NCBI RefSeq assembly: GCF_003675855.1
Contig: NZ_RCIH01000001.1
Location: 372,001-436,000, forward strand
Reading direction: 5' to 3'
DNA: 64,000 bases
Source of the DNA: Halostella salina
GTDB taxonomy: Archaea > Halobacteriota > Halobacteria > Halobacteriales > Natronoarchaeaceae
The notes beneath the pieces were generated by a model. It saw only the letters and a list, made by a program, of their open reading frames with translations, searched no databases and was not told where the DNA came from. The position numbers were made by a program, and so were the translations under genes. This document shows, in pieces, positions 1 to 64,000 of this stretch (positions are counted from its first letter, which is position 1; each line of letters begins with the position of its first letter).

Positions 1-110
1 CGGACGGCGAGTCGGGTCGCCGCTGTCCCCACTGCGGCGCGCGAAACGACCCGGACCAGACGTACACGTACTGCCACCGCTGCGTGCAGCGCCTCGGCAT
101 GACGCCGTAG
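1..110 (+). CDS. C-terminal end of a zinc-ribbon protein (partial)
   Basis: The reading frame that enters from the left edge (first full codon at base 3) ends in TAG at 108-110. Its last 35 residues contain CPHCGA followed by CHRC, a four-cysteine zinc ribbon with 15-16 residues between the knuckles, and the protein ends nine residues after the last Cys. C-terminal ribbons of this kind are common on small haloarchaeal membrane or regulatory proteins. The rest of the gene is outside the window, so no function is proposed. Confidence 0.7.
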   Translation, partial: DGESGRRCPHCGARNDPDQTYTYCHRCVQRLGMTP

Positions 111-186
111 CCGATCCCGCCGCCGAACGGGGTCGCCCCGCCGCGGTCGCGGGTCGCTTTTCACCGACGCGTACCTATCCGACGCC

Positions 187-903
187 ATGCCAAACGCGGT
201 CGCGATCAACGTCGGCGCGAACACGACGCTCCCGGGGTTCCGCGGGCCGGTATTCCCGGACGGCTCCTTCGAGTACATCCCGATCCCGGAACGCGAACCG
301 GCCGCCGAACCGCTGCCGACGTACGCCGACCTGAACCTGTCGACCGACGTGCCCGCCGACGTGCGCGATACCGCGGTCCACCTCGACCCCGAGTTCGCCG
401 AGTACCCCGAGTGCGAGGCGTACACGTACGGCGACGAGCACGCCGTCAAGGCCGGCCCGCTCTCCGACCTCTCCGCCGGCGACTACGCGCTGTTCTACGC
501 GACGCTGTCGACCGCCGGCGACCCTGCCGACTGGATGGCTCCGGAGTGGGGCGCGTACCTGATCGGCGCATTCCGCCTCGACCGCGACCCCGTCACCGAC
601 TACGCGGCGCTCGGAAGCGACGAGCGCCCACGATTCGCCAACAACGCCCACGTCAAGCGCGAGACGGTCGACGCCGCGGTGCTCCTGTCGGGCGACCCCG
701 ACGAATCGCGCCTGCTCGACCGCGCGGTACCGCTGTCGAGCCGAACCGCGGGTGCCGACCCGAACCGGCTCGTCACCGACCTCTCCGCGGACTCCGGCAA
801 GGGACCGTGGTGGCGGCGACCGCTCCGGTTCGACGCGACGGCGACCGCGGAACTGCTCGACGTGGTCGACTCCGGGACGGTCGACCGCTGTTTCGCCGAC
901 TGA
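187..903 (+). CDS. Nmad3-like protein (nucleotide modification associated domain 3)
   Basis: A 238-residue protein. It opens with an alpha/beta start (AVAINVGANTTLPGF) followed by GPVFPDGSFEYIPIPE, the pattern I recognise from the Nmad3 family. That family was predicted from phage and bacterial gene neighbourhoods to take part in making or handling modified bases in DNA. The whole chain looks like a single domain with no transmembrane or signal segment. No methylase, glycosyltransferase or other modification gene lies next to it, so the role in this cell is inference only. The ATG at 187 is the first in frame. The downstream GH3 gene converges on it with about 30 bp between the stops. Confidence 0.6.
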   Translation: MPNAVAINVGANTTLPGFRGPVFPDGSFEYIPIPEREPAAEPLPTYADLNLSTDVPADVRDTAVHLDPEFAEYPECEAYTYGDEHAVKAGPLSDLSAGDYALFYATLSTAGDPADWMAPEWGAYLIGAFRLDRDPVTDYAALGSDERPRFANNAHVKRETVDAAVLLSGDPDESRLLDRAVPLSSRTAGADPNRLVTDLSADSGKGPWWRRPLRFDATATAELLDVVDSGTVDRCFAD

Positions 904-931
904 CGCGGCGTCGGTCCGGGCGTCCGCCCGG

Positions 932-3070
932 TCAGTCCAGCGTCACCGACGCCGTCCCGCGGATGTCCCGGGAGGAGCGCCCCGCTGCGACCGTGTACGG
1001 TCCCGCCGGCGTCGTCCAGCCGGACCCCTCCTCGTAGTAGGCGAAGGCGTCGGGATGGAGGTCGACCGCCACCGTCGTACGCTCGCCCGGATCCAGCCGG
1101 ACCTTCTCGAACCCCGCGAGTTCGCGCTCCGGGCGGGAGACGGCCGGGTCGTCCTCGCCGACGTACGCCTGTACGACCTCCGTTCCCGCGCGCTCGGCGA
1201 CGTTCTCGACGGGGACCCGGAGCGTCACCTCGTCGCCGTTCCGTTCGACGGTCGGCGCGCCGTACTCGAACGCCGCGTACGACTCGCCGTGGCCGAACGG
1301 GAACGTCGGCTCGGTCCCCTCGCGGTCGAGGTAGCGGTAGCCGACGAACACGCCCTCGGCGTACTCCACGGCGTCGTCGCCCGGGAACGCGCCCGGTTCG
1401 GCCGTGGGGTACTGCTCCTCGGGTGCGAACGTGACCGGGAGGCGGCCGCCGGGGTCGGCGTCGCCGTACAGCACGGCCGCGAGCGCCTCGCCCTCGGCCT
1501 GCCCCGCGTACCACGCCCCGACGACGGCGTCGACGCGGTCCAGCCACGGCAGTTCGACCGGCCCGCCGCTCCGCACGACGACGACGGTCCGCTCGGCGGC
1601 CTCGGCGACGGCGGCGACGAGTTCGTCCTGCCGGCCGGGGAGGCGCAGGTCCTCGCGGTCCTTCCCCTCCGTCGTGTCGTCCTGCACGACGACGACCGCG
1701 CAGTCGGCGTCCGCGGCCGCCGCGACGGCCGCGTCGAAGTCGGCCGGCGGGGCGTCGTCGTCTTCGTCGTCTGCCCCCTCCTCCTCGCCGAACCCGGGGA
1801 TGTCGTCGAACAGCGACGACTCGGGGATCCGGTCGACCCCGCGTTCGAACGCGCAGTCGGCGGCGCGCTCGCGCAGCCCCTCGACCGGGCTGGTCTGCAC
1901 GAACGGCGTCACCTCGGAGGAGCCGCCCCCGCCCAGTTTCGCCTCGTCGGCGTTCGGCCCGACGACGGCCAGTTCGGCGTCGTCGGCCAGCGGGAGCGCG
2001 CCGTCGTTCCGCAGGAGCACGGTCCCCTCGACAGCGATCCGGCGGGCCAGATCGCGGTGCTCGGGCGCGTCGAGCCCGTCGTCGGTCTCCGCGTCGCTCC
2101 CGCCGTCACGGTCGAACACGCCGAACCGCTCCATCGTCCCGAGGATCCGGCGGACCTTCGCGTCGACGACGGACTCGTCGACCGCGCCGGACTCGACGGC
2201 CTCGCGGAGCGGGTCGGCGAAGAACTTCGTGTCCTGCATGTCCGCGACGGTGTCCGGGAACTCCATCTCGTCCGGGTCGAGCCCCTCCGGCAGCGCCCCG
2301 TCGGGCACCATCTCGGCGAACGTCACGCCGGGCATCTCCAGGTCGAGCCCCGCTTCTGCCGCCGGGACCGTGCTCTCGGTGCCGTACCAGTCGGACATGA
2401 CGATCCCGTCGAAGCCGAACTCCCCGCGCAACACGTCGCCGAGCAGGTGCGGGTGCTCGCTCGCGTACGTCCCGTTGATCCGGTTGTACGCGGTCATCAC
2501 CGCGCCGGCGTCGCCCTCCTCGACGGCCGCGCGGAAGGCGGGGAGATATATCTCCCGCAGCGCGCGCTCGCTCACCTCGGCGTCGACCGCGTAGCGGTTC
2601 GTCTCCTGGTTGTTGGCGGCGTAATGCTTGACCGTCGCGGCCACGCCCTCGGACTGCACGCCCTCGACCGTCCCGACCGCCAGACGGGCCGCGAGCTGTG
2701 GGTCCTCGCCGTAGTACTCGAAGTTCCGCCCGCACTGAGGGGCACGCGCGATGTTCACGCCCGGGCCGAGCAGCACGTCCTGGCCGTACGCCCGCGCCTC
2801 GCGGCCCATCGCCGCGCCCTGCTCCCGGGCCAGCGACGGGCCCCACGTCGCCGCCAGCGCGATGGAGGCGGGGAACGCGGTCGCCCGGCCCGCCTCGACG
2901 CGGACGCCGAGCGGCCCGTCGACCAGCCGGAGCGCCGGGACATCGAGCCGCTCGACCGGCGGGACGTACCCCGTCGCCTGCCCTTCCGGGTCCACGTCGC
3001 CGTGAACGAGGTCGATCTTCTCGGCCAGCGTCAGGTCGGCGACCAGCGACTCGACGCGCTCGCTCGTCAT
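932..3070 (-). CDS. Glycoside hydrolase family 3 beta-glucosidase
   Basis: 712 residues, the usual length of a three-domain GH3 enzyme, which removes terminal beta-D-glucosyl (or xylosyl) units from oligosaccharides. The N-terminal barrel carries VKHYAANNQETNR and the catalytic nucleophile in IVMSDWYG (Asp227). An alpha/beta sandwich domain follows (EGTVLLRNDGALPL, residues about 345 on), then a fibronectin III-like C-terminal domain (VENVAERAGTEVVQAYV). No signal peptide is visible, so it probably acts in the cytoplasm. The ATG at 3070 is chosen because homology begins at once and a TATA-like box (tattat read on the minus strand) lies about 50 bp upstream. The frame stays open much further upstream only as antisense to the ROK gene. 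The ROK kinase gene directly upstream suggests that released glucose is phosphorylated. Confidence 0.9.
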   Translation of the reverse strand: MTSERVESLVADLTLAEKIDLVHGDVDPEGQATGYVPPVERLDVPALRLVDGPLGVRVEAGRATAFPASIALAATWGPSLAREQGAAMGREARAYGQDVLLGPGVNIARAPQCGRNFEYYGEDPQLAARLAVGTVEGVQSEGVAATVKHYAANNQETNRYAVDAEVSERALREIYLPAFRAAVEEGDAGAVMTAYNRINGTYASEHPHLLGDVLRGEFGFDGIVMSDWYGTESTVPAAEAGLDLEMPGVTFAEMVPDGALPEGLDPDEMEFPDTVADMQDTKFFADPLREAVESGAVDESVVDAKVRRILGTMERFGVFDRDGGSDAETDDGLDAPEHRDLARRIAVEGTVLLRNDGALPLADDAELAVVGPNADEAKLGGGGSSEVTPFVQTSPVEGLRERAADCAFERGVDRIPESSLFDDIPGFGEEEGADDEDDDAPPADFDAAVAAAADADCAVVVVQDDTTEGKDREDLRLPGRQDELVAAVAEAAERTVVVVRSGGPVELPWLDRVDAVVGAWYAGQAEGEALAAVLYGDADPGGRLPVTFAPEEQYPTAEPGAFPGDDAVEYAEGVFVGYRYLDREGTEPTFPFGHGESYAAFEYGAPTVERNGDEVTLRVPVENVAERAGTEVVQAYVGEDDPAVSRPERELAGFEKVRLDPGERTTVAVDLHPDAFAYYEEGSGWTTPAGPYTVAAGRSSRDIRGTASVTLD

Positions 3071-3171
3071 CGTCGCCTCCGTGTTCGGGTCATGTCCGGG
3101 CGGTACGGCCCGGTCTGGGATAATACGTCCAGTTTCCGTACGACTTGCCGGGAGGGCGGCCCCCGCGGCCG

Positions 3172-4074
3172 TCAGGCCACGTCCCGTGCCGCCTCCGCTG
3201 CTCCGTGGAGTTCGAGGCTGGCGTCCTGCGACGCCACCGTCACCTCTGGCGCGCCGGTGACGCAGTAGTCGTCGAGGTCGACCCGCTCGACGGCGTGCAC
3301 GTCGTCGTCGTACGTGAGGAACTCGGGGTGGTTCGCCGCGACGCCGCCCCCGACGACGACGCGGTCGAGCGCGAACAGGTCGGTGACCGTCCCGATCCCG
3401 GCGGCGTTGATCCGCTTGAGCCGGGTGTAGTAGTCGCGGGCCACCGGGTCGCCGTCGTCGACGGCCCGGAAGAACGCGGCGGCGTCCTCCTCGCCCGTCA
3501 GGGCGGTGTCCCGGTCCTCCGTACTGAGCCACTCGGCGACGCGCTCGGGGATCCGGTCGCCGGCGGCGTACCCTTCCCACGGGTTCCGGACGCCGTCGTG
3601 GACGACGTGGCCGTCCCAGCCGAGGTTGACGAACCCGCCCTCCGCGCCCCGGATCAGCCGACCGCGGTGGAGGACGCCCAGCCCGATACCGGTGCTTATC
3701 GTGAGGTACGCGCCGTTCTCGTCGTCGCCCACGTCGCCTCGCGCCCGCAACCCCAGCGCGCTCGCGTCGCCGTCGTTCTCGGCCGCCAGCGGGGCGTCCA
3801 GCCGGTCCGCGACCGGCCGCAGGTCCCAGCCGTCGCCGTCCCAGTTCGACGCGGCGTCGATCACGGTGCGGTCGTCCCGGAGGATCCCCGCCACGGCGAC
3901 GCCGACGGCGTCGACGGGCCGGTCGAACTCGGTCGCGAGCAGGTCGGCCAGTTCCGCCGGCGATCCCACGTCGTCGGTCGGCCGTCGCCACGGTTCACCC
4001 AGCAGTCCCGTCGCGTCGGCCGCCACTCCCCGGATCCACGTGCCGCCGACGTCGACCGCCGCCACTCTGGTCAT
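3172..4074 (-). CDS. ROK family sugar kinase (probable glucokinase)
   Basis: 300 residues. The N-terminus VAAVDVGGTWIRG is the ATP phosphate-binding loop of ROK (repressor, ORF, kinase) proteins. Further landmarks are AAENDGDASALG and the glycine-rich ISTGIGLGVLHRGR (phosphate 2/adenosine region). There is no N-terminal HTH, so it is a kinase and not a ROK repressor. The usual zinc-binding Cys cluster of bacterial ROK kinases is not evident; the corresponding stretch reads GHVVHDGVRNPWEGYAAG. It is transcribed toward the GH3 gene with a 101 bp gap. The likely reaction is ATP-dependent phosphorylation of glucose or a related hexose; the substrate is inferred from this context. Confidence 0.8.
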   Translation of the reverse strand: MTRVAAVDVGGTWIRGVAADATGLLGEPWRRPTDDVGSPAELADLLATEFDRPVDAVGVAVAGILRDDRTVIDAASNWDGDGWDLRPVADRLDAPLAAENDGDASALGLRARGDVGDDENGAYLTISTGIGLGVLHRGRLIRGAEGGFVNLGWDGHVVHDGVRNPWEGYAAGDRIPERVAEWLSTEDRDTALTGEEDAAAFFRAVDDGDPVARDYYTRLKRINAAGIGTVTDLFALDRVVVGGGVAANHPEFLTYDDDVHAVERVDLDDYCVTGAPEVTVASQDASLELHGAAEAARDVA

Positions 4075-4172
4075 ACGGGTCGACGGATACGACAGTTAGT
4101 AAAATCACCGCGTCGACTCGTCCGGTCCCCGCATAGCGCAGAAACGACTCTCACGTGTTGTTCGCGGCAAAA

Positions 4173-4469
4173 TGCGCCGGCCGGGATTCCCGCGAGCGGA
4201 GCGAGCGGGAAGTCGGGCGGCAAACGACCGCAGGGAGTGCGCCGGCCGGGAATTGAACTGGGCGAGACGTTCCGGGCGTGCGGCGCTTCGCGCCGGTCCG
4301 GGGCTGCGACTCGCTTGCTCAATTCCCGCGGGCGATTTCACTGCTCACTGTCGTTCGCAGGAAATGCGCCGGCCGGGAATTGAACCCGATGGCGAGACTC
4401 GCTCCGCTCGTCTCGCGTGATTCAATTCCCGCGAACGCATTCGCTCCTCGCGTCCGCTCGTCGCAGAAA
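4173..4469 (-). repeat. Array of three diverged copies of the tRNA-Gly 3' end, each with a hairpin
   Basis: Directly downstream of tRNA-Gly lie three further copies of its last ~18-23 bases (plus-strand reading tgcgccggccgggaattgaa) at 4173, 4238 and 4365; the tRNA's own copy starts at 4470. Spacings are 65, 127 and 105 bp. In the two longer units the copied tail also forms a hairpin arm with a distant inverted copy: 4247-4256 with 4319-4328 (10 bp) and 4374-4384 with 4421-4431 (11 bp). Each of these encloses a second perfect stem (4281-4286/4290-4295 and 4392-4398/4410-4416). The first unit has a TTCCCGC/GCGGGAA stem. No complete tRNA and no integrase gene is present. Confidence 0.85.
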
Positions 4470-4540
4470 TGCGCCGGCCGGGAATTGAACCCGGGCTATG
4501 AGCTTGGGAAGCTCATGTCCTACCACTAGACCACCGGCGC
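4470..4540 (-). tRNA. tRNA-Gly (anticodon CCC)
   Basis: Read on the minus strand, the 71 bases fold into a full cloverleaf. The acceptor GCGCCGG pairs with CCGGCGC and is followed by discriminator A. The D stem is GTCT/GGAC, the anticodon stem TGAGC/GCTCA with loop TTCCCAA (anticodon CCC), and the T stem CCGGG/CCCGG with loop TTCAATT. There is no intron. Part of its 5' acceptor end (ccaccggcgc) recurs once upstream at about 4659-4668, and its 3' end recurs three times downstream. Confidence 0.95.
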
Positions 4541-4834
4541 TCGTTCGTTTCATTCACTCACGCCGTGCATCGACGGACGTAGTCCGTCTCAACACCGACG
4601 CGCTCGTTCACGCCGTTCACTCGCGCGCCGAGGCTCGCAAATCCTGCGGATTTGCTCACCACCGGCGCACGTCACACCCGTAACGGGTGTTTGGCGCTTA
4701 CCCCAACTTCCCTATCGCCACACTTGAACGTAGCGCTTCGATCCGACCCGTCAGCCACCGCGGGCGGGTGGTCGTTCGTCCACTTCTGGCGCGTGACAGG
4801 TGCCTATTAGGGCCGCCGTCCCCTACGGACGCCC
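4541..4834. other. Non-coding spacer between tRNA-Gly and nadE
   Basis: No convincing gene. It holds a second copy of the tRNA 5' acceptor sequence (about 4659-4668), a 17-base palindrome acacccgtaacgggtgt at 4674-4690, and a short inverted motif around gacggacgtagtccgtc (4572-4588). Near the right end, ctatta at about 4803-4809 is a TATA-like box about 28 bp before the nadE start, which fits a leaderless nadE transcript. Confidence 0.6.
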
Positions 4835-5632
4835 ATGATCGATCTCCGCTTTTCGGAGTCGGAACTGGAGGCTCGCCGGGAGAACATCACCTCGTTCATC
4901 GCGGACACCGTCGACACAGCGGGGGCCGACGGCGCGGTACTCGGGCTCTCGGGCGGCGTCGACAGTTCGCTGGTCGCCCATCTCACCGTAGAGGCGCTCG
5001 GCGAGGACGCGCTGTACGGGCTCGTCATGCCGGGCACCGTGAGCAGCGACGACAACATGAGCGACGCCGAGCGCGTCGCCGAAAAGCTCGGCATCGACTA
5101 CGACGTGGTCGAGATCGAACCGGTCGTCGACACGCTGCTCGACGCGTACCCCGACGCGGCGGGCGACGAGGTCGCGGTCGGGAACAGCCGAGCGCGGGTC
5201 CGGGCGGTGCTGAACTACCTCGTCGCGAACCACGAGAACCGGCTCGTGCTCGGCACGGGCAACCGGAGCGAGGCGATGGCGGGCTACTTCACGAAGTACG
5301 GCGACCAGGCGGTCGACTGCAACCCCATCGGCAACCTCTACAAGGCGCAGGTGCGCCAGCTCGCCACGGCCGTCGGCGTCCCCGAGGGCATCGTCACGAA
5401 GCCGCCGACCGCGGGGCTGTGGGCGGACCAGACGGACGAGGGCGAGATGGGCGTCGGCTACGACACCCTGGACGCCATCCTCGCGCTCCACATCGAGGGG
5501 CCGCTGTCGGCGGATTCGACCCGGCGCGAGCTGGGCGTCGAGGAGGCGACGATAGAACGCGTCCGAGAGCTGTACCGGCAAAGCGCACACAAGCGGTCGA
5601 TGCCGCCCGCGCCGGACGAGCCTGCGCCGTAA
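4835..5632 (+). CDS. nadE: NAD+ synthetase, ammonia-dependent
   Basis: 265 residues, the size of the single-domain NH3-dependent enzyme. It amidates nicotinate adenine dinucleotide to NAD+ using ATP, the last step of NAD synthesis. The ATP-PPase loop is LSGGVDSS at residues 38-45. Other family blocks are GLVMPGTVSSDDNMSDA, VLGTGNRSEAMAGYFTKYGD, and the P2 region KPPTAGLWADQTDEGEMGVGYDTLD cut across residues about 190-215. There is no glutaminase domain. It is a single gene with its own TATA-like box; its 3' end converges on the next gene. Confidence 0.95.
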   Translation: MIDLRFSESELEARRENITSFIADTVDTAGADGAVLGLSGGVDSSLVAHLTVEALGEDALYGLVMPGTVSSDDNMSDAERVAEKLGIDYDVVEIEPVVDTLLDAYPDAAGDEVAVGNSRARVRAVLNYLVANHENRLVLGTGNRSEAMAGYFTKYGDQAVDCNPIGNLYKAQVRQLATAVGVPEGIVTKPPTAGLWADQTDEGEMGVGYDTLDAILALHIEGPLSADSTRRELGVEEATIERVRELYRQSAHKRSMPPAPDEPAP

Positions 5633-5669
5633 TAGGACTTCACTCCGTCCGGGTCGGCGTCGTCCAGCG

Positions 5670-6272
5670 CTACGACGTGGTGACGATCACTCGCACCTGA
5701 TCGCCGCGCTGGAGGACGTACTGTGCAGGGTCGACCGACTCCCCGTTGACCGTGATCGTGACGTTCGTACCGTCGTCGCCGTCCTCGTAGGTTGTGCCGT
5801 CGAAGGTCACCGAGTCCTCGGTCACCTCGATGCCGAGCGTGGCGAGGCCGTACTCCAGACTCACGTCCTGTCCGTGAACGTGCCAGCGGCTTCCGTCGCC
5901 GCCCTCGTAGTGGAAGTAGTCGTCCTGTAGCTGATACTGGTCCTGACTAAAATCGAGCGTCTGGCCGTCGATCGTGACGTTCATCGTCCCGTGGTAGTGG
6001 ACGCTCCGCAGGTCGTGGGGCGTTATCTCCGCGTCGGCGCTCGGACCGCTCCCGCCCGCGAGCAGGACGTACGCGAGCGCGCCGGCGATCAGCACGCCGA
6101 CGACCCCCGCGCCGACCACCGCCATCGTCGGGATCCCGCCGTCGCCGTCGTCGAGGTCGTCGACCCGCCGCCGTTCGATGCGGGTCAGTTCGTCGGGGTG
6201 CTCGTCGCGGAGGTGTCGGAGGTAGGCGTCCTCCTCGTCGAACGACGCCCCGCAGTGGTCGCACTCGTCCAT
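5670..6272 (-). CDS. C2H2-type zinc finger membrane protein
   Basis: About 200 residues from the ATG at 6272; the frame is open further upstream but only as antisense to the next gene. The N-terminus has one classical finger, Cys4, Cys7, His20, His25 (CDHC then HLRDEH). A short charged stretch and one hydrophobic segment follow (residues about 50-70, MAVVGAGVVGVLIAGALAY). The rest is about 130 residues, presumably on the other side of the membrane, rich in beta-strand-like sequence and His/Tyr. Haloarchaeal membrane-anchored zinc fingers of this design are known only as hypothetical proteins. The extracytoplasmic domain is not recognised. Confidence 0.75.
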   Translation of the reverse strand: MDECDHCGASFDEEDAYLRHLRDEHPDELTRIERRRVDDLDDGDGGIPTMAVVGAGVVGVLIAGALAYVLLAGGSGPSADAEITPHDLRSVHYHGTMNVTIDGQTLDFSQDQYQLQDDYFHYEGGDGSRWHVHGQDVSLEYGLATLGIEVTEDSVTFDGTTYEDGDDGTNVTITVNGESVDPAQYVLQRGDQVRVIVTTS

Positions 6273-6297
6273 GGTTTCCGTCAGGGACAACGCGCAC

Positions 6298-6984
6298 CTA
6301 ACCCTTGCGACTCCGGCGGTTCGAGGCGAGGTCGGCGAAGGCGGCGACCTCGCGCTCCTCGCGCGTCCCGGTGTCGGCGTCGTCGCGCAGACGCTCTTTG
6401 ACGGCCGCGAGCGCGGCCGGGTCGTTGCCCGCAACCTCCTCGGCGACCGCCAGCGGCTCCTCGACGACGCGCGACACCAGCCCCATCTCCCGCGCTTCGG
6501 CGGCGTCGACGACCCGCCCGGAGAGCGCCAGGTCCATCGCCTCGCCCTCGTCGACGATTCGGGGGAGGCGAACGGTCCCGCCCCACGCGCCGAACAGGCC
6601 GAACTCGACGCCAGGCTCGGCGAACGTCGCCGCTGGCGTCGCCACCCGGAGGTCGCAGGCCAGCGCCAGCTCCATCCCGCCGCCCCGGGCCGCCCCGTCG
6701 ACCCCCGCCACGACGACGCTGTCGCTCTCCGCGATCGCGGTCGCGGTCCGCTGGCCGCGCCGTGCCAGCGCCGCCGCCCCGTCGCCGTCCAGCTCATCGA
6801 CCACGTTCAGGTCCGCCCCGGCGCAGAACGCCTCGCCGGCCCCGCGGAGGGAGACGACGGGCGTCGCGGCGTCGGTGACGGCCGCTCGCAGCTCGTCGAG
6901 GCCGGCCGGCGTGAGGGCGTTGCGCCGCTCCGGACGGGCCAGCGTGACGGTCGTGATCCGGCCGTCCGCAGTCGATTCGATCAT
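6298..6984 (-). CDS. Enoyl-CoA hydratase/isomerase family protein
   Basis: 228 residues from the ATG at 6984, slightly shorter than typical crotonases. Family blocks are clear: RPERRNALTPAGLDELRAAV, FCAGADL (oxyanion-hole strand), DGAARGGGMELALACDLR (second oxyanion residue) and AREMGLVSRVV. The two glutamates that act as acid and base in true hydratases (in the PE.. block and about 20 residues later) read Gly (AEPGVEFG) and Asp (EAMDLALSG) here. It is therefore a crotonase-fold CoA enzyme, but hydratase activity is not assured. It is transcribed toward the zinc-finger gene with a 25 bp gap and is divergent from the gene at 7045. Confidence 0.8.
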   Translation of the reverse strand: MIESTADGRITTVTLARPERRNALTPAGLDELRAAVTDAATPVVSLRGAGEAFCAGADLNVVDELDGDGAAALARRGQRTATAIAESDSVVVAGVDGAARGGGMELALACDLRVATPAATFAEPGVEFGLFGAWGGTVRLPRIVDEGEAMDLALSGRVVDAAEAREMGLVSRVVEEPLAVAEEVAGNDPAALAAVKERLRDDADTGTREEREVAAFADLASNRRSRKG

Positions 6985-7044
6985 GCCACCGCGTGGGGGC
7001 TTGTTTCCAAAGGTCTTTGCCCCTGCCACCGCTAGCTCGCAGTG

Positions 7045-7716
7045 ATGGAAGAGGCCGCCATGTGCCGGCGCGCGGCCCGCGATGCCGTTCGGGACATCGG
7101 TCCCGAGCGCCTCCGGACCGTCATCGACGACCTGCTTGCCGACGCCTCGATGCTCCCCGGTGCGCTCGCGCTGCTGAGCGCGCGGGCCGCCGACGAGAGC
7201 GTCGAACTCGACAGCGTCGCCGACCGCGCGGCCGGCGTCCAGCTCATCTACGACGGGCTCCGGCTCACTCGCGAACTCTCGCGCGAGGAACCCTGGGCCG
7301 ACCGCGAGGACCACACCGATCCGAACCTCGACGTGCTCGCCGCCGACGTGCTCGTCGCCCGCGGCTTCTACCTGCTCGCCAGGACCGACGCCGCCGGGAA
7401 AGCCGTCGAGACGGTCCGTGCGTTCGGTCGGGACGAGACGCTCGCCCGCGCTCCCGGGGCGGATACGGTCGCACTCGACGGCTCGCTCGAACGGAACGTG
7501 CTCGAACTGGCGACCACGGCCGGCACGACCGCGGTCGGCATCGCCCCCTCCGCCGCCGCGCTGGACACCGCGGCCGCGCTGTTCGAGAACCGCGAGCCGC
7601 CGCTCCCGCCGGCCGCGGACGCGCTACCGGACTCCCCCGGCGACCTCGGTATCGGTGCGAACGCGACCGAGGGTGGCGGCTCCGACGGCGTCCCACAGTC
7701 GGCCTCGGATCGCTGA
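7045..7716 (+). CDS. Haloarchaeal conserved protein, all-helical, polyprenyl-synthase-like
   Basis: About 223 residues. The ATG at 7045 is preceded by an in-frame GTG at 7042, so the start is uncertain by one codon. The sequence is helical and Ala/Leu-rich, with a stretch (VQLIYDGLRLTRELS, then DPNLDVLAADVLVARGFYLLART) reminiscent of the helical core of prenyl diphosphate synthases. It lacks the DDxxD metal motifs such enzymes need. I recall related haloarchaeal proteins as an uncharacterised DUF7114-type family; that label is from memory. The C-terminal 40 residues are low-complexity. No function is proposed. Confidence 0.6.
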   Translation: MEEAAMCRRAARDAVRDIGPERLRTVIDDLLADASMLPGALALLSARAADESVELDSVADRAAGVQLIYDGLRLTRELSREEPWADREDHTDPNLDVLAADVLVARGFYLLARTDAAGKAVETVRAFGRDETLARAPGADTVALDGSLERNVLELATTAGTTAVGIAPSAAALDTAAALFENREPPLPPAADALPDSPGDLGIGANATEGGGSDGVPQSASDR

Positions 7717-7777
7717 CGGCGGCGGGACGGATCGAAACGCCTAAAGATAAACCCGGACAAGGGAGGGACGCGAACGC

Positions 7778-7849
7778 GCCTGGGTAGCTTAGCGGTAAAG
7801 CGCGTCCTTGGTAAGGACGAGAGCCCGGGTTCAAATCCCGGCCTAGGCT
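7778..7849 (+). tRNA. tRNA-Thr (anticodon GGT)
   Basis: A 72-base cloverleaf without intron. The acceptor GCCTGGG pairs with CCTAGGC (one G-T pair) and the discriminator is T. The D stem is GCTT/AAGC, the anticodon stem CGTCC/GGACG with loop TTGGTAA (anticodon GGT, Thr), the variable loop AGAGC, and the T stem CCGGG/CCCGG with loop TTCAAAT. Unlike tRNA-Gly at 4470, it has no tail copies downstream. Confidence 0.95.
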
Positions 7850-7909
7850 TTCCGCGTTCACCTCGATGCTTCCTCGCGGTCCCGTTCGACACACCCCGCT
7901 GCAGCCGTC

Positions 7910-8809
7910 TCACCTGTCGTCCGGTCGGTCGTCCGTCTCCACCGTGACCCGTCCCGAGAGGTCCTGGGGGTTCGCGGGCGCGACGGCGACGCCGGCGTCG
8001 AGCAGTCGCTGCTTGGCTTCGGTTCGGTACTCCGTCCGGAGGCTCGCGATGTCGACGTCCGTGGGGTCGCCGACCCAGAACCAGACCGTCACCTCGACCG
8101 CCGACCCGCCCAGTTCCGTGACGTGGACCGCCGGTGCCGGGTCGTCGAGGGTCCGTGGGTCCGCGGCGGCAACGTCCAGTAACATCCCCCGGACCTCGTC
8201 GATGGGCTCGGAGTACGCCACGGTGAGCGATTCCTCGACCCGGTACCGGTCCCGCGCGAACGGGCGGGTGATCGCCGTGCTCGTCAGCATCGTGTTCGGT
8301 ACGACGACGACCTCGCCGCCGGGCGTCCGCACCCGGGTGACCCGGAGGTCGATCTCCTCGACCGTCCCCTCCGTCTCGTCCCACACGATGTAGTCGTCGA
8401 CGTTGAAATCCGGGTCGGCGACGAGGAACACCCCGCTGACGAGGTTCCCGATCACCTCCTGCCCGGCGACGCCGAGCGCCAGCGTCGCGGCGGCCAGAAC
8501 GATGCCCGACCCGGCGGCGACACCGCCGAGCCCCGCCGCCTGAACCGCGATGGGGATGCCGACGACGACGAAGCCCACCCCGAGGTAGAGTTCGATCGCC
8601 TCGACCACGGTCGGATTGTTCGGGTTCCGGGCGCGAACCGCCCGGACGAGCGGCGGCAACAGCACGATCCGGCCGAGGAGGTACACGCCCACCAGCGTCC
8701 CGAGGAAGACAACGACGCTCCGGAGGTCGTCCTGATACGCCCCGACGAACTCCGTCGCCCCGGTCTGGAACACGGCGACTCCGGCCGCGAGGAGGTGATC
8801 CGGTTGCAC
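7910..8809 (-). CDS. Small-conductance mechanosensitive channel (MscS family)
   Basis: 299 residues from a GTG at 8809. An N-terminal extracellular stretch is followed by three membrane segments (about 30-50, 68-90, 95-125). The last is the Gly/Ala-rich pore helix (LAAATLALGVAGQEVIGNLVSGVFL). The cytoplasmic beta domain follows, with DYIVWDETEGTVEEIDLRVTRVRTPGGEVVVVPNT, the classic MscS middle-domain signature, and an alpha/beta C-terminal domain. MscS channels open under membrane tension and release solutes during hypo-osmotic shock, which matters for a salt-in halophile. It is a single gene, convergent with tRNA-Thr. Confidence 0.9.
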   Translation of the reverse strand: MQPDHLLAAGVAVFQTGATEFVGAYQDDLRSVVVFLGTLVGVYLLGRIVLLPPLVRAVRARNPNNPTVVEAIELYLGVGFVVVGIPIAVQAAGLGGVAAGSGIVLAAATLALGVAGQEVIGNLVSGVFLVADPDFNVDDYIVWDETEGTVEEIDLRVTRVRTPGGEVVVVPNTMLTSTAITRPFARDRYRVEESLTVAYSEPIDEVRGMLLDVAAADPRTLDDPAPAVHVTELGGSAVEVTVWFWVGDPTDVDIASLRTEYRTEAKQRLLDAGVAVAPANPQDLSGRVTVETDDRPDDR

Positions 8810-8907
8810 ACGGGACGCACGGGCGGGGAGGCGCTAAAACCCCCACGGTGCAGTCGGGCTGCCGGCGTGGCGGCGGTCCCGGTCGGCGGGCCGACGTACC
8901 GTGGCCG

Positions 8908-9195
8908 CTACTCTTCGTGGCCCGACTCGGACTCGACCAGCTCCGCCATGTGGACGTCCTGGTCGGTGATCCCGCCTTCCTCGTGGCTGGTGAAGCGAAC
9001 TTCGACCTCCTTGTAGCCGATCCGGATCTCGGGGTGGTGGAACTCCGCCTCGGCGATCTCGCCGACGAGCTGTGCGAAGTTGACGCCGCGGAGGTAGTCG
9101 TCGAACTCGTAGGTCCGGACGACCTCGTCGCCCTCACGGTGCCACTCCTCGGGGAGCTGTGTCTCGATCTCCTCGTCCGAAAGTAGCTCTGCCAT
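8908..9195 (-). CDS. 4a-hydroxytetrahydrobiopterin dehydratase (pterin carbinolamine dehydratase)
   Basis: 95 residues, the normal size. The family signature is complete: GVNFAQLVGEIAEAEFHHPEI with the active-site His pair, then VEVRFTSHEEGGITDQDVHMA. The protein dehydrates 4a-hydroxy-tetrahydropterin after aromatic hydroxylase turnover. Homologues also occur in organisms where the pterin cofactor role is unclear, so the physiological substrate here is uncertain. It is a single gene between MscS and hemA, in the same direction as hemA and 61 bp downstream of it. Confidence 0.9.
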   Translation of the reverse strand: MAELLSDEEIETQLPEEWHREGDEVVRTYEFDDYLRGVNFAQLVGEIAEAEFHHPEIRIGYKEVEVRFTSHEEGGITDQDVHMAELVESESGHEE

Positions 9196-9256
9196 GCACG
9201 GAGTAACCGAACGCAGGGTGAAAACGGTTGCCCCGCCGGCGGTACGACCGCGGTGG

Positions 9257-10597
9257 TCAGTCGTCGTCGAACGAGCCGACCGGGGCGTCCGCCGGGAGGT
9301 CGTCCGGGAACTCGTCCGGCATCGCGTCGGCGGCGGGCGGCCCGTCCGCCTCCCCGCCGAACTCGGGGTCGAACAGCTGTAGCGCGGTGTGGATCGTCGT
9401 CCAGTCGTCGTCGGCGGCGGCCTCCCGGAGGCTCTTGGTCGGCGCGGCGAGCAACTGCCCGACGAGCGAGTCGGCCAGCGACTCGACTATCTCGCGTTGC
9501 TCCTCGGTGAGGTCGCCCTCGGCCTCCAGCTGGGACACCGCGGTCGACACCTCGCGGGCCTTGACGCGCTCGGCGCTCTCGTACATGGCGGCGATGACCT
9601 CGTCGGCCCGCTTGCGCTTGTACTGGTCCAGCAGGCGGTCGAACTCCTCGTCTATCATCGTCTCGGCGCGGTCGGCGGCCGCCCGGCGTTGCTGTCGGGT
9701 CTCGTCGGTCACCGACTCCAGCGCGTCGAGGTCGTACACCGCGACCGCGTCGATGTCGTCCGCCGCCGGCGACACGTCCCGGGGCTGTGCGAGGTCGACG
9801 ACGACGGTCTCGCCGGCGTCGGCGAGGTCGGCGGCGTCGAGCACGCGGTCGTCGCTCGCCGTCGCGGTGACGACCACATCGGCGCGGTCGGCCGCCGCCG
9901 TGACGCCCGGCAGCGCGATCGCCCTCGCGTCCGCGTCGACCTCCTTGGCGACGTGTTCGGCGTGCGGGACGGTCCGGTTGGCGACGAGGATCTCCGCTGC
10001 GCCGTGGGCCGCGAGCGCGCGAGCCGAGAGCGTGCCCATCTCGCCCGCGCCGACGACGAGCACCGTCGCCGTCGAGAGGTCGGTTTCGGCGTCGGCGAGT
10101 CTGGCCGCGGCGGTGCCGAGCGACACCGCGCCCTCGTTGATCGTCGTCTCCGTCCGGACGCGCTCGCCGACGTGGATCGCCTTGGTCACGGCGTCCTCCA
10201 GCATCGGCCCGATGCCGCCCGCGCCGCGAGCCTCCTCGTATGCGGTGCGGATCTGGCCGAGGATCTGGTCCTCGCCGAGGACGAGCGATTCGAGCCCGGC
10301 GGCGACACGGAGGAGGTGGCGCAGACTCCCCTCGTGGTCGAGTTCGACCGCGGCGTCGTCGGGGACGGCCGCGACGAACTCGTCCAGCGCGGCGCGGCCC
10401 GCCGCCGGGTCGTCCGCCACGACGTACGCCTCGACGCGGTTGCACGTCTGGAGGGCGAACGCCTCCGAGACGCCCTCGGCCCGGGAGAGGGTCGAGACGA
10501 CCGTCCGCTGGTCCGGGCCGCTGGCGGCGGCGAGCGTGTCCACGTCGGCGTGCTCGTGGGAGACGCTCACGCCCGCGATAACGCCGTCGCTCGGCAT
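9257..10597 (-). CDS. hemA: Glutamyl-tRNA reductase
   Basis: 446 residues from ATG at 10597 (a GTG sits one codon earlier). It reduces glutamyl-tRNA(Glu) to glutamate-1-semialdehyde, the committed step of tetrapyrrole synthesis by the C5 pathway. The catalytic Cys is in LQTCNRVEAYVV. SLVLGEDQILGQIRTAYEEA and the NADPH-binding VLVVGAGEMGTLSARALAAHG follow, then the C-terminal dimerisation helices (IDEEFDRLLDQYKRKRADEVI). The start codon overlaps the stop of the upstream precorrin-2 dehydrogenase gene as TGATG, so the two are translationally coupled. The C-terminal 40 residues are an acidic low-complexity tail. Confidence 0.95.
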   Translation of the reverse strand: MPSDGVIAGVSVSHEHADVDTLAAASGPDQRTVVSTLSRAEGVSEAFALQTCNRVEAYVVADDPAAGRAALDEFVAAVPDDAAVELDHEGSLRHLLRVAAGLESLVLGEDQILGQIRTAYEEARGAGGIGPMLEDAVTKAIHVGERVRTETTINEGAVSLGTAAARLADAETDLSTATVLVVGAGEMGTLSARALAAHGAAEILVANRTVPHAEHVAKEVDADARAIALPGVTAAADRADVVVTATASDDRVLDAADLADAGETVVVDLAQPRDVSPAADDIDAVAVYDLDALESVTDETRQQRRAAADRAETMIDEEFDRLLDQYKRKRADEVIAAMYESAERVKAREVSTAVSQLEAEGDLTEEQREIVESLADSLVGQLLAAPTKSLREAAADDDWTTIHTALQLFDPEFGGEADGPPAADAMPDEFPDDLPADAPVGSFDDD

Positions 10598-11253
10598 CAC
10601 GACGGATCACCCGGGCTATCGTCCTCGAAACTGATCACGTCACGGACCACTTGCTGGAGGTTGGTGTCCCCCCTACGTAAACCCTTCCAAACGGCCGACG
10701 AGCGGACGACGGTCCGGACGGCGTCCCGCCGTTCCGCCGGTGGCACGTCCGCTGCCTGTAACTCCTCGCGGAGGTCGCCGACCAGGTCGGCCAGTTCGCC
10801 GGCCCCGTCTATCTCGCCCTCGATCCGCTCGCGGAGGTGCTTGCTCAGGGCCGGTGCGGTCCCGCCCGTCGCGACGGCGGCGACGACCGGGTCATCACGG
10901 ACGGTCGCGGGGACGACCACGCTGCCGACCTCGCGGTCGCCGTGCCGGTCGGTCCGGTTGACCAGCGCGCCGGCCGCCCGGGCGGCGTCGGCGGCCGCCG
11001 CGTTCACCGTCTCGTCGTCGGTCGCGGCGACGACCAGCGCCGGGTCGAAGCGCTCGACCCAGCCGTCCACGTCGTCGGGCGAGGGGGCAGCCCGCACCCG
11101 CTCGGCTCCGCCGAAGTCGCGCTCGGCGAAGCCGGGGCTCACGACGACGACACGGGCCTCGCGGGCGAACTTGCGCGCCTTCCGCGCGGCGACGGGGCCG
11201 CCGCCGAACACGAGCACGGTCGCGCCGGTGAAGTCGTGAAGTAGCGGGATCAT
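10597..11253 (-). CDS. Precorrin-2 dehydrogenase / sirohydrochlorin ferrochelatase (CysG-N, Met8-like)
   Basis: 218 residues. The NAD-binding start VLVFGGGPVAARKARKFAREARVVVVSP and the family block GSVVVPATVRDDPVVAAVATGGTAPALSKHLRERIE (spread over residues about 112-147) identify it. The enzyme oxidises precorrin-2 to sirohydrochlorin and in many members also inserts iron to give sirohaem. It lacks the methyltransferase half of full CysG. It is the middle gene of ahbAB - this gene - hemA; the gap to ahbAB is 22 bp and the overlap with hemA is TGATG. This placement feeds sirohaem to the decarboxylase encoded just upstream. Confidence 0.9.
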   Translation of the reverse strand: MIPLLHDFTGATVLVFGGGPVAARKARKFAREARVVVVSPGFAERDFGGAERVRAAPSPDDVDGWVERFDPALVVAATDDETVNAAAADAARAAGALVNRTDRHGDREVGSVVVPATVRDDPVVAAVATGGTAPALSKHLRERIEGEIDGAGELADLVGDLREELQAADVPPAERRDAVRTVVRSSAVWKGLRRGDTNLQQVVRDVISFEDDSPGDPS

Positions 11254-11275
11254 GCGGTGGTGGCGGGTGACGGGG

Positions 11276-12340
11276 TCATTCGGCCGTGTTCGCGGTCGCG
11301 CGCTCGTCGATGCGGATGCCCGTCTTCTTCAGGATGCGCGTCGAGAACAGCGTGTCCCAGTCCTCGTCGCCCACGTCCCAGAACTCGGCCATCCGCTCGC
11401 GCACCTGCTCGACCCGTCGGTCGCTCTCTTCCTCGCTCCGGCCGTGGGTCATGGCGAAGAAGTTGTACGGCCACACGCCCTCGTGGCGCGGCCGACGGTA
11501 GCAGTGCGTGACGAAGGGAAGCGACGCGATCTCGGGGCCGACCTCGTCGACCACGTCGTCGGGCACGTCCCACACCGTCATCCCGTTTTCCGTGTACCCG
11601 AGCGCGTAGTGCGTCGGGATGACGCCGACCCGCCGGATCTTCCCCTCGGCGTCGAACCGCTTGATCGTCTCCAGCACCCACTCGACGTCCGCGCCGACCG
11701 CGTCGGCAACGTCGCGGTACGGCGTCGCGGTGACCGGGAGGCCGTCCTGGATCTCGACGACCAGGTCGCGCTCGGCGGGCGTCAGCGTCGCCGCGTCGGT
11801 CGGCGTCACGTCCGGCCCGAGGTGAGACAGGTCCACGTCGCCGTCGGGGATCGGCCCGTCGACGTAGAACTTCGCCTCGACGCGGAACTCTCGCTGTTTT
11901 GGGAGGTTGTACGTCTCCTGTCCCGTTTCGGCCTCGATCTCGGACAGCACCTCCTCGACGTGAGCCTTGTCCGCAACGCTCACGACGAACCACATGTTGA
12001 GGTGAGGATGCTCGCGCTCGTAGTTGTGGGCCACCTCGCGGTGGGCGTTGACCGTCTCGGCGACCTCGTCGAAGCGGTCCTCGGGCGCGTGCATGGCGAC
12101 GAGGGTTGCCGTCCCGCCGATCTCTGCCGCGTTTATCAGCGGCCCGAACCGGGTCAGCACGCCCCGCTCGTCGAGGTCGCGGACCCGCGCCAGCAGTTCG
12201 TCGCCGTCCACGTCGACGCCCCGCTCGCGGAGCGCCGCGGCCGCCGGCTCGAACGGGTCGCAGACGACCGGAAAGCCGCCCTGAAAGGCGTTGACGACGG
12301 CGCGGTCCCGCTCGTCCAGATCGGCGTCCGTCCTGCTCAT
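11276..12340 (-). CDS. ahbAB: Sirohaem decarboxylase, fused AhbA-AhbB
   Basis: 354 residues made of two Lrp/AsnC-like halves. The first has an HTH-like start (LDERDRAVVNAFQGGFPV) and an effector-type domain with HPHLNMWFVVSV (residues about 112-123). The second repeats this (LTPAERDLVVEIQDGLPV, then GVWPYNFFAMTHGR). These are the AhbA and AhbB subunits of sirohaem decarboxylase, separate in many organisms and fused here. The enzyme converts sirohaem to 12,18-didecarboxysirohaem in the alternative archaeal haem pathway. Older annotation often calls such proteins Lrp regulators. It is first in the operon with the precorrin-2 dehydrogenase and hemA. AhbC and AhbD are not in the window. Confidence 0.9.
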   Translation of the reverse strand: MSRTDADLDERDRAVVNAFQGGFPVVCDPFEPAAAALRERGVDVDGDELLARVRDLDERGVLTRFGPLINAAEIGGTATLVAMHAPEDRFDEVAETVNAHREVAHNYEREHPHLNMWFVVSVADKAHVEEVLSEIEAETGQETYNLPKQREFRVEAKFYVDGPIPDGDVDLSHLGPDVTPTDAATLTPAERDLVVEIQDGLPVTATPYRDVADAVGADVEWVLETIKRFDAEGKIRRVGVIPTHYALGYTENGMTVWDVPDDVVDEVGPEIASLPFVTHCYRRPRHEGVWPYNFFAMTHGRSEEESDRRVEQVRERMAEFWDVGDEDWDTLFSTRILKKTGIRIDERATANTAE

Positions 12341-12409
12341 AGCCGGTACTCGGGACCGGGCGCGTATAAGCGATGCGAGGCGGGACGGCTCGCCGGGCGG
12401 CAGTCGGCC

Positions 12410-12808
12410 CTAGTCGCCGCGAACGCCCGTCACGTCGAACCCCTGCTCGCGGATGTCCGCCAGAATGGCCTCCTGGTCGGCGCTGGCCTCGTAGTAGAAC
12501 ACCACGTCGTACGTCCCCTCGCGCAGGAGCTGCTGGCACTCCCAGACGAACTCGTCGCCGTCCAGCGTCCGCCCCTGATGCTGGTTCGACGCGAACTCGG
12601 GGTCGTCGGAGCCGGAGTAGACGTACGTCTCGGCGTCGGTCGCGTGCCCGGCGATGATCTCGCCCACGTCGATCGTCGCCTGTGTCATCGCGATGTCGTC
12701 CTGCGACTCGATCCCGGTGTGGACGACCGCGCCGTTCAGTTCGATCTCGCCGGGTTCGAGGAGCTGTTTCGTCCGCCGGTACAGGTCGTCGTCCAGAGCT
12801 TCGGCCAT
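12410..12808 (-). CDS. Conserved haloarchaeal protein (DUF5778-like)
   Basis: 132 residues from ATG at 12808. It is acidic and soluble with no signal peptide or membrane segment. The sequence (LDDDLYRRTKQLLEPGEIEL, TATIDVGEIIAG-like middle, QHQGRTLDGDEFVWECQQLL, YYEASADQEAI) matches my recollection of the haloarchaeal DUF5778 family; the family number is from memory. It lies upstream of ahbAB in the same direction with a 69 bp gap. No function known. Confidence 0.75.
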   Translation of the reverse strand: MAEALDDDLYRRTKQLLEPGEIELNGAVVHTGIESQDDIAMTQATIDVGEIIAGHATDAETYVYSGSDDPEFASNQHQGRTLDGDEFVWECQQLLREGTYDVVFYYEASADQEAILADIREQGFDVTGVRGD

Positions 12809-13015
12809 TAGCCGAACCGATGGCTCGCGGTCCCTTATGCTACCTGCTTCGTCGACGCGCGGACCCGTCGCTTGTCGCGTTGAAAGAATGTAGAAACGGT
12901 GCACGGGCGGACTGCGAGAGGGTTGCCCCCCGTAGATGCGCGTCACCGCACCGCCTGACAGCGCCCGGATTCGTGTGGGCTGGATAACGGCCGAAGCCGT
13001 CTCCGAATAGCCGGT

Positions 13016-13210
13016 TTACAGACGCTCGAGGTTCGTCGCGCGCGGGCCCTTGTCGGCCTGCTCGATGTCGAACTCGACTTCCTGACCTTCCTCCAGGTCA
13101 GGACCGCCGACGTCCTCCATGTGGAAGAACACGTCTTCCTCGGAGTCCTCGCTGTCAATGAAACCGTAACCGCCCGTGTCGTTGAAGAAGTCGACCGTAC
13201 CTTTCGCCAT
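13016..13210 (-). CDS. Cold-shock domain protein (CspA type)
   Basis: 64 residues forming a single cold-shock OB fold. It has the RNP1-like GGYGFIDSED and RNP2-like VFFHMEDV strands and the C-terminal KGPRATNLERL. It begins MAKGTVDFFNDTGGYGF, the common haloarchaeal form. Such proteins bind single-stranded RNA or DNA and act as RNA chaperones. The gene has its own promoter region of about 120 bp shared divergently with uppS. About 200 bp downstream (12809-13015) contain no gene. Confidence 0.95.
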   Translation of the reverse strand: MAKGTVDFFNDTGGYGFIDSEDSEEDVFFHMEDVGGPDLEEGQEVEFDIEQADKGPRATNLERL

Positions 13211-13334
13211 TGCAACTCTCCAGAATCGCCCCGTGCATATAAGCCATGCGACTCGCCCCGGCGAGCGTGGCCGCCGTACGTGACAGCACGACACACAAGA
13301 CACATGATGCCCGCCACCGTCATCGTAGTCGAGC

Positions 13335-14279
13335 ATGCTGTCTCGCCTCCGCGAGCGCGCCGACGCCGCCTACGAGCGGCTGCTGGAACGCGAGGTGTCC
13401 GGTACGCCCTCCCACGTCGCCGTCATTCAGGACGGCAACCGCCGATACGCGGAAAAGCAAGGTGCGGACACGGACGACGGCTACCGCGCCGGCGCACAGA
13501 CGACCGAACGGGTTCTCGACTGGTGTTCGGATCTCGGCATCGACGAACTCACGCTGTACGCCTTCTCGACGGAGAACTTCAACCGGCCGCCGGAGCAGCA
13601 GGAGACGCTGTTCGACCTGCTGGAGGAGAAGCTGTACGAGTTCGCCGACGCCGACCGCGTCCACGAGGAGGAGGTGTGCATCCGCGCGCTCGGCGACGTG
13701 GACCGCCTGCCCGAGCGCGTGCGCGAGGCGGTCGCGTACACGGAGGACCGGACGCGGGAGTACGACGAGTTCGTGCTGAACATCGCGCTGGCCTACGGCG
13801 GCCGCGAGGAGCTGCTGTCGGCGGCCCGGAGCGTGGCGGCCGACGTCGACGCCGGCGACCTCGACCCGAACGACGTGGACGTCGAGACCGTCGAGGAGCG
13901 CCTGTACGGCCGTCCTGTCCGCGACGTGGACCTCATCATCCGGACCGGCGGCGACGAGCGGACGAGCAACTTCCTCCCGTGGCACGCCAACGGCAACGAG
14001 GCCGCCGTGTTCTTCTGTGCGCCCTACTGGCCGGAGTTCTCCCGCGTCGATTTCCTCCGGGGCATCCGGACGTACGAACACCGCGAGCGCTCGTGGCGGC
14101 GCACGCGTGCGCGACGCGGTCTCGCGCTCCTGCGAGCGCTGGGTGGCGTCGAACTCGACGAGGCGCGCAGCGTCGTCCGGCGGTTCCGCGACTCGCTCCC
14201 GAGCGGCGAGCGCTCGACCGTCGACGAAGTTGCCGACGAGGTCGCGGCCGAGGACGAGGAACTGCGGGCGGCGGACTGA
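13335..14279 (+). CDS. uppS: cis-Prenyltransferase, catalytic type (undecaprenyl diphosphate synthase family)
   Basis: 314 residues. The diphosphate-binding motif VAVIQDGNRRYAE (Asp33) is intact, as are LTLYAFSTENFNRP and the isopentenyl-diphosphate region RTGGDERTSNFLPWHANGNEAAVFF spread over residues about 205-230. The enzyme chains IPP units in cis to make the long polyprenyl (dolichyl-type) carrier for protein glycosylation. At the place where bacterial homodimeric enzymes end in RERRFGG, this protein reads RERSWRRTRARRG and continues into an 85-residue charged extension, so the RxG motif is absent. The degenerate homologue at 14399 carries that motif, which suggests a two-subunit enzyme. 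It is convergent with that gene. Confidence 0.92.
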   Translation: MLSRLRERADAAYERLLEREVSGTPSHVAVIQDGNRRYAEKQGADTDDGYRAGAQTTERVLDWCSDLGIDELTLYAFSTENFNRPPEQQETLFDLLEEKLYEFADADRVHEEEVCIRALGDVDRLPERVREAVAYTEDRTREYDEFVLNIALAYGGREELLSAARSVAADVDAGDLDPNDVDVETVEERLYGRPVRDVDLIIRTGGDERTSNFLPWHANGNEAAVFFCAPYWPEFSRVDFLRGIRTYEHRERSWRRTRARRGLALLRALGGVELDEARSVVRRFRDSLPSGERSTVDEVADEVAAEDEELRAAD

Positions 14280-14289
14280 ACGCAGTCGA

Positions 14290-14398
14290 CTAGCGGCCGA
14301 ATTTCCGTCAGTCCGCTCGCCGAAGCTCGCTCCCTGACGACGTTTGGACTACCGTCCGAACTTCCGCCGGTCCGTTGCACTCCCCGGCGGCGTTCGGC
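14290..14398 (-). repeat. Two diverged copies of the 3' end of the second cis-prenyltransferase gene
   Basis: Downstream of the gene that ends at 14399, its last bases recur at 14349 (period 50) and 14290 (period 58). Read on the minus strand, the gene ends in codons for RRFGR-stop, the first copy in RRKFGR-stop and the second in RKFGR-stop. Similarity of the outer copy to the gene end extends over about 36 bases, including tccgctcgccgaa. The unit at 14349 is a long hairpin: CCGAAC (14356-14361) and CCGCCGG (14364-14370) pair with CCGGCGG (14384-14390) and GTTCGG (14392-14397). The outer unit has GTCAG/CTGAC with weaker flanking pairing. Confidence 0.8.
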
Positions 14399-15007
14399 CT
14401 ATCGGCCGAACCGCCTGTTCCGCTCGCCGAACTCCCGGAGCGCGCGCAGGTAGTCCCGCTTCCGGAAGTCCCGCCAGTTCACGTCGGTGAAGTACAGCTC
14501 CGAGTAGACGGACTGCCAGATCATGAAATCCGAGAGCCGCTCGGCCCCGGTCTTGATCACGAGGTCCGGCTCCTCCGGGAAGACGAGTCGGTCCTCGATA
14601 TCCTCGGCCTCGATGTCGTCGGGGTCCAGGTCGCCGTCCTCGACCTCCTCGGCGAGCCCCCGCACCGCGTGCGTGAACTCGTGTTTCCCGCCGAGGCCGA
14701 TGCTCACCTGAATCGGCGCGTCGGCGGGCTCGTCGTCGTCCGGGCCGCGAACGTCGACCGGATGCGGGGCGTCGATGTCGTCGAACTGCCGCTTCAGCGT
14801 CGGGACGGCGGCCTCGTCGAGGACGCTGACGGGGACGGTGACGCGCTCGGCCCCGTACTCGAACGCCCACGAGAACGCGTCCTCCAGCGTGTCGTACGCG
14901 CCCTGTTCCAGCAGGTCGCGCTCCGTGATGACGACCGCGACGTGGTCGGGGCGCTGATAGTCGGCAAGCCGGAGGCGGGCGGCGAGATAGCGGTCGTACA
15001 GTCCCAC
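14399..15007 (-). CDS. Degenerate cis-prenyltransferase homologue, probable non-catalytic partner subunit
   Basis: 202 residues from a GTG at 15007 (the frame is open further up but without homology). The second half is clearly UppS-like: VIKTGAERLSDFMIWQSVYSELYFTDVNWRDF across residues about 157-188. The N-terminal DGNxR diphosphate motif is gone; the aligned stretch HVAVVITERDL lacks the essential Asp. The chain ends in RRFGR, an RxG motif followed by one residue, as in eukaryotic NgBR/Nus1, the non-catalytic subunit of dolichol-phosphate synthesis. Together with the catalytic gene at 13335, which lacks RxG, this suggests a heteromeric enzyme. It is divergent from the DUF92 gene with a 103 bp spacer. 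Confidence 0.85.
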   Translation of the reverse strand: MGLYDRYLAARLRLADYQRPDHVAVVITERDLLEQGAYDTLEDAFSWAFEYGAERVTVPVSVLDEAAVPTLKRQFDDIDAPHPVDVRGPDDDEPADAPIQVSIGLGGKHEFTHAVRGLAEEVEDGDLDPDDIEAEDIEDRLVFPEEPDLVIKTGAERLSDFMIWQSVYSELYFTDVNWRDFRKRDYLRALREFGERNRRFGR

Positions 15008-15110
15008 GGCACGACGTTTTCCGGCGACCCGACTAAAACGCACGGGTCGACGCCGTCGCCCGTTGGCTTCGGGAAGGTTAAGTAACCTACCTACAAACGG
15101 ACGCGGTAAC

Positions 15111-16451
15111 GTGACATCGACAGTGCGGCGAGCGGCCGGGTTCGCTGCCGTCGGGAGCATCGCGCTGGCCGCACCGCTGCTCGGGGCGGCGGCCGCGCTC
15201 CCCTTCGCCGCCGTCGCCGCACTCGCCGCCGTCGTCGACGACGGCCCCGTGTTCGACCTGTTCGCCCGGCCGGGCGACCGGGAGGAGGGCCGGCTCAACG
15301 GGCTGATCGGCTTCTCGCTCGCCGCCACCGGGCTCGGCCTCCTCTCGGCGGTCACGGCGATCCCCGCCCTGGCCTTCGTCGGGGCCGTCCTCTGCCTGTG
15401 CTACGGCAACCTCGTCGCCCAACTGTTCGGGGGCCGCTGGCCCGGCCCGTTCGCCGACGCGGTCGGCTTCGTCGGCGGCGGGACCCTCGGCTGTGGTGTC
15501 GGGATCGCCGCCGCCGCGGCGCTGGGCGGGACCGCGTCGCCGTCGCCGCCCACCGCCGTGTTTCTGGCGACCAGCGCCGCGCTGCTGGGCGCGCTGCTCC
15601 GGGCCGTCTTCTTCGAGCGTGACGACCCCCTCGTGTTGCTCTCGGTCGGCTTCCTCCTGTGGTTCCTGTGGGCGCTGACCGAACCGGTCACCGCGACGGA
15701 GGTCGGCGTCGCCCTCGCGGTGACGGTTGCGGTCGGCTACGCCTCCTACGCGCTCGACACCGCCTCCGTCTCGGGGATGCTCTCGGGCGTGTTCCTCGGC
15801 CTGCTGACGGTCGTCCTCGGCGGGATCGGCTGGTTCGCCGTCATCATCGCCTTCTTCGGTATCGGCGGCCTCTCGACGAAGTTCCGGTACGAGGAGAAGG
15901 AGCAACGCGGCGTCGCCGAGGAGAACGAGGGGGCCCGCGGCAGCGCCAACGTGTTCAGCAATGCCGCCGTGGCGCTGGCGGCCGTCCTCGGCTACGCCGC
16001 CGCCCCCTTCGAACTCGCCGTCGCCGGGGGCGTTCGCGTCGAGGCGCTCCCGTTCGTGTACGCGTTCGCGGGGTCGGTGTCGACGGCGATGAGCGACACC
16101 CTCTCCAGCGAGATCGGCGGCGTGTTCGACCGCCCGCGACTGATAACGACCCTCGAACCGGTCGATCCGGGGACCGACGGCGGCGTCACCTGGCAGGGCG
16201 AGGTGGCCGGCTTTGCCGGCGCGTCGGTGATCGCGCTCATCGCCGTCGGGCTGCTCGACACGGTCGGGACGGCCGGCGGCGGCGTCGTCCTCGTGGCGGG
16301 CGTCGCCGGGATGACCGTCGACAGCCTGCTCGGGGCGACGGTAGAGGGCGGCCGCCTCGGCAACCAGAGCGTCAACTTCCTCGCGACCCTCTCGGGGGCG
16401 GTCGTCGGGGCGGGGCTGGCGGTCGTCGCGGGTGTTCCCGCGGTCGCGTGA
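15111..16451 (+). CDS. DUF92 family integral membrane protein (TMEM19/VTE6-like)
   Basis: 446 residues from GTG at 15111, with ten or more hydrophobic segments. The DUF92 signature is FFGIGGLSTKFRYEEKEQ followed by GARGSANVFSNAAVALAAVLGY. Two later conserved stretches are AFAGSVSTAMSDTLSSEIG and AGMTVDSLLGATVEGG. Plant members (VTE6) phosphorylate phytyl phosphate, so an isoprenoid-phosphate kinase role is conceivable; the position next to two cis-prenyltransferase genes supports a polyprenyl substrate. That is inference from family and context. The stop overlaps the start of the downstream GNAT gene (GTGA). Substrate and catalytic residues cannot be read from sequence alone. Confidence 0.85.
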   Translation: MTSTVRRAAGFAAVGSIALAAPLLGAAAALPFAAVAALAAVVDDGPVFDLFARPGDREEGRLNGLIGFSLAATGLGLLSAVTAIPALAFVGAVLCLCYGNLVAQLFGGRWPGPFADAVGFVGGGTLGCGVGIAAAAALGGTASPSPPTAVFLATSAALLGALLRAVFFERDDPLVLLSVGFLLWFLWALTEPVTATEVGVALAVTVAVGYASYALDTASVSGMLSGVFLGLLTVVLGGIGWFAVIIAFFGIGGLSTKFRYEEKEQRGVAEENEGARGSANVFSNAAVALAAVLGYAAAPFELAVAGGVRVEALPFVYAFAGSVSTAMSDTLSSEIGGVFDRPRLITTLEPVDPGTDGGVTWQGEVAGFAGASVIALIAVGLLDTVGTAGGGVVLVAGVAGMTVDSLLGATVEGGRLGNQSVNFLATLSGAVVGAGLAVVAGVPAVA

Positions 16452-16894
16452 TCCGAGCCGCGACGGCCGCAGACCTGCCCGTCCTCGGCGTGCTTCAGTC
16501 GCTGCTCCCCGAATCGTCGCCGAAGTTGCTCGCGGCGAGTATCGACGGTCCCGGCGTCGTCCTCGTCTCCGTCCCGGACGCCCCCGCAGCCGATCCGGGC
16601 GCGACCGGAACGCCGGTCGGCTACCTCCTCGCGACGACCGGCCCGGACCCGGCCCACCTCGCCGAACTCGTCGTCGCCCCCGCATACCGTCGGGAGGGGC
16701 GGGGCCGGCGGCTCCTCGCGGCCGCGCTCCCGCGGCTCCGCGACGCGGGCGCGACCGCGGTCGAGATCGCCGTCGAACCGGACAATGACGCGGCACGGAC
16801 GCTGTACGCCGAGTTCGGGTTCGAGGAACGCGAGCGGGTCGACGGATACTACGAGAACGGCGGGACGGCGGTGCTGCTCCGACGGTCGCTGTAA
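16448..16894 (+). CDS. GNAT family N-acetyltransferase (RimI-like)
   Basis: 148 residues starting at GTG 16448, which overlaps the DUF92 stop by four bases, so the pair is probably co-translated. The acetyl-CoA motif A is LAELVVAPAYRREGRGRRLL (the R/Q-x-x-G-x-G/A loop), followed by VEPDNDAARTLYAEFGFEERERVDGYYENG, typical of RimI-type protein N-acetyltransferases. Substrate unknown; N-terminal protein acetylation is widespread in haloarchaea, but this is only a family-level guess. Confidence 0.85.
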   Translation: MIRAATAADLPVLGVLQSLLPESSPKLLAASIDGPGVVLVSVPDAPAADPGATGTPVGYLLATTGPDPAHLAELVVAPAYRREGRGRRLLAAALPRLRDAGATAVEIAVEPDNDAARTLYAEFGFEERERVDGYYENGGTAVLLRRSL

Positions 16895-16931
16895 CCGCCG
16901 GCGGTTCCCGCGGGGACGTTTCCCGGGACGG

Positions 16932-18278
16932 CTACAGCGCGATGTCGGCGGCTGCGTGGACCCGAACGCCGGTGGGGCGCTTCGTGAAGTCGCCGAGTTC
17001 GCGGCCGACGACCGTCCCGACGCCGCGGTCGGCCGCCACGTCGGCGAGGCGCTGGCTGACGACGCCGTCGAGGACGACGGTCTCGGGGACGTTCTCGGCG
17101 TCGGCGACCGCGTCGCGGGCCGCGTCGGCGGGAGCCTCCGCGATCGGTTCGGCGTCGCCGTCCAGTAACCGGACGATGCCCCGCTCGCCGTCGATCACGT
17201 CGGCGACGTGGTCGCGGAGCGTTTCGGGGAGCGCGTCGGCGTCGCCCGATGCGGTCGGGTCGTCGGTCGTCGCGGCGGTCCCTGCATCGCTTCCGGTCTC
17301 GTCGGCCGCGCCGCGGCGAAGCGGCTCCGCGGCGTCGCCGCCGTCGCCCGCCCCCGCCGGCGAGTCGGGGGTTTCGGGGGACTGCGGGCCGTCGGACACG
17401 TCCGCGGTCGGCGGGGAGGGCGACTGGCTTCCGTCGGTGGCGACGGGTTCGCCGGCGTCGCCGGGGTCCGCGCGGTTCGCGACCGAGGCGTACGGCGTCT
17501 TCTCGCGGAGGGCGGCGAAGGCCTCCTCCCGGGAGAGGTCCTCGACGGACTTCCCCTCGGGGGCGAAGGCGACGTAGTCGACCTCGCCCACCTGCGCCAG
17601 TTCGCGCAGGATGAGGTGGCCGCCGCGGTCGCCGTCGAGGAAGGCGGTGACCGTCCGCTCGGCCGTGAGGTCGCCGACGGCGTCGGGCACGTCGGTGCCG
17701 TCGACCGCGACGGCGTTCTTGATGCCGTACCGCAGCAGCGTCAGCACGTCCGACCGCCCCTCGACGACGACGACGGCGTCGCTGTCGGCGACGTGGGGAC
17801 CGGCCGGCTGGCCCTCGTACTCGGTGATGTCGGCGACGCGAACGCTCTCCCTGACCTCGTCGAGTATCTCCTCGCTGGTCATCACGCCCTCGTCGAACGA
17901 CTCCTGGAGGAGTTCCTGGGCTCGCTCCACGACCCACCGGCGCTTGGCCGCGCGCACGTCCTCGATGTCGGTGATCTCCAGGGTCGCCTCGCACGGGCCG
18001 ATGCGGGTGAGCGTCTCCAGCGAGGCCGCGAGCGTGGCGGTCTCGACCCTGTCGAGGCTCGTCGCGATGGTGGCCGTGCCGGTCGACCGGCCGCCCTCGC
18101 TCGCTATCTCCACCTCGATGCGACCGACCTTCGAGGACTGCTGTAACCCTCTGAGGTCGAGGTCGTCGCCGAGGAGGCCCTCCGTCTGACCGTAGATCGC
18201 ACCGACGACGTCACTCCGCTCTACCACCCCGTCGGCGCTGATCTCCGCGTGAATGAGATATTTCGATGTATCTTCCAT
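16932..18278 (-). CDS. dnaG: Archaeal DnaG primase-like protein
   Basis: 448 residues from ATG at 18278. It has a DnaG-type N-terminal region (DTSKYLIHAEISADGVVERSDVVGAIYGQTEGLLG in pieces over residues 3-37). A TOPRIM domain follows (VVVVEGRSDVLTLLRYGIKNAV with Glu173, then FLDGDRGG with Asp215 and Asp217). Residues about 258-350 are a low-complexity Ser/Pro/Asp/Gly-rich linker, and the last 100 residues are a separate domain. Archaeal DnaG can prime RNA in vitro and also associates with the RNA exosome, so its main role may be RNA decay. It is convergent with the GNAT gene; the promoter region upstream contains a tatttatgg-type TATA element and repeated ccatg words. Confidence 0.93.
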   Translation of the reverse strand: MEDTSKYLIHAEISADGVVERSDVVGAIYGQTEGLLGDDLDLRGLQQSSKVGRIEVEIASEGGRSTGTATIATSLDRVETATLAASLETLTRIGPCEATLEITDIEDVRAAKRRWVVERAQELLQESFDEGVMTSEEILDEVRESVRVADITEYEGQPAGPHVADSDAVVVVEGRSDVLTLLRYGIKNAVAVDGTDVPDAVGDLTAERTVTAFLDGDRGGHLILRELAQVGEVDYVAFAPEGKSVEDLSREEAFAALREKTPYASVANRADPGDAGEPVATDGSQSPSPPTADVSDGPQSPETPDSPAGAGDGGDAAEPLRRGAADETGSDAGTAATTDDPTASGDADALPETLRDHVADVIDGERGIVRLLDGDAEPIAEAPADAARDAVADAENVPETVVLDGVVSQRLADVAADRGVGTVVGRELGDFTKRPTGVRVHAAADIAL

Positions 18279-18382
18279 TGGTGAACTGCCCGGGTGACGG
18301 GCTGAATGGTGATGCCATGTGTAGCCATGGACCATAAATACATGGCGGGTGCCGGTTGAAATAGTTGTCGTCGCCCGCCGGG

Positions 18383-19102
18383 CTACTGGCGTTCGTCGAG
18401 CGCCGCGGCCCCGTGTGCCAGCGACGACAGCGGGTCGGCCGGGTCGTCGTGTTCGTACACCAGCCACTCGACGCCGGCGTCGCGGGCCGCCTCGACGCAG
18501 GCCCCGACGTCGAGGTCGCCCTCGCCCAGTTCCACCGGCGTCCGCGAGTCCGCATCCACGTCCTTCAGGTGGACCAGCGGCACGCTCTCGATCCGGGAGA
18601 GCAGGGCGACCGGATCCGCGCCGGCGGCCAGCGCCCAGCCGAGGTCGAGTTCTATCGCGACGGCGTCGCCGAGCGTCTCGACCAGCAGGTCGAACGCCGT
18701 CCTGTCGCCGAGGTCAGTGAACTCGTGGTCGTGGTTGTGGTAGGCGAGCCGAAGTCCCCGGTCCGCCAGCGCGTCGCCGACGGCGGTGAGCCGGTGCGCC
18801 GTCTCCTCGACGGCCGCCGCGGACTCGAAGCCCGACGGGTCGACGTACGGGACGACGACCGTGTTGCAGCCCGCGGCGTCGCAGGCCGCGGCGACGGACT
18901 GTACGTCCTCCTCCAGTTCCTCGATCCCGACGTGTGCGGCGGCCGCCGACAGCCCGGCGTCGTCGAGCGCCGCCGGTGCGTCGTCGCCCGGCGCGCCGGC
19001 GAACTCGACGCCGTCGAGCGCCGTGTTGCCGACCCGGGCGAGCAGTTCCGGCGTCGACGCCTCGACGTGGCGAAGCGTGTACAGCTGAATGGCAGTTCGC
19101 AT
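18383..19102 (-). CDS. Sugar phosphate isomerase/epimerase-type TIM-barrel protein
   Basis: 239 residues forming an AP-endonuclease-2/xylose-isomerase-like barrel. Candidate metal ligands sit in YHNHDHEF, IELDLGWALAAG, PLVHLKDVD and VEWLVYEHDD. Haloarchaeal homologues are annotated as sugar phosphate isomerases or epimerases with unknown substrate. The start MRTAIQLYTLR is typical of the family (xxAxQLYTxR). It is transcribed in the same direction as thiC (92 bp gap) and dnaG, but no pathway link is visible. Confidence 0.85.
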   Translation of the reverse strand: MRTAIQLYTLRHVEASTPELLARVGNTALDGVEFAGAPGDDAPAALDDAGLSAAAAHVGIEELEEDVQSVAAACDAAGCNTVVVPYVDPSGFESAAAVEETAHRLTAVGDALADRGLRLAYHNHDHEFTDLGDRTAFDLLVETLGDAVAIELDLGWALAAGADPVALLSRIESVPLVHLKDVDADSRTPVELGEGDLDVGACVEAARDAGVEWLVYEHDDPADPLSSLAHGAAALDERQ

Positions 19103-19193
19103 ACCTGTCGCGTCGGTCGGGAGCCGCAAATAACCCGGCCCCGGACTGGGCGTCGGTCGACCGGTCGGACGCGTCGATTCGGTCCTGGGGCCG

Positions 19194-20687
19194 TCAGTCG
19201 TCCGTCTCGGGGGTCGCGCGGGCGTCGTCCGTCGCCGCGTCGGTCCCGTCGGACCCGTCGACGTCGTGGGAGCCGACCGGCGGCAGGTTCGCCTCGGCGG
19301 CTGGCGAGTCCGCGAGGTCGGTGTCGTCGGCGATGCTCGACATCTCCCCGTCTGCCTCCCTCGGCTGGTCAGACGCCCCGGGCGACTGACTGCTTCGAGA
19401 ATCGCGCCGCGATTCTCGAACGTCCTGATCCACCCGCATCGAGCAGAACTCGACGCCGCACATCGAGCAGAACCTCGCCTCTTTGTAGTTGTCCCCGGGG
19501 AGCGACTGGTCGTGGTACTCGCGGGCGCGTTCGGGGTCCAGCGAGAGGTCGAACTGCTCGGACCAGTCGAACGCGTAGCGCGCCTCCGAGAGCGCGTCGT
19601 CCCAGTCCCGCGCCCCCTCGCGGCCGTTCGCCACGTCGGCGGCGTGGGCGGCGATGCGGTAGGCTGCCAGCCCGTCCCGCACGTCCTCGCGCTCGGGGAG
19701 ACCGAGATGCTCCTTCGGCGTGACGTAGCACAGCATCGCCGCGCCGGCCCGGGCCGCCTCCGTCGCGCCGATGGCGCTCGTGATGTGGTCGTAGCCGGGC
19801 GCGATGTCGGTGACGAGCGGGCCGAGCACGTAGAACGGCGCGCCGTCGCAGACCTCCTGCTGGCGCTGGACGTTGTCGGCCACCTCGTCCATCGGGATGT
19901 GGCCCGGCCCCTCGACCATCACCTGCACGCCGTGGTCCCAGGCGGTCCGGGTGAGTTCGCCGAGCGTGTCGAGTTCGGCGAACTGGGCGGCGTCGCTCGC
20001 GTCGGCGAGACAGCCCGGGCGCAGGCCGTCGCCGAGGCTGAACGTCACGTCGTGGTCGGCGAATATCTCGCAGATCGCCTCGAACTCCGTGTAGAGGGGG
20101 TTCTGTGCGCCGTTCTCCTCCATCCACTGCGCGAGCAGCGACCCGCCACGGGAGACGATGCCGGTCTTCCGGCCGTCGGTCAGCGGCAGGTGTTCCATGA
20201 GGACGCCCGCGTGGATGGTCATGTAGTCGACGCCCTGTTCGGCCTGCTTCTCGATGACGTCGAGCAGCAGGTCGGGCGTGAGGTCGGCCACGTCGTCGAC
20301 CTTCGTCACCGCCTCGTAGATGGGGACGGTGCCGACCGGGACCGGCGAGCGGTCGACGTTCGCCTCGCGGATGCGGTCCAGGTCGCCGCCCGTGCTCAGG
20401 TCCATCACGGTGTCCGCGCCGTGGTGGACGGCCGTGTGGAGCTTCTCCAGTTCGCCCTCCAGGTCGCTCGTCGTCTCGCTGTTGCCGATGTTGGCGTTGA
20501 CCTTCGTCGCGAACTCCCGGCCGATGATCATCGGGTCGAGGCGGTCGTGGTGTTCGTTGGCCGGGATCACCGCCTGCCCCTCGGCGACCTGCTCGCGGAC
20601 GAACTCCGGGTCGACGTTCTCGCGCTCGGCGACGCGCTCCATCTCGGGGGTGACAACCCCGTCCCGCGCTCTGCGGATCTGCGTCAT
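19194..20687 (-). CDS. thiC: Phosphomethylpyrimidine synthase (HMP-P synthase)
   Basis: 497 residues. This radical-SAM enzyme rearranges aminoimidazole ribotide to hydroxymethylpyrimidine phosphate for thiamine. Landmarks are [49 protein letters not shown] and [12 protein letters not shown]. The C-terminal cluster motif CSMCGVEFC (Cys407, Cys410, Cys415) is unusual in being followed by an 80-residue tail, rich in Asp/Ser, that ordinary ThiC lacks. A 27-base perfect palindrome lies in the coding sequence just where this tail begins (19394-19420). The start is ATG 20687, with a TATA-like tttatta about 25-30 bp upstream and an inverted-repeat operator between the two. It is transcribed as a single gene. 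Confidence 0.95.
19394..19420. repeat. 27-base perfect palindrome inside thiC
   Basis: Arms TTCGAGAATCGCG and CGCGATTCTCGAA are separated by a single C. It lies at codons 423-432 of thiC, directly after the conserved core, and encodes RESRRDSRS at the start of the extra C-terminal tail. A palindrome of this length is far from the codon pattern of the flanks and looks like an inserted or snap-back element. Confidence 0.85.
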
Positions 20688-20691
20688 GATA

Positions 20692-20711
20692 ACTAAGTTG
20701 TACCACTTAGT
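20692..20711. promoter_or_regulatory. Candidate thiC operator (inverted repeat at the transcription start)
   Basis: ACTAAGT, six bases, ACTTAGT: a perfect 7-bp inverted repeat that starts five bases before the thiC ATG. On the minus strand it is preceded by ttttatta (about 20712-20719), the likely TATA box. The repeat therefore sits between TATA and the presumed leaderless start, where a repressor would block initiation. Haloarchaeal thiamine genes are known to be controlled by a DNA-binding regulator (ThiR); whether this is its site is inference. Confidence 0.6.
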
Positions 20712-20789
20712 AATAAAACCGGGGGTGACCGCGGCCCCGACGGTCGCGAGACTGGTGGTTTATGGTACCGCCGCCACCACGTACCGGGT

Positions 20790-21695
20790 ATGCAAACGCA
20801 CATCGTCCCGGTCGGCTTCGACTACGACCGGCTGATCGCGCCGCTGGTGCGCGACCAGTTCGACGTCGACCACGTAATTTTGCTGGAGGGGGCGGTCGGG
20901 AGCGAGGCCAACGTCGAGTACTCCCGGAACCTCTCGGAGAAACTGGAGAAGGACTTCCGGAACCTGCTCGGGGCGTCGACCGAGCGGTTCGTCATCGCGG
21001 ACGTGTACGACTACGACGCGGCGTTCACGCAGGCGTACGACCTCATCAACGCCGAACTCGACGACGACAACGAGGTGTGGGTCAACGTCAGCGCGATGCC
21101 CCGCACCGTTTCCTTTGCCTTCGCGACGGCGGCCCACTCGATCATGGTCGAGCGGGAGGGTGACCGCGACCAGATCCACACCTACTACACGGTTCCCGAG
21201 AAGTACCTGGAAACCGAACTCGCCGAGGAACTGCGCCGACAGATCGACCTGCTCGCGGACGTGCGGGACGGGGACGTGGACGACGGCCGGGTCGACGAGC
21301 GCCTGGAGAGCGCCCGCGACCTGCTCGCGGAGTTCGACGAGCGCGGCACGACCATTGGGGCCAAGGAGATCGACGGCGACCACATCGTCGAACTGCCGGT
21401 CGCCTCGTTCTCGAACGTGAAGCCGTTCGAGGAGCTGATCCTCTACAAGCTCGGCGAGCACGGCGAGTTCGAGTCGGTGTCGGAACTCGCGGAGGCGCTT
21501 GCCGACGAACTCAACGAGGAGTACACCGACAGCTTCCGGTCGAAGGTGATCTACAACGTCGACCGCCTCGGCCCCGGCGGGAAGGGGTACATCGAGCAGG
21601 AGGCCGGCGGGAAGTCATACCGGACCCGGCTCTCCCGGATCGGGGAGCTGTGGGTGAACTCCCACTCCAACGGCGGCGACGGACTGGACGGCTAA
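20790..21695 (+). CDS. CARF-like HTH regulator (HFX_2341-type family)
   Basis: 301 residues in two parts. The first 145 residues form a Rossmann-like domain (MQTHIVPVGFDYDRL, EVWVNVSAMPRTVSFAFATAAH). Its NVSAMPRT loop occupies the place of the ligand-binding NxSGGTK-type loop in CARF/Csa3-like proteins. The last 85 residues are a winged helix (ILYKLGEHGEFESVSELAEALADELNEE). Haloarchaeal relatives are listed as HFX_2341-type transcriptional regulators; the ligand is unknown. No CRISPR genes are nearby. It is divergent from thiC with about 100 bp between starts, so it could act on thiC or on itself; that is only positional. Confidence 0.8.
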   Translation: MQTHIVPVGFDYDRLIAPLVRDQFDVDHVILLEGAVGSEANVEYSRNLSEKLEKDFRNLLGASTERFVIADVYDYDAAFTQAYDLINAELDDDNEVWVNVSAMPRTVSFAFATAAHSIMVEREGDRDQIHTYYTVPEKYLETELAEELRRQIDLLADVRDGDVDDGRVDERLESARDLLAEFDERGTTIGAKEIDGDHIVELPVASFSNVKPFEELILYKLGEHGEFESVSELAEALADELNEEYTDSFRSKVIYNVDRLGPGGKGYIEQEAGGKSYRTRLSRIGELWVNSHSNGGDGLDG

Positions 21696-21721
21696 GCCGG
21701 CGATCCGCCGACGGCTGCCCC

Positions 21722-24313
21722 CTACGCGAACCGCGCCAGCGCCCGCTCCCGGAGGACGAGCAGACAGGGCAGCACGGTCAGGCAGGCGACGAAGGCGTAC
21801 ACGATCGACAGCCCCGTCACGATGCCGAAGCGCTGGAGCGGCGGCGCGAGCGCGAGCGACAGCACGCCGAAGCCGGCGGCCGTCGTTGCGGCGCTGCCCA
21901 GCAGCGCACCGCCCGTCCCCGTCACCCCGGCCGACAGCGCGTCGACGAAGCCGTCGCGTCGCGTCCGCTCTTCCACCACACGCTCGGTGAGGTGGATGCT
22001 GTAGTCGACGCCGAGGCCGATGGCGAGGCTGGTGATCACCGCCGTCTCGCTGTTAAAGGGGATGCCGACGGCCCGCATCGTCCCGAGCAGCCACGCCAGC
22101 GCGATAAGCACCGGGATGAGCGTCACGACGCTCAGCCCCGGCGCGCCGTGTCGCCGCCAGTACAGCGCCGTCAGGAAGACGAGGATGACGACCAGCGTGA
22201 CCGCGAAGGCCTGCACGAGCGTCTCCAGCAGGGCGTCCTGCAGGACGGCAGTGACCACCGGCCCGCTGGTCGCCACGGCCGTCACCGGTGCGCCGGACGA
22301 CGCCGCGTCGGCGAACGCTCGCACGTCCCCGGCGATCGTCTGGGCCGGGGCGTCGCCCTGCACGCCGACGACGAGGCGGGCCGAGGCGTACTCGCCGCCC
22401 TCGGTCCGGGCGAGGTGCTCCGCGGCCCGGTCGGGCACGGCGTCGTAGACGAGGTCGTACACCGCGGCCACGTCCCGGTCGGGCAGCCCGTCGCCGTCGT
22501 CGTCCCGCTCTGCGATGGCGGCGGCGACCGTCTCGTTTCCGCCGGCAACGTCGCGGAGCAGGGTGTGCGGTCCCTCGACCGCGGCCGTGCCGTCCGAGCG
22601 GACGACGACCGCGCCGTCGGTGTCGGGGTCGTTCGTGGCCGCGTCGAGCGAGCGCAGCGTCGCGGGGTCGGTGACGTTCCCGCGTAGCAGCACTTGCGCT
22701 TCGGCCCCCTGCCCGCGCTGGCGGAAGTTGTCGCCGAGGTAGGCGGCGTGGTCGCGCACGTCGTAGTTCCCCGGCGCGAGCGGGCCGGGCAGCGAGTCTG
22801 CCCATGCCGGCGCGTCCTCGGGCAGGAAGTCGGCGCGGTTGAACTCCGTGTCGATGCCGGTCGCGCCGTACGCGCCGGCCGAGGCCAGCAGGAGCGCGAC
22901 GACCACGACGCCGACCGGTGCGCGCCGCGCGAGGCCGACGGCACCCGAGAGGCCGCGGTTGATCGGCCCGGCCCCGAGCCCGACCGCCGTCTTGCGGCGC
23001 TCGAAGCCGAACCGGTCGAACGCGTTCTCGACGCCGAGCTTGACGGCAGGAACGAGCGCCCCGAACACGACGAACGTGGCGAGGATGCCGCCAGCCGACA
23101 GCACCGCGAAGTCCTGAATCGCGGTCAGCGGGCTGACGTAGTTCGAGAGGAAGCCGATCCCCGTCGAGAACGTCGCCGCGCCGAGCGCGAACACGACGCC
23201 TGCGACGCCGAGGCGCGTCGCGTCGGCGGGGCTCCGGCGGCCCACGGCGTCGTCATCGGACCGAAGGGTCCCCTCGCGGGCCTCCCGGTAGCGCATCACG
23301 ACGTGGAGCGAGTAGTCGATGGAGAGGCCGATGAGCAGGAAGGGGACGGCGATCAGCAGCTGGCTCGACGGGATCCCGAGCCACCCCTGCAGCCCGGCCA
23401 GCCACGCCAGCACCGCCGCGATGCCGAACACGCCCACCAGCACGTCCGCAACGTCGCGGTAGGCGACGCCGAGCACCAGCAGGACGAGCACGAGCGCGAC
23501 GGGCGTGATGATCGCGAAACTGTCGCCGACCGCCCGCGTCGACGCGTCGTCGGTGATCCCCTGGCCGAAGGCGAAGCCGTCGTCGAACCGCTCCTCGACG
23601 AGCGACTCGATCGCCAGCTGTGCGTCGTAGGCGGCGGTCGGGTCCTCGTCCGGGCCGCTGCTGTCGGTCTGGAACACGAACGCGATCCGCGCGTCGGCGG
23701 TCGTCTCGCCCGGTTCGTACGACGACGGGAGGAACTGGTACGGGTCGCCGCCGGGCGTCTCCGTCTCGGGGTCCAGCACCCGGCCGACGAGCGCCTCGAC
23801 CTCGCTCGCGTTGCGCGATTCGAGGGCAGCGATCTGCTCGTCCATCGTGGGGGCTGGTGGCCGGTTAGCCGCGACTTGGCCGCCGGTACTGTTGCCGCCC
23901 TCACCGGGCGGCCCGCCGACACCCCGGTCCTCGTAGTAGGCGGCCGTCGCGATCACGTTCTCCAGGCCAACGACTCCCTGCTCCTCTCGGAGCGTGGGCG
24001 CGACGGTGTCGTTGGCCCGCAGGTCACGCTGGAGGCGGAGACTCTCCAGGAGCGAGTCCCGCGAGAGGACGTTGCCCTCGCGGACGACGACCTGCGTCAC
24101 GACGGCGTCGTCGCTCGGATAGTCGGCTTCGATCTCCTCCAGAGCGGCTCGCTCGGGCGAGTCGGTCTCGAACTGGCCGATACCGCCGGACTCGGTCTCG
24201 CCGACGACCGCGCCCGCGGCGACGACGGCGGTCAGCAGGAGCACGGCGACGGCGACGAGGCGATACCGGGCGGCGAGGAAGGCGGCGTAGCGGTCGGCGA
24301 GTCCGTCGGTCAT
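21722..24313 (-). CDS. RND superfamily transporter (MMPL/HAE3 type)
   Basis: 863 residues with the two-fold RND layout. Each half has one membrane helix, a large outer loop domain, and five more helices. The family signatures appear in both halves: GLSIDYSLHVVMRYREAR (about residue 330) and GLGVDYSIHLTERVVEER (about residue 765), with the intramembrane Asp in each. Archaeal members of this branch are thought to export lipids or hydrophobic compounds using the proton gradient; the substrate is unknown. There is no partner periplasmic adaptor, as expected. It is divergent from the gene at 24386, with 72 bp of shared A+T-rich promoter. Confidence 0.88.
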   Translation of the reverse strand: MTDGLADRYAAFLAARYRLVAVAVLLLTAVVAAGAVVGETESGGIGQFETDSPERAALEEIEADYPSDDAVVTQVVVREGNVLSRDSLLESLRLQRDLRANDTVAPTLREEQGVVGLENVIATAAYYEDRGVGGPPGEGGNSTGGQVAANRPPAPTMDEQIAALESRNASEVEALVGRVLDPETETPGGDPYQFLPSSYEPGETTADARIAFVFQTDSSGPDEDPTAAYDAQLAIESLVEERFDDGFAFGQGITDDASTRAVGDSFAIITPVALVLVLLVLGVAYRDVADVLVGVFGIAAVLAWLAGLQGWLGIPSSQLLIAVPFLLIGLSIDYSLHVVMRYREAREGTLRSDDDAVGRRSPADATRLGVAGVVFALGAATFSTGIGFLSNYVSPLTAIQDFAVLSAGGILATFVVFGALVPAVKLGVENAFDRFGFERRKTAVGLGAGPINRGLSGAVGLARRAPVGVVVVALLLASAGAYGATGIDTEFNRADFLPEDAPAWADSLPGPLAPGNYDVRDHAAYLGDNFRQRGQGAEAQVLLRGNVTDPATLRSLDAATNDPDTDGAVVVRSDGTAAVEGPHTLLRDVAGGNETVAAAIAERDDDGDGLPDRDVAAVYDLVYDAVPDRAAEHLARTEGGEYASARLVVGVQGDAPAQTIAGDVRAFADAASSGAPVTAVATSGPVVTAVLQDALLETLVQAFAVTLVVILVFLTALYWRRHGAPGLSVVTLIPVLIALAWLLGTMRAVGIPFNSETAVITSLAIGLGVDYSIHLTERVVEERTRRDGFVDALSAGVTGTGGALLGSAATTAAGFGVLSLALAPPLQRFGIVTGLSIVYAFVACLTVLPCLLVLRERALARFA

Positions 24314-24385
24314 CGTCCCTCGCTGTGGCCCGTACGCTCTTATACTTTCGGTGGATATTAGCTACTGTATAATCTAATACCGATT

Positions 24386-25024
24386 ATGAACACCGACACG
24401 GACCGGGACCGCGGGGTCCTGACGACGGCGGACCGCGAGTACCTGCTCGGCGAGCGGGAGCTGAGCCACGAGCAGTCGAAGCGCAACGCGGAGGCCCGCA
24501 TCCGCCGCCGGATCGAGAACGGGATCCTCGACTTCGACCTGCTCACGCACTACCTCGACGAGGCCGACCGGCGGCAGGTGTTCGCGGGCGCGGCGGACGA
24601 CGAGGCGCTGATCGACGCCGTGACCGCGATGCTCTCCTTTGCGTACATCGGCCTGAAGGAGCAGGGCGTCGACTTCGAGCGCGTCCTCGAACCGGCGGTC
24701 CGGGGCGCGGAGACGGCGTACGCCGTCGACCAGCTCTCGGCCAACGTCGACGTGACGGTGACGTTCGCAGTCGAAACCGAGGTGAACTCATCGCTGGACG
24801 GCGTCGAGGCGCGCATCGCCGAGGGGACGCCCGTCTCGCCGCGGGAGCTGTTCTCGCTGGTGATGGAGCGGGAGACCGAACTCGCAGAGCACGACCGCAT
24901 CACGCTCCGCGTCGAGGACGGTCCGGCGGCGGAGAACGACCACGTCGACCGCCTCGCCGACTACCTCGACGCCGACGTGCGCTTCCCGACTGACTCGCTG
25001 GCGGTCCTCACCTGGGCGGAGTGA
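24386..25024 (+). CDS. Uncharacterised haloarchaeal protein, divergent to the RND pump
   Basis: 212 residues, soluble and strongly acidic. The start LTTADREYLLGERELSHEQSK.. then RIRRRIENGILDFDLLTHYL is a motif shared by many haloarchaeal proteins of unknown role and resembles a short helix-turn-helix plus coiled region. The remainder is helical, then ends in beta-strand-like sequence (ITLRVEDG). It starts 72 bp from the RND gene in the opposite direction, and tataat/aatac elements at about 24367-24380 could serve both. A regulatory link with the pump is possible but unproven. Confidence 0.65.
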   Translation: MNTDTDRDRGVLTTADREYLLGERELSHEQSKRNAEARIRRRIENGILDFDLLTHYLDEADRRQVFAGAADDEALIDAVTAMLSFAYIGLKEQGVDFERVLEPAVRGAETAYAVDQLSANVDVTVTFAVETEVNSSLDGVEARIAEGTPVSPRELFSLVMERETELAEHDRITLRVEDGPAAENDHVDRLADYLDADVRFPTDSLAVLTWAE

Positions 25025-25109
25025 CGCCGGCCGCCCGCGCGTTCGCGAGCCGTTCGCCGCGCCGGGATGACGTAAGGATTAAACCCGAACGGGAAGCACA
25101 GTTACGACG

Positions 25110-25181
25110 ATGAGCCGGAACGACGCAGTCGGTCGGTCGCCCGCCGCCGCTGCGGTATCCGTACGTGTAGGGGCGTCCTAG
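25110..25181 (+). CDS. Short leader ORF upstream of valS
   Basis: ATG at 25110 opens a 23-codon frame ending in TAG at 25179-25181, with the product MSRNDAVGRSPAAAAVSVRV plus GAS. Four Val and seven Ala occur, including VSVRV close to the end. A TATA-like attaaa at 25078-25083 lies about 27-30 bp before this ATG, so the transcript would begin at the leader ATG. The valS ATG is 110 bp further on. The bases ggggc gtccta gcccc (about 25171-25186) can pair around the leader stop. This arrangement suggests, but does not prove, a translated leader that senses charged tRNA-Val or tunes valS. Confidence 0.45.
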   Translation: MSRNDAVGRSPAAAAVSVRVGAS

Positions 25182-25290
25182 CCCCGCCCCACCACTTCTT
25201 CGTCCGGCGACGCCCGCGCCCCGACAGCGCCACGGCGAGGAACCGACCAGTACCGATGACAGCGACACCACACCGACGACACGACAACAC

Positions 25291-27933
25291 ATGAGCGCAG
25301 ACACCGAACCACGAGACGGCCTCGACGGCGAGTACGACGCCGAGGCGACCGAATCGAAGTGGCAGGAGCACTGGGTCGAGAACGAAACCTACGCCTACGG
25401 GGGCGACGCCGAGACGGACCCCAACACCGTCTACTCCATCGACACGCCGCCGCCGACCGTGTCGGGCAGCCTCCACATGGGCCACATGTACGGCCAGGCG
25501 CTCCAGGACTTCGCCGCCCGGTTCCATCGCATGGCCGACGGCGACGTGCTGTTTCCCTTCGGCTACGACGACAACGGCATCGCCTCCGAGCGGCTGACCG
25601 AGCAGGAACTGGGCATCCGCCACGGCGACTTCTCCCGCCGCGAGTTCCAGCAGAAGTGCCGGGAGGTCTGCCGGGAGTACGAGGCCGAGTTCACCGAGAA
25701 GATGCAGGGGCTCGGGATCTCGATCGACTGGGACCGTACCTACAAGACGATAAGCCCCGAGGTCCAGCGGGTCTCGCAGCTGTCCTTCCTCGACCTGTAC
25801 GAGCAGGGCCGCGAGTACCGCAAGCAGGCCCCCGCGATCTGGTGTCCCGACTGCGAGACGGCGATCTCGCAGGTGGAGCAGGAGGACGCCGAGCGCCACA
25901 CCCACTTCAACGACGTGCGGTTCGACCTGACCGAGCCGACCGAGGGGGGCCGGGACTCCTTCGTCATCGGGACGACCCGCCCCGAACTGCTCCCGGCCTG
26001 CGTCGCCGTCTTCGTCCACCCCGACGACGACGAGAACCGGGACCTGATCGGGAAGGAGGCCGAGGTGCCGCTGTTCGGGCACACCGTCCCGATCATCGAG
26101 GACGACCGCGTCGACCTGGAGACGGGCACCGGCGTCGTGATGTGCTGTACGTTCGGCGACCAGAACGACATCGAGTGGTACCAGGCCCACGACCTCCCGC
26201 TGCGGGTCGCCATCGACGAGTCCGCGACGATGACCGAGCTCGCCGGCGACTACGAGGGCATGAGCACCCACGAGGCCCGCGAGGCCATCGCCGAGGACCT
26301 GGACGCAGCCGGCCACCTCGTCGACCGCGAGGAACACACCCACACGGTGCAGGTCCACGAGCGCTGCGAGACCGACGTGGAGTTCCGCGTCTCCGAGCAG
26401 TGGTACGTCGAGATACTCGACCACAAGGAGGAGTATCTGGAGGCCGGCCGCGAGATGGACTGGTACCCCGAGAAGATGTTCACGCGGTACGAGCACTGGA
26501 TCGAGGGGCTGGAGTGGGACTGGCTCATCTCCCGCCAGCGCGACTCCGGCATCCCGTTCCCGGTGTGGTACTGCGAGGACTGCGGCCAGGAGGTCATGGC
26601 CGACCGCGAGGACCTACCCGTCGACCCGCTCGCCGACGACCCGCCGGTCGACGCCTGCCCCGAGTGCGGGGGCGGCGAGTTCGAGCCGGAAAACGACGTG
26701 TTCGACACGTGGGCGACCTCCAGCCTGACGCCGCTGATCAACGCCGGCTGGGACCCCGAGACCCTCGGCGACGGCGAACTCGCGGGCGGTGACCTCGCCA
26801 ACCCCGAACTGTACCCGTTCGACCTGCGGCCGCAGGCCCACGACATCATCAGCTTCTGGCTGTTCCACACGGTCGTCAAGTGCTACGAGCACACCGGCGA
26901 GGTGCCGTTCGACACCGTCATGATCCACGGCCACGTCCTGGACGAGAACCGGGAGAAGATGTCCAAGTCCAAGGGCAACATCGTCGCGCCGGAGGACGTC
27001 GTCGCCGAGTACCCCGTCGACGCGATCCGCTACTGGGCGGCGTCGACGGCCGTCGGCGACGACTTCCCCTTCCTGGACAAGGACATCGTCGCCGGCGAGA
27101 AGCTGCTCCGGAAGCTCTGGAACGCCTCGAAGCTCGTCGACCAGCTCACGCCAGACGCCGTCGACGAGCCGGCGGAACTGGACCCCATCGACGAGTGGCT
27201 GCTGGCGGAACTCGACGCAGTCGTCGAAGACCTGACCGCCCACTTCCGGGAGTACGAGTTCGCCAAGGCCCGCGACCGCCTGCGGACGTTCTTCTGGAAC
27301 ACGTTCTGCGACGACTACCTGGAGATCGCCAAGAACCGCGACACCGACTCGACGGCGTACGCGCTCCTGACGGCTCACCGGACGTTCTGCAAGCTCTTTG
27401 CCCCCCTACTCCCGCACGTCACCGAGGAGCTGTGGCGGACGATGCACGGCGACGGCAGCGTCCACACGACCGACTGGCCCGAGCCGCGCGGCTACGAGGC
27501 CGACCTCGCCGCCGGCGAGACGGCGATGGAGGTCGTCTCCGCGCTCCGCAAGTACAAGACCGACCACCAGCTCGCGCTCAACGCCGACCTCGATTCGGTC
27601 GAGGTGTACGGCGACCTGGGCGGCATGGCCGACGCCGTCGCTGAGGTGATGCACGTCGACGACCTGACGGCGGTCGACGAGGAGCCGGACATCACCACGG
27701 AGATCGCAAGCGTCGACCTGGACTACTCGACGGTCGGTCCGCAGTACGGCGAGAAAGTCGGCGAGATCGACGCCGGCATCGAGGCCGGCGAGTTCGAGGT
27801 CGACGACGACGGCCTCCACGTCGCCGGCGAGACGCTCGGCCCCGACCTGTTCGAGGTCGAGCGCGAGCGCACCTACTCCGGCGACGGCGAGATGATCGAG
27901 ACGGAGTCGGCGGTCGTCGTCGTGCGGAACTGA
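25291..27933 (+). CDS. valS: Valyl-tRNA synthetase
   Basis: 880 residues, a class I aminoacyl-tRNA synthetase. The HIGH signature is in SGSLHMGHMYG, and the KMSKS loop is complete in REKMSKSKGNIVAPEDVV. The connective editing domain contains FVIGTTRPELLPACVAV and the zinc knuckles CPDCETAI and CEDCGQEV..CPECGGG. An anticodon-binding helical domain follows (FCDDYLEIAKNR). It charges tRNA-Val and edits Thr-tRNA-Val. There is no strong TATA immediately before the start; the likely promoter is upstream of the leader ORF at 25110, giving a 5' leader of about 180 bases. Confidence 0.97.
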   Translation: MSADTEPRDGLDGEYDAEATESKWQEHWVENETYAYGGDAETDPNTVYSIDTPPPTVSGSLHMGHMYGQALQDFAARFHRMADGDVLFPFGYDDNGIASERLTEQELGIRHGDFSRREFQQKCREVCREYEAEFTEKMQGLGISIDWDRTYKTISPEVQRVSQLSFLDLYEQGREYRKQAPAIWCPDCETAISQVEQEDAERHTHFNDVRFDLTEPTEGGRDSFVIGTTRPELLPACVAVFVHPDDDENRDLIGKEAEVPLFGHTVPIIEDDRVDLETGTGVVMCCTFGDQNDIEWYQAHDLPLRVAIDESATMTELAGDYEGMSTHEAREAIAEDLDAAGHLVDREEHTHTVQVHERCETDVEFRVSEQWYVEILDHKEEYLEAGREMDWYPEKMFTRYEHWIEGLEWDWLISRQRDSGIPFPVWYCEDCGQEVMADREDLPVDPLADDPPVDACPECGGGEFEPENDVFDTWATSSLTPLINAGWDPETLGDGELAGGDLANPELYPFDLRPQAHDIISFWLFHTVVKCYEHTGEVPFDTVMIHGHVLDENREKMSKSKGNIVAPEDVVAEYPVDAIRYWAASTAVGDDFPFLDKDIVAGEKLLRKLWNASKLVDQLTPDAVDEPAELDPIDEWLLAELDAVVEDLTAHFREYEFAKARDRLRTFFWNTFCDDYLEIAKNRDTDSTAYALLTAHRTFCKLFAPLLPHVTEELWRTMHGDGSVHTTDWPEPRGYEADLAAGETAMEVVSALRKYKTDHQLALNADLDSVEVYGDLGGMADAVAEVMHVDDLTAVDEEPDITTEIASVDLDYSTVGPQYGEKVGEIDAGIEAGEFEVDDDGLHVAGETLGPDLFEVERERTYSGDGEMIETESAVVVVRN

Positions 27934-28069
27934 GCGGCGGACGACCCTCTTCGGTTCGCCCGTTTTTCGACCGACGTTTTGGAATACCCGTACGTTTCCA
28001 CCGTTGAACCGCCACCTGACGGATTACATCTACCAAGATATTATATTTGCTCAATTATTTGAACCGGAC

Positions 28070-28954
28070 ATGTCCGGTCTCGTGGAGGACGAGCACCCCA
28101 TCTTCAACTACGACAGTTCGTCCGCGGCCAAACTCTGGGTTGATGGCGACGGACCGATCGAGGAGTTCGAGTTCACGTTGACGAACAGGCGAGTTATCGT
28201 ATCGTCGGATGAAACGGGGACGGTGTCGGCACCGCTTCCGGTTCTGGGGAGAATCGGGTCGAAAACGGAGACGTCACTGACTGCTCGGGGGAACACATAC
28301 CTAAAGTGGCTCTCGCTGTCAGTTATCGGTGGGATACTCCTGTACTCGCTATATTTTGCGCTGACGAACTCGATCCTCTGGGCGGTTTTTTACGGTGTGA
28401 TTTTCCTCGTCATCTGGGTGAAAGGTGTCTCGTGGATTCGGAACGGCTTTAGTTGGGATTGGCGCTGGCTCAGCTTCCACGTCGATGAGGAGTCCGACCT
28501 TGGGAAAGCAGTCATGGGGTACGCCGATACCGACCCGGAGTCCTCGGGGAGTGATATCCTGATCCGGCTCCGGGATGACGATTTCTCGACCGAGGAGATG
28601 CAGAACCTCACCGGACTCAAGCTCGCGGCACTCCGCAGCGAAAAAGAACCGTTTGCGGTCCCGAACGCCGTGTTAGAACACTGTGGGATGCAGATCAAAA
28701 CCCCGGACACGATCACACTCAAGCCGGATAGGGCCCGGAACTACGACGGGGGCCCCAAAGCAGGCGGGTACTACGTCTGTGAAGGATGTGGGGAGAAACT
28801 CGATGCTGCCTTCGACATTCAGGGCAGTAACCCGGCAACGTGTGGGGAATGCGGGTACGAACTCGATGACCAGCAGGGAGCGAGAAGTGAGGGGATGGAG
28901 GCCGAATCAGCGTGGGCAGATGCGATGGGCGACGACGACCCCTGGGACATTTGA
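28070..28954 (+). CDS. Membrane protein with PH-like N-terminus and C-terminal zinc ribbon
   Basis: 294 residues from ATG at 28070, chosen because ttatatt (28041-28047) lies about 25-28 bp upstream, giving a leaderless start. The N-terminal part (FEFTLTNRRVIVSSDETG) resembles bacterial PH-like domains. Two adjacent membrane segments follow (WLSLSVIGGILLYSLYFAL and SILWAVFYGVIFLVIWV, about residues 81-120), then a cytoplasmic domain and a four-Cys ribbon (CEGCGEKL.. CGECGYEL). The DNA is more A+T-rich than in the neighbours and uses codons such as tta, ata and aaa more often, which suggests later acquisition. Function unknown. Confidence 0.75.
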   Translation: MSGLVEDEHPIFNYDSSSAAKLWVDGDGPIEEFEFTLTNRRVIVSSDETGTVSAPLPVLGRIGSKTETSLTARGNTYLKWLSLSVIGGILLYSLYFALTNSILWAVFYGVIFLVIWVKGVSWIRNGFSWDWRWLSFHVDEESDLGKAVMGYADTDPESSGSDILIRLRDDDFSTEEMQNLTGLKLAALRSEKEPFAVPNAVLEHCGMQIKTPDTITLKPDRARNYDGGPKAGGYYVCEGCGEKLDAAFDIQGSNPATCGECGYELDDQQGARSEGMEAESAWADAMGDDDPWDI

Positions 28955-28993
28955 GAACTGTGAACACAGCTCATTCACGGAATACTCGCATCA

Positions 28994-29572
28994 TCAATTC
29001 GCATCCGCCGATGTGATCGACACCGAGAACTCCCACTCGGCAGTTGCCTCGCGCTCCGGTACGCCGTAGCTGTGTTCGAACGTGAACTCCCCCGGCGGCA
29101 TACACACGTCGTCCTCGTGGTTGCCCCACAGCTGGTACTCCATCGCGTGTTCATCGCCCGGGGAGACCGTTTTCCGTTCCGCGGTGTCGGGCCATCCCAG
29201 TCCGTTGTCCGACGCCGGTTCCCAGCAGTCAGATGATGACTTGTTGACTGCCGGCGGCGCGGCCAGCAGTAGCCAGTCACCGCTCTCGCTGTGTGAGCCG
29301 GTGTAGGGGAAGTAGAACCCCGTATCCAGCGTGACCGACTGCGACCCGGTGTTTTTCAGGGCGATCTCGACGGCTGCTGTGCCATCCGGCGTGATCCGTT
29401 GCTCGGTTAGCGTCACGAACACCCGGAGGCCGCCCGGCAAGTTCTGCTCGACGGACTCCATCGAGACGGTCCGTTTCTCGGGCGACTCGTTGCCAAGGGG
29501 GAGGGTCGAGAGGCAACCCGACAGCGCGCTCGCCGTCAGGCCACACGACGCGAGGACCGTACGTCGGTTCAT
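28994..29572 (-). CDS. Predicted Tat-exported lipoprotein
   Basis: 192 residues from ATG at 29572. The N-terminus MNRRTVLASCGLTASALSGC has a twin-arginine start and a lipobox (LSGC, Cys20), the standard haloarchaeal Tat lipoprotein signal. The mature part is beta-rich (RVFVTLTEQRITPDGTAAVEIALKN in pieces) with an intracellular-proteinase-inhibitor-like or transglutaminase-like immunoglobulin pattern ending FTFEHSYGVPEREATAEWEFSV. Anchored to the outer membrane face; role unknown. It is convergent with the gene at 28070, with 39 bp between stops. Confidence 0.78.
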   Translation of the reverse strand: MNRRTVLASCGLTASALSGCLSTLPLGNESPEKRTVSMESVEQNLPGGLRVFVTLTEQRITPDGTAAVEIALKNTGSQSVTLDTGFYFPYTGSHSESGDWLLLAAPPAVNKSSSDCWEPASDNGLGWPDTAERKTVSPGDEHAMEYQLWGNHEDDVCMPPGEFTFEHSYGVPEREATAEWEFSVSITSADAN

Positions 29573-29768
29573 ATTCTCATCCCACACATAGAGAGTGTAA
29601 TAATGCTCCGGAGGGGCGATCGCAGTTCGAACCGCTGCCGGGACGGGTGAACTGGTAGTATAGCCACTGCTCCGTTCGCCTCCTGTACTTGAATTCACAT
29701 TGGTTAGATAATATTCTTAGCAAATTCTAGAAAATTACTATGGTTCGGAACGTTCAACTCTCGGCTGC

Positions 29769-30725
29769 ATGCCCTCCAACCGACCAGTCGACAGACGGAC
29801 GTTCCTGAAAACGACAGCTACCACCGTGGGCGGCGTCGCGACGCTCGCCGCGGCGAGCACGACCGGCCGCGCCGGCGGCGACTCCGGTCGCCCGCCGGCC
29901 GACGACGTGAAAGAGCGGATCCGGGACGCCGACCCGGACGCCATCCGCGAGGCCTACGCCGAGGCGTACGGCAAGCGCGTCGCGGGCAAGGTCGTCGCGC
30001 GCTGGAGACGCTACGCCCGGAAGGTGCTGCGCGACAGGATGGACGCCGAGGCCGCGTTCGAGGCGTTCCTCGACGACATCTCGTCGCTCTCCGGGGACCT
30101 GCGGCGCGACATCGCGGACGCGAGACGGGCGGTGCGGTCGAACGACCTCCGCACCGACCACGGGGAGGCGGTCGCGGCGGGGGAACTCGACCGCGACAGC
30201 GCCGCGGTGACCGACGTCACGACGCAGGACAGTCAGGAGGTGCTCCTGATCGACGGCGGCGTCGGGGGCGACGGCGTCACCGGGTTCCGGGACTCGAACT
30301 ACTACACGAACCTCAACAAGGTCACCGCCATCTGCGAGACGCTCGGCGCTGGGTTCATCTCGCAGTGGGCCTGGCTGGAGGGGAACGTGTACATCCAGAA
30401 CGGCGGCACCCACGACCTGGTCTGTGACTACTTCGAGAACGGGCTGGTCGTGGGCGGCAGCGCCTCCTACGACGTCTGGATCCAGGAAGAGGGGGACGAC
30501 TACAAGACGTGGGGGAACCTGAAGAGCACGAGCAGTTCCGTGTACGGGGAAGACTCACGCGCCGCGCAGTTCACGCTGAGCGACGACAGCGTGTACAACG
30601 TCGGCGTCCGGCTGAAAGTCGAGACCTCGGGGATCGGCGAGGCGCTGTCGGACTACCAGACGATCAACGCCGACGGCTCGACGCGCGGGCTGGAAATAAA
30701 CGAACTGCGGCTCGAACCGGTGTAA
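29769..30725 (+). CDS. Tat-exported protein of unknown function
   Basis: 318 residues. The signal sequence has the Tat motif DRRTFLKTTATT (Arg9-Arg10) and an Ala-rich hydrophobic core; cleavage is likely near residue 35. The mature part begins with a highly charged helical region (residues 40-130, many Arg/Asp/Glu). It continues into a beta-sandwich-like domain rich in Gly, Tyr and Ser (GGSASYDVWIQEEGDDY). I recognise no family. The next gene starts 16 bp downstream and may be co-transcribed. A TATA-like aaattacta lies about 30 bp before the ATG. Confidence 0.75.
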   Translation: MPSNRPVDRRTFLKTTATTVGGVATLAAASTTGRAGGDSGRPPADDVKERIRDADPDAIREAYAEAYGKRVAGKVVARWRRYARKVLRDRMDAEAAFEAFLDDISSLSGDLRRDIADARRAVRSNDLRTDHGEAVAAGELDRDSAAVTDVTTQDSQEVLLIDGGVGGDGVTGFRDSNYYTNLNKVTAICETLGAGFISQWAWLEGNVYIQNGGTHDLVCDYFENGLVVGGSASYDVWIQEEGDDYKTWGNLKSTSSSVYGEDSRAAQFTLSDDSVYNVGVRLKVETSGIGEALSDYQTINADGSTRGLEINELRLEPV

Positions 30726-30741
30726 CGAGGGTGAGAGAGAC

Positions 30742-31104
30742 GTGACCGACACGCTCCACCGGATCAGGCGGCTGCTCGTCGCCGGCCTCTACCTGTTCGT
30801 GGTCGCGGTGGCCGCCGGCGTCCTTCTGCGCGACCCGACCAGCGACCTCGTCGCCGTGCCGGTCGCCGCGGCGGCCCTCGTGGCGGCCCACGCGCTACGG
30901 GCCGACACGCTCGACGGTCTGGGCTACGCAGTCGGCGGGTTCCTCGCGGCTGCGGTCGTAGTGCTGGCGCTTGCGGCCGCGAGCGCCGCGGGGGTGGGGG
31001 TCCCGTCGCCGTCCGACGCCGTCGCGATGCCGCTGGTCGCCGCGGTGCTGCTGGCGGCGTACGCACTCGCGCTCCGCGACGGCGGCCGGTTCGCCGGCGG
31101 GTAG
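30742..31104 (+). CDS. Small integral membrane protein, unknown
   Basis: 120 residues from a GTG at 30742, 16 bp after the Tat-exported protein gene. About four hydrophobic segments rich in Ala, Val and Leu (for example LLVAGLYLFVVAVAAGVLL and AVGGFLAAAVVVLALAAAS), joined by short charged turns. No family recognised. It is probably in one transcript with the gene at 29769 and convergent with the DUF1405 gene. Confidence 0.65.
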   Translation: MTDTLHRIRRLLVAGLYLFVVAVAAGVLLRDPTSDLVAVPVAAAALVAAHALRADTLDGLGYAVGGFLAAAVVVLALAAASAAGVGVPSPSDAVAMPLVAAVLLAAYALALRDGGRFAGG

Positions 31105-31115
31105 CGGCTCGACGG

Positions 31116-31832
31116 CTACGAGCGCTCGGCTTCTAGCTTCTTCACCCGCGTCGCGAGCGCCAGGAACGTCGCCAGCAGCGTCAGCACGACCGCGCCGGCG
31201 GCGGCGTACTCGTGGGCCGGCGAGGTGTGGACGACGGCGCTGCCGGTCAGGTCCTCGGCGGGGACGAACGTGTGGTGGGGCGTGCCGACGATGGGCACGA
31301 AGTAGTCGACCACGTCGTTGAACCCGTACCACAGCAGTGCGACGGCGACGCCCCCGACCCGAAAGTCAGCGATCCGATAGAGGACGAAGCCCTGGACGAC
31401 CATCGCGAGGTGGCTCCAGAACAGGAAGTTGTACATCGCGGGGTGGAGGTAGGAGAAGTCGGATTTGAACACGAGCAGGACGTACGGCGTCCAGAACCCG
31501 AGCTTCAGACAGCCGAAGAAGGCGAGGGCGGTGAGCCATTCCCGCTGGCGGCCGAGCTTCCACGAGGCGATGGCGGCCGCGATGAACAGCGTCGCCACGG
31601 GGCTGTCGGGGACGAACGGCCACATGACGGTCGGCTCCCGCGCGAGCTGGCCGGTGATCAGCGACCCCGACAGCATGAGGGGGTCGAACCCGTAGTACCA
31701 GAAGCCGAAGGCGGTGCCGAGCAGGTTGATGGCCACGACGAGCCAGGCAAAGCGGAGGCCGAGGTCCTCCAGTTTCCGCGGGACGGGGGCGACGTACCAC
31801 GGAAGCGACGGCCGCGCCGGAAGCGTTGACAT
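31116..31832 (-). CDS. DUF1405 family membrane protein
   Basis: 238 residues with about six membrane helices. Features I associate with DUF1405 are an early [13 protein letters not shown] segment, [15 protein letters not shown], a [32 protein letters not shown]-like block (residues about 115-147), and [15 protein letters not shown] near the end. The family occurs in archaea and Firmicutes and has no known function. It is divergent from pdxS, with 109 bp between starts. Confidence 0.85.
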
Positions 31833-31941
31833 CGGCCGTGTCCACGCAACAGGGGCGCAAAACGGTAGCGGTTTCGGCGCGACGCCGAGTGCCGGCTACG
31901 GAAAGGACAGCGGTAAGTGCGACCGGTCCGAACGGATCGCC

Positions 31942-32850
31942 ATGGCCGAAGACACCGATCTGGAGGAGCTCAAACGCGGCACGGAACTCGTCAAGCGGGG
32001 CTTCGCCCGCATGCAGAAAGGCGGCGTCATCATGGACGTCGTCAACCGCGAGCAGGCCCGCATCGCCGAGGACGCCGGCGCGGTCGCGGTGATGGCACTA
32101 GAGGCGGTCCCGGCCGACATCCGCAAGCGCGGCGGCGTCGCCCGGATGCCCGACCCCGTCGACGTGGAGGCGATCATCGACGAGGTGTCGATCCCGGTGA
32201 TGGGCAAGTCCCGGATCGGCCACGCGAAGGAGGCCCAGATCCTCGAAGCCATCGGCGTCGACATGATCGACGAGAGCGAGGTGCTGACGCCGGCCGACGA
32301 CCGCTACCACATCGACAAGCGCGACTTCACCTCGCCGTTCGTCTGCGGTGCGCGCAACCTCGGCGAGGCGCTCCGCCGGATCGACGAGGGCGCGGCGATG
32401 ATCCGCACCAAGGGCGAGGCCGGCACCGGCGACGTGAACCAGGCCGTCCACCACCAGCGCAACATCAAGGGGTCGATCCGGAAGCTCGAAGGCATGAGTT
32501 ACCAGGAGCGCGAGAAGTGGGCCCGCGAGCACGAGGCTCCCGCGGACCTGGTCCACGAGACGGCCGACCAGGGCCGGCTACCCGTCGTCAACTTCGCCGC
32601 CGGCGGCATCGCGACGCCAGCGGACGCGGCGCTGATGATGCACCACGGCTGCGACGGCATCTTCGTCGGCAGCGGCATCTTCGGCGCGGAGGACCCCACG
32701 GCGATGGGCGAGGCCATCGTGCAGGCGACGAACAACTGGGACGACCCCGAGGCGCTCGCCGACATCAGCAAGGACATCGGCAGCGGCATGCGCGGCGACG
32801 CCAACGCCGACCTCCCCGAGGAGGAGAAGCTGCAGGACCGCGGCGTCTAG
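31942..32850 (+). CDS. pdxS: Pyridoxal 5'-phosphate synthase, lyase subunit
   Basis: 302 residues, a TIM barrel that condenses ribose 5-phosphate, glyceraldehyde 3-phosphate and ammonia to PLP. Catalytic lysines lie in [12 protein letters not shown] and [15 protein letters not shown]. Other invariant blocks are [20 protein letters not shown] and [19 protein letters not shown] with [12 protein letters not shown]. Ammonia normally comes from the glutaminase PdxT, whose gene is not in the window. The stop codon overlaps the stop of the next, opposite-strand gene. Confidence 0.96.
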
Positions 32851-33194
32851 TCGGCTCCCGTTCTCTCTTTCACGGTTACCGCGACCAGTAACGACAGGTA
32901 CCCGCCGACACCGCCGAGCAGCGCCCACAGCGCCCAGTCCGGCGCTCGCGGCCCGACGGCGACGGCAAGACCGACCGCGACCAGCGTCGCGCCCCACCGC
33001 ACCCCCGGACGCTTCCAGAGACGGCGAACGCGCTCGCGGTGGCGGAACAGGACGGCCTCCAGCAACAGCGCACCGGCGGCACCGGCGGCGATTGCTGACG
33101 AGGTGGGCGTGGCTCCCCGCCGTGCGAGAAGGACGACCGGAACCAGACCGACGGCCAGCGCTGAGAGCGCGTCGGTCGCCCGTTCACGGGTCAC
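32847..33194 (-). CDS. Small membrane protein downstream of thrB
   Basis: 115 residues with about four hydrophobic segments separated by short basic loops ([72 protein letters not shown]). Its start overlaps the thrB stop by 11 bp, so it is in the thrB operon. No family recognised. Confidence 0.7.
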
Positions 33195-34068
33195 GGAACA
33201 CTTCCGCCCCGCCGGCGATCCGGGTCCGGTACGCCCGGGCGTCCACCCCGGCGTCGTCGAACGCCTCGACCATCGCGGACGCGACCCGGCGGCGACCGTC
33301 GGCGCGACAGGCGGCGATGACGCCCGGGCCAGCGCCGCTGACGGTGACGCCGGTCGCGCCGGCGTCCAGCGCTGCCTCGCGGACCGCGTCGTAGCCGGTT
33401 ATCAGCTCCGCGCGGGCGGGCGTGACGATGGCGTCCTCCATCCCCTCGCCGACGAGTTCCGGGTCGTCGCGGGCCATGCCGACGGTGAGCGTGGCGGCGC
33501 GGCCGACGGTGTCGACAACGTCCTCCACATCGGCCGACTCCGGCACGACCCGGCGGGCGTCGCGGGTCGAGACGACGATGTCCGGGAGGCAGACGACGAG
33601 CGGTACGTTCGCGTCGACGTGGACGACGCCGTCGCCGCGGGCGACCGTGAAGCCGCCGAGCAGGGCGGGCGCGACGTTGTCCTCGTGGGCCTCGCCGGAC
33701 ACCAGCGCCTCGCCCTCCGCGGCGACCGGCACCAGTTCCTCCCGGGTGAGGCCGCGGTCGTACAGTTCGTTCAGGGCGAGCGCCGCCCCGGCGGCGCTGG
33801 CGGCCGACGAGCCGAGGCCCGACGCCGGGCGGACGCCCTTGTCGATCCGGATCCGGGCGGGGGCGTCCAGCGCCTCGGCGACGGCCCCGGCGGTGTTTTT
33901 CTCCGGGTCCTCGGGGATGTACTGGCTGCCGGCCCCCGTCACCTCGATGGTCGTCTCGGGGGCGCGCTCGACCCGGACCACGTCCGCGGGGCGGTCCAGC
34001 GCCGCCCCGAACACGTCGAACCCGCTCCCGAGGTTGGCGCTGGTCGCGGGAGCGCGGACGGTGAGCAT
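33184..34068 (-). CDS. thrB: Homoserine kinase
   Basis: 294 residues, GHMP kinase family. The enzyme phosphorylates homoserine to O-phosphohomoserine for threonine synthesis. The start is RAPATSANLGSGFDVFGAAL; the ATP loop is VRPASGLGSSAASAAGAAL (residues about 81-99); the third motif is TGVTVSGAGPGVIAAC. This length and the PATSANLGSGFD opening are specific to ThrB among GHMP kinases. The downstream membrane-protein gene overlaps by 11 bp. No other threonine genes are adjacent. Confidence 0.95.
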   Translation of the reverse strand: MLTVRAPATSANLGSGFDVFGAALDRPADVVRVERAPETTIEVTGAGSQYIPEDPEKNTAGAVAEALDAPARIRIDKGVRPASGLGSSAASAAGAALALNELYDRGLTREELVPVAAEGEALVSGEAHEDNVAPALLGGFTVARGDGVVHVDANVPLVVCLPDIVVSTRDARRVVPESADVEDVVDTVGRAATLTVGMARDDPELVGEGMEDAIVTPARAELITGYDAVREAALDAGATGVTVSGAGPGVIAACRADGRRRVASAMVEAFDDAGVDARAYRTRIAGGAEVFRDP

Positions 34069-34179
34069 GTCAGTCAGTTACCTGACCCCACGCAAAAAGG
34101 TAGCGAACCCGCCGCTCGACCGGAACGTACCCGGCGCTCCATGGAAAGACCCATCCCGGCAACGGCCGAACCCCCGGCC

Positions 34180-35520
34180 ATGATCGGCATCGTCGGCGGC
34201 GGGATCGCCGGGCTGGCGGCGGCCCACCGCCTGCAGGAGCGCGGCCACGAGGTGCAGGTGTTCGAGGCGAGCGATGCGATGGGCGGCCTCGCGGCCACCT
34301 ACGAGACCCAGGGTGACCCCATCGAACGCTACTACCACCACCTCTCGAAGTCGGAGGAGACCATCGTCGAGGTGATCGAGGACCTGGGGCTCGGCGACCG
34401 CCTGGAGTGGCGCTACTCGACCACGGCGAACTACGTCGACGGCGTCGTTCACCCGCTGGACAAGCCCTGGGAGATACTGGCCTTCCCGCACCTCTCGCTG
34501 TACGACACGTTCCGGCTCGGCCTGCTGACGATGGACATCGACGTCCGCGGCGGCGTTCCGAAGTTCGACTCCTACGAGCGTCTGGAGGACTTCGAGGACG
34601 TACCGATCCGCGAGTTCGTCGTCGAGCACACGACCGAGGGCGTGTACGAGAACTTCTTCGAGCCGCTGCTGGACGCGAAGTTCGGCGACCGCAAGGACGA
34701 CGTGAGCGCGGCGTGGCTGCTCGGCCGGATCAAGTTCCGCGGCGAGCGGGACCTGCTCCGCGGCGAGATCCTCGGCTATCTGGAGGGGGGCTTCGGCGTC
34801 CTGCTCGACGCGCTGGTCGAGGCGGTCGGCCGCGAGAACATCACGACGGGCGCGCGAGTGACCGACCTCGGGATGGCGGACGGGGCGGTCGAGTCGCTGA
34901 CCGCCGAGACCGGTGACGGCGTCGAGACCCACGCCGTCGACGGCGTCGTCGTCGCCGCGATGCCGAACGTGCTGGAGGCCCTGACCGGCTACGAGTGCGA
35001 CATCGACTTCCAGGGGACGATCTGCTCGGTGATCTCGATGGACGAACCGCTGCTCGACACGTACTGGCTCAACGTCGCCGATGACGCGCCCTTCGGCGCG
35101 CTCATCGAGCACACAAACTTCGTCGAACCCGAGCGCTACGGCGGCGAACACCTGCTGTACGTCGCCCGCTACGTGCAGGACCCGAGCGAGGAGATCTGGG
35201 GACTCGACGACGAGGCCGTCGAGGAGCGCTGGTTCGACGGCATCGAGGACCTGTTCCCCGCGTTCGACCGCGACGCGGTGAACTGGGTCGAAACGTCTCG
35301 CAACCCCCGCACTGCGCCGGTGTACGAGCGCGGCTACCTCGACATGGTGATCCCGTACGACCTCGGCGACGAGGTGGCCGACGGGCTGTACTACGCCGGG
35401 ATGGCGAGCCGCGCGCAGTACCCCGAGCGGAGCCTCAACGGCGGCATCGTCGCCGGCTTCGAGGCTGCTGACCGGGCCGTCGAGCGGGCGCGGACGGCGG
35501 CGACGCCGGAGCCGAACTGA
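34180..35520 (+). CDS. FAD-dependent amine-oxidase/protoporphyrinogen-oxidase-like flavoprotein
   Basis: 446 residues from ATG at 34180; an in-frame ATG at 34141 would add 13 residues with no homology. The dinucleotide-binding start IGIVGGGIAGLAAAHRLQERGHEVQVFEASDAMGG (residues 2-36 in pieces) and the C-terminal FAD block GLYYAGMASRAQYPERSLNGGIVAGFEAAD define the family. The middle (DPIERYYHHLSKSEETIVEVIEDLGLGD) resembles UDP-galactopyranose-mutase-like and HemY-like oxidoreductases found near polysaccharide genes. Substrate unknown. It is divergent from thrB, with about 110 bp between the two starts. Confidence 0.85.
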   Translation: MIGIVGGGIAGLAAAHRLQERGHEVQVFEASDAMGGLAATYETQGDPIERYYHHLSKSEETIVEVIEDLGLGDRLEWRYSTTANYVDGVVHPLDKPWEILAFPHLSLYDTFRLGLLTMDIDVRGGVPKFDSYERLEDFEDVPIREFVVEHTTEGVYENFFEPLLDAKFGDRKDDVSAAWLLGRIKFRGERDLLRGEILGYLEGGFGVLLDALVEAVGRENITTGARVTDLGMADGAVESLTAETGDGVETHAVDGVVVAAMPNVLEALTGYECDIDFQGTICSVISMDEPLLDTYWLNVADDAPFGALIEHTNFVEPERYGGEHLLYVARYVQDPSEEIWGLDDEAVEERWFDGIEDLFPAFDRDAVNWVETSRNPRTAPVYERGYLDMVIPYDLGDEVADGLYYAGMASRAQYPERSLNGGIVAGFEAADRAVERARTAATPEPN

Positions 35521-35601
35521 CGCCCGGCATCCGGCCTGTCCCCGCTCTCTTGCCGTCCGGGAAGCCCAAACGTTTAGTTCTGCCCTGCGACGCTTCCGAT
35601 A

Positions 35602-37431
35602 ATGGCCGACCCCGATCACGACCCCGACACCTCGGAGGGGGAGGAGGCGGAGGAGGCGGTACGAGAGGCGGTCGAACGCTCCCGGAGCGGCGCGCCAGCT
35701 GTCGGGCGGGTCGTCCGCGACCGGTTCTCGACCGACGAGGTGTTCCAGCGGATCGTCGCGGCCGCCGACGAGGAGATCACCGCGGGGAACCGCGAACTGT
35801 TCTTCAGCGGGCTGGCGGCGGGCTTTGCGATCACCGTCACGTTCCTGCTGTACGTCTCGCTGTACGCCTCCACGGGCGGCGACCCGGTGCTCTCGGCGAT
35901 GCTGTACCCCCTCGGGTTCATCTACATCATCATCGGCGGCTACCAGCTGTACACCGAGCAGACGCTGCCCCCGGTCCTGCTGACCCTGGAGCGGCTGGCG
36001 AGCATCCCGGCGCTGCTGCGGAACTGGACGGTCGTGCTCGCCGGGAACTTCACCGGCGGCCTGCTCGGCGCGGCCGCCCTCGCGTTCGGCGGCGTGCTGT
36101 CGCCGGAGGCCTCGGTCGCCGCCTCCAGCATCGCTCAGAAGGGGATCGACACGGCCTGGTGGCCGCTGTTCTCGAAGGGAGCCTTCGCCGGCCTCATCGT
36201 CGCCGGTGTCGTCTGGGTCGAGTACGCCGCCCGCGACACCATCTCCCGGCTCGTCGTCGTGTACATCGCGTTCCTCTCGATCCCGATCGGCGGGCTGTTC
36301 CACTCCGTCGTCTCCTTCACCGAGCTGATCTATCTGGTGTTCGAGGGCAACCAGCCGCTGCTCGGCGGGCTGGTCGAGTTCGTCCTCCCGGTGTTACTCG
36401 GCAACACGGTCGGCGGCGTCGTGCTCGTCACCGCCGTCAACTACTTCCAGACGACCGAGGCGCGCCTCGAATCGGCGCGGTTCGAGGGCGACGACCGCCA
36501 GCTCTCCCTCCGGGAGTGGGCGTTCGGCGACCTCGTCGGCCGATCCTACGTGCCGCTCGTCGACACCGCGGAGGCGACGCCGACGACCGACGACGGCCCC
36601 TACCGCGTCGTCGTCCCCATCTCGAACCCGCGGACGGAGCAGCGGCTCGTCGAGTTCGCCGGCCGGCTGGCAGACGACCACGAGGACGCCGTCGTCGAGG
36701 TGGTCCACATCGTCCAGAAGCCGGCACGCACGTACGGTGCCCGGCAGAGCCGGCGGATCGTCGACGAATCGGAGGCGCTGATGACGGAGCTCTGCGCGTC
36801 GATCGACGAGTACGACGTGGAGTGGCGGACCTCGACGGTCGTGTCGCACCGCTCGTTCGAGGAGGTGTTCGTCGTCGCCGAGCGCAAGCGCGCCGACCTC
36901 GTCGTGATGGGCTGGGGCGAGGACCGGCTGTGGGACGCCGCCCGCGCCGAGCGCCCGATCGCCGAACTCACCAGTCAGCTCCCCTGTGACTTCCTCGTGC
37001 TCAAGGACCGAAACCTCGACATCTCGCGGGTGCTCCTGTCGGTCGTCGACAACGACAACGCGGACCTCAGCGCCGAGGTCGCCGATATGCTCGACTCGAC
37101 CGCCGGCTCCGACGTCTCGCTGCTCCACGTCGTCGACGGTCCGGACGAGCTCGAAGCCGGCGAGCGGTTCCTCTCGGAATGGGCCGCCGAGCGCGGCCTC
37201 GACGACGCCGTCTTCACGGTCGACGACTCCGGCGACCCCGAGTCGGCCATCCGCCGCGAGGCGGCCGACCACACGCTGCTTTTGGTCGGCGCGACCGAGC
37301 GCGGCCTGCTCTCCCGGCTCGTTCACGGCTCGTTGCACTACGACATCGTCGAGGAGGTCGACTGTTCGGTGCTGCTGGCCGAACGGCCGGGTAAGCGGAG
37401 CCTCCGCGAACGGCTGTTCGGGCGGCGGTAG
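35602..37431 (+). CDS. Formate/nitrite-transporter channel fused to two universal-stress domains
   Basis: 609 residues. After a 40-residue acidic lead, residues about 45-305 are a formate/nitrite transporter (FNT) pentameric channel with six helices (FSGLAAGFAITVTFLLY, TVVLAGNFTGGLLGAAAL, PVLLGNTVGGVVLVTAVNYF). Residues about 335-475 and 480-600 are two UspA-like alpha/beta domains (VVPISNPRTEQRLVEFAG..ADLVVMGWGEDRL and VLLSVVDNDNADLSAEVAD..LLLVGATERGLLSRL). FNT channels pass formate, nitrite or other small anions. Usp domains bind ATP or act as stress sensors, so a nucleotide-gated or stress-regulated channel is plausible. A TATA-like gtttag lies 27 bp upstream, giving a leaderless start. 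Confidence 0.92.
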   Translation: MADPDHDPDTSEGEEAEEAVREAVERSRSGAPAVGRVVRDRFSTDEVFQRIVAAADEEITAGNRELFFSGLAAGFAITVTFLLYVSLYASTGGDPVLSAMLYPLGFIYIIIGGYQLYTEQTLPPVLLTLERLASIPALLRNWTVVLAGNFTGGLLGAAALAFGGVLSPEASVAASSIAQKGIDTAWWPLFSKGAFAGLIVAGVVWVEYAARDTISRLVVVYIAFLSIPIGGLFHSVVSFTELIYLVFEGNQPLLGGLVEFVLPVLLGNTVGGVVLVTAVNYFQTTEARLESARFEGDDRQLSLREWAFGDLVGRSYVPLVDTAEATPTTDDGPYRVVVPISNPRTEQRLVEFAGRLADDHEDAVVEVVHIVQKPARTYGARQSRRIVDESEALMTELCASIDEYDVEWRTSTVVSHRSFEEVFVVAERKRADLVVMGWGEDRLWDAARAERPIAELTSQLPCDFLVLKDRNLDISRVLLSVVDNDNADLSAEVADMLDSTAGSDVSLLHVVDGPDELEAGERFLSEWAAERGLDDAVFTVDDSGDPESAIRREAADHTLLLVGATERGLLSRLVHGSLHYDIVEEVDCSVLLAERPGKRSLRERLFGRR

Positions 37432-37454
37432 CCGGCGGGGTGCGCCGCGGCGGC

Positions 37455-38033
37455 TTACTTCTCGACGCCGGGCGCGTCGCCCACGTCAACCTCGCTCGGC
37501 TCGTCGTGCCCGCCGACGACGAGGTTGCCGTCGCCGTCCTCGACGTACACGTCGTCGGCGAAGCCGCCCTCGGCGTGGGGGTGCTCGGGGTCGTCGAGTT
37601 TCTCGGGCGTCGAGGGGGCCTCGGCGACGCCGTCGGCCGGGTAGAACTCGCCGAGCGGGTCGTCGATGGTGATCCCGTGGCGCTCGAAGAACTCGGCGTG
37701 GCGGTCGTAGTGGGTTTCCAGTTCGTCGCTGGGAAACTCCATCATCTCCGTCCAGCCGTGGTTGTAGAAGTCGAAGTTGGCCTGCACGTGGGTGATCTCG
37801 CGGGCCTCAGCCTCGGTGAAGCCGGCGTTCAGCGCGGCGACGTACGTGTCGAACGTCGCGTCGAAGAAGTCGTCGAGGTGGTCGCGGCGCTCCTCGCGGT
37901 GTGTCTCGTCGGCCTTGTCGAGGAAGACGGAGGTGTGGAGGTCGACGAGCTTGCTCCGCACGACGCCGCCGACGACCGGCGTGGTGAGCGACTTCTTCGC
38001 GGCCCAGTGACGGACGTTCTGGCGGATCTTCAT
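37455..38033 (-). CDS. Conserved haloarchaeal protein (DUF6149-like)
   Basis: 192 residues, soluble and acidic. It starts MKIRQNVRHWAAKKSLTTP, which I recognise from a haloarchaeal family listed as DUF6149 (from memory). It is rich in His and aromatic residues in the centre (THVQANFDFYNHGWTEMMEF, YDRHAEFFERHG), which could bind a metal, and has a 50-residue acidic C-terminal tail. It is divergent from the flavoprotein at 38118 by 84 bp and convergent with the FNT-Usp gene. Confidence 0.78.
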   Translation of the reverse strand: MKIRQNVRHWAAKKSLTTPVVGGVVRSKLVDLHTSVFLDKADETHREERRDHLDDFFDATFDTYVAALNAGFTEAEAREITHVQANFDFYNHGWTEMMEFPSDELETHYDRHAEFFERHGITIDDPLGEFYPADGVAEAPSTPEKLDDPEHPHAEGGFADDVYVEDGDGNLVVGGHDEPSEVDVGDAPGVEK

Positions 38034-38117
38034 ATCGGGCGTTGGGCTGGGAACCTATTCAACCCCGCGACGCGGAGATAGCAATCCACTTCAACCCCCA
38101 TTCCGAAGTAGCCGACC

Positions 38118-39392
38118 ATGACCCAGTCGTACGTAATCATCGGTGACGGTATCGCGGGGAGTTCCGCGGCCGAGACACTTCGGGAAGAGGCCCCGGAGTC
38201 GTCGATCACCGTCATCACCGATGAAGGCGAAGCCCTGTACAATCGCATCCTCATCAAGGAGTTCGCCAAAGGGAAGCTTCCGGAAGCCCCCATCTCCATC
38301 CACGAGGAGGACTGGTACGCCGAGCGGGACATCGACCTGGCGCTCAACACGCACGTCACCGAGATCGACCCCGACGCGAACGAGGTTCACACGCACGCCG
38401 GCGACGTGTACGAGTTCGACAAACTGCTGGTCGCGACCGGCGGCACGCCGACCCAGCTCCCCGTCGACAACAGCGACGCCGACGGGATCCACCACTTCTG
38501 GACGTTTCAGGACGCCCGGAAGATCGCCGAGCACGCCGAGGAGGCCGAGACGGGCGCGGTCGTCGGGGCCGGCCTGCTCGGCATCGACCTGGCGGCCATC
38601 TGCGGCGCACAGGGTATCGATGCCAACTACTTCATGCGCGGCAACCGCTGGTGGCGCTACGCGCTGTCGGAGGAGGGCGCGGAGATCATCCACGACGGCC
38701 TGCGCGAGAAGGGCGTCACCCCCGTTTTCGAGAGCGGCGTCGACCGCTTCGTCACGGACGACGACGGCCACGTCACCGCGACGGTGACGCCGGACGGCGA
38801 GGAACACGACAGCGACTTCGTCGGCGTCGCCATCGGCTTGGACTTCAACACCGAGGTCCTGCGTGGCACCGGCGTCGAACTCGACGACGGCGTCGTCGTC
38901 GACGAGTACATGCGAACGGACGTCGACGACATCTACGCGGCCGGCGACCTCACGCGCTTCTACGACACCATCCTCAACGAGCACGGCCAGAACGGCTCGT
39001 GGGGCAGCGCGAAGGAGCAGGGACAGGTCGCCGCCAAGAACATGGTCGCGGACATCGACGCCGACGGGACGACGGCCGACGAGGACGAGTCCGAGGCGTT
39101 CCGCTGGGTCTCCTCGTACTCGATCACGCACTTCGACTTCCCGTTCCTTTCCTTCGGTCATCCGACGCTGGGCGACGACCACGTCGAGCGCAAGTACAGC
39201 GACACCGAGTGGCGGCGGCTGGCGCTCAAGGACGGCAAGATCGTCGGCGGCGTCCTCATCGGCGACCTGGCACCCCAGAGCGCGTTCAAGAAGCTCGTCC
39301 GCGAGGAGCGCGACGTGAGCGGCCAGACCGACGTGCTGCTGGAGAAGGAGGTCGACCTCGACAAGCTCGACGCGCCCGCACAGGAGCAGTAG
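38118..39392 (+). CDS. FAD-dependent NAD(P)H oxidoreductase (NirB/NADH-oxidase-like)
   Basis: 424 residues. It has two Rossmann folds: FAD binding at the start (YVIIGDGIAGSSAAETLREE) and NAD(P)H binding at GAVVGAGLLGIDLAAICGAQG (residues about 150-170). The second FAD block is DDIYAAGDLTRFYDTI. No redox-active Cys pair is present, so it is not a disulfide reductase. The LYNRILIKEFAKGKLPE segment is typical of the nitrite-reductase-large-subunit/ferredoxin-reductase branch. Electron acceptor unknown. It is a monocistronic gene with an 84 bp upstream spacer. Confidence 0.88.
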   Translation: MTQSYVIIGDGIAGSSAAETLREEAPESSITVITDEGEALYNRILIKEFAKGKLPEAPISIHEEDWYAERDIDLALNTHVTEIDPDANEVHTHAGDVYEFDKLLVATGGTPTQLPVDNSDADGIHHFWTFQDARKIAEHAEEAETGAVVGAGLLGIDLAAICGAQGIDANYFMRGNRWWRYALSEEGAEIIHDGLREKGVTPVFESGVDRFVTDDDGHVTATVTPDGEEHDSDFVGVAIGLDFNTEVLRGTGVELDDGVVVDEYMRTDVDDIYAAGDLTRFYDTILNEHGQNGSWGSAKEQGQVAAKNMVADIDADGTTADEDESEAFRWVSSYSITHFDFPFLSFGHPTLGDDHVERKYSDTEWRRLALKDGKIVGGVLIGDLAPQSAFKKLVREERDVSGQTDVLLEKEVDLDKLDAPAQEQ

Positions 39393-39509
39393 CGCCCGCG
39401 ACGCCCTGATTCCTTCGCGATCCCGTACCCGATCCCCCGACGGCGGAGCGATAAACTCGCCGGGAGGGGAACGTTTATGATAAACTATGCCATTCGTTGG
39501 CACGCAACG

Positions 39510-39752
39510 ATGGCTGGTTCCTCGACCACGGACGCCCACACGCGGCATCTCACTGTACGACGAACGGACTCGGTTCCGGCGGACGCCCGCGTCCGCCACG
39601 TCGACGAACTCTCCGACGACGCCCGACAGCGGCTGATCGCGGTCGTCGGCGGCGACGCGACGGGTGCGCGACTCGACGGGACGACAGCGGGCGAGTTCGC
39701 CGACGGCGACGTGGTCGTGTCCACCGGCTACTACGAGGTCGACCTGACGTAG
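39510..39752 (+). CDS. Small haloarchaeal protein, unknown
   Basis: 80 residues from ATG at 39510. An upstream in-frame ATG at 39477 is rejected because it falls inside the TATA-like palindrome gtttatgataaac (39473-39485), which lies 25-30 bp before 39510 and implies a leaderless start. The C-terminal half (DELSDDARQRLIAVV, then FADGDVVVSTGYYEVDL) matches a pattern seen in other small haloarchaeal proteins (DUF7979-like, from memory). Soluble and acidic; no function known. Confidence 0.65.
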   Translation: MAGSSTTDAHTRHLTVRRTDSVPADARVRHVDELSDDARQRLIAVVGGDATGARLDGTTAGEFADGDVVVSTGYYEVDLT

Positions 39753-39809
39753 CGGTCCCGCCTGCCACGGACCGAAGGCGTTTTGCACGCGCCACGACGA
39801 CTTGCGGGC

Positions 39810-40223
39810 ATGGATGGCGGCGGAGACGGCGAGATGACGCTCGCCTTCGAACTCGCGGCACTGCAGGAGCTGGCGAACCCGTCGGCCGTGTTCGACGGGG
39901 CGCGCCGGTGGAGCAAGTACGTCGGCGTCGTCTCGGAGAAGCCGACGTACGTCGTCACGAACTTCACGCGCAAGGAGCGCATCCGGCAGGACTTCTTCTC
40001 CGGACCGCGCGGGAAAGCCGAGAGCCTGGAGAGCGTCAGAGAGCAGTTCGACACCGACCGCCACGTGTTCATCGGCACGACCGACGAGGACCGCGACCTG
40101 GCCGACGAGGTCGGCTGGGAGTACCTCCCCGTCGAGGACGCTGCCGAAGCCGCCGAGTGGGAACTGGGCGACGGCGACGAGGAGACGACCGACGACGACC
40201 GCGAGCGCGACGACTGGCCGTAG
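39810..40223 (+). CDS. Conserved haloarchaeal protein (DUF7124-like)
   Basis: 137 residues from ATG at 39810. An acidic lead is followed by MTLAFELAALQELANPSAVFDGARRWSKYVGVVSEKPTYVV (in pieces) and THRHVF-like FDTDRHVFIGTTDEDRDLADEVGWEYLPVE, an alpha/beta fold with alternating strands and helices. The last 20 residues are very acidic. I recall this family as DUF7124; function unknown. The next gene starts two bases after its stop (TAG then G ATG), so the two are an operon. Confidence 0.75.
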   Translation: MDGGGDGEMTLAFELAALQELANPSAVFDGARRWSKYVGVVSEKPTYVVTNFTRKERIRQDFFSGPRGKAESLESVREQFDTDRHVFIGTTDEDRDLADEVGWEYLPVEDAAEAAEWELGDGDEETTDDDRERDDWP

Positions 40224-40224
40224 G

Positions 40225-41001
40225 ATGAACCTCATCGAGACGCTCCGGGACGGGTACGCCCGCGCGGGGTCGCCAGCGGGCGTCGCCCTGACCGGCCTCG
40301 CGTTCTGCTTCCAGCTCGCGAGCACGGTCGGGCTGCAGAGCCAGCCCGCCGAGGCCACCGCCGCGCTCCGCGAGGACTTCCCGTCGCTGGCTCCGCCCGT
40401 CGACGGGCCGCTCGCGCTCCCCATGTCGGCCGGCGCGGCGGCGGCGCTGTCGCTGCTGGCGACGGTCGGCACCGTCGCGGTGTTCGTCGTCGGCTTCCGG
40501 GCGCTGTCGGCCGACGGGGTGCCCGCACCCGGGACCGTCACCCGGAACCTCGGCCGGGCGACGCTCCACGGCCTCGTCGGCTACCTCGCCCTGTTGCTCC
40601 TCGTGGCGGTCGGCACCGTCATGCTCGTCCTGCCCGGGCTGTTCGCCCTGGTCAGCTTCGCCTTCTTCGTCGGCTTCGTCGCGCTGGAGGACGAGGGCGT
40701 GGTGAGCGCGTACCGCCACAGCTGGGCGCTGGCGAGCGGCCACCGGCTCCGGATCGGGCTGCTGTTCCTGGCGCTCGTGCTCGCGGTCCTGCTGTTCACC
40801 GCCGTCGCTGGAATCGCGCTGTCGCCTCTGCTGGCCGTGTCGGAGGTCGGCTGGTGGATCGGCAATATCGCCGTCAGCGCCGTCGCGCTCGTCTACGCCG
40901 TCGCCGTGCTCTCGGCCGGCTTCGAGCGCCTGCGCGACGACGAGGCCACCGCCGCCGAGGACGACGAGTTCGCCGACATCGACGACGAACTCCTGCCCTG
41001 A
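40225..41001 (+). CDS. Polytopic membrane protein, unknown
   Basis: 258 residues with about six membrane segments. A conserved-looking centre, LPGLFALVSFAFFVGFVALEDEGVVSAYRHSWALASGHRLR, resembles the DUF7544/DUF7847-type and glycerophosphodiesterase-membrane-domain proteins in which an AxxxSWxLxxG motif follows a long helix. The C-terminal 20 residues are acidic. It is probably co-translated with the gene at 39810 (1 bp spacer). Function not known. Confidence 0.75.
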   Translation: MNLIETLRDGYARAGSPAGVALTGLAFCFQLASTVGLQSQPAEATAALREDFPSLAPPVDGPLALPMSAGAAAALSLLATVGTVAVFVVGFRALSADGVPAPGTVTRNLGRATLHGLVGYLALLLLVAVGTVMLVLPGLFALVSFAFFVGFVALEDEGVVSAYRHSWALASGHRLRIGLLFLALVLAVLLFTAVAGIALSPLLAVSEVGWWIGNIAVSAVALVYAVAVLSAGFERLRDDEATAAEDDEFADIDDELLP

Positions 41002-41050
41002 ACCCCCGTCGTCCCCGGAGTTTTTGGTCCATGCAGCCGTGTCGTCGAGC

Positions 41051-41320
41051 ATGACCGAGGAATCGACGACGGTCGACGTGGAGGTCGAGGTCGAGGTGGA
41101 CAGCGACGAACTCGAGATCGAGGTCGGCGAGGCGACGGAGGCCGAGGCCGAACTGGAGACGCCGGGGCTCGAAATCGAGGTTGAGGTCGAGGTCGAACGC
41201 GAGGCCGACGGCGAGGAATCGGAAGCGGACGAGGCGGAAAGCGCGGAGGCAGAAGATGGAGAGAACGAGACGGAGGACGAGGCGTACGAGGACCCCGAGG
41301 CCGAGGGGTTCGACGGGTGA
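41051..41320 (+). CDS. Extremely acidic Val-Glu repeat protein
   Basis: 89 residues from ATG at 41051 (a TTG at 41024 would extend it by nine). After MTEESTTVD the chain is an alternating VEVEVEVD / ELEIEVGE / LEIEVEVEVE pattern, then an Asp/Glu/Ala-rich tail. Lys is absent and Arg occurs once. Strict alternation of hydrophobic and acidic residues can form amphipathic beta strands. The DNA is a run of gag-gtc type codons, so partial slippage origin is possible. It may be co-transcribed with the membrane protein upstream (49 bp gap). Function unknown; coding status is moderately sure. Confidence 0.6.
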   Translation: MTEESTTVDVEVEVEVDSDELEIEVGEATEAEAELETPGLEIEVEVEVEREADGEESEADEAESAEAEDGENETEDEAYEDPEAEGFDG

Positions 41321-41363
41321 CCGAGTCGGGGCGCTTTTACCCCTGAACCCACAACTCGCGGGC

Positions 41364-41897
41364 ATGGCAGAACCGCGCGTGCCGGGCGAGTCCGGCGGCG
41401 ACGTGCAGCTCCCCTGCGGCGAGAGCGTCAGGGTCGGCGACCTCGATATGGGACTGCGCGAGTTCGACTGTGCCTGCGGCGACGCCCACGCCGTCGTGCT
41501 GGACGTGCACCCGCCGTCGCGGTTCTTCCCGGAGTTTCTGGTGGAGATCCTCCGGGAGACGATCGAGACCGAGGACGACCTCGGGGAGTTCGGCACCCCC
41601 CACCTGATGGGGATCGTCATGGAGGAGTTCCCCGAGTCGGTCGTCAGCGAGGACCTCTCGGAGAACGGGTCGGTGGGCTACTCGCTGCTGTGGGTCACGG
41701 ACTTCGACTCCCGCCGGCTCCACGAGGTCGCCGTCGAACTCGTCGTGGAGCTGATGGAACACGCCGTCAGCCACGCCGAGGACGACGGCGCGATGACCGC
41801 CTTCGAGGAGCAGATGCTCGACTTCGACGTCGCGGAGTTCGTCGAGCAGTACCGCGAGCGCCGCGACTTCGACGACGAACACGACACGGCGGTGTAG
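41364..41897 (+). CDS. Conserved haloarchaeal protein (DUF5815-like)
   Basis: 177 residues from ATG at 41364. It begins with a Cys-containing strand pair (LPCGESVRVGDLDMGLREFDCACGDAHAVVLDVHPPSRFFP in pieces), where Cys and His could form a small metal site. A helical acidic part follows (FLVEILRETIETEDDLGEFGTPHLMGIVMEEFPE). I recall this as the DUF5815 family, specific to haloarchaea; function unknown. It is in line with the genes from 39810 on, 43 bp after the acidic repeat protein. Confidence 0.78.
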   Translation: MAEPRVPGESGGDVQLPCGESVRVGDLDMGLREFDCACGDAHAVVLDVHPPSRFFPEFLVEILRETIETEDDLGEFGTPHLMGIVMEEFPESVVSEDLSENGSVGYSLLWVTDFDSRRLHEVAVELVVELMEHAVSHAEDDGAMTAFEEQMLDFDVAEFVEQYRERRDFDDEHDTAV

Positions 41898-41996
41898 ACC
41901 CGGCCGACCGTGGGCGGGACGCCCGGACAGGCGTCCGCCGTGCGTCCGTCGCGTGTCCGACGATCTTTTATTAGGGATGACGTTGAACCGCCGCTC

Positions 41997-42221
41997 ATGC
42001 GCTCTCGGGGGGACGCAGAGCGGGTCAGGGCGGTGCTTCGCCAGCTCGACCCGGACGAGCCGTTGACCGCACGCGAGATACGTGACCTGCTCGCCGACCG
42101 CGGCGTGGAGCTGGACAGCGCTCACCGCGTCGCCACGGAACTCGGCCGGCTGGCCGACCGCGGCCACGTCGACGTGATCCGGGACCGGCCGTACCGGTAC
42201 TGCCTCGACGACCCCGCGTAG
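41997..42221 (+). CDS. Small winged-helix DNA-binding protein
   Basis: 74 residues from ATG at 41997. The start is supported by tttatta at about 41967-41973, 25-28 bp upstream, which implies a leaderless transcript. The whole chain is one winged helix: LDPDEPLTAREIRDLLADRGVELDSAHRVATELGRLADRGHVDVIRDRPYRYCL across residues 17-70, with the recognition helix around SAHRVATELGRL. It has no sensor domain. It is probably a small transcription factor; the target is unknown. Confidence 0.75.
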   Translation: MRSRGDAERVRAVLRQLDPDEPLTAREIRDLLADRGVELDSAHRVATELGRLADRGHVDVIRDRPYRYCLDDPA

Positions 42222-42282
42222 GGTTCCGGCGACGTTTCGCCCGGCAGATAGTTTTATCCGCCCGACACCCGATCCCCGGTTT

Positions 42283-43851
42283 GTGACAGGGAACTCACAC
42301 AGGGCTGCGGGGATCGCGGTCGCGGCGCTTCTGGCGCTCGCGGCGGTCGCGGGACCGGGCGTTACCACCGCCGACGGCGGCGTGCCCGACGCGTCGTTCG
42401 GGAACAGCGTCGTCACTGAGCAGCGCGGCGACGTGGCCGTCGTGACCGTCTTCCTGCAGGACACCGATACGGCGACGCTGACCGTCGGCTCCCAGGAAGT
42501 CAACTACGAGACGCGCGTCCGGGTGCGTGACGGGGACGGCGACGGGCAGGTTCGGGTCCGGATCAACCTTCACCTCGCCAACGGTTGGACGGGCGCATCG
42601 GCGAACGAGGTGTACAGCACCGTCGACGGGAGCGACTCCGTGGACGCGACCCGGCAGACCGGCGCGCTCGACTCGCCGCTGGACGCGGGCAACTACGAGA
42701 TGGAACTGTCCATCGACGGCAGCCCGACCGACGTGGCGGCCCTCGAACTCGAATCGCGGTCGACCGGCTCAGTCGACACGTTCGTCGGGGCGGCCGACAT
42801 CGACCCGGGCGACAGGCAGGCGGTGGTTGAGGGGGTGGCCCAGCGCGACGCCGTCGCGCGCGGGGACCTAGCTCTCGTGGCGATACAGGCCTCGGGCGTG
42901 TCGGGCTACATCCGGAACGCCGGGGATCTGGAGGGGACGCAGGGCGTCTCCCTGCGCATCGAGCAGTCCAACGCCGGCGCGAACCAGAATCCGAAGCGGA
43001 TCGCCGTCGGCGACGGCGTCCTGCACACGTTCCCGGAGAGCGACCTGCTCCTGCTCGCCGTCGACACCGCCGAGGCGGGCGTCGAATCCGGCGAGGAGTA
43101 CACGGCGGAGTTCGTCGTCAGCAGCGACAACCCCTACACCGACACCACGCAGACGGCGAGTACGACGTTCCGGATCCGCGACCGGACCGCCTCGTTCTCC
43201 GACACGCCGATCCGGGTCGACCCCGATACGGCCCAGACGGTCCGGGGCACGGCCTCCGTCGCGCCCGGAACCGAGCTAACCCTGCGGTTTGAGAGCCAGA
43301 ACGACCTCGACCCGTTCATCAAGGACCCGACGGTCACCGTCGGCGCCGACGGCAGTTTCTCGACCGCCGTCGACTTCAGCGGTAACGAGGCCGGCACCGA
43401 GTTCACCGCCGTCGTCGTGGAGGGCGACACGCAGATAAGCGGCACGGCAGACGGGGTCATCGAGGGCGACAGCCGTACGGCGACCACGACGCCAACGCCG
43501 GCGACGACGACGCGAACCCCGACGACGACACGGCCGGCGACGACCACGACGCGGGTCGAGACGACGACGGCGGTTCCGACCACCCGGTTCGAGACGACCA
43601 CGACCACCCGGGTGACGTACACCGCGGTGACGGAGCGAGCGACGACGACCCGGTGGCCCACGGCGACGCTGTCCGAGCAGGGGTTCACCAGCGTCGACAC
43701 GACGACCACCTGGAGCGCGACCGGCTCCGCCGGCGGGATCAACGGCTCGGGCAACGCGTCGTTCGCCCCCGGCGGACAGCCGGGCTTTACCGGCCTGCTC
43801 GCGGGGGCCGCGCTGCTGCTGGTCCTCGCGCTGAGCCGTCGCGGGGAGTGA
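42283..43851 (+). CDS. Secreted surface protein with Thr-rich stalk and PGF-type C-terminal anchor
   Basis: 522 residues from GTG at 42283, about 25 bp after a gttttatcc TATA-like box. A Sec signal peptide (AAGIAVAALLALAAVAGPG) is followed by beta-rich domains of the kind seen in haloarchaeal surface glycoproteins (RIRDRTASFSDTPIRVDPDTA, then TRFTAVVVEG-like strands to residue about 400). Residues about 400-480 are a Thr/Arg/Pro stalk (TTTRTPTTTRPATTTTR). The end is GGQPGFTGLLAGAALLLVL and RRGE, a PGF-CTERM tripartite signal processed by archaeosortase ArtA with lipid attachment in Haloferax. The stalk is a likely O-glycosylation site. Confidence 0.88.
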   Translation: MTGNSHRAAGIAVAALLALAAVAGPGVTTADGGVPDASFGNSVVTEQRGDVAVVTVFLQDTDTATLTVGSQEVNYETRVRVRDGDGDGQVRVRINLHLANGWTGASANEVYSTVDGSDSVDATRQTGALDSPLDAGNYEMELSIDGSPTDVAALELESRSTGSVDTFVGAADIDPGDRQAVVEGVAQRDAVARGDLALVAIQASGVSGYIRNAGDLEGTQGVSLRIEQSNAGANQNPKRIAVGDGVLHTFPESDLLLLAVDTAEAGVESGEEYTAEFVVSSDNPYTDTTQTASTTFRIRDRTASFSDTPIRVDPDTAQTVRGTASVAPGTELTLRFESQNDLDPFIKDPTVTVGADGSFSTAVDFSGNEAGTEFTAVVVEGDTQISGTADGVIEGDSRTATTTPTPATTTRTPTTTRPATTTTRVETTTAVPTTRFETTTTTRVTYTAVTERATTTRWPTATLSEQGFTSVDTTTTWSATGSAGGINGSGNASFAPGGQPGFTGLLAGAALLLVLALSRRGE

Positions 43852-43988
43852 GACGGACCGCCGTTATCGGTGGGGGGCACTGACGACGCTGTCTCGGTGA
43901 CGCCGGACGACGGCAGGGACAGTCCGGCCGCGGTGTGGCGTCTTCGCCGGTGCTAACCTTTATACGTCGACTATGTCGATCAGTTGGC

Positions 43989-45668
43989 ATGGAATACTGT
44001 CCGGAATGTGGGACCGAGGCGCGAACCGACGTGACGTACTGTCCGGGCTGTGGGACGGACCTCACCGAGTACCGGCAGTGGTCCCCTTCGGCGGACGCCG
44101 CTCCCGACGACGCCCCGTCGGAGGGGGCCGACGCGGACGCCGGGGCTGGGCCGGACGCCGGCGACCAGCCGCCCGCGGGGGAAGCCGGCACCGACCCGGA
44201 GTCGGCGGCCGACGCCGTGGACCACGACCGCGAGGGACCGGTCGACGATGCCGACGACGGGACGGACCGACAGCGACCGCCGGCGGGCGCTCCCGGCGAC
44301 GACACCGCCGACGCCGCGTCGCCCGGCGACGAAACACGGCCCGACGCTCGTCCGGGCGACCGGGGGGACGGCGACCACGACCAGTCCGCCGGCGGAGGGT
44401 CGGCCGACGACCGGCCGGTGGACGACCCGAAAGCGGGTGGACAGCGGAACGGGAGCGCCGACCCGCAGACCGAGCCGGACGAACCGCGCGACGGACACCA
44501 GCCCGGGGCGGGCGGCGGTCGTGGCACCGAACCGGACCGGAACCCCGACCGACCGGACGAACGGTCCCGGCGAGCGGGACAGGACCAGCCGCCGGGCGGC
44601 CGGCAGCAGGGCCAGCCGCAGGGTGGGGACCGACGGTCCGGCCCGGACCCACAGCGCGACCAGCCGCGGGACGGGGGACAACAGCCCGGCCACGGCCAGC
44701 CGCCCGGGCAGGGTGACCGGCCGAACGAGCCGCGCCAGCAGGGGGGCCGACAGCAGCAGGGGCGCGGCGGCCAGCCCGCACCGAACGCGGGTGGCGGCCA
44801 GCCGGCCGGGGGCCGTGGACGCGCGAACCAGCCACAGGGCGGCCGGCAGGCCGCGGACCCACAGCCTGCAGGCGGAGCCGCCGGACAGACCGGCGGGAAC
44901 CAGTGGCAGGGCGAGGCGACCGGCGGGACGGCGCAGGGTCGGGGGACTGCGGTCGACCGCACCCCGTCGTTCACCGACCGGCTCACCGCGCTCCCGTTCG
45001 CGCGGAGCCTGGGCGTCGGTGCGGCGCTGTACGTCGCCACCTACGCCGTGACGTATCTCGCCTTCCTCGCCGACGTGCTCGTGCTCAACGCGTCGAAACA
45101 CGAACTCTCGGCGTCGAACCTCATGCCGCTCTCGCCGGTCGACAACGCCACGGCCAGCATGTGGCAGTTCGTCGGCTGGCTGTTCTACGAGGGCCAGATG
45201 GTGACCATTGAAGAAACCCGTGTCATGGAAACGGGCGGCCAGCAGGAGTCGACGACCGAGGCCATCTCCCTCTTCGAGCCGTCGTACTGGACGCAGTTTC
45301 AGGGCATCAGCGACATCATCGTCACGAGCGCTCTGTACACGGCGGTCCCGGTACTGGTGCTGATCGCTGGCAGCGCGCTGTTCGTCAAATATCAGCGCGG
45401 TCGCGCTGACGACTCGCCAAGCGGTATGTTGCTCGGCGCGAGCGTCGTCGTCGGCTACGCCGTCCTTGCCGCCGCCGGATCGCTGCTGTTCTCGGCGACA
45501 CATACTGACTTCGAATCCTCAGCAATGGTTGAACTCAGCAGGACGCCCGTGCTGATGGAGGCGGTCATGTTCCCCGCTGCCTTCGCGCTGGTGGCGGGTG
45601 CCGTCGGCGGTATCGTCGCCGATTCGCTCGGCGACGACGACGCGCCGGCGGCCCAGCCCCGGCAGTAG
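43989..45668 (+). CDS. Zinc ribbon - long disordered linker - four-helix membrane protein
   Basis: 559 residues; ctttatac at about 43958-43966 lies 25-30 bp before the ATG (leaderless). The N-terminus is a zinc ribbon (Cys4, Cys7, Cys18, Cys21; MEYCPECGTEARTDVTYCPGC). Residues about 32-335 are a low-complexity linker: first acidic (Asp/Ala/Pro), then Gly/Gln/Pro/Arg (for example GGRQQGQPQGGDRRSGPDP), with almost no hydrophobic residues. The last 220 residues carry about four membrane helices with an outside loop between the first two. Haloarchaeal homologues of the membrane part are uncharacterised. The linker would reach far into the cytoplasm from the membrane. Function unknown. Confidence 0.8.
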   Translation: MEYCPECGTEARTDVTYCPGCGTDLTEYRQWSPSADAAPDDAPSEGADADAGAGPDAGDQPPAGEAGTDPESAADAVDHDREGPVDDADDGTDRQRPPAGAPGDDTADAASPGDETRPDARPGDRGDGDHDQSAGGGSADDRPVDDPKAGGQRNGSADPQTEPDEPRDGHQPGAGGGRGTEPDRNPDRPDERSRRAGQDQPPGGRQQGQPQGGDRRSGPDPQRDQPRDGGQQPGHGQPPGQGDRPNEPRQQGGRQQQGRGGQPAPNAGGGQPAGGRGRANQPQGGRQAADPQPAGGAAGQTGGNQWQGEATGGTAQGRGTAVDRTPSFTDRLTALPFARSLGVGAALYVATYAVTYLAFLADVLVLNASKHELSASNLMPLSPVDNATASMWQFVGWLFYEGQMVTIEETRVMETGGQQESTTEAISLFEPSYWTQFQGISDIIVTSALYTAVPVLVLIAGSALFVKYQRGRADDSPSGMLLGASVVVGYAVLAAAGSLLFSATHTDFESSAMVELSRTPVLMEAVMFPAAFALVAGAVGGIVADSLGDDDAPAAQPRQ

Positions 45669-45727
45669 CGCGGTCCTCGCGGTTCTTCCGTCGGTACGAC
45701 CGTCACCCCCGTCGCAATCGTTGCGGG

Positions 45728-45743
45728 ATTCGAAATTCGAAAT
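45728..45743. promoter_or_regulatory. Candidate Lrp-type operator in the carB promoter
   Basis: ATTCGAAATTCGAAAT contains two TTCGAA boxes (45729-45734 and 45736-45741). Its reverse strand, ATTTCGAATTTCG, differs by one base from ATTTCGAAATTCG in the carA-lrp intergenic region (52702-52714). It lies about 35-50 bp upstream of the carB TATA-like ttatta (45776-45781), a normal place for a regulator. Confidence 0.6.
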
Positions 45744-45809
45744 CGTGTTTCGCTACTCGTAATCTATCGTGGGGCTTATTACGATGTGCGAACTTCGGAC
45801 TGGTAACGC

Positions 45810-49055
<3,246 letters not shown>

Positions 49056-49131
49056 GCCGAACTTCGGCCCGCAACCGGTCCGTTTCTTTCGCCTCGTCGG
49101 CGGTCACCGATCGTAACTACTAACCCCACGA

Positions 49132-49145
49132 TTAGGTTAGCCTAA
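49132..49145. promoter_or_regulatory. Iron box (DtxR/SirR/Idr-type operator) before the FecCD operon
   Basis: TTAGGTTAGCCTAA is a palindrome matching the left two-thirds of the well-known DtxR/IdeR consensus TTAGGTTAGCCTAACCTAA. It ends six bases before the ATG at 49152 and likely overlaps the core promoter. Haloarchaea use DtxR-family regulators (SirR/Idr) for iron uptake genes, so iron-dependent repression of the transporter is the natural reading. Confidence 0.75.
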
Positions 49146-49151
49146 AACGAC

Positions 49152-50273
49152 ATGGGTAGATCGGAGACGGCGGGGGGTGCCCGGACGACGAACCGGCAGG
49201 GGTGGGTCAGCCGGACCCTCGCGCTGTTCTGTCTCGGCTGTACCGCGCTCACCGTCGCCGGCGGGCTGGTGCAGGTGAGCTTCGGGACGTACTCGATGAC
49301 GATCGAGCAGGCGTGGCGGACCGTGTTCGACCCCGGCGTGGTGTTCAACCTCGACGCGTGGAACGCGTTCCTCTTCGGGGGCGAACTGCCGGAGATGACC
49401 ACACGGAGCGTCGTCGTCTGGAACCTCCGGCTCCCCCGGGTGTTCGTCGGGATGATCGCCGGCGCGACGCTCGCCGTCTCGGGCGCTATCTTCCAGGCGG
49501 TCACGCGCAACGAGCTGGCGAGCCCCTTCGTGCTCGGCGTGAGTTCGGGAGCCGGCTTCGCGGTGCTGCTGACCCTCGTGGTGTTCAGCGGCCTCGCGCC
49601 GTTCCTTCCCTTCCTCGCGGCCGCCGGCGGGGCGCTGGCCTTTCTGGTCGTGTACGCCATCGCCTGGAAGGGCGGGACGAGCCCCGTCCGACTCGTTCTC
49701 GCGGGCGTGATCGTCAACATGGTGTTCCAGTCGCTCCAGCGCGCGCTGTTTTTCTTCGCGGACGACCTGGGGGTCGTCCAGACGGCGATCGCCTGGACGA
49801 CCGGCTCGCTCACCGGCACGGGCTGGGAGGAGGTCCGGATCGCCGTCCTGCCGGCGCTGATCGCCATCGCCATCGCCCTCGCCGGTGCCCGCCAGCTGAA
49901 CGTCCTCCTGCTCGGCGAGCGGACGGCCCAGTCGCTCGGCATGCGCGTCGAGCGCGTCCGGTTCCTGCTCTCGGGCGTCGCCATCCTCGCGGCCAGCGCC
50001 GCCATCGCCGTGGCCGGCATCGTCGGCTTCTTCGGCCTGGTCGTCCCCCACATCGTCCGGAACGTCGTCGGGAGCGACTACCGGCGGCTGATGGTCGGTT
50101 GCCTCTTCGCCGGCCCGGCGCTGATGGTGGTCGCCGACGTGGGCGCGCGGCTGTTCTTCCCGGTCGTGCTGAACTCGCCCCGGCAGGTGCCGGTGGGCGT
50201 CGTCACCGGGCTGGTCGGCGGGCCGTACTTCCTCTACCTGATGCGGAAACAGCAGTCGATGGGTGAGCTCTGA
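49152..50273 (+). CDS. FecCD-family ABC transporter permease (siderophore/cobalamin/haem type)
   Basis: 373 residues with about ten membrane helices. The family blocks are clear: LRLPRVFVGMIAGATLAVSGAIFQAVTRNELASPFVLGVSSGAGF (residues about 96-140), GERTAQSLGMRVERVR and AVAGIVGFFGLVVPHIVRNVVGSDYRRLMVGC. It forms the homodimeric channel of a BtuC/FhuB-type importer. The iron box directly before the start points to ferric siderophore uptake; BtuC-type cobalamin import is less likely for that reason. It overlaps the ATPase gene by TGATG. No substrate-binding protein gene is adjacent. Confidence 0.92.
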   Translation: MGRSETAGGARTTNRQGWVSRTLALFCLGCTALTVAGGLVQVSFGTYSMTIEQAWRTVFDPGVVFNLDAWNAFLFGGELPEMTTRSVVVWNLRLPRVFVGMIAGATLAVSGAIFQAVTRNELASPFVLGVSSGAGFAVLLTLVVFSGLAPFLPFLAAAGGALAFLVVYAIAWKGGTSPVRLVLAGVIVNMVFQSLQRALFFFADDLGVVQTAIAWTTGSLTGTGWEEVRIAVLPALIAIAIALAGARQLNVLLLGERTAQSLGMRVERVRFLLSGVAILAASAAIAVAGIVGFFGLVVPHIVRNVVGSDYRRLMVGCLFAGPALMVVADVGARLFFPVVLNSPRQVPVGVVTGLVGGPYFLYLMRKQQSMGEL

Positions 50274-51142
50274 TGGCACCGACGAACGCCGACGCACGGA
50301 CCGACGAATCGGGCGGCGAACGGATCACCGACGGCGACGGGGCCGTCGTCGACAGCGCGCTCGTCGGCGACGGGCTCGAACTGAGCTACCCGACGAGCGA
50401 CGGGGCGGTCGTCGACTGCGCCCGCCTCGACATTCCGGAGGGGGCCGTCACGGCGCTCGTGGGGCCGAACGGCAGCGGCAAGAGCACGCTGCTGAAGGGG
50501 CTTTCCGACCATCTCGACCCGGACGCCGGCACGGTGCGGATCCGCGGGCGGGACCTAGAGTCGTTCGGCAAGAAGGAGCTCGCCCGCGAACTCGGCGTGC
50601 TCTCGCAGGAGAACGACTCGCTGGACAGCATCACGGTCGAGGACCTGGCGTACCACGGCCGCTACCCCCACCGCGGGTTCTTCGACGACACGACCGACGC
50701 GGACCGCGAGGCGGTCGAGCGCGCACTGGACCTGGCCGGCGTCGACCACCTCCGCGACGCCGAACTCGGGCAGCTGAGCGGCGGCCAGAAGCAACTGGCG
50801 TGGATCGCCATGGTGCTCGCACAGGACACGGACGTGCTCCTGCTCGACGAGCCGACGACGTTTCTCGACCTCTACCACCAGTTCCGCGTGCTGGAGACGG
50901 TGCGCCAGCTCAACGAGCGGCAGGGTGTCACCGTCGCCGTCGTGCTCCACGACATCGCGCAGGCCGCCCGCTTCGCGGACTACCTCGTGGCGATGCGCGA
51001 CGGGGAACTGTACGACTGGGGGCCGCCGGATGAGGTGGTGACCGAACAGCTACTCGCGGACGTGTTCGGCGTCGAGGCCACGGTCGAGCACGACCCCGAA
51101 CTGCAGGTGCTCCCCCACCGCGCGCTGCCCGACGACGAGTGA
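50273..51142 (+). CDS. ABC transporter ATP-binding protein (FecE/FepC type)
   Basis: 289 residues. Walker A is VGPNGSGKSTLL, the signature is LGQLSGGQKQLAWIAMVLAQ, and Walker B is DVLLLDEPTTFLDLYHQ, with the H-loop in VVLHDIAQAARFADY. The order and spacing, and the LDLYHQ extension after Walker B, are typical of siderophore-import ATPases. The ATG at 50273 overlaps the permease stop (TGATG). The first 35 residues are an acidic, variable extension. It would energise import through the permease encoded upstream. Confidence 0.95.
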   Translation: MAPTNADARTDESGGERITDGDGAVVDSALVGDGLELSYPTSDGAVVDCARLDIPEGAVTALVGPNGSGKSTLLKGLSDHLDPDAGTVRIRGRDLESFGKKELARELGVLSQENDSLDSITVEDLAYHGRYPHRGFFDDTTDADREAVERALDLAGVDHLRDAELGQLSGGQKQLAWIAMVLAQDTDVLLLDEPTTFLDLYHQFRVLETVRQLNERQGVTVAVVLHDIAQAARFADYLVAMRDGELYDWGPPDEVVTEQLLADVFGVEATVEHDPELQVLPHRALPDDE

Positions 51143-51156
51143 GTCGTCGGCGACCG

Positions 51157-51300
51157 CTAGTACGCCTCCGACTCCTCGACCGGTCCCCAGATCACGTACT
51201 CCTCGCACTCCGGACACTGGAGCGGCGGCATCTCGTGGACGACCCCGCCAAGCTGCCTGTTGTCGACGACGATCCCGCAGTTCCCGCACTGTTTCGCCAT
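51157..51300 (-). CDS. 47-residue zinc-ribbon microprotein
   Basis: ATG at 51298-51300 to TAG at 51157-51159. The product has CGNC (Cys5, Cys8) and CPEC (Cys29, Cys32) separated by 20 residues, the spacing of a single zinc ribbon, then an acidic tail ending EESEAY. A TATA-like attaag lies about 25 bp upstream on this strand. Haloarchaea encode many such one-domain zinc microproteins, some needed for biofilm or motility; this one has no assigned role. Three 10-bp direct repeats lie 50-80 bp upstream of it. Confidence 0.7.
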   Translation of the reverse strand: MAKQCGNCGIVVDNRQLGGVVHEMPPLQCPECEEYVIWGPVEESEAY

Positions 51301-51350
51301 GGGATCACCCGGTGTGCCGGGGGCTTAATCCGGGCTTATCGTTGCGCACG

Positions 51351-51380
51351 GTTCGGACCGTTTCGGACCGTTCCGACCGT
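51351..51380. repeat. Three 10-bp tandem repeats (gttcggaccg type)
   Basis: gttcggaccg, tttcggaccg and ttccgaccgt follow each other with a period of 10 bases, almost one helical turn. They lie 50-80 bp upstream of the zinc microprotein start, in the non-coding space between it and the carA tail array. Regularly phased repeats of this size are often protein-binding sites; no partner is known. Confidence 0.5.
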
Positions 51381-51448
51381 TGCAGGCGTGAAACGGTCGC
51401 CGTGCTGTCAGTGAACCCTCCGAAAACAGCGGCGAACGCGAACCGCGA

Positions 51449-51561
51449 TCAGTCGTCGGCTTATCCGGCTGCGACTGCAGCAGCGAGATGTAACTCGCTG
51501 CCGCTCAGTCGTCAGCCTCATCCAGCCGCGACCGCAGCGGCGAGATGAAACTCGTCGCCGA
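51449..51561 (-). repeat. Two diverged tandem copies of the carA 3' end, each with a hairpin
   Basis: Starting at 51449 and 51505 (periods 56 and 57 bp) are two units that each begin like the carA end at 51562 (tcagtcgtcggc / tcagtcgtcagc). On the minus strand each reads GCC or GCT GAC GAC TGA, that is, ADD-stop, as carA itself ends. In unit 1, CAGTCG (51450-51455) pairs with CGACTG (51472-51477). A second perfect stem follows, GCAGCGAG (51480-51487) with CTCGCTGC (51494-51501), loop atgtaa. Unit 2 keeps both stems in weakened form (loop atgaaa). Nothing in the units encodes a protein. Confidence 0.85.
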
Positions 51562-52644
51562 TCAGTCGTCGGCTGGAGCCACCGTCGTCCGGCTCTCCGT
51601 CAGCCCGAGCACGTCGTCGAAGAAGTCGAGCGAGTCGTTCGGCCCGGGGTTGGCCTCGGGGTGGTACTGGCGCGTGATGACGCCGAGTTCGTCGCTGTCG
51701 AGGCCCTCCGGCGTGTCGTCGTTGACGTTGACCTGCGTCACGTCGAGCGCGTCGCCCGGGTCGCCGACCGTGTAGCCGTGGTTCTGCGTCGTCATCACGA
51801 CGCGGTTCGTCTCCAGGTCGCGGACCGGCTGGTTGACGCCGCGGTGGCCGAAGTCCATCTTCTCGGTGGTGCCGCCGAGCGCGCGGGCGACGACCTGCTG
51901 GCCGAGACAGATGCCGGCGATGGGCGTCTCGCCGACGTAGGTGTCGACGAGCGCCTCGGCGGCCTCGAAGTTCGCGGGGTCGCCGGGACCGTTCGAGATA
52001 AAGAGTAGGTCCGGGTCGACGGCGTCCACGTCGGCCTCCGTCGCGTCGTAGGGCAGGACGTGGACGTCAGCGCCGCGGGCGACCAGCGAGTCGACGATCG
52101 ATCCCTTCGCGCCACAGTCGATCAGCGCCACGTCGGCGTCGGCGTACGCGCCGTCGTCGTCGCCCTCGTGGACGACGGGTTCGGCGACGCTGACTTGCGC
52201 GCCGATGTCCTCGTGCTCGCTCATGCCCTTGCAGGCGTCGAGTTCGGCCAGCGCGTCCTCGGCCGTCGCGTCGTCGCCGACGGCGATGCCACATTTCATC
52301 GCGCCGCCCTCCCGGATGTCCGTCACGAGGTCGCGGGTGTCGATGTGGTCGACCGCCGGGACGCCCTCGTCGGCGAGCCACTCGGCCACGTCGTCGGTGA
52401 GTTCCCGGGCGACGACGGCGCGGGGGTGGACTCGGTCGGACTCGAACCGCTCCTCGCGCACGCCGTAGTTGCCGATCAGCGGGTAGGAGAACGTGAGCAC
52501 CTGCTCCTCGTAGGAGGGGTCGGTGAGGCTCTCCTCGTAGCCCGTGTACGCTGTCGTGAAGACCAGTTCGCCGCGGCTCGTTCCCGGGGAGCGGCCACGC
52601 GCTTCGACCACGTGCCCGCCTTCGAGCGCTACGTAGGCGTCCAT
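51562..52644 (-). CDS. carA: Carbamoyl-phosphate synthase, small (glutaminase) subunit
   Basis: 360 residues. The N-terminal CarA domain (VALEGGHVVEARGRSPG, VFTTAYTGYEESLTDPSYEEQVLTF-type opening) is followed by a class I glutamine amidotransferase. Its nucleophile Cys is in IAGICLGQQVVARALGG and the His-Glu pair in YHPEANPGPNDS. It supplies ammonia from glutamine to CarB. A TATA-like ggtttatagacc lies about 28-35 bp upstream on this strand (leaderless). The TTCGAA motif shared with carB and the divergent lrp gene lie just beyond. Two tandem copies of its 3' end follow it. Confidence 0.97.
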   Translation of the reverse strand: MDAYVALEGGHVVEARGRSPGTSRGELVFTTAYTGYEESLTDPSYEEQVLTFSYPLIGNYGVREERFESDRVHPRAVVARELTDDVAEWLADEGVPAVDHIDTRDLVTDIREGGAMKCGIAVGDDATAEDALAELDACKGMSEHEDIGAQVSVAEPVVHEGDDDGAYADADVALIDCGAKGSIVDSLVARGADVHVLPYDATEADVDAVDPDLLFISNGPGDPANFEAAEALVDTYVGETPIAGICLGQQVVARALGGTTEKMDFGHRGVNQPVRDLETNRVVMTTQNHGYTVGDPGDALDVTQVNVNDDTPEGLDSDELGVITRQYHPEANPGPNDSLDFFDDVLGLTESRTTVAPADD

Positions 52645-52686
52645 CGTTACGAACTACGTATAGCTCCGCGGTCTATAAACCTTGCT

Positions 52687-52714
52687 TTCGAAGCGAAGTT
52701 ACGAATTTCGAAAT
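52687..52714. promoter_or_regulatory. Candidate Lrp-type operator between carA and the Lrp gene
   Basis: Two TTCGAA boxes lie at 52687-52692 and 52707-52712, exactly 20 bp (two helical turns) apart. The second, as ATTTCGAAATTCG on the minus strand (52702-52714), matches the carB promoter motif at 12 of 13 positions. It is located between the carA TATA box and the start of the Lrp gene, so it could serve both promoters. Confidence 0.6.
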
Positions 52715-52750
52715 CATCAAGTGACGCCCCGCGGTAGTGTCGGGCAACGG

Positions 52751-53164
52751 ATGGACGACCTCGACCAGCAGATACTGAACATCCTCCGACGCGACGCGCG
52801 GACGGCGTACACGGAGATCGCCGACCGCGTCGGCACGTCGGAGGGAACGGTACGGAACCGCGTCGAGCGAATGACCGAGGAGGGGATCATCGAGCGGTTC
52901 ACCGTCACCACGCGCACGGGCAACGTGAAGGCGATGATCGAGGTGGGCGTCGCCGTCGACGTGGACACCACCGCCGTCTCCGAGCGCATGGCCGAGTGGG
53001 AGGAGGTCGACTTCGTCTGGCAGGTCAGCGGCGAGGAGGACGTGGTGCTGGTCGTGGACGCCTCCGACACGCAGGGCGTGAACGACCTGATCACGCAGGC
53101 CCGCGAGATGGAGGACGTGGTGAGCACGAAGACCCGACTGATCCTCGACGAGAAGCTCGGCTAG
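52751..53164 (+). CDS. Lrp/AsnC family transcriptional regulator
   Basis: 137 residues. The N-terminal HTH (LDQQILNILRRDARTAYTEIADRVGTSEGTVRNRVERM, residues about 4-41) is followed by a RAM ligand-binding domain (FVWQVSGEEDVVLVVDASD). This is the full length of a one-domain-each Lrp. Such proteins sense amino acids. Its position next to carA, divergent from it, and the shared TTCGAA motif at both car promoters make it the best candidate regulator of carbamoyl-phosphate synthesis; that is inference. It converges on the PHP gene, with a four-base overlap of the stops. Confidence 0.92.
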   Translation: MDDLDQQILNILRRDARTAYTEIADRVGTSEGTVRNRVERMTEEGIIERFTVTTRTGNVKAMIEVGVAVDVDTTAVSERMAEWEEVDFVWQVSGEEDVVLVVDASDTQGVNDLITQAREMEDVVSTKTRLILDEKLG

Positions 53165-53877
53165 TCCTCGCTCCCGCCCTCGCCCGGCGGCGGCCCGACG
53201 CCGGGCGTCGCCCACTCCGGCCGGTCGAGTTGCCCTTTCCACGCGTGGATCCGGCGGTACGCCGGCCGGAGCAGCCCGTTCGGGAAGCCGCTCCCGACCT
53301 GCGCCTCGACCCGGCCGTCGCGGATCGCATCGACGACGCTTTCGGCGGTGAGTTCGTCGGCGTCGACGGTCGTGTACGCGCGTCCGGCCTCGAAGGGGTA
53401 GTGGGCGTCGCTCCCGCCGGTCATCGGCAGGTCGTGGCCCCGCGCGAGGTGTTCGACCCACGGCCGGGTGCGCGGGTGCTTGCCGTTGATCTCGATGGCG
53501 TCGAACGGCGCGTCGACGTGCCGGACCGTGCTGTTGCGATACGGGTGAGCGACGATGGCGGCGCAGTCGTGCTCGTGGGCCAGCGCGACCGTCTCCTGAG
53601 GCGTGAGCGTCTCCGGTTCGGTGTGACGCGGCGGGTCCGGCCCGACGACGAGCACGTGGCCCCGCGTCGTCGTCACCTCGATGCCCGGGATCACGGCGAA
53701 GCCGTCGGGCGTCTCGAACTCGCGGTAGTAGTCGTGGTTCGTCGTCGCCAGCCCGTGCAGGCCGCGTCGCCGCGCCACGGCGACCAGCAGCCGGAACCCG
53801 GCGGGGTCGTACGTCTCCCCGAGGCGCGGCCGCCCGTGGAAAAACCGGGTGTGGGTGTGCAGGTCGATGGCGAACAC
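53161..53877 (-). CDS. PHP-domain metal-dependent phosphoesterase
   Basis: 238 residues from GTG at 53877. Conserved metal ligands are visible in IDLHTHTRFFHG, LATTNHDYYREF, PGIEVTTTRGHVLVVG, AIVAHPYRN and MTGGSDAHYPFEAGRAY. This pattern is the PHP (polymerase and histidinol phosphatase) superfamily, of the stand-alone phosphoesterase branch. The substrate is unknown; nucleotide 5'-3' bisphosphates are typical of related proteins. Its 3' end overlaps the Lrp gene end by four bases. Confidence 0.88.
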   Translation of the reverse strand: MFAIDLHTHTRFFHGRPRLGETYDPAGFRLLVAVARRRGLHGLATTNHDYYREFETPDGFAVIPGIEVTTTRGHVLVVGPDPPRHTEPETLTPQETVALAHEHDCAAIVAHPYRNSTVRHVDAPFDAIEINGKHPRTRPWVEHLARGHDLPMTGGSDAHYPFEAGRAYTTVDADELTAESVVDAIRDGRVEAQVGSGFPNGLLRPAYRRIHAWKGQLDRPEWATPGVGPPPGEGGSED

Positions 53878-53999
53878 GCTAGACGGACGGCAGCGAGCGC
53901 CTTATGCGTCGGCCCGCGCCACGTCGCCCTTCGGCCGTCCCGTCGCGCGACCCCCGAGCCATTTGCCGGTCGCCGCCGTCGTCCGTACGGGGGATACCA

Positions 54000-54920
54000 G
54001 TGAGCAACACGACAGGCGGGGACGGCGAGCGCGTGCTCGTGCTGAACCCGCAGAGCGGGAGCGGGGACCACGCTCCGGAGGTGCACGGCCGGGCGGACGA
54101 GCACGGGTTCGAGGTGCGCGAGACGGCGGCGGCGGGCGACGCGGTCGACTTCGCGGCCGCGGCCGCGGAATCGGGTGCCGACCTGATCGCCGCGGCGGGC
54201 GGCGACGGGACGCTGAACGAGGTCGTGCGCGGCATCGACCGGGCCGACGCCTTCGACGAGGTGACGTTCGCGGCCGTCCCGACGGGGACCGGCAACAACT
54301 TCGCCGGCAACGTTGGGGTCCGCGGGATCAGCCACGCGTTCGAACTGATCGATTCCGGGGAGCGACGGGCGATCGACCTGGGGTACGCCAACGGCCGGCC
54401 GTTCCTCAACTCCTGTGTGGGCGGGCTCACGGCGGACGCGAGCGCGAACACCAGTCCGGAGCTAAAGGAGCGCCTCGGCGTGGCCGCGTACGTCGTCAGC
54501 ACGCTCCGGACCGTCACGGAGTTCGAGGGCATGCCGCTCCACGTCGAGACCAGCGACGAGATCGCCGAGACGTGGCGGGGGGATGCGCTGATCGTGTTGA
54601 TCGGCAACTGCCGACGCGCTCCGGCGGGCGACGGCCGGACGCAGGCGAACGTCGAGGACGGCCTGCTGGACGTGACCATCGTCGAGGAAGCGCCGACCGG
54701 CGACCTCGCCCGGGACGCCGTCGTGCAGCGCGTCCTCGGGGCCGACGCGGCTGGGACGGTCCGACTGCTGACCCCGTCGCTGTCGCTCTCGACCGCCGAC
54801 GAGGAGATCGCCTACAGCCTCGACGGGGAGATGATCGCCGCCGCCGACCTGCAGGTCGACACCGAACGGCGACGGCTCCGGCTCCCCGTCGGCGACGCGT
54901 ACGACCCGGACCCGGGCTGA
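54000..54920 (+). CDS. Diacylglycerol kinase / sphingosine-kinase-like lipid kinase
   Basis: 306 residues from GTG at 54000. The DAGK catalytic domain has VLVLNPQSGSGD, the nucleotide loop AAAGGDGTLNEVVRGI and VPTGTGNNFAGNV; the C-terminal beta domain ends EIAYSLDGEMIAAADLQVD. The family phosphorylates lipids with a hydroxyl group. In archaea it may act on archaeol-type or polyprenyl alcohols, or be a NAD-kinase-like relative. It precedes the IPP isomerase-like gene by 39 bp in the same direction, which suggests an isoprenoid lipid context. Confidence 0.85.
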   Translation: MSNTTGGDGERVLVLNPQSGSGDHAPEVHGRADEHGFEVRETAAAGDAVDFAAAAAESGADLIAAAGGDGTLNEVVRGIDRADAFDEVTFAAVPTGTGNNFAGNVGVRGISHAFELIDSGERRAIDLGYANGRPFLNSCVGGLTADASANTSPELKERLGVAAYVVSTLRTVTEFEGMPLHVETSDEIAETWRGDALIVLIGNCRRAPAGDGRTQANVEDGLLDVTIVEEAPTGDLARDAVVQRVLGADAAGTVRLLTPSLSLSTADEEIAYSLDGEMIAAADLQVDTERRRLRLPVGDAYDPDPG

Positions 54921-54959
54921 TCCGAAGAGGGTTTGACAGCGCCCGCCGATGCCACTGCT

Positions 54960-55529
54960 ATGAGCGCCGACGACGGGGCCGCCGAGGGCCTCACACACGA
55001 GAACGCGGGACAGGACGTGATCGCGGTCGACGCCGACGACAACGCCGAGGGGCTGGTCAACCGACTGGACGCCCACACCGGGGACGGGATCCGCCACCGC
55101 GCGTTCACTGCGCTCGTGTTCGACGAGGAGGGGCACATTCTGCTCGCGCAGCGAAGTCCGGACAAGCGCCTCTGGGACACCCACTGGGACGGCACCGTCG
55201 CCTCCCACCCCGTCGAGGGACAGAGTCAGAAGGAGGCGACGCGGGAGCGACTTCAGGAGGAACTCGGCGTGACGCCCGACCAGTACGACGACCTGCGCCT
55301 CACCGACAAGTTCGAGTACAAGCGCTACTACGAGAACGCGGGCGTCGAGCACGAGGTGTGTGCGGTCCTCCAGCTGACGCTGACCGACACGACGCTCGAC
55401 CCGGACCCCGAGGAGGTCGCCGGCCTGATGTGGGTCCCATACGAGCGACTCCACCGCAACCCGCAGTGGTACCGCCAGCTGCGCCTCTGTCCCTGGTTCC
55501 AGATCGCGATGCGACGCGACGTCGAGTAG
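54960..55529 (+). CDS. Type I isopentenyl-diphosphate isomerase-like NUDIX protein
   Basis: 189 residues, NUDIX fold with the IDI family layout: GIRHRAFTALVFDEEGHILLAQRS, KRLWDTHWDGTVASHPVEGQS, the NUDIX-like helix EATRERLQEELGV, and GVEHEVCAVLQL. In true type I isomerases the catalytic Cys lies in a TxCxHP or VCGHP block; here that position is Ala81 (TVASHP). The partner acid (Glu in EHEVC, Glu130/Glu132) and metal-binding residues are kept. So either the chemistry differs or the protein is no longer an isomerase. No type II enzyme is seen in the window. It is preceded by the lipid kinase gene. Confidence 0.85.
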   Translation: MSADDGAAEGLTHENAGQDVIAVDADDNAEGLVNRLDAHTGDGIRHRAFTALVFDEEGHILLAQRSPDKRLWDTHWDGTVASHPVEGQSQKEATRERLQEELGVTPDQYDDLRLTDKFEYKRYYENAGVEHEVCAVLQLTLTDTTLDPDPEEVAGLMWVPYERLHRNPQWYRQLRLCPWFQIAMRRDVE

Positions 55530-55691
55530 TCAGTCGACGGCTGTTTCCCTTTGAACTAATTTTTCGCCTGTACGATCGATGGGATCCGGGAAAACTATTC
55601 TAAATTCTCTAAAAAGACGCAAAACGCCGTGAATTGGGCGATTCTATGGCGAGGGTTAATACGTCAGGGAGTCGTAGACGTATCTGAGCCA

Positions 55692-56012
55692 ATGAGTACG
55701 AGTACGGCGGACACCGACGCCGGAGCGCTCGACCTGACGCGGTCGGAACAGTGGGTCCTCCACCACGCGATGTTGCAGGAACTGGAGGCCGCGGCGGCGG
55801 CCGACGAGTCCGAACCGTGGTGGGCGATCGCCGTCCTCGAACAGGTCGAGGCGGACGGCGCGCTGGCGCTGACGTGTTTCGAGGCCTGGCGGGTCACGCG
55901 GTCGCTCCGGTCGTACGCCGCGGACGCGCCGGACCGCGACAGCACGGCGGCCGAGGCGGTCGCCGAGCGGCTGTCTACGGCGTACGAGTCCCCGCCGCTG
56001 GCGACGACGTAG
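55692..56012 (+). CDS. Small haloarchaeal protein (DUF7853-like)
   Basis: 106 residues, helical and acidic. The start LTRSEQWVLHHAMLQELEAA.. then WWAIAVLEQVEADGALALTCFEAWRVTRSLRSY matches a small haloarchaeal family that I recall as DUF7853. A ttaata TATA-like element lies about 30-35 bp upstream. The preceding 160 bases (55530-55691) are unusually A+T-rich and contain no gene. Function unknown. Confidence 0.68.
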   Translation: MSTSTADTDAGALDLTRSEQWVLHHAMLQELEAAAAADESEPWWAIAVLEQVEADGALALTCFEAWRVTRSLRSYAADAPDRDSTAAEAVAERLSTAYESPPLATT

Positions 56013-56042
56013 CCCCGGGCCGTCCCGCCGGCCTCGCCGGAC

Positions 56043-56105
56043 AGGTTACCCCACGGAGGTGTCGGCGGACGGGGAACGCGCTCGGCCGCGACGCGCGGGT
56101 AACCT
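56043..56105. repeat. 9-bp inverted repeat in the spacer before the sequon-rich surface gene
   Basis: AGGTTACCC (56043-56051) and GGGTAACCT (56097-56105) are perfect complements 45 bp apart. The 270-bp spacer 56013-56282 has no gene otherwise. Near its right end, tttatcc (about 56249-56255) is the likely TATA box for the gene at 56283. Confidence 0.5.
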
Positions 56106-56282
56106 CCGATTACGGTCCCTCGCGCGGGCGGTCGGCATTTTACCGCCGTCCGGGTCCGGATCTAATCCGCGCCGTCGTCCACGGCCGCCGACTGGTCCGA
56201 ACGCTGTCAGCGTTACGCCCGTTTTTCGGCTCGCTGAACGTTCTACGCCGTTTATCCTCGCACCGACCGCCTTTCGGTTCGT

Positions 56283-58319
56283 ATGGTGAGTACCAAGACG
56301 ACAAGCGCAGTGTTCGTTGCACTCCTGCTCGTGACGGCCGGCGGTGTGGCGACGGCCGCCACGGCGGGGGACGCCGACGGGACAGCTGCTGTACCGATAG
56401 ACGACCGGATCGCACAACAGGACGAGGACGACGAAGCCGATGACGATGACGCCGTCGGGGACGCGAACTTCGAGGTGTCGGACCTCTCCGCGGTCGACGC
56501 CGCGCCCGCGGGCGACGTGGTCACGGTGACCGCCGACCTGACGAACCCCGCGGCCGACGACGCCGAGGGGTTTGTCGAGTTCCGCCTCGACGGCGAGGTG
56601 GTCGAGCGGCGGTATCTCGCGCTCGACGGCGACGAGAGCCGGACCGTCGAGTTCAACGTGAACACGACCGACGTGCCGCCCGGCGACTACGTCCACGGCG
56701 TGTTCACCGCCGACAGCGGCGAGGTCGCCGAGCTAACGCTCGTCGAGACCGCGGAGTCGTTCACCGTCGCGAACCTCTCCGCGCCCGACGAGGCGACCCT
56801 TGACGAGCCGGTGACCGTCACCGCCGACATCGCGAACGACGGCGACGAGACCGACGAGCAGGCCGTCGACGCGCGTCTCGACGGCGACGTCGTCGACCGG
56901 ACGAACGTCAGCCTCGACGCCGGCGAGAACGAGACGGTCGAGTTCGAGGTCACACCGGAGGAGACCGGCACGCAGTACCTGAGCGTGTTCACCCGTGACG
57001 ACGGCGAGTTCCGGGAGATAACCGTCACCGCCGCCGGGGACGACGATGACGACGCGCGGGACAGGGATGACGACGGCGCGGACGACGGTGACGACGCGGA
57101 ACCGACGGCGAACATCACGTTCGAGAACCAGACGTCGAACGGCAGTACGGTCACCGTCGCCGAGGTGAACACGAGTGACGGCGGGTTCGTGGCGATCCAC
57201 AATGACTCGCTGCTGGACGGTAACGTCGTGGGTAGCGTCGTCGGCGTCTCGGAGTACATCGAACCGGGCGAAGAGGACGACCTGGAGGTCGAACTGTTCG
57301 ACGTGCCCGGCGCCGAGTTCGAGGAAGACGAACTCGCCGAGAATCAGACGCTGATCGCGATGCCGCACCTCGATTCGAACGACAACGAGACGTACGACTT
57401 CGTCGCGACGAACGGTTCGGCGGACGGCCCGTACGTCAACGACACTGACGACCCCGTGGTCGACGACGCCTTCGTCACCGTCGAAGCGGACGAGAATAAC
57501 GACACCGACGACGCCGAACCGACCGCGACGGTAACCTTCGAGAACCAGACGTCGAACGGTAGTACGGTCACTATCGCCGAGGTGAACACGAGCGACGGCG
57601 GGTTCGTCGCGATCCACGACGACTCGCTGCTGGACGACAACGCCGTGGGCAGCGTGATCGGCGTCTCGGAGTACATCGAACCGGGCGAAGAGGACGACCT
57701 GGAGGTCGAACTGTTCGACGTGCCGGGTGCGGAGTTCGACGATGACGAGCTATCGGAGAACCAGACGCTGATCGCGATGCCGCACCTCGACACGAACGAC
57801 AATGAGACGTACGACTTCGTCGCCACCCAGAACGGCGAGGACGGCCCGTACCTCAACGAGACCGGCGAACCCGTCGTCGACGACGCGTTCGTCACCGTCG
57901 AGGACGACGGTATCGCCGACAACGTGACGGACAACGCTACCGACGAAGAGCCGGTCGCCGACAACGCGACTGAAGACGGCGTCGCCGACAACGTCACCGA
58001 CGATAACGCTACAGATGACGGCATCGCCGACAACGTGACGGACGACGGCGTGGCGGACAACGTCACCGAGGACAATGCAACGGACGACGGCGTCGTGGAC
58101 AACGCGACGGACGACGGCGTTGCGGACAACGCGACCGGTGACGATGCCGCGGACAACGCGACTGACGGCATCGCGGACGACGAACCCGACGGCGTCGACG
58201 ACGACGCCGCGGACGACCTCCCGGCTGACAACGCCACGGACGGCGTCGACGACGCCGAGGGGAACGAAACGGCAGGCAACGAAAGCGACGGCGCTAACGA
58301 CGAAGCGCTGATCGGGTAG
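56283..58319 (+). CDS. Secreted multidomain protein with duplicated DUF7282-like domain and N-glycosylation-sequon tail
   Basis: 678 residues. A Sec signal (TTSAVFVALLLVTAGGVATA) is followed by an acidic linker. Two CARDB-like immunoglobulin domains come next (residues about 57-160 and 160-257; VTVTADLTNPAADDAEGFVEFRLDG and VTVTADIANDGDETDEQAVDARLDG in pieces). Two nearly identical copies of a DUF7282-like domain follow (about 276-406 and 415-541; shared TFENQTSNGSTVT, SEYIEPGEEDDLEVELFDVP cut at these lengths, ENQTLIAMPHLD). The last 135 residues are Asp/Asn/Thr/Ala repeats such as DGVADNVTDD with 14 NxT/NxS sequons. No PGF anchor or membrane helix ends it, so it may be released or held by other proteins. 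Confidence 0.85.
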   Translation: MVSTKTTSAVFVALLLVTAGGVATAATAGDADGTAAVPIDDRIAQQDEDDEADDDDAVGDANFEVSDLSAVDAAPAGDVVTVTADLTNPAADDAEGFVEFRLDGEVVERRYLALDGDESRTVEFNVNTTDVPPGDYVHGVFTADSGEVAELTLVETAESFTVANLSAPDEATLDEPVTVTADIANDGDETDEQAVDARLDGDVVDRTNVSLDAGENETVEFEVTPEETGTQYLSVFTRDDGEFREITVTAAGDDDDDARDRDDDGADDGDDAEPTANITFENQTSNGSTVTVAEVNTSDGGFVAIHNDSLLDGNVVGSVVGVSEYIEPGEEDDLEVELFDVPGAEFEEDELAENQTLIAMPHLDSNDNETYDFVATNGSADGPYVNDTDDPVVDDAFVTVEADENNDTDDAEPTATVTFENQTSNGSTVTIAEVNTSDGGFVAIHDDSLLDDNAVGSVIGVSEYIEPGEEDDLEVELFDVPGAEFDDDELSENQTLIAMPHLDTNDNETYDFVATQNGEDGPYLNETGEPVVDDAFVTVEDDGIADNVTDNATDEEPVADNATEDGVADNVTDDNATDDGIADNVTDDGVADNVTEDNATDDGVVDNATDDGVADNATGDDAADNATDGIADDEPDGVDDDAADDLPADNATDGVDDAEGNETAGNESDGANDEALIG

Positions 58320-58328
58320 CCGGCGCGC

Positions 58329-58604
58329 TTACCGCGACCGGTCCCCGTCTTCGCCGCCGCGCACGGCGGCCCACACCGCGGTCGCGCCGAGCAGGAACGC
58401 CGGGACCAGCGGCAGGATCAGGAACGCGACCCGGAACGGCAGGCTCGGCGGTCGCAGGAGGATGATGGCGGGCACCACCAGAAAGCAGATGATTATCACG
58501 CCGACCAGCGTCCAGCCTCGCCAGTCGAACTCGCGGTCGGCGGTGGCGTCGCTCGTCGCGGTACCCTCCGGTTCGTGGACGTAGCCGCCGTCGTCAGAGC
58601 TCAC
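58329..58604 (-). CDS. Small membrane protein, unknown
   Basis: 91 residues from GTG at 58604. A charged, probably cytoplasmic N-terminus (30 residues) precedes two hydrophobic segments (WTLVGVIIICFLVVPAIILL and FRVAFLILPLVPAFLLGATAVWAAV), and it ends in a basic/acidic tail. The start overlaps the end of the upstream dehydrogenase gene by 11 bp, so both are in one transcript. No family recognised. Confidence 0.7.
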   Translation of the reverse strand: MSSDDGGYVHEPEGTATSDATADREFDWRGWTLVGVIIICFLVVPAIILLRPPSLPFRVAFLILPLVPAFLLGATAVWAAVRGGEDGDRSR

Positions 58605-59634
58605 TGTCGGGGATTACCACCACTTTGCCAAAGCCCTCACGGTTCTCCAGCAGTTCGTGGGCGCGGGCCGTCTCGCTCATCGGGAGCACCTCGCGGGTCC
58701 GTGGCTCGAACGTGCCGTCCCAGACGAGTTCGAGGACGTCGTCGACCTGCCCCGGCGTCGCCATCGTCGACCCGATCACCTGCAGCTGGTTCCAGAAGAT
58801 GCGGTTGATGTCGGTCTCGGGGTTCGGCCCGGTCGTCGCGCCGCAGGTGAGCAGCCGGCCGCCCTTGGCGAGGCTGGCGAGCGAATCGGTCCACGTCGCC
58901 GCGCCGACGTGGTCGACGACGACGTCGACGCCGCGCTTGCCGGTCAGGTCGCGGATCCGCCGGGCGAAGTCCTCGGCCTCGTAGTCGATGACGTGGTCCG
59001 CGCCGCAGTCGCGGGCGTGTTCGAGTTTCTCGTCGCTGCTGCCGGTGGCGTACACGGTCGCGCCGGCGTGGTCGGCGATCTGGACCGCCGCGTGGCCGAC
59101 GCCGCCGCTCGCGCCCAGCACGAGCACGTCCTCGCCGGCGGTCACGTCTCCGCGGTCCATCAGCATCCGCCAGGCGGTCTGGAACACGAGCGGCGCGGCG
59201 GCGGCCGTCTCCCAGTCGACGCCCTCGGGGACGTGGACGAGGTTCTTCTCGGGGACGGCAGCTTGCTCGCTGTGGACGCCGCGGGTGTGCTCGCCGATGA
59301 CGCCGAAGCGGACGCACATCGACGGGTCGCCGTTGCGGCAGTACTCGCACTCCCCGCAGTACGTCCCGGCGGCCAGCGCGACGCGGTCGCCGGGTTCGAA
59401 CCGGGAGACGCGGTCACCGACCGACTCGACGACGCCTGCCCCGTCGCTGCCGGGGATGTGGGGCATCTCCAGGTCGATGTGTGGCAGCCCCCGGCGCGTC
59501 CACACGTCGAGGTGGTTCAGCGCGCCGGCCTTCACGTCGACCAGCACCTCGTCGGCGTCGGGGTCGGGGTCCGGGAACTCGCCGTACTCGATGACATCGG
59601 TGCCGCCGTGGCCGGTGAACTTGACTGCTTGCAC
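58594..59634 (-). CDS. Zinc-binding MDR-family dehydrogenase/reductase
   Basis: 346 residues from GTG at 59634 (VQAVKFTGHGG, the family's usual beginning). The structural zinc loop is complete: CGECEYCRNGDPSMC. The NAD(P) loop is VLVLGASGGVGHAAVQIADHAGA. The catalytic zinc ligands of true alcohol dehydrogenases are missing: where Cys and His-Glu are expected it has ALNHLDVWTR and IPGSDGAG. It therefore resembles quinone-oxidoreductase-like MDR enzymes that keep only the structural zinc. Substrate unknown. It is in an operon with the small membrane protein gene downstream. Confidence 0.88.
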   Translation of the reverse strand: MQAVKFTGHGGTDVIEYGEFPDPDPDADEVLVDVKAGALNHLDVWTRRGLPHIDLEMPHIPGSDGAGVVESVGDRVSRFEPGDRVALAAGTYCGECEYCRNGDPSMCVRFGVIGEHTRGVHSEQAAVPEKNLVHVPEGVDWETAAAAPLVFQTAWRMLMDRGDVTAGEDVLVLGASGGVGHAAVQIADHAGATVYATGSSDEKLEHARDCGADHVIDYEAEDFARRIRDLTGKRGVDVVVDHVGAATWTDSLASLAKGGRLLTCGATTGPNPETDINRIFWNQLQVIGSTMATPGQVDDVLELVWDGTFEPRTREVLPMSETARAHELLENREGFGKVVVIPDSEL

Positions 59635-59727
59635 GTCCGATCCCTCGGCGAGCGCGGGCAAAAAGTCGACGAAAGACCACGACAGTTCCGGGGGAGACTT
59701 TTGTGGCCGCCGCCGGAACGGATCGGT

Positions 59728-60579
59728 ATGGTCGACTTCCAGTCACGCGACACGCGGCGAGGGTTGGACGAGGACGAGGAGGACGAACCGGACGAGGAAG
59801 CCGAGTCGGAGGTCGACGACGGAGCCGAACCGGACTCCGACGGAGCGACCGAACCGGGCGAGGAGACCGTCCCCGACGCGTCGGAGGGCGACCCGGACCC
59901 CGAACCTGCCGACGCTGCGGCCGGGACGGTCCCGGAGGCGGACGGGAGCGACGCCGAGGGCGCTCCCCACGGCCGGGACGACGACTCGGGCGGGCACGAC
60001 CCCGGCGGCACCGGCGACCACGACCGAGACGACGGCGGCCACGATGCCAACGACCACGGCCACGGCGACCACGCTCACGCCGACCACCATCACCACGACG
60101 TGGACACGCTGGGGGTCGCGGTCGTCACCGTCTCCTCGTCGCGGACGCTGTCGGACGACCCGGCGGGCGACACGATCACGGAGACGATGGAAGCCGCCGA
60201 CGACGAGGTGGTCACCCGCGAACTGATCCCCGACGACTACGACCGGATCGAGGGGACGCTCTCCAACCTCGTCGGGCGCGAGGACGTGGATATCGTCGTC
60301 ACCACCGGCGGCACCGGCGTGACGCCCGACGACGTGACGATCGAGGCGGCAAAGCGCCTGTTCGACAAGGAACTGCCCGGCTTCGGCGAGCTGTTCCGGC
60401 TGCTCTCCTACGACGAGATCGGGACGAAGGTCGTCGCCACGCGGGCGACGGCCGGGATCGTCGACGGCGTCCCCGTGTTCTGTCTCCCCGGGAGTGAGAA
60501 TGCCGCCCTGCTGGGCGCGGAGACGATCATCTCCGAGGAGGCGGCCCACATCGCGGGGCTGGCGAACCGCGACGAGTAG
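59728..60579 (+). CDS. MoaB/MogA-like molybdopterin protein with acidic His-rich N-terminal arm
   Basis: 283 residues. The core (about 125-283) is a MoaB/MogA domain: TLGVAVVTVSSSRTLSDDPAGD, DIVVTTGGTGVTPDDVT and LPGFGELFRLLSYDEIGTK. It would adenylylate molybdopterin for molybdenum or tungsten cofactor synthesis. The first 125 residues are a low-complexity acidic arm ending in a His-rich run (HDANDHGHGDHAHADHHHHD), with about 15 His in 35 residues, which should bind divalent metal ions. Such an arm is not part of standard MoaB. It is transcribed divergently from the dehydrogenase gene with about 90 bp between starts. Confidence 0.9.
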   Translation: MVDFQSRDTRRGLDEDEEDEPDEEAESEVDDGAEPDSDGATEPGEETVPDASEGDPDPEPADAAAGTVPEADGSDAEGAPHGRDDDSGGHDPGGTGDHDRDDGGHDANDHGHGDHAHADHHHHDVDTLGVAVVTVSSSRTLSDDPAGDTITETMEAADDEVVTRELIPDDYDRIEGTLSNLVGREDVDIVVTTGGTGVTPDDVTIEAAKRLFDKELPGFGELFRLLSYDEIGTKVVATRATAGIVDGVPVFCLPGSENAALLGAETIISEEAAHIAGLANRDE

Positions 60580-60580
60580 C

Positions 60581-60596
60581 GTAACGGAATCGTTAC
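60581..60596. promoter_or_regulatory. Inverted repeat between moaB-like gene and riboflavin synthase gene
   Basis: GTAACG GAAT CGTTAC: a perfect 6-bp inverted repeat directly after the stop of the MoaB-like gene and about 55 bp before the riboflavin synthase ATG. It could be an operator for the riboflavin gene (archaeal riboflavin genes are often controlled by RbkR-type regulators) or a transcript 3' structure of the upstream gene. Confidence 0.45.
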
Positions 60597-60649
60597 GAAA
60601 AACGGATTTGAAAAGCGTTATCGGAGCCGGAGCCGTCGGTCCAGCCGCG

Positions 60650-61240
60650 ATGTACACCGGTGTCGTCGAGACGACTGGCGAACTGCGTGCGAAGGAACTG
60701 CGGGACGGCGGCTGTCGGCTCCGGATCGGGACCGACACCTCCTCGGTGGCCCCGGACGACAGCGTCGGGATTCAGGGCGTCTGTCTCACCGCCGAGCGCG
60801 TCGGCGACGGCTGGTTCGAGGCCTTCTGCTCGCCGGAAACCGTCGAGCGGACGTACCTCGCGGCCCTCGACCCGGGCGCGCCCGTCAACGTCGAGACGCC
60901 CGTGTCCCCCGGGGGGACGCTCGACGGCCACGTCGTCAAGGGAACCGTCGACACCGTGACCGAGGTCACGGCCGTCGAACCGGACGGCGACGGCTGGCGC
61001 TACGAGTTCGCCGTCCCGGAGGGGTACGGCAGGTTCCTCGTGGAGAAGGGGTCGGTGGCGGTAGACGGGATCAGCCTCACGGTCGCAGCGGTCGGTGATG
61101 GGACGTTCGAGGCTGCGGTGATCCCTGCGACCCGGGAGATAACGACGCTCTCGGAGAAAGCCGTCGGCGACCCGGTCCACTTCGAGGCGGACCTGCTGGC
61201 GAAGTACGCCCAGCAAGGGCAGACGGCGGGGACGACGTGA
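60650..61240 (+). CDS. Riboflavin synthase (lumazine-binding, alpha-subunit type)
   Basis: 196 residues with two lumazine-binding beta-barrel repeats. The first starts MYTGVVETTGELRAKEL (bacterial-type MFTGIVE) with GIQGVCLTAE. The second has DGHVVKGTVDTVTEV and VAVDGISLTVAAVGDGTFEAAVIPAT. The dismutation of two lumazines to riboflavin is done by trimers of this protein, unlike the RibC-type enzyme of methanogens. The normal C-terminus is kept (DPVHFEADLLAKYAQQ). It is convergent with the cupin gene (10 bp between stops) and has the inverted repeat at 60581 upstream. Confidence 0.93.
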   Translation: MYTGVVETTGELRAKELRDGGCRLRIGTDTSSVAPDDSVGIQGVCLTAERVGDGWFEAFCSPETVERTYLAALDPGAPVNVETPVSPGGTLDGHVVKGTVDTVTEVTAVEPDGDGWRYEFAVPEGYGRFLVEKGSVAVDGISLTVAAVGDGTFEAAVIPATREITTLSEKAVGDPVHFEADLLAKYAQQGQTAGTT

Positions 61241-61250
61241 CTGTGCTCCC

Positions 61251-61571
61251 CTATCTGGGCATCGGACAGAGGCTCGCGGTCAGCACCGCGACCCCGTCCT
61301 CGGCGTCGTTGCGCGCGCCGTGGGCGACGCCGCGCTCGTGGAGGACGACACCGGGTGCGGCGACCTCCTCCTCCGTCCCGTCCTGCAGGACGGTGACCGT
61401 CCCCTCGACGACGTGGAACACGTTCGTCGAGTCGGCGTGTTCGTGCGGATCCAGTTTCGCGCCGGGACCGAGCGCGAACGCCTTGACGAGCACGTCGTCC
61501 TGCACGACGACCTCCGCATCGACGACTTCGCCGCGCTCGGGGTCCAGATCGGGATAGCGGTCGAGCGACAT
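61251..61571 (-). CDS. Cupin-domain protein
   Basis: 106 residues, a single conserved beta-barrel cupin. The metal-binding motif 1 is GPGAKLDPHEHADSTNVFHVVEG (His-x-His..Glu pattern), and motif 2 is GVVLHERGVAHGARN. The family covers many small-molecule binding and dioxygenase functions, so no substrate is proposed. It has an ATG start at 61571 and is convergent with the riboflavin synthase gene. Confidence 0.85.
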   Translation of the reverse strand: MSLDRYPDLDPERGEVVDAEVVVQDDVLVKAFALGPGAKLDPHEHADSTNVFHVVEGTVTVLQDGTEEEVAAPGVVLHERGVAHGARNDAEDGVAVLTASLCPMPR

Positions 61572-61947
61572 GAGGCGTGATACGCCGTCGCGTAGGATAG
61601 TCGTGTCGGCGCGCTACACCCGAACCGTCACCTCACTCGTCGTCCCGTCGACGGTTGCGTTCCCGACGAACGCCGCCTCCCGACCTACGGCCCGAGCTAG
61701 TCGACTGTGACCCGGTGGGACGGGTTACGAGATGCAGTGATCCGAATCACATAAAATTCAGTATGTGGAGTTCGACTCGACCAGGTCCTCGATTTTACGG
61801 GTTATAAAATATCTACACGGTGTTTCAAATCACCCACCCGACCTAACATCCGTTCGAGTATGGCTTTTGAACTCGGATAAAACGGGTTAATTCCGACTAA
61901 CTACGTCTTGGCTTTAATATATCCACGCCCCATGTTCCGGGTGAAGC
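61572..61947. other. Spacer with a degenerate minus-strand coding remnant and an A+T-rich promoter
   Basis: No intact gene. Bases about 61614-61725 hold an open, start-less minus-strand frame (see separate entry). From about 61741 to 61935 the DNA turns A+T-rich, with ttataaaatatct and tttaatatatcc words; the last (61913-61923) is the likely TATA box for the gene at 61948. Confidence 0.6.
61614..61725 (-). pseudogene. Possible 3' remnant of a protein gene
   Basis: On the minus strand a frame ending in TAG (61614-61616) reads ...GREAAFVGNATVDGTTSEVT then VRV, typical of a secreted beta-strand end. Going upstream it meets an in-frame TAA after about 35 codons and has no usable start codon. It may be the tail of a decayed gene or chance. 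No homologue recognised. Confidence 0.3.
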
Positions 61948-62904
61948 ATGGTCGACTCCAATCCCACTCGGCGAACGATGCTGAAGGCGATCGGTGGTAC
62001 CGCAGCGCTCGCAGCCGTCCCCGCGAGCGTGCAGGCGAGCGATTCCGAATGGACGGTTGCCGAGACGCCGACCGCGTCCACCCTGCACGGCGTCCAGACC
62101 ACGACGAACGGGTACTACGCCGTCGGCGGCGGTGGAGTCGTCCTGCGGCGCGGTGCCGATGGCTGGCGGAAGGTCATCGACGGCGGCCCCACGGGCAACG
62201 GCAACAGCCTCTTCGGTTCCGACGTGACCGACTACGGCTCCCGGCTCTGGTTCGTCGGCGCGAGCGGCGCGATCGGCGAGTACAACGTCAACGCGGGCAA
62301 CCTGCAGGACCACTCCGCGCCCAACGACAACACGAACAACTACAACGACGTGGCCGTCACCGGCGAGGGCGGCGAGGCGAACGTGTACGTCGCGGGCGAC
62401 TCCGGGAAGATCTACTACAGCTTCGAGAACGGCGAGAGCCAGACCTGGGAGTACGTCACGCCGGGCAGCGGGTCGGCGATCCAGGCGATCGACTTCCACG
62501 GGCCGCGCTCCGGGCACGCGGTCGACACGAACGGGCGCGTGTTCGAGACGACCGACGGCGTCACGTGGGAGGCGATCGGCCTGCAGGACGCCAACGTGAA
62601 CTTCTACGGGGTCGACAGCGACGGCGTCGACGACGTGTGGGTCTCCGGCGGCGGCGGCATGGTGTTCCACTACGACGGCGCGCAGTGGACCGCGACCGAC
62701 ACCGGCGACGCCGGACTCCAGGACGTCGAGGTCGCGGCCGACGACGCCGACGGCTACACCATCGGCGGCGGCGGGAAGGTGTACGACTACGACGGCGAGG
62801 ACTGGGTCGCGGTCGACACGCCGTCCGGGTCGAACCTGAAAGCCGCCCTCGACAGCCGGACCGACATCGCGGTCGGTGCCGGCGGGACGGTCCTCGAACG
62901 GTAA
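61948..62904 (+). CDS. Tat-exported beta-propeller protein (YCF48/photosystem-II-stability-like repeats)
   Basis: 318 residues. The N-terminus has the Tat motif PTRRTMLKAIGG (Arg8-Arg9) and an Ala-rich core, with likely cleavage after residue 30. The mature chain is six or seven repeats of a ~40-residue blade such as TLHGVQTTTNGYYAVGGGGVVLRR, AIQAIDFHGPRSGHAVDTNGRVFET and QDVEVAADDADGYTIGGGGKVYDYDG, the four-stranded pattern of YCF48/BNR-like propellers. The role is unknown; similar haloarchaeal secreted propellers are uncharacterised. A tttaatata TATA-like box lies about 27-35 bp before the ATG. Confidence 0.82.
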   Translation: MVDSNPTRRTMLKAIGGTAALAAVPASVQASDSEWTVAETPTASTLHGVQTTTNGYYAVGGGGVVLRRGADGWRKVIDGGPTGNGNSLFGSDVTDYGSRLWFVGASGAIGEYNVNAGNLQDHSAPNDNTNNYNDVAVTGEGGEANVYVAGDSGKIYYSFENGESQTWEYVTPGSGSAIQAIDFHGPRSGHAVDTNGRVFETTDGVTWEAIGLQDANVNFYGVDSDGVDDVWVSGGGGMVFHYDGAQWTATDTGDAGLQDVEVAADDADGYTIGGGGKVYDYDGEDWVAVDTPSGSNLKAALDSRTDIAVGAGGTVLER

Positions 62905-62955
62905 GCCGCCGGCCACGCCATCCCCGACACCCGCAGGTCCCGACCTGTCATCCCC

Positions 62956-63005
62956 GGCTCCCGGCCTCGTCCGCCGGATATCAGAGGCACCCGTCGCCGG
63001 GAGCC
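62956..63005. repeat. 10-bp inverted repeat downstream of the propeller gene
   Basis: GGCTCCCGGC (62956-62965) is the perfect complement of GCCGGGAGCC (62996-63005), with a 30-base loop. A smaller palindrome caggtcccgacctg lies just before it (about 62931-62948). Together they could end transcription of the propeller gene or form a small structured RNA; no conserved partner is known. Confidence 0.5.
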
Positions 63006-63065
63006 ACTCGTTCCTGCCCCGTTTTCGACGCGTCCAGTTCGCCGCGTAGCTACGCCTCTCGGCCG

Positions 63066-63079
63066 CGTGACGGGTCACG
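63066..63079. promoter_or_regulatory. Palindrome in the promoter region of the HalOD1 gene
   Basis: CGTGAC GG GTCACG, a 6-bp perfect inverted repeat with a two-base spacer, ending about 51 bp before the ATG at 63131. It could be an operator; the regulator is unknown. Confidence 0.4.
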
Positions 63080-63130
63080 GAATGGGGGAGTCCGAACAAC
63101 TATTTCCCGGCCCGTCCGGGGAGGGAGTAG

Positions 63131-63400
63131 ATGACGGAACTAGAGAGCGACATCGTTCGGCGGGAACTGGACCCCGAGCGGGAGAGCCCCGCGGCGGAGG
63201 TTGCGGAGATCGTAGCTGACCTGGAGGACAAGGACCAGACCGAACTGACGGCGATCTACGACTGCATCGACCACATGATTGACCACATCTTCTCGGAGCC
63301 TCCCGCCCCCGGGGCGCAGGTACAGGTCGAGTTCACCTATGAGGGGTACCGGGTCACCGTCGAGCAGGACGGCAGCGCCCAGTTCATCAGGGTGACGTAG
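63131..63400 (+). CDS. HalOD1-domain protein
   Basis: 89 residues. The C-terminal two thirds (ELTAIYDCIDHMIDHIFSEPPAPGAQVQVEFTYEGYRVTVEQDG in pieces, residues about 37-83) are the haloarchaeal HalOD1 output domain. It was first defined as an output module of bacterio-opsin-activator and response-regulator proteins and is also found alone, as here. The stand-alone forms have no known partner. The preceding 226-bp spacer contains two inverted repeats and no other gene. Confidence 0.85.
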   Translation: MTELESDIVRRELDPERESPAAEVAEIVADLEDKDQTELTAIYDCIDHMIDHIFSEPPAPGAQVQVEFTYEGYRVTVEQDGSAQFIRVT

Positions 63401-63412
63401 GTCGTCCGCCGC

Positions 63413-63736
63413 CTATGCGCCCGTCAGTTCCTCGGCGACGGCGTCGGGACCGAGTAGCTCGGGGTCCACCGCGAAATCGACCTGTCCGCTGGCGAACTCG
63501 GGGAGGGAGTCGCGGGAGTAGACGACGACCCGGAGGTCGTCGACGAGGTCCCGGGCGATCGGGACGGCGGTCGCCTGTCCCACGTCGGTGATCACGAACA
63601 GGTCGGCGTCGACGATACCGGCGTCCTCCAGCGCGGGGCGGGTCGCCACCCCGTCGATCCGGGTGACGCTGACGCCTTCGGCTTCGAGTGCGGGGACGAG
63701 GTCGTCGGCGTCGGAACCGGTGAAGATCGCGTTCAT
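63413..63736 (-). CDS. Small Rossmann-like protein next to guaA (DUF7126-like)
   Basis: 107 residues, alpha/beta: NAIFTGSDADDLVPALEAEGVSVTRIDGV, IVDADLFVITDVGQATAVPIARDL and VVVYSRDSLPEFASGQVDFAVDP. The alternation resembles TrkA-N domains but without the full GxGxxG dinucleotide loop. Haloarchaeal homologues sit beside the GMP synthase gene and have been called CTP synthetase by mistake; I recall them as DUF7126. It is transcribed in the same direction as guaA, 62 bp downstream of it. Confidence 0.72.
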   Translation of the reverse strand: MNAIFTGSDADDLVPALEAEGVSVTRIDGVATRPALEDAGIVDADLFVITDVGQATAVPIARDLVDDLRVVVYSRDSLPEFASGQVDFAVDPELLGPDAVAEELTGA

Positions 63737-63798
63737 GGGGTACGGGACGTGTTCAGGGGTTTTGTGTCTTCCTCGTTGCTTCGACGCTCGGTCGTCGG

Positions 63799-64000
63799 TT
63801 ACTCGTACTCGATGGTCGCCGGCGGCTTGTGGGTCACGTCGTAGACGACGCGGGCGACGTTCTCGTGGGAGCCGGTGATCCGCGACTGGATGCGCTGGAG
63901 GGTCTCCCAGTCGAGTTCCTGCGCGCGGGCGGTCATCCCGTCGCGGCTCTCGACGGAGCGCACCGAGACGACCCAGCCGTGGACGCGGTTGTCGCCCTTG
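63799..64000 (-). CDS. guaAb: GMP synthase, ATP-pyrophosphatase subunit (partial C-terminus)
   Basis: The last 66 residues of a gene that runs off the right edge, ending in TAA at 63799-63801. [20 protein letters not shown], the helix [21 protein letters not shown]-like stretch and the terminal [16 protein letters not shown] are the conserved dimerisation-domain end of GMP synthase. Archaea make the amidotransferase and synthetase parts from separate genes; this end belongs to the synthetase part, which converts XMP to GMP. Confidence 0.9.

Follow-up and report, generated by a model that had tools for sequence, protein, structure and literature searches.

A probable two-subunit cis-prenyltransferase of the DHDDS/NgBR kind encoded by a gene pair of Halostella salina and its relatives in the Halobacteriota

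Known cis-prenyltransferases with one and two kinds of subunit

Heteromeric cis-prenyltransferases are usually presented as eukaryotic enzymes and as a long-chain speciality (PMC7839719). In the human enzyme, the C-terminus of NgBR with its RxG motif crosses the interface into the active site of DHDDS; the rate of the complex is about 400-fold that of DHDDS by itself (PMC7573591). Without its partner, DHDDS forms homodimers of weak activity (PMC7573591; homodimers also in PMC6921004).

A two-subunit archaeal cis-prenyltransferase is already known in Methanosarcina mazei. According to PMC8131916, MM_0618 and MM_1083 were reported as a heteromeric enzyme that makes C45-50 products and is likely the glycosyl carrier synthase. 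The original report is that of Emi et al. (2019; doi 10.1016/j.bbrc.2019.09.143), here given as cited in PMC8131916 and PMC8904820, and the mention of such a methanogen enzyme in a sequence-only reading of the present locus is thereby traced to a real source. PMC6921004 lists the UPPS of Methanosarcina acetivorans, too, as part of a heteromeric complex. MM_0014 lacks RxG, yet it is an active homodimer that makes C25-40 products (PMC8131916). In our literature search, no paper described a heteromeric enzyme from haloarchaea or called the split general in the phylum, a weak negative given that subscription papers were mostly outside its coverage.

The gene pair of Halostella salina

The window analysed here is a stretch of 64,000 nucleotides from Halostella salina. 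The genome of this organism contains only two PF01255 matches, genes A and B, a convergent pair separated by 119 bp. Gene A (P0001; 13335..14279, plus strand; 314 aa; PF01255 and TIGR00055) is predicted, based on sequence and model, to encode the catalytic, DHDDS-like subunit. It matches TIGR00055 with 235.6 bits over residues 25-253 (cut-off 109.55) and PF01255 with 229.9 bits, the score of gene B being 89.9 bits (curated cut-off 27). The complete set of catalytic residues of E. coli UppS is kept in its product, and the DGNRR motif (residues 33-37, within QDGNRRYAE; 13431..13445, plus strand) would form the allylic diphosphate/Mg site. The PF01255 match ends at profile position 217, and the RER-RFG of E. 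coli UppS is replaced by RER-SWR. With DGN and the IPP-site residues intact and RxG gone, gene A has the composition of a catalytic chain of the DHDDS/Rer2 kind.

From residue 249 onwards (14079..14276, plus strand), A comprises RER-SWR and then a tail of about 60 charged, mostly helical residues, with helices predicted by the model at 237-269, 274-287 and 290-313. The A proteins of several other families lack this tail. A PDB sequence search with the C-terminal 103 residues gave weak matches to the end of the catalytic domain and none that was clear for the tail, and the VIA-align ranges on the A model end near residue 260, leaving the tail unaligned to that of DHDDS; these two results give no support to a recognisable DHDDS-type tail.

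Gene B (P0002; 14399..15007, minus strand; 202 aa, GTG start) probably encodes the non-catalytic, NgBR-like partner, as judged from the same two sources. UppS profiles match its product solely at residues ~97-202, and the PF01255 match covers profile positions 117-219, reaching the end where RxG sits. T-E-R stands at the DGN position of UppS, and the protein ends in ERNRRFGR directly before the stop codon, the terminal RFGR (residues 199-202; 14402..14413, minus strand) being RxG plus one last residue. Loss of DGN, retention of the C-terminal half and RxG at the extreme C-terminus are thus combined here as in proteins of the NgBR/Nus1 kind, and neither gene A nor gene B has DGN and RxG on one chain as the homodimeric UppS of bacteria does. 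A longer GTG-started frame for B, extending to 15355, was ruled out because homologues start at the equivalent of MGLYD. The sequence-only reading had described the gene at 13335 as keeping DGNRR and the IPP site, lacking a terminal RxG and bearing a charged tail, and the gene at 14399 as lacking DGN, keeping the C-terminal half of UppS and ending in RRFGR; each of these features is present in the sequence.

The AlphaFold2 models have a pLDDT of 89.0 for A and of 86.8 for B, the last residues of B being of low confidence. With VIA-align, the first match of the A model is the DHDDS chain 7pb1_A (Z 30.6, rmsd 2.1, 244 aligned), with some bacterial UppS within 1 of it, and the first match of the B model is the NgBR chain 6z1n_B (Z 15.8, rmsd 3.7, 178 aligned), with homodimeric enzymes within 1. 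Such model matches speak for the fold and not for the function; together with scores above the cut-off, the family fold places both proteins in PF01255.

Compared with the human enzyme (PDB 6W2L, 6Z1N, 7PB1), A resembles DHDDS as a catalytic-type chain that lacks RxG and has a C-terminal extension predicted to be helical, but the tetramerising tail of DHDDS did not align with the tail of A. Similarly, B resembles NgBR in lacking DGN, in carrying RxG at the extreme C-terminus and in its fold, but unlike NgBR it has no N-terminal transmembrane extension. The bacterial homodimers (E. coli, B. subtilis) share their fold with both proteins and their catalytic residues with A, whereas DGN and RxG, joined on one chain in these enzymes, lie on two chains in the haloarchaeal pair. 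Enzymes of the MM_0014/MA1831 type (PDB 7caq, 7vq9) are, like A, archaeal and devoid of RxG, but they represent a separate, distant lineage of homodimers with shorter products, to which A does not belong.

Division of the motifs across the phylum

Loci from throughout the phylum supplied a non-redundant collection of A and B proteins, which were aligned to residues 17-246 of E. coli UppS, as taken from the PDB alignment. The A set contains 158 rows, 157 archaeal and one bacterial (L227), and was selected with a profile threshold of 200 bits or more, not by the presence of DGN; proteins of the MM_0014 type score about 100 and hence fall outside it. The equivalents of D26, G27, N28, R30, S71, N74, R77, R194, R200, S202 and W221 are identical in all 158 rows. 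RxG, taken as R/K-x-G at the 242-244 columns, occurs in none of the 157 archaeal A proteins. The sole row with R/K at 242 plus G at 244 is L227, from a Neomarinimicrobiota bacterium that has one PF01255 gene in its genome, with DGN and RxG on the same chain.

The B proteins have the reverse composition. R242 is kept in 88 of 89 (K in the remaining one), and G244, E213 and exactly one residue beyond the RxG glycine are found in 89/89; the ends RRFGR and RRFGA are kept also in one family whose B proteins have diverged strongly (f18; L133, L134). Their DGN positions are replaced, and the equivalents of D26, N28, R30, H43, N74 and R77 are gone in nearly all 89, although single-position counts in the N-terminal half of B are approximate owing to its loose alignment. 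Given that the same division recurs phylum-wide, over 157 A proteins of archaea and 89 B proteins, chance or mis-read frames were ruled out as its origin. This division and its conservation are properties of the sequences themselves, as the folds are of the models, and catalytic residues in A only with a terminal RxG in B only is the pattern that the human cross-interface mechanism predicts.

In genus g7 (G006, G011, G027, G037, G064, G071, G096, G102), the match to B falls into two halves within a single open frame that spans roughly 250 aa or more. This suggests that the B proteins of the genus carry an insertion at about residue 90-100.

Distribution and gene arrangement

The survey covers the phylum Halobacteriota, and no claim is made on other archaeal phyla. 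B is present in all 116 sampled Halobacteria genomes, which represent 46 genera (match at E <= 1e-25), and A is listed in 115 of them; the genome without A (G071) has B only, in an assembly of about 120 contigs. Exactly two PF01255 matches are found in 110/116 Halobacteria genomes and three in five, the third being a second A in four genomes (G060, G067, G097, G104) and a divergent protein in G002. Of the 197 genomes sampled in the phylum, 195 contain a match, and in 186 the number of matches is exactly two. To judge from the sequences, the split form appears to be close to universal in the Halobacteriota. The two genomes of the 197 without any PF01255 match (G122 and G130) are drafts of family f16 that are about 91% complete.

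In the four Halobacteria genomes where one B accompanies two A-type genes (L122, L119, L121 and L120 in G060, G067, G097 and G104, respectively), RxG is missing from both A copies. This arrangement recalls yeast, in which one Nus1 is shared by two catalytic subunits. The divergent third protein of G002 (L127 / L101; C1:478925-479599) scores 103 bits and has neither DGN nor RxG in a long open frame.

A and B lie within 5 kb of each other on one contig in 87 of 115 Halobacteria genomes and are convergent in all 87; in the others they are further apart or on separate contigs. The two genes are convergent and not co-transcribed, and the lack of co-transcription counts against their encoding one enzyme.

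Just upstream of gene A and divergent from it is a gene for a cold-shock domain protein (PF00313; 13019-13213, minus strand). A gene for a DUF92 (PF01940) membrane protein (15111-16451, plus strand; 190.2 bits) adjoins gene B divergently, and a DUF92 relative is found at 62 of the 91 B loci that have at least 500 bases upstream or a match. DUF92 includes plant VTE6, a phytyl-phosphate kinase, and it is possible that the DUF92 protein is an isoprenoid-phosphate kinase acting with the A/B enzyme.

Lineages of the two chains

A maximum-likelihood tree of 92 non-eukaryotic proteins, read without an established root, places A and B each on one side of a branch (support 100/96 and 100/99). Since each forms one side of a strongly supported branch, A and B are, on their sequences, ancient paralogues whose age is at least that of the phylum; a local duplication did not give rise to them. 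The MM_0014-like proteins form a third, separate group that is strongly supported and distant from A.

This grouping also bears on the enzyme from M. mazei, which belongs to the same phylum as the haloarchaeal pair. The genome of its relative Methanosarcina sp. MSH10X1 contains exactly one protein each of the A, B and MM_0014 types, and therefore MM_0618 and MM_1083 are, by elimination in this relative, expected to be members of the A and B lineages. There are differences: in this Methanosarcina genome A and B are on different contigs, whereas the haloarchaeal genes are mostly linked and convergent; haloarchaea usually lack an enzyme of the MM_0014 type; and the haloarchaeal pair is known here from genes and models, while MM_0618/MM_1083 is a reported enzyme.

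A profile built from B aligns end to end with NUS1 (profile positions 23-212, chain positions 24-213 of 213; E 6e-12), and bacterial UppS scores higher. That the split cis-prenyltransferase is ancestral in the Halobacteriota, serves as their only general glycan-carrier synthase, and is of the kind from which eukaryotic DHDDS/NgBR descends, as opposed to an independent origin of the latter, is a tentative proposal that we consider rather less probable than its opposite.

Proposed enzyme and alternative explanations

We contend that genes A and B very probably encode one DHDDS/NgBR-like heteromeric cis-prenyltransferase. The sequence-only reading had proposed the same, and it is strengthened by motif reciprocity, co-occurrence, convergent placement, the two ancient lineages, the DHDDS and NgBR folds and the M. 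mazei parallel, all of them comparative lines of evidence. We infer a physical complex of the two proteins, along with its activity, product and role, in the following form. A would bind the allylic diphosphate and IPP, and its DGNRR site would catalyse chain elongation. A lacks the C-terminal RxG, the motif with which a subunit as a rule closes the active site of its neighbour. B, having lost the N-terminal catalytic half-site, would be unable to bind the allylic substrate; it would dimerise with A via the C-terminal half of the fold, which is conserved, and its RRFG tail would reach across the interface into the active site of A in the manner of human NgBR. The product would be a polyprenyl diphosphate, destined to become a dolichol-type sugar carrier for N-glycosylation and expected to be shorter than the product of human DHDDS/NgBR. 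Haloarchaeal N-glycans are carried on C55-C60 dolichyl phosphate. The H. salina genome encodes an AglB-type oligosaccharyltransferase (781.9 bits, above cut-off) and has three trans-prenyl synthase genes, and therefore both a use and a substrate source exist for such a carrier.

Loss of RxG is by itself no proof that A needs a partner, because MM_0014 is an active homodimer without the motif and DHDDS alone is weakly active. On these precedents, with human DHDDS forming homodimers of reduced activity, A could be a self-sufficient homodimer like MM_0014 and B an accessory, regulatory or otherwise employed protein. We regard this as improbable, given that B occurs in every sampled Halobacteria genome, that its terminal RxG is almost invariant phylum-wide and is a set of residues with a known function in the active site of a partner subunit, and that proteins of the MM_0014 type are far from A in the tree. 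A purely regulatory B would also leave the exact conservation of RxG plus one residue hard to explain.

It is much less probable still that B is an independent prenyltransferase homodimer with an unusual active site of its own. B does retain the fold and, in its C-terminal half, E213 and RxG among others, but nearly all 89 B proteins have lost the equivalents of D26, N28, R30, H43, N74 and R77, so that the allylic diphosphate/metal site would be missing. That B is a decaying, pseudogene-like duplicate is scarcely credible: it is shorter than A and, by its branch lengths, evolves faster, but its frame is open in all sampled genomes, and the conservation of its C-terminus throughout the phylum already contradicts decay.

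Implications

The survey points to use of the split form by an entire archaeal phylum, most probably to make a carrier of medium length, and this broad distribution gives the finding more interest than a single pair would have. It would also seem that databases are wrong to annotate B as an independent UppS. The B proteins, as single-domain partners free of a membrane anchor, may be of use in studying how NgBR acts, and the origin of the two-subunit design of the human enzyme would become testable.
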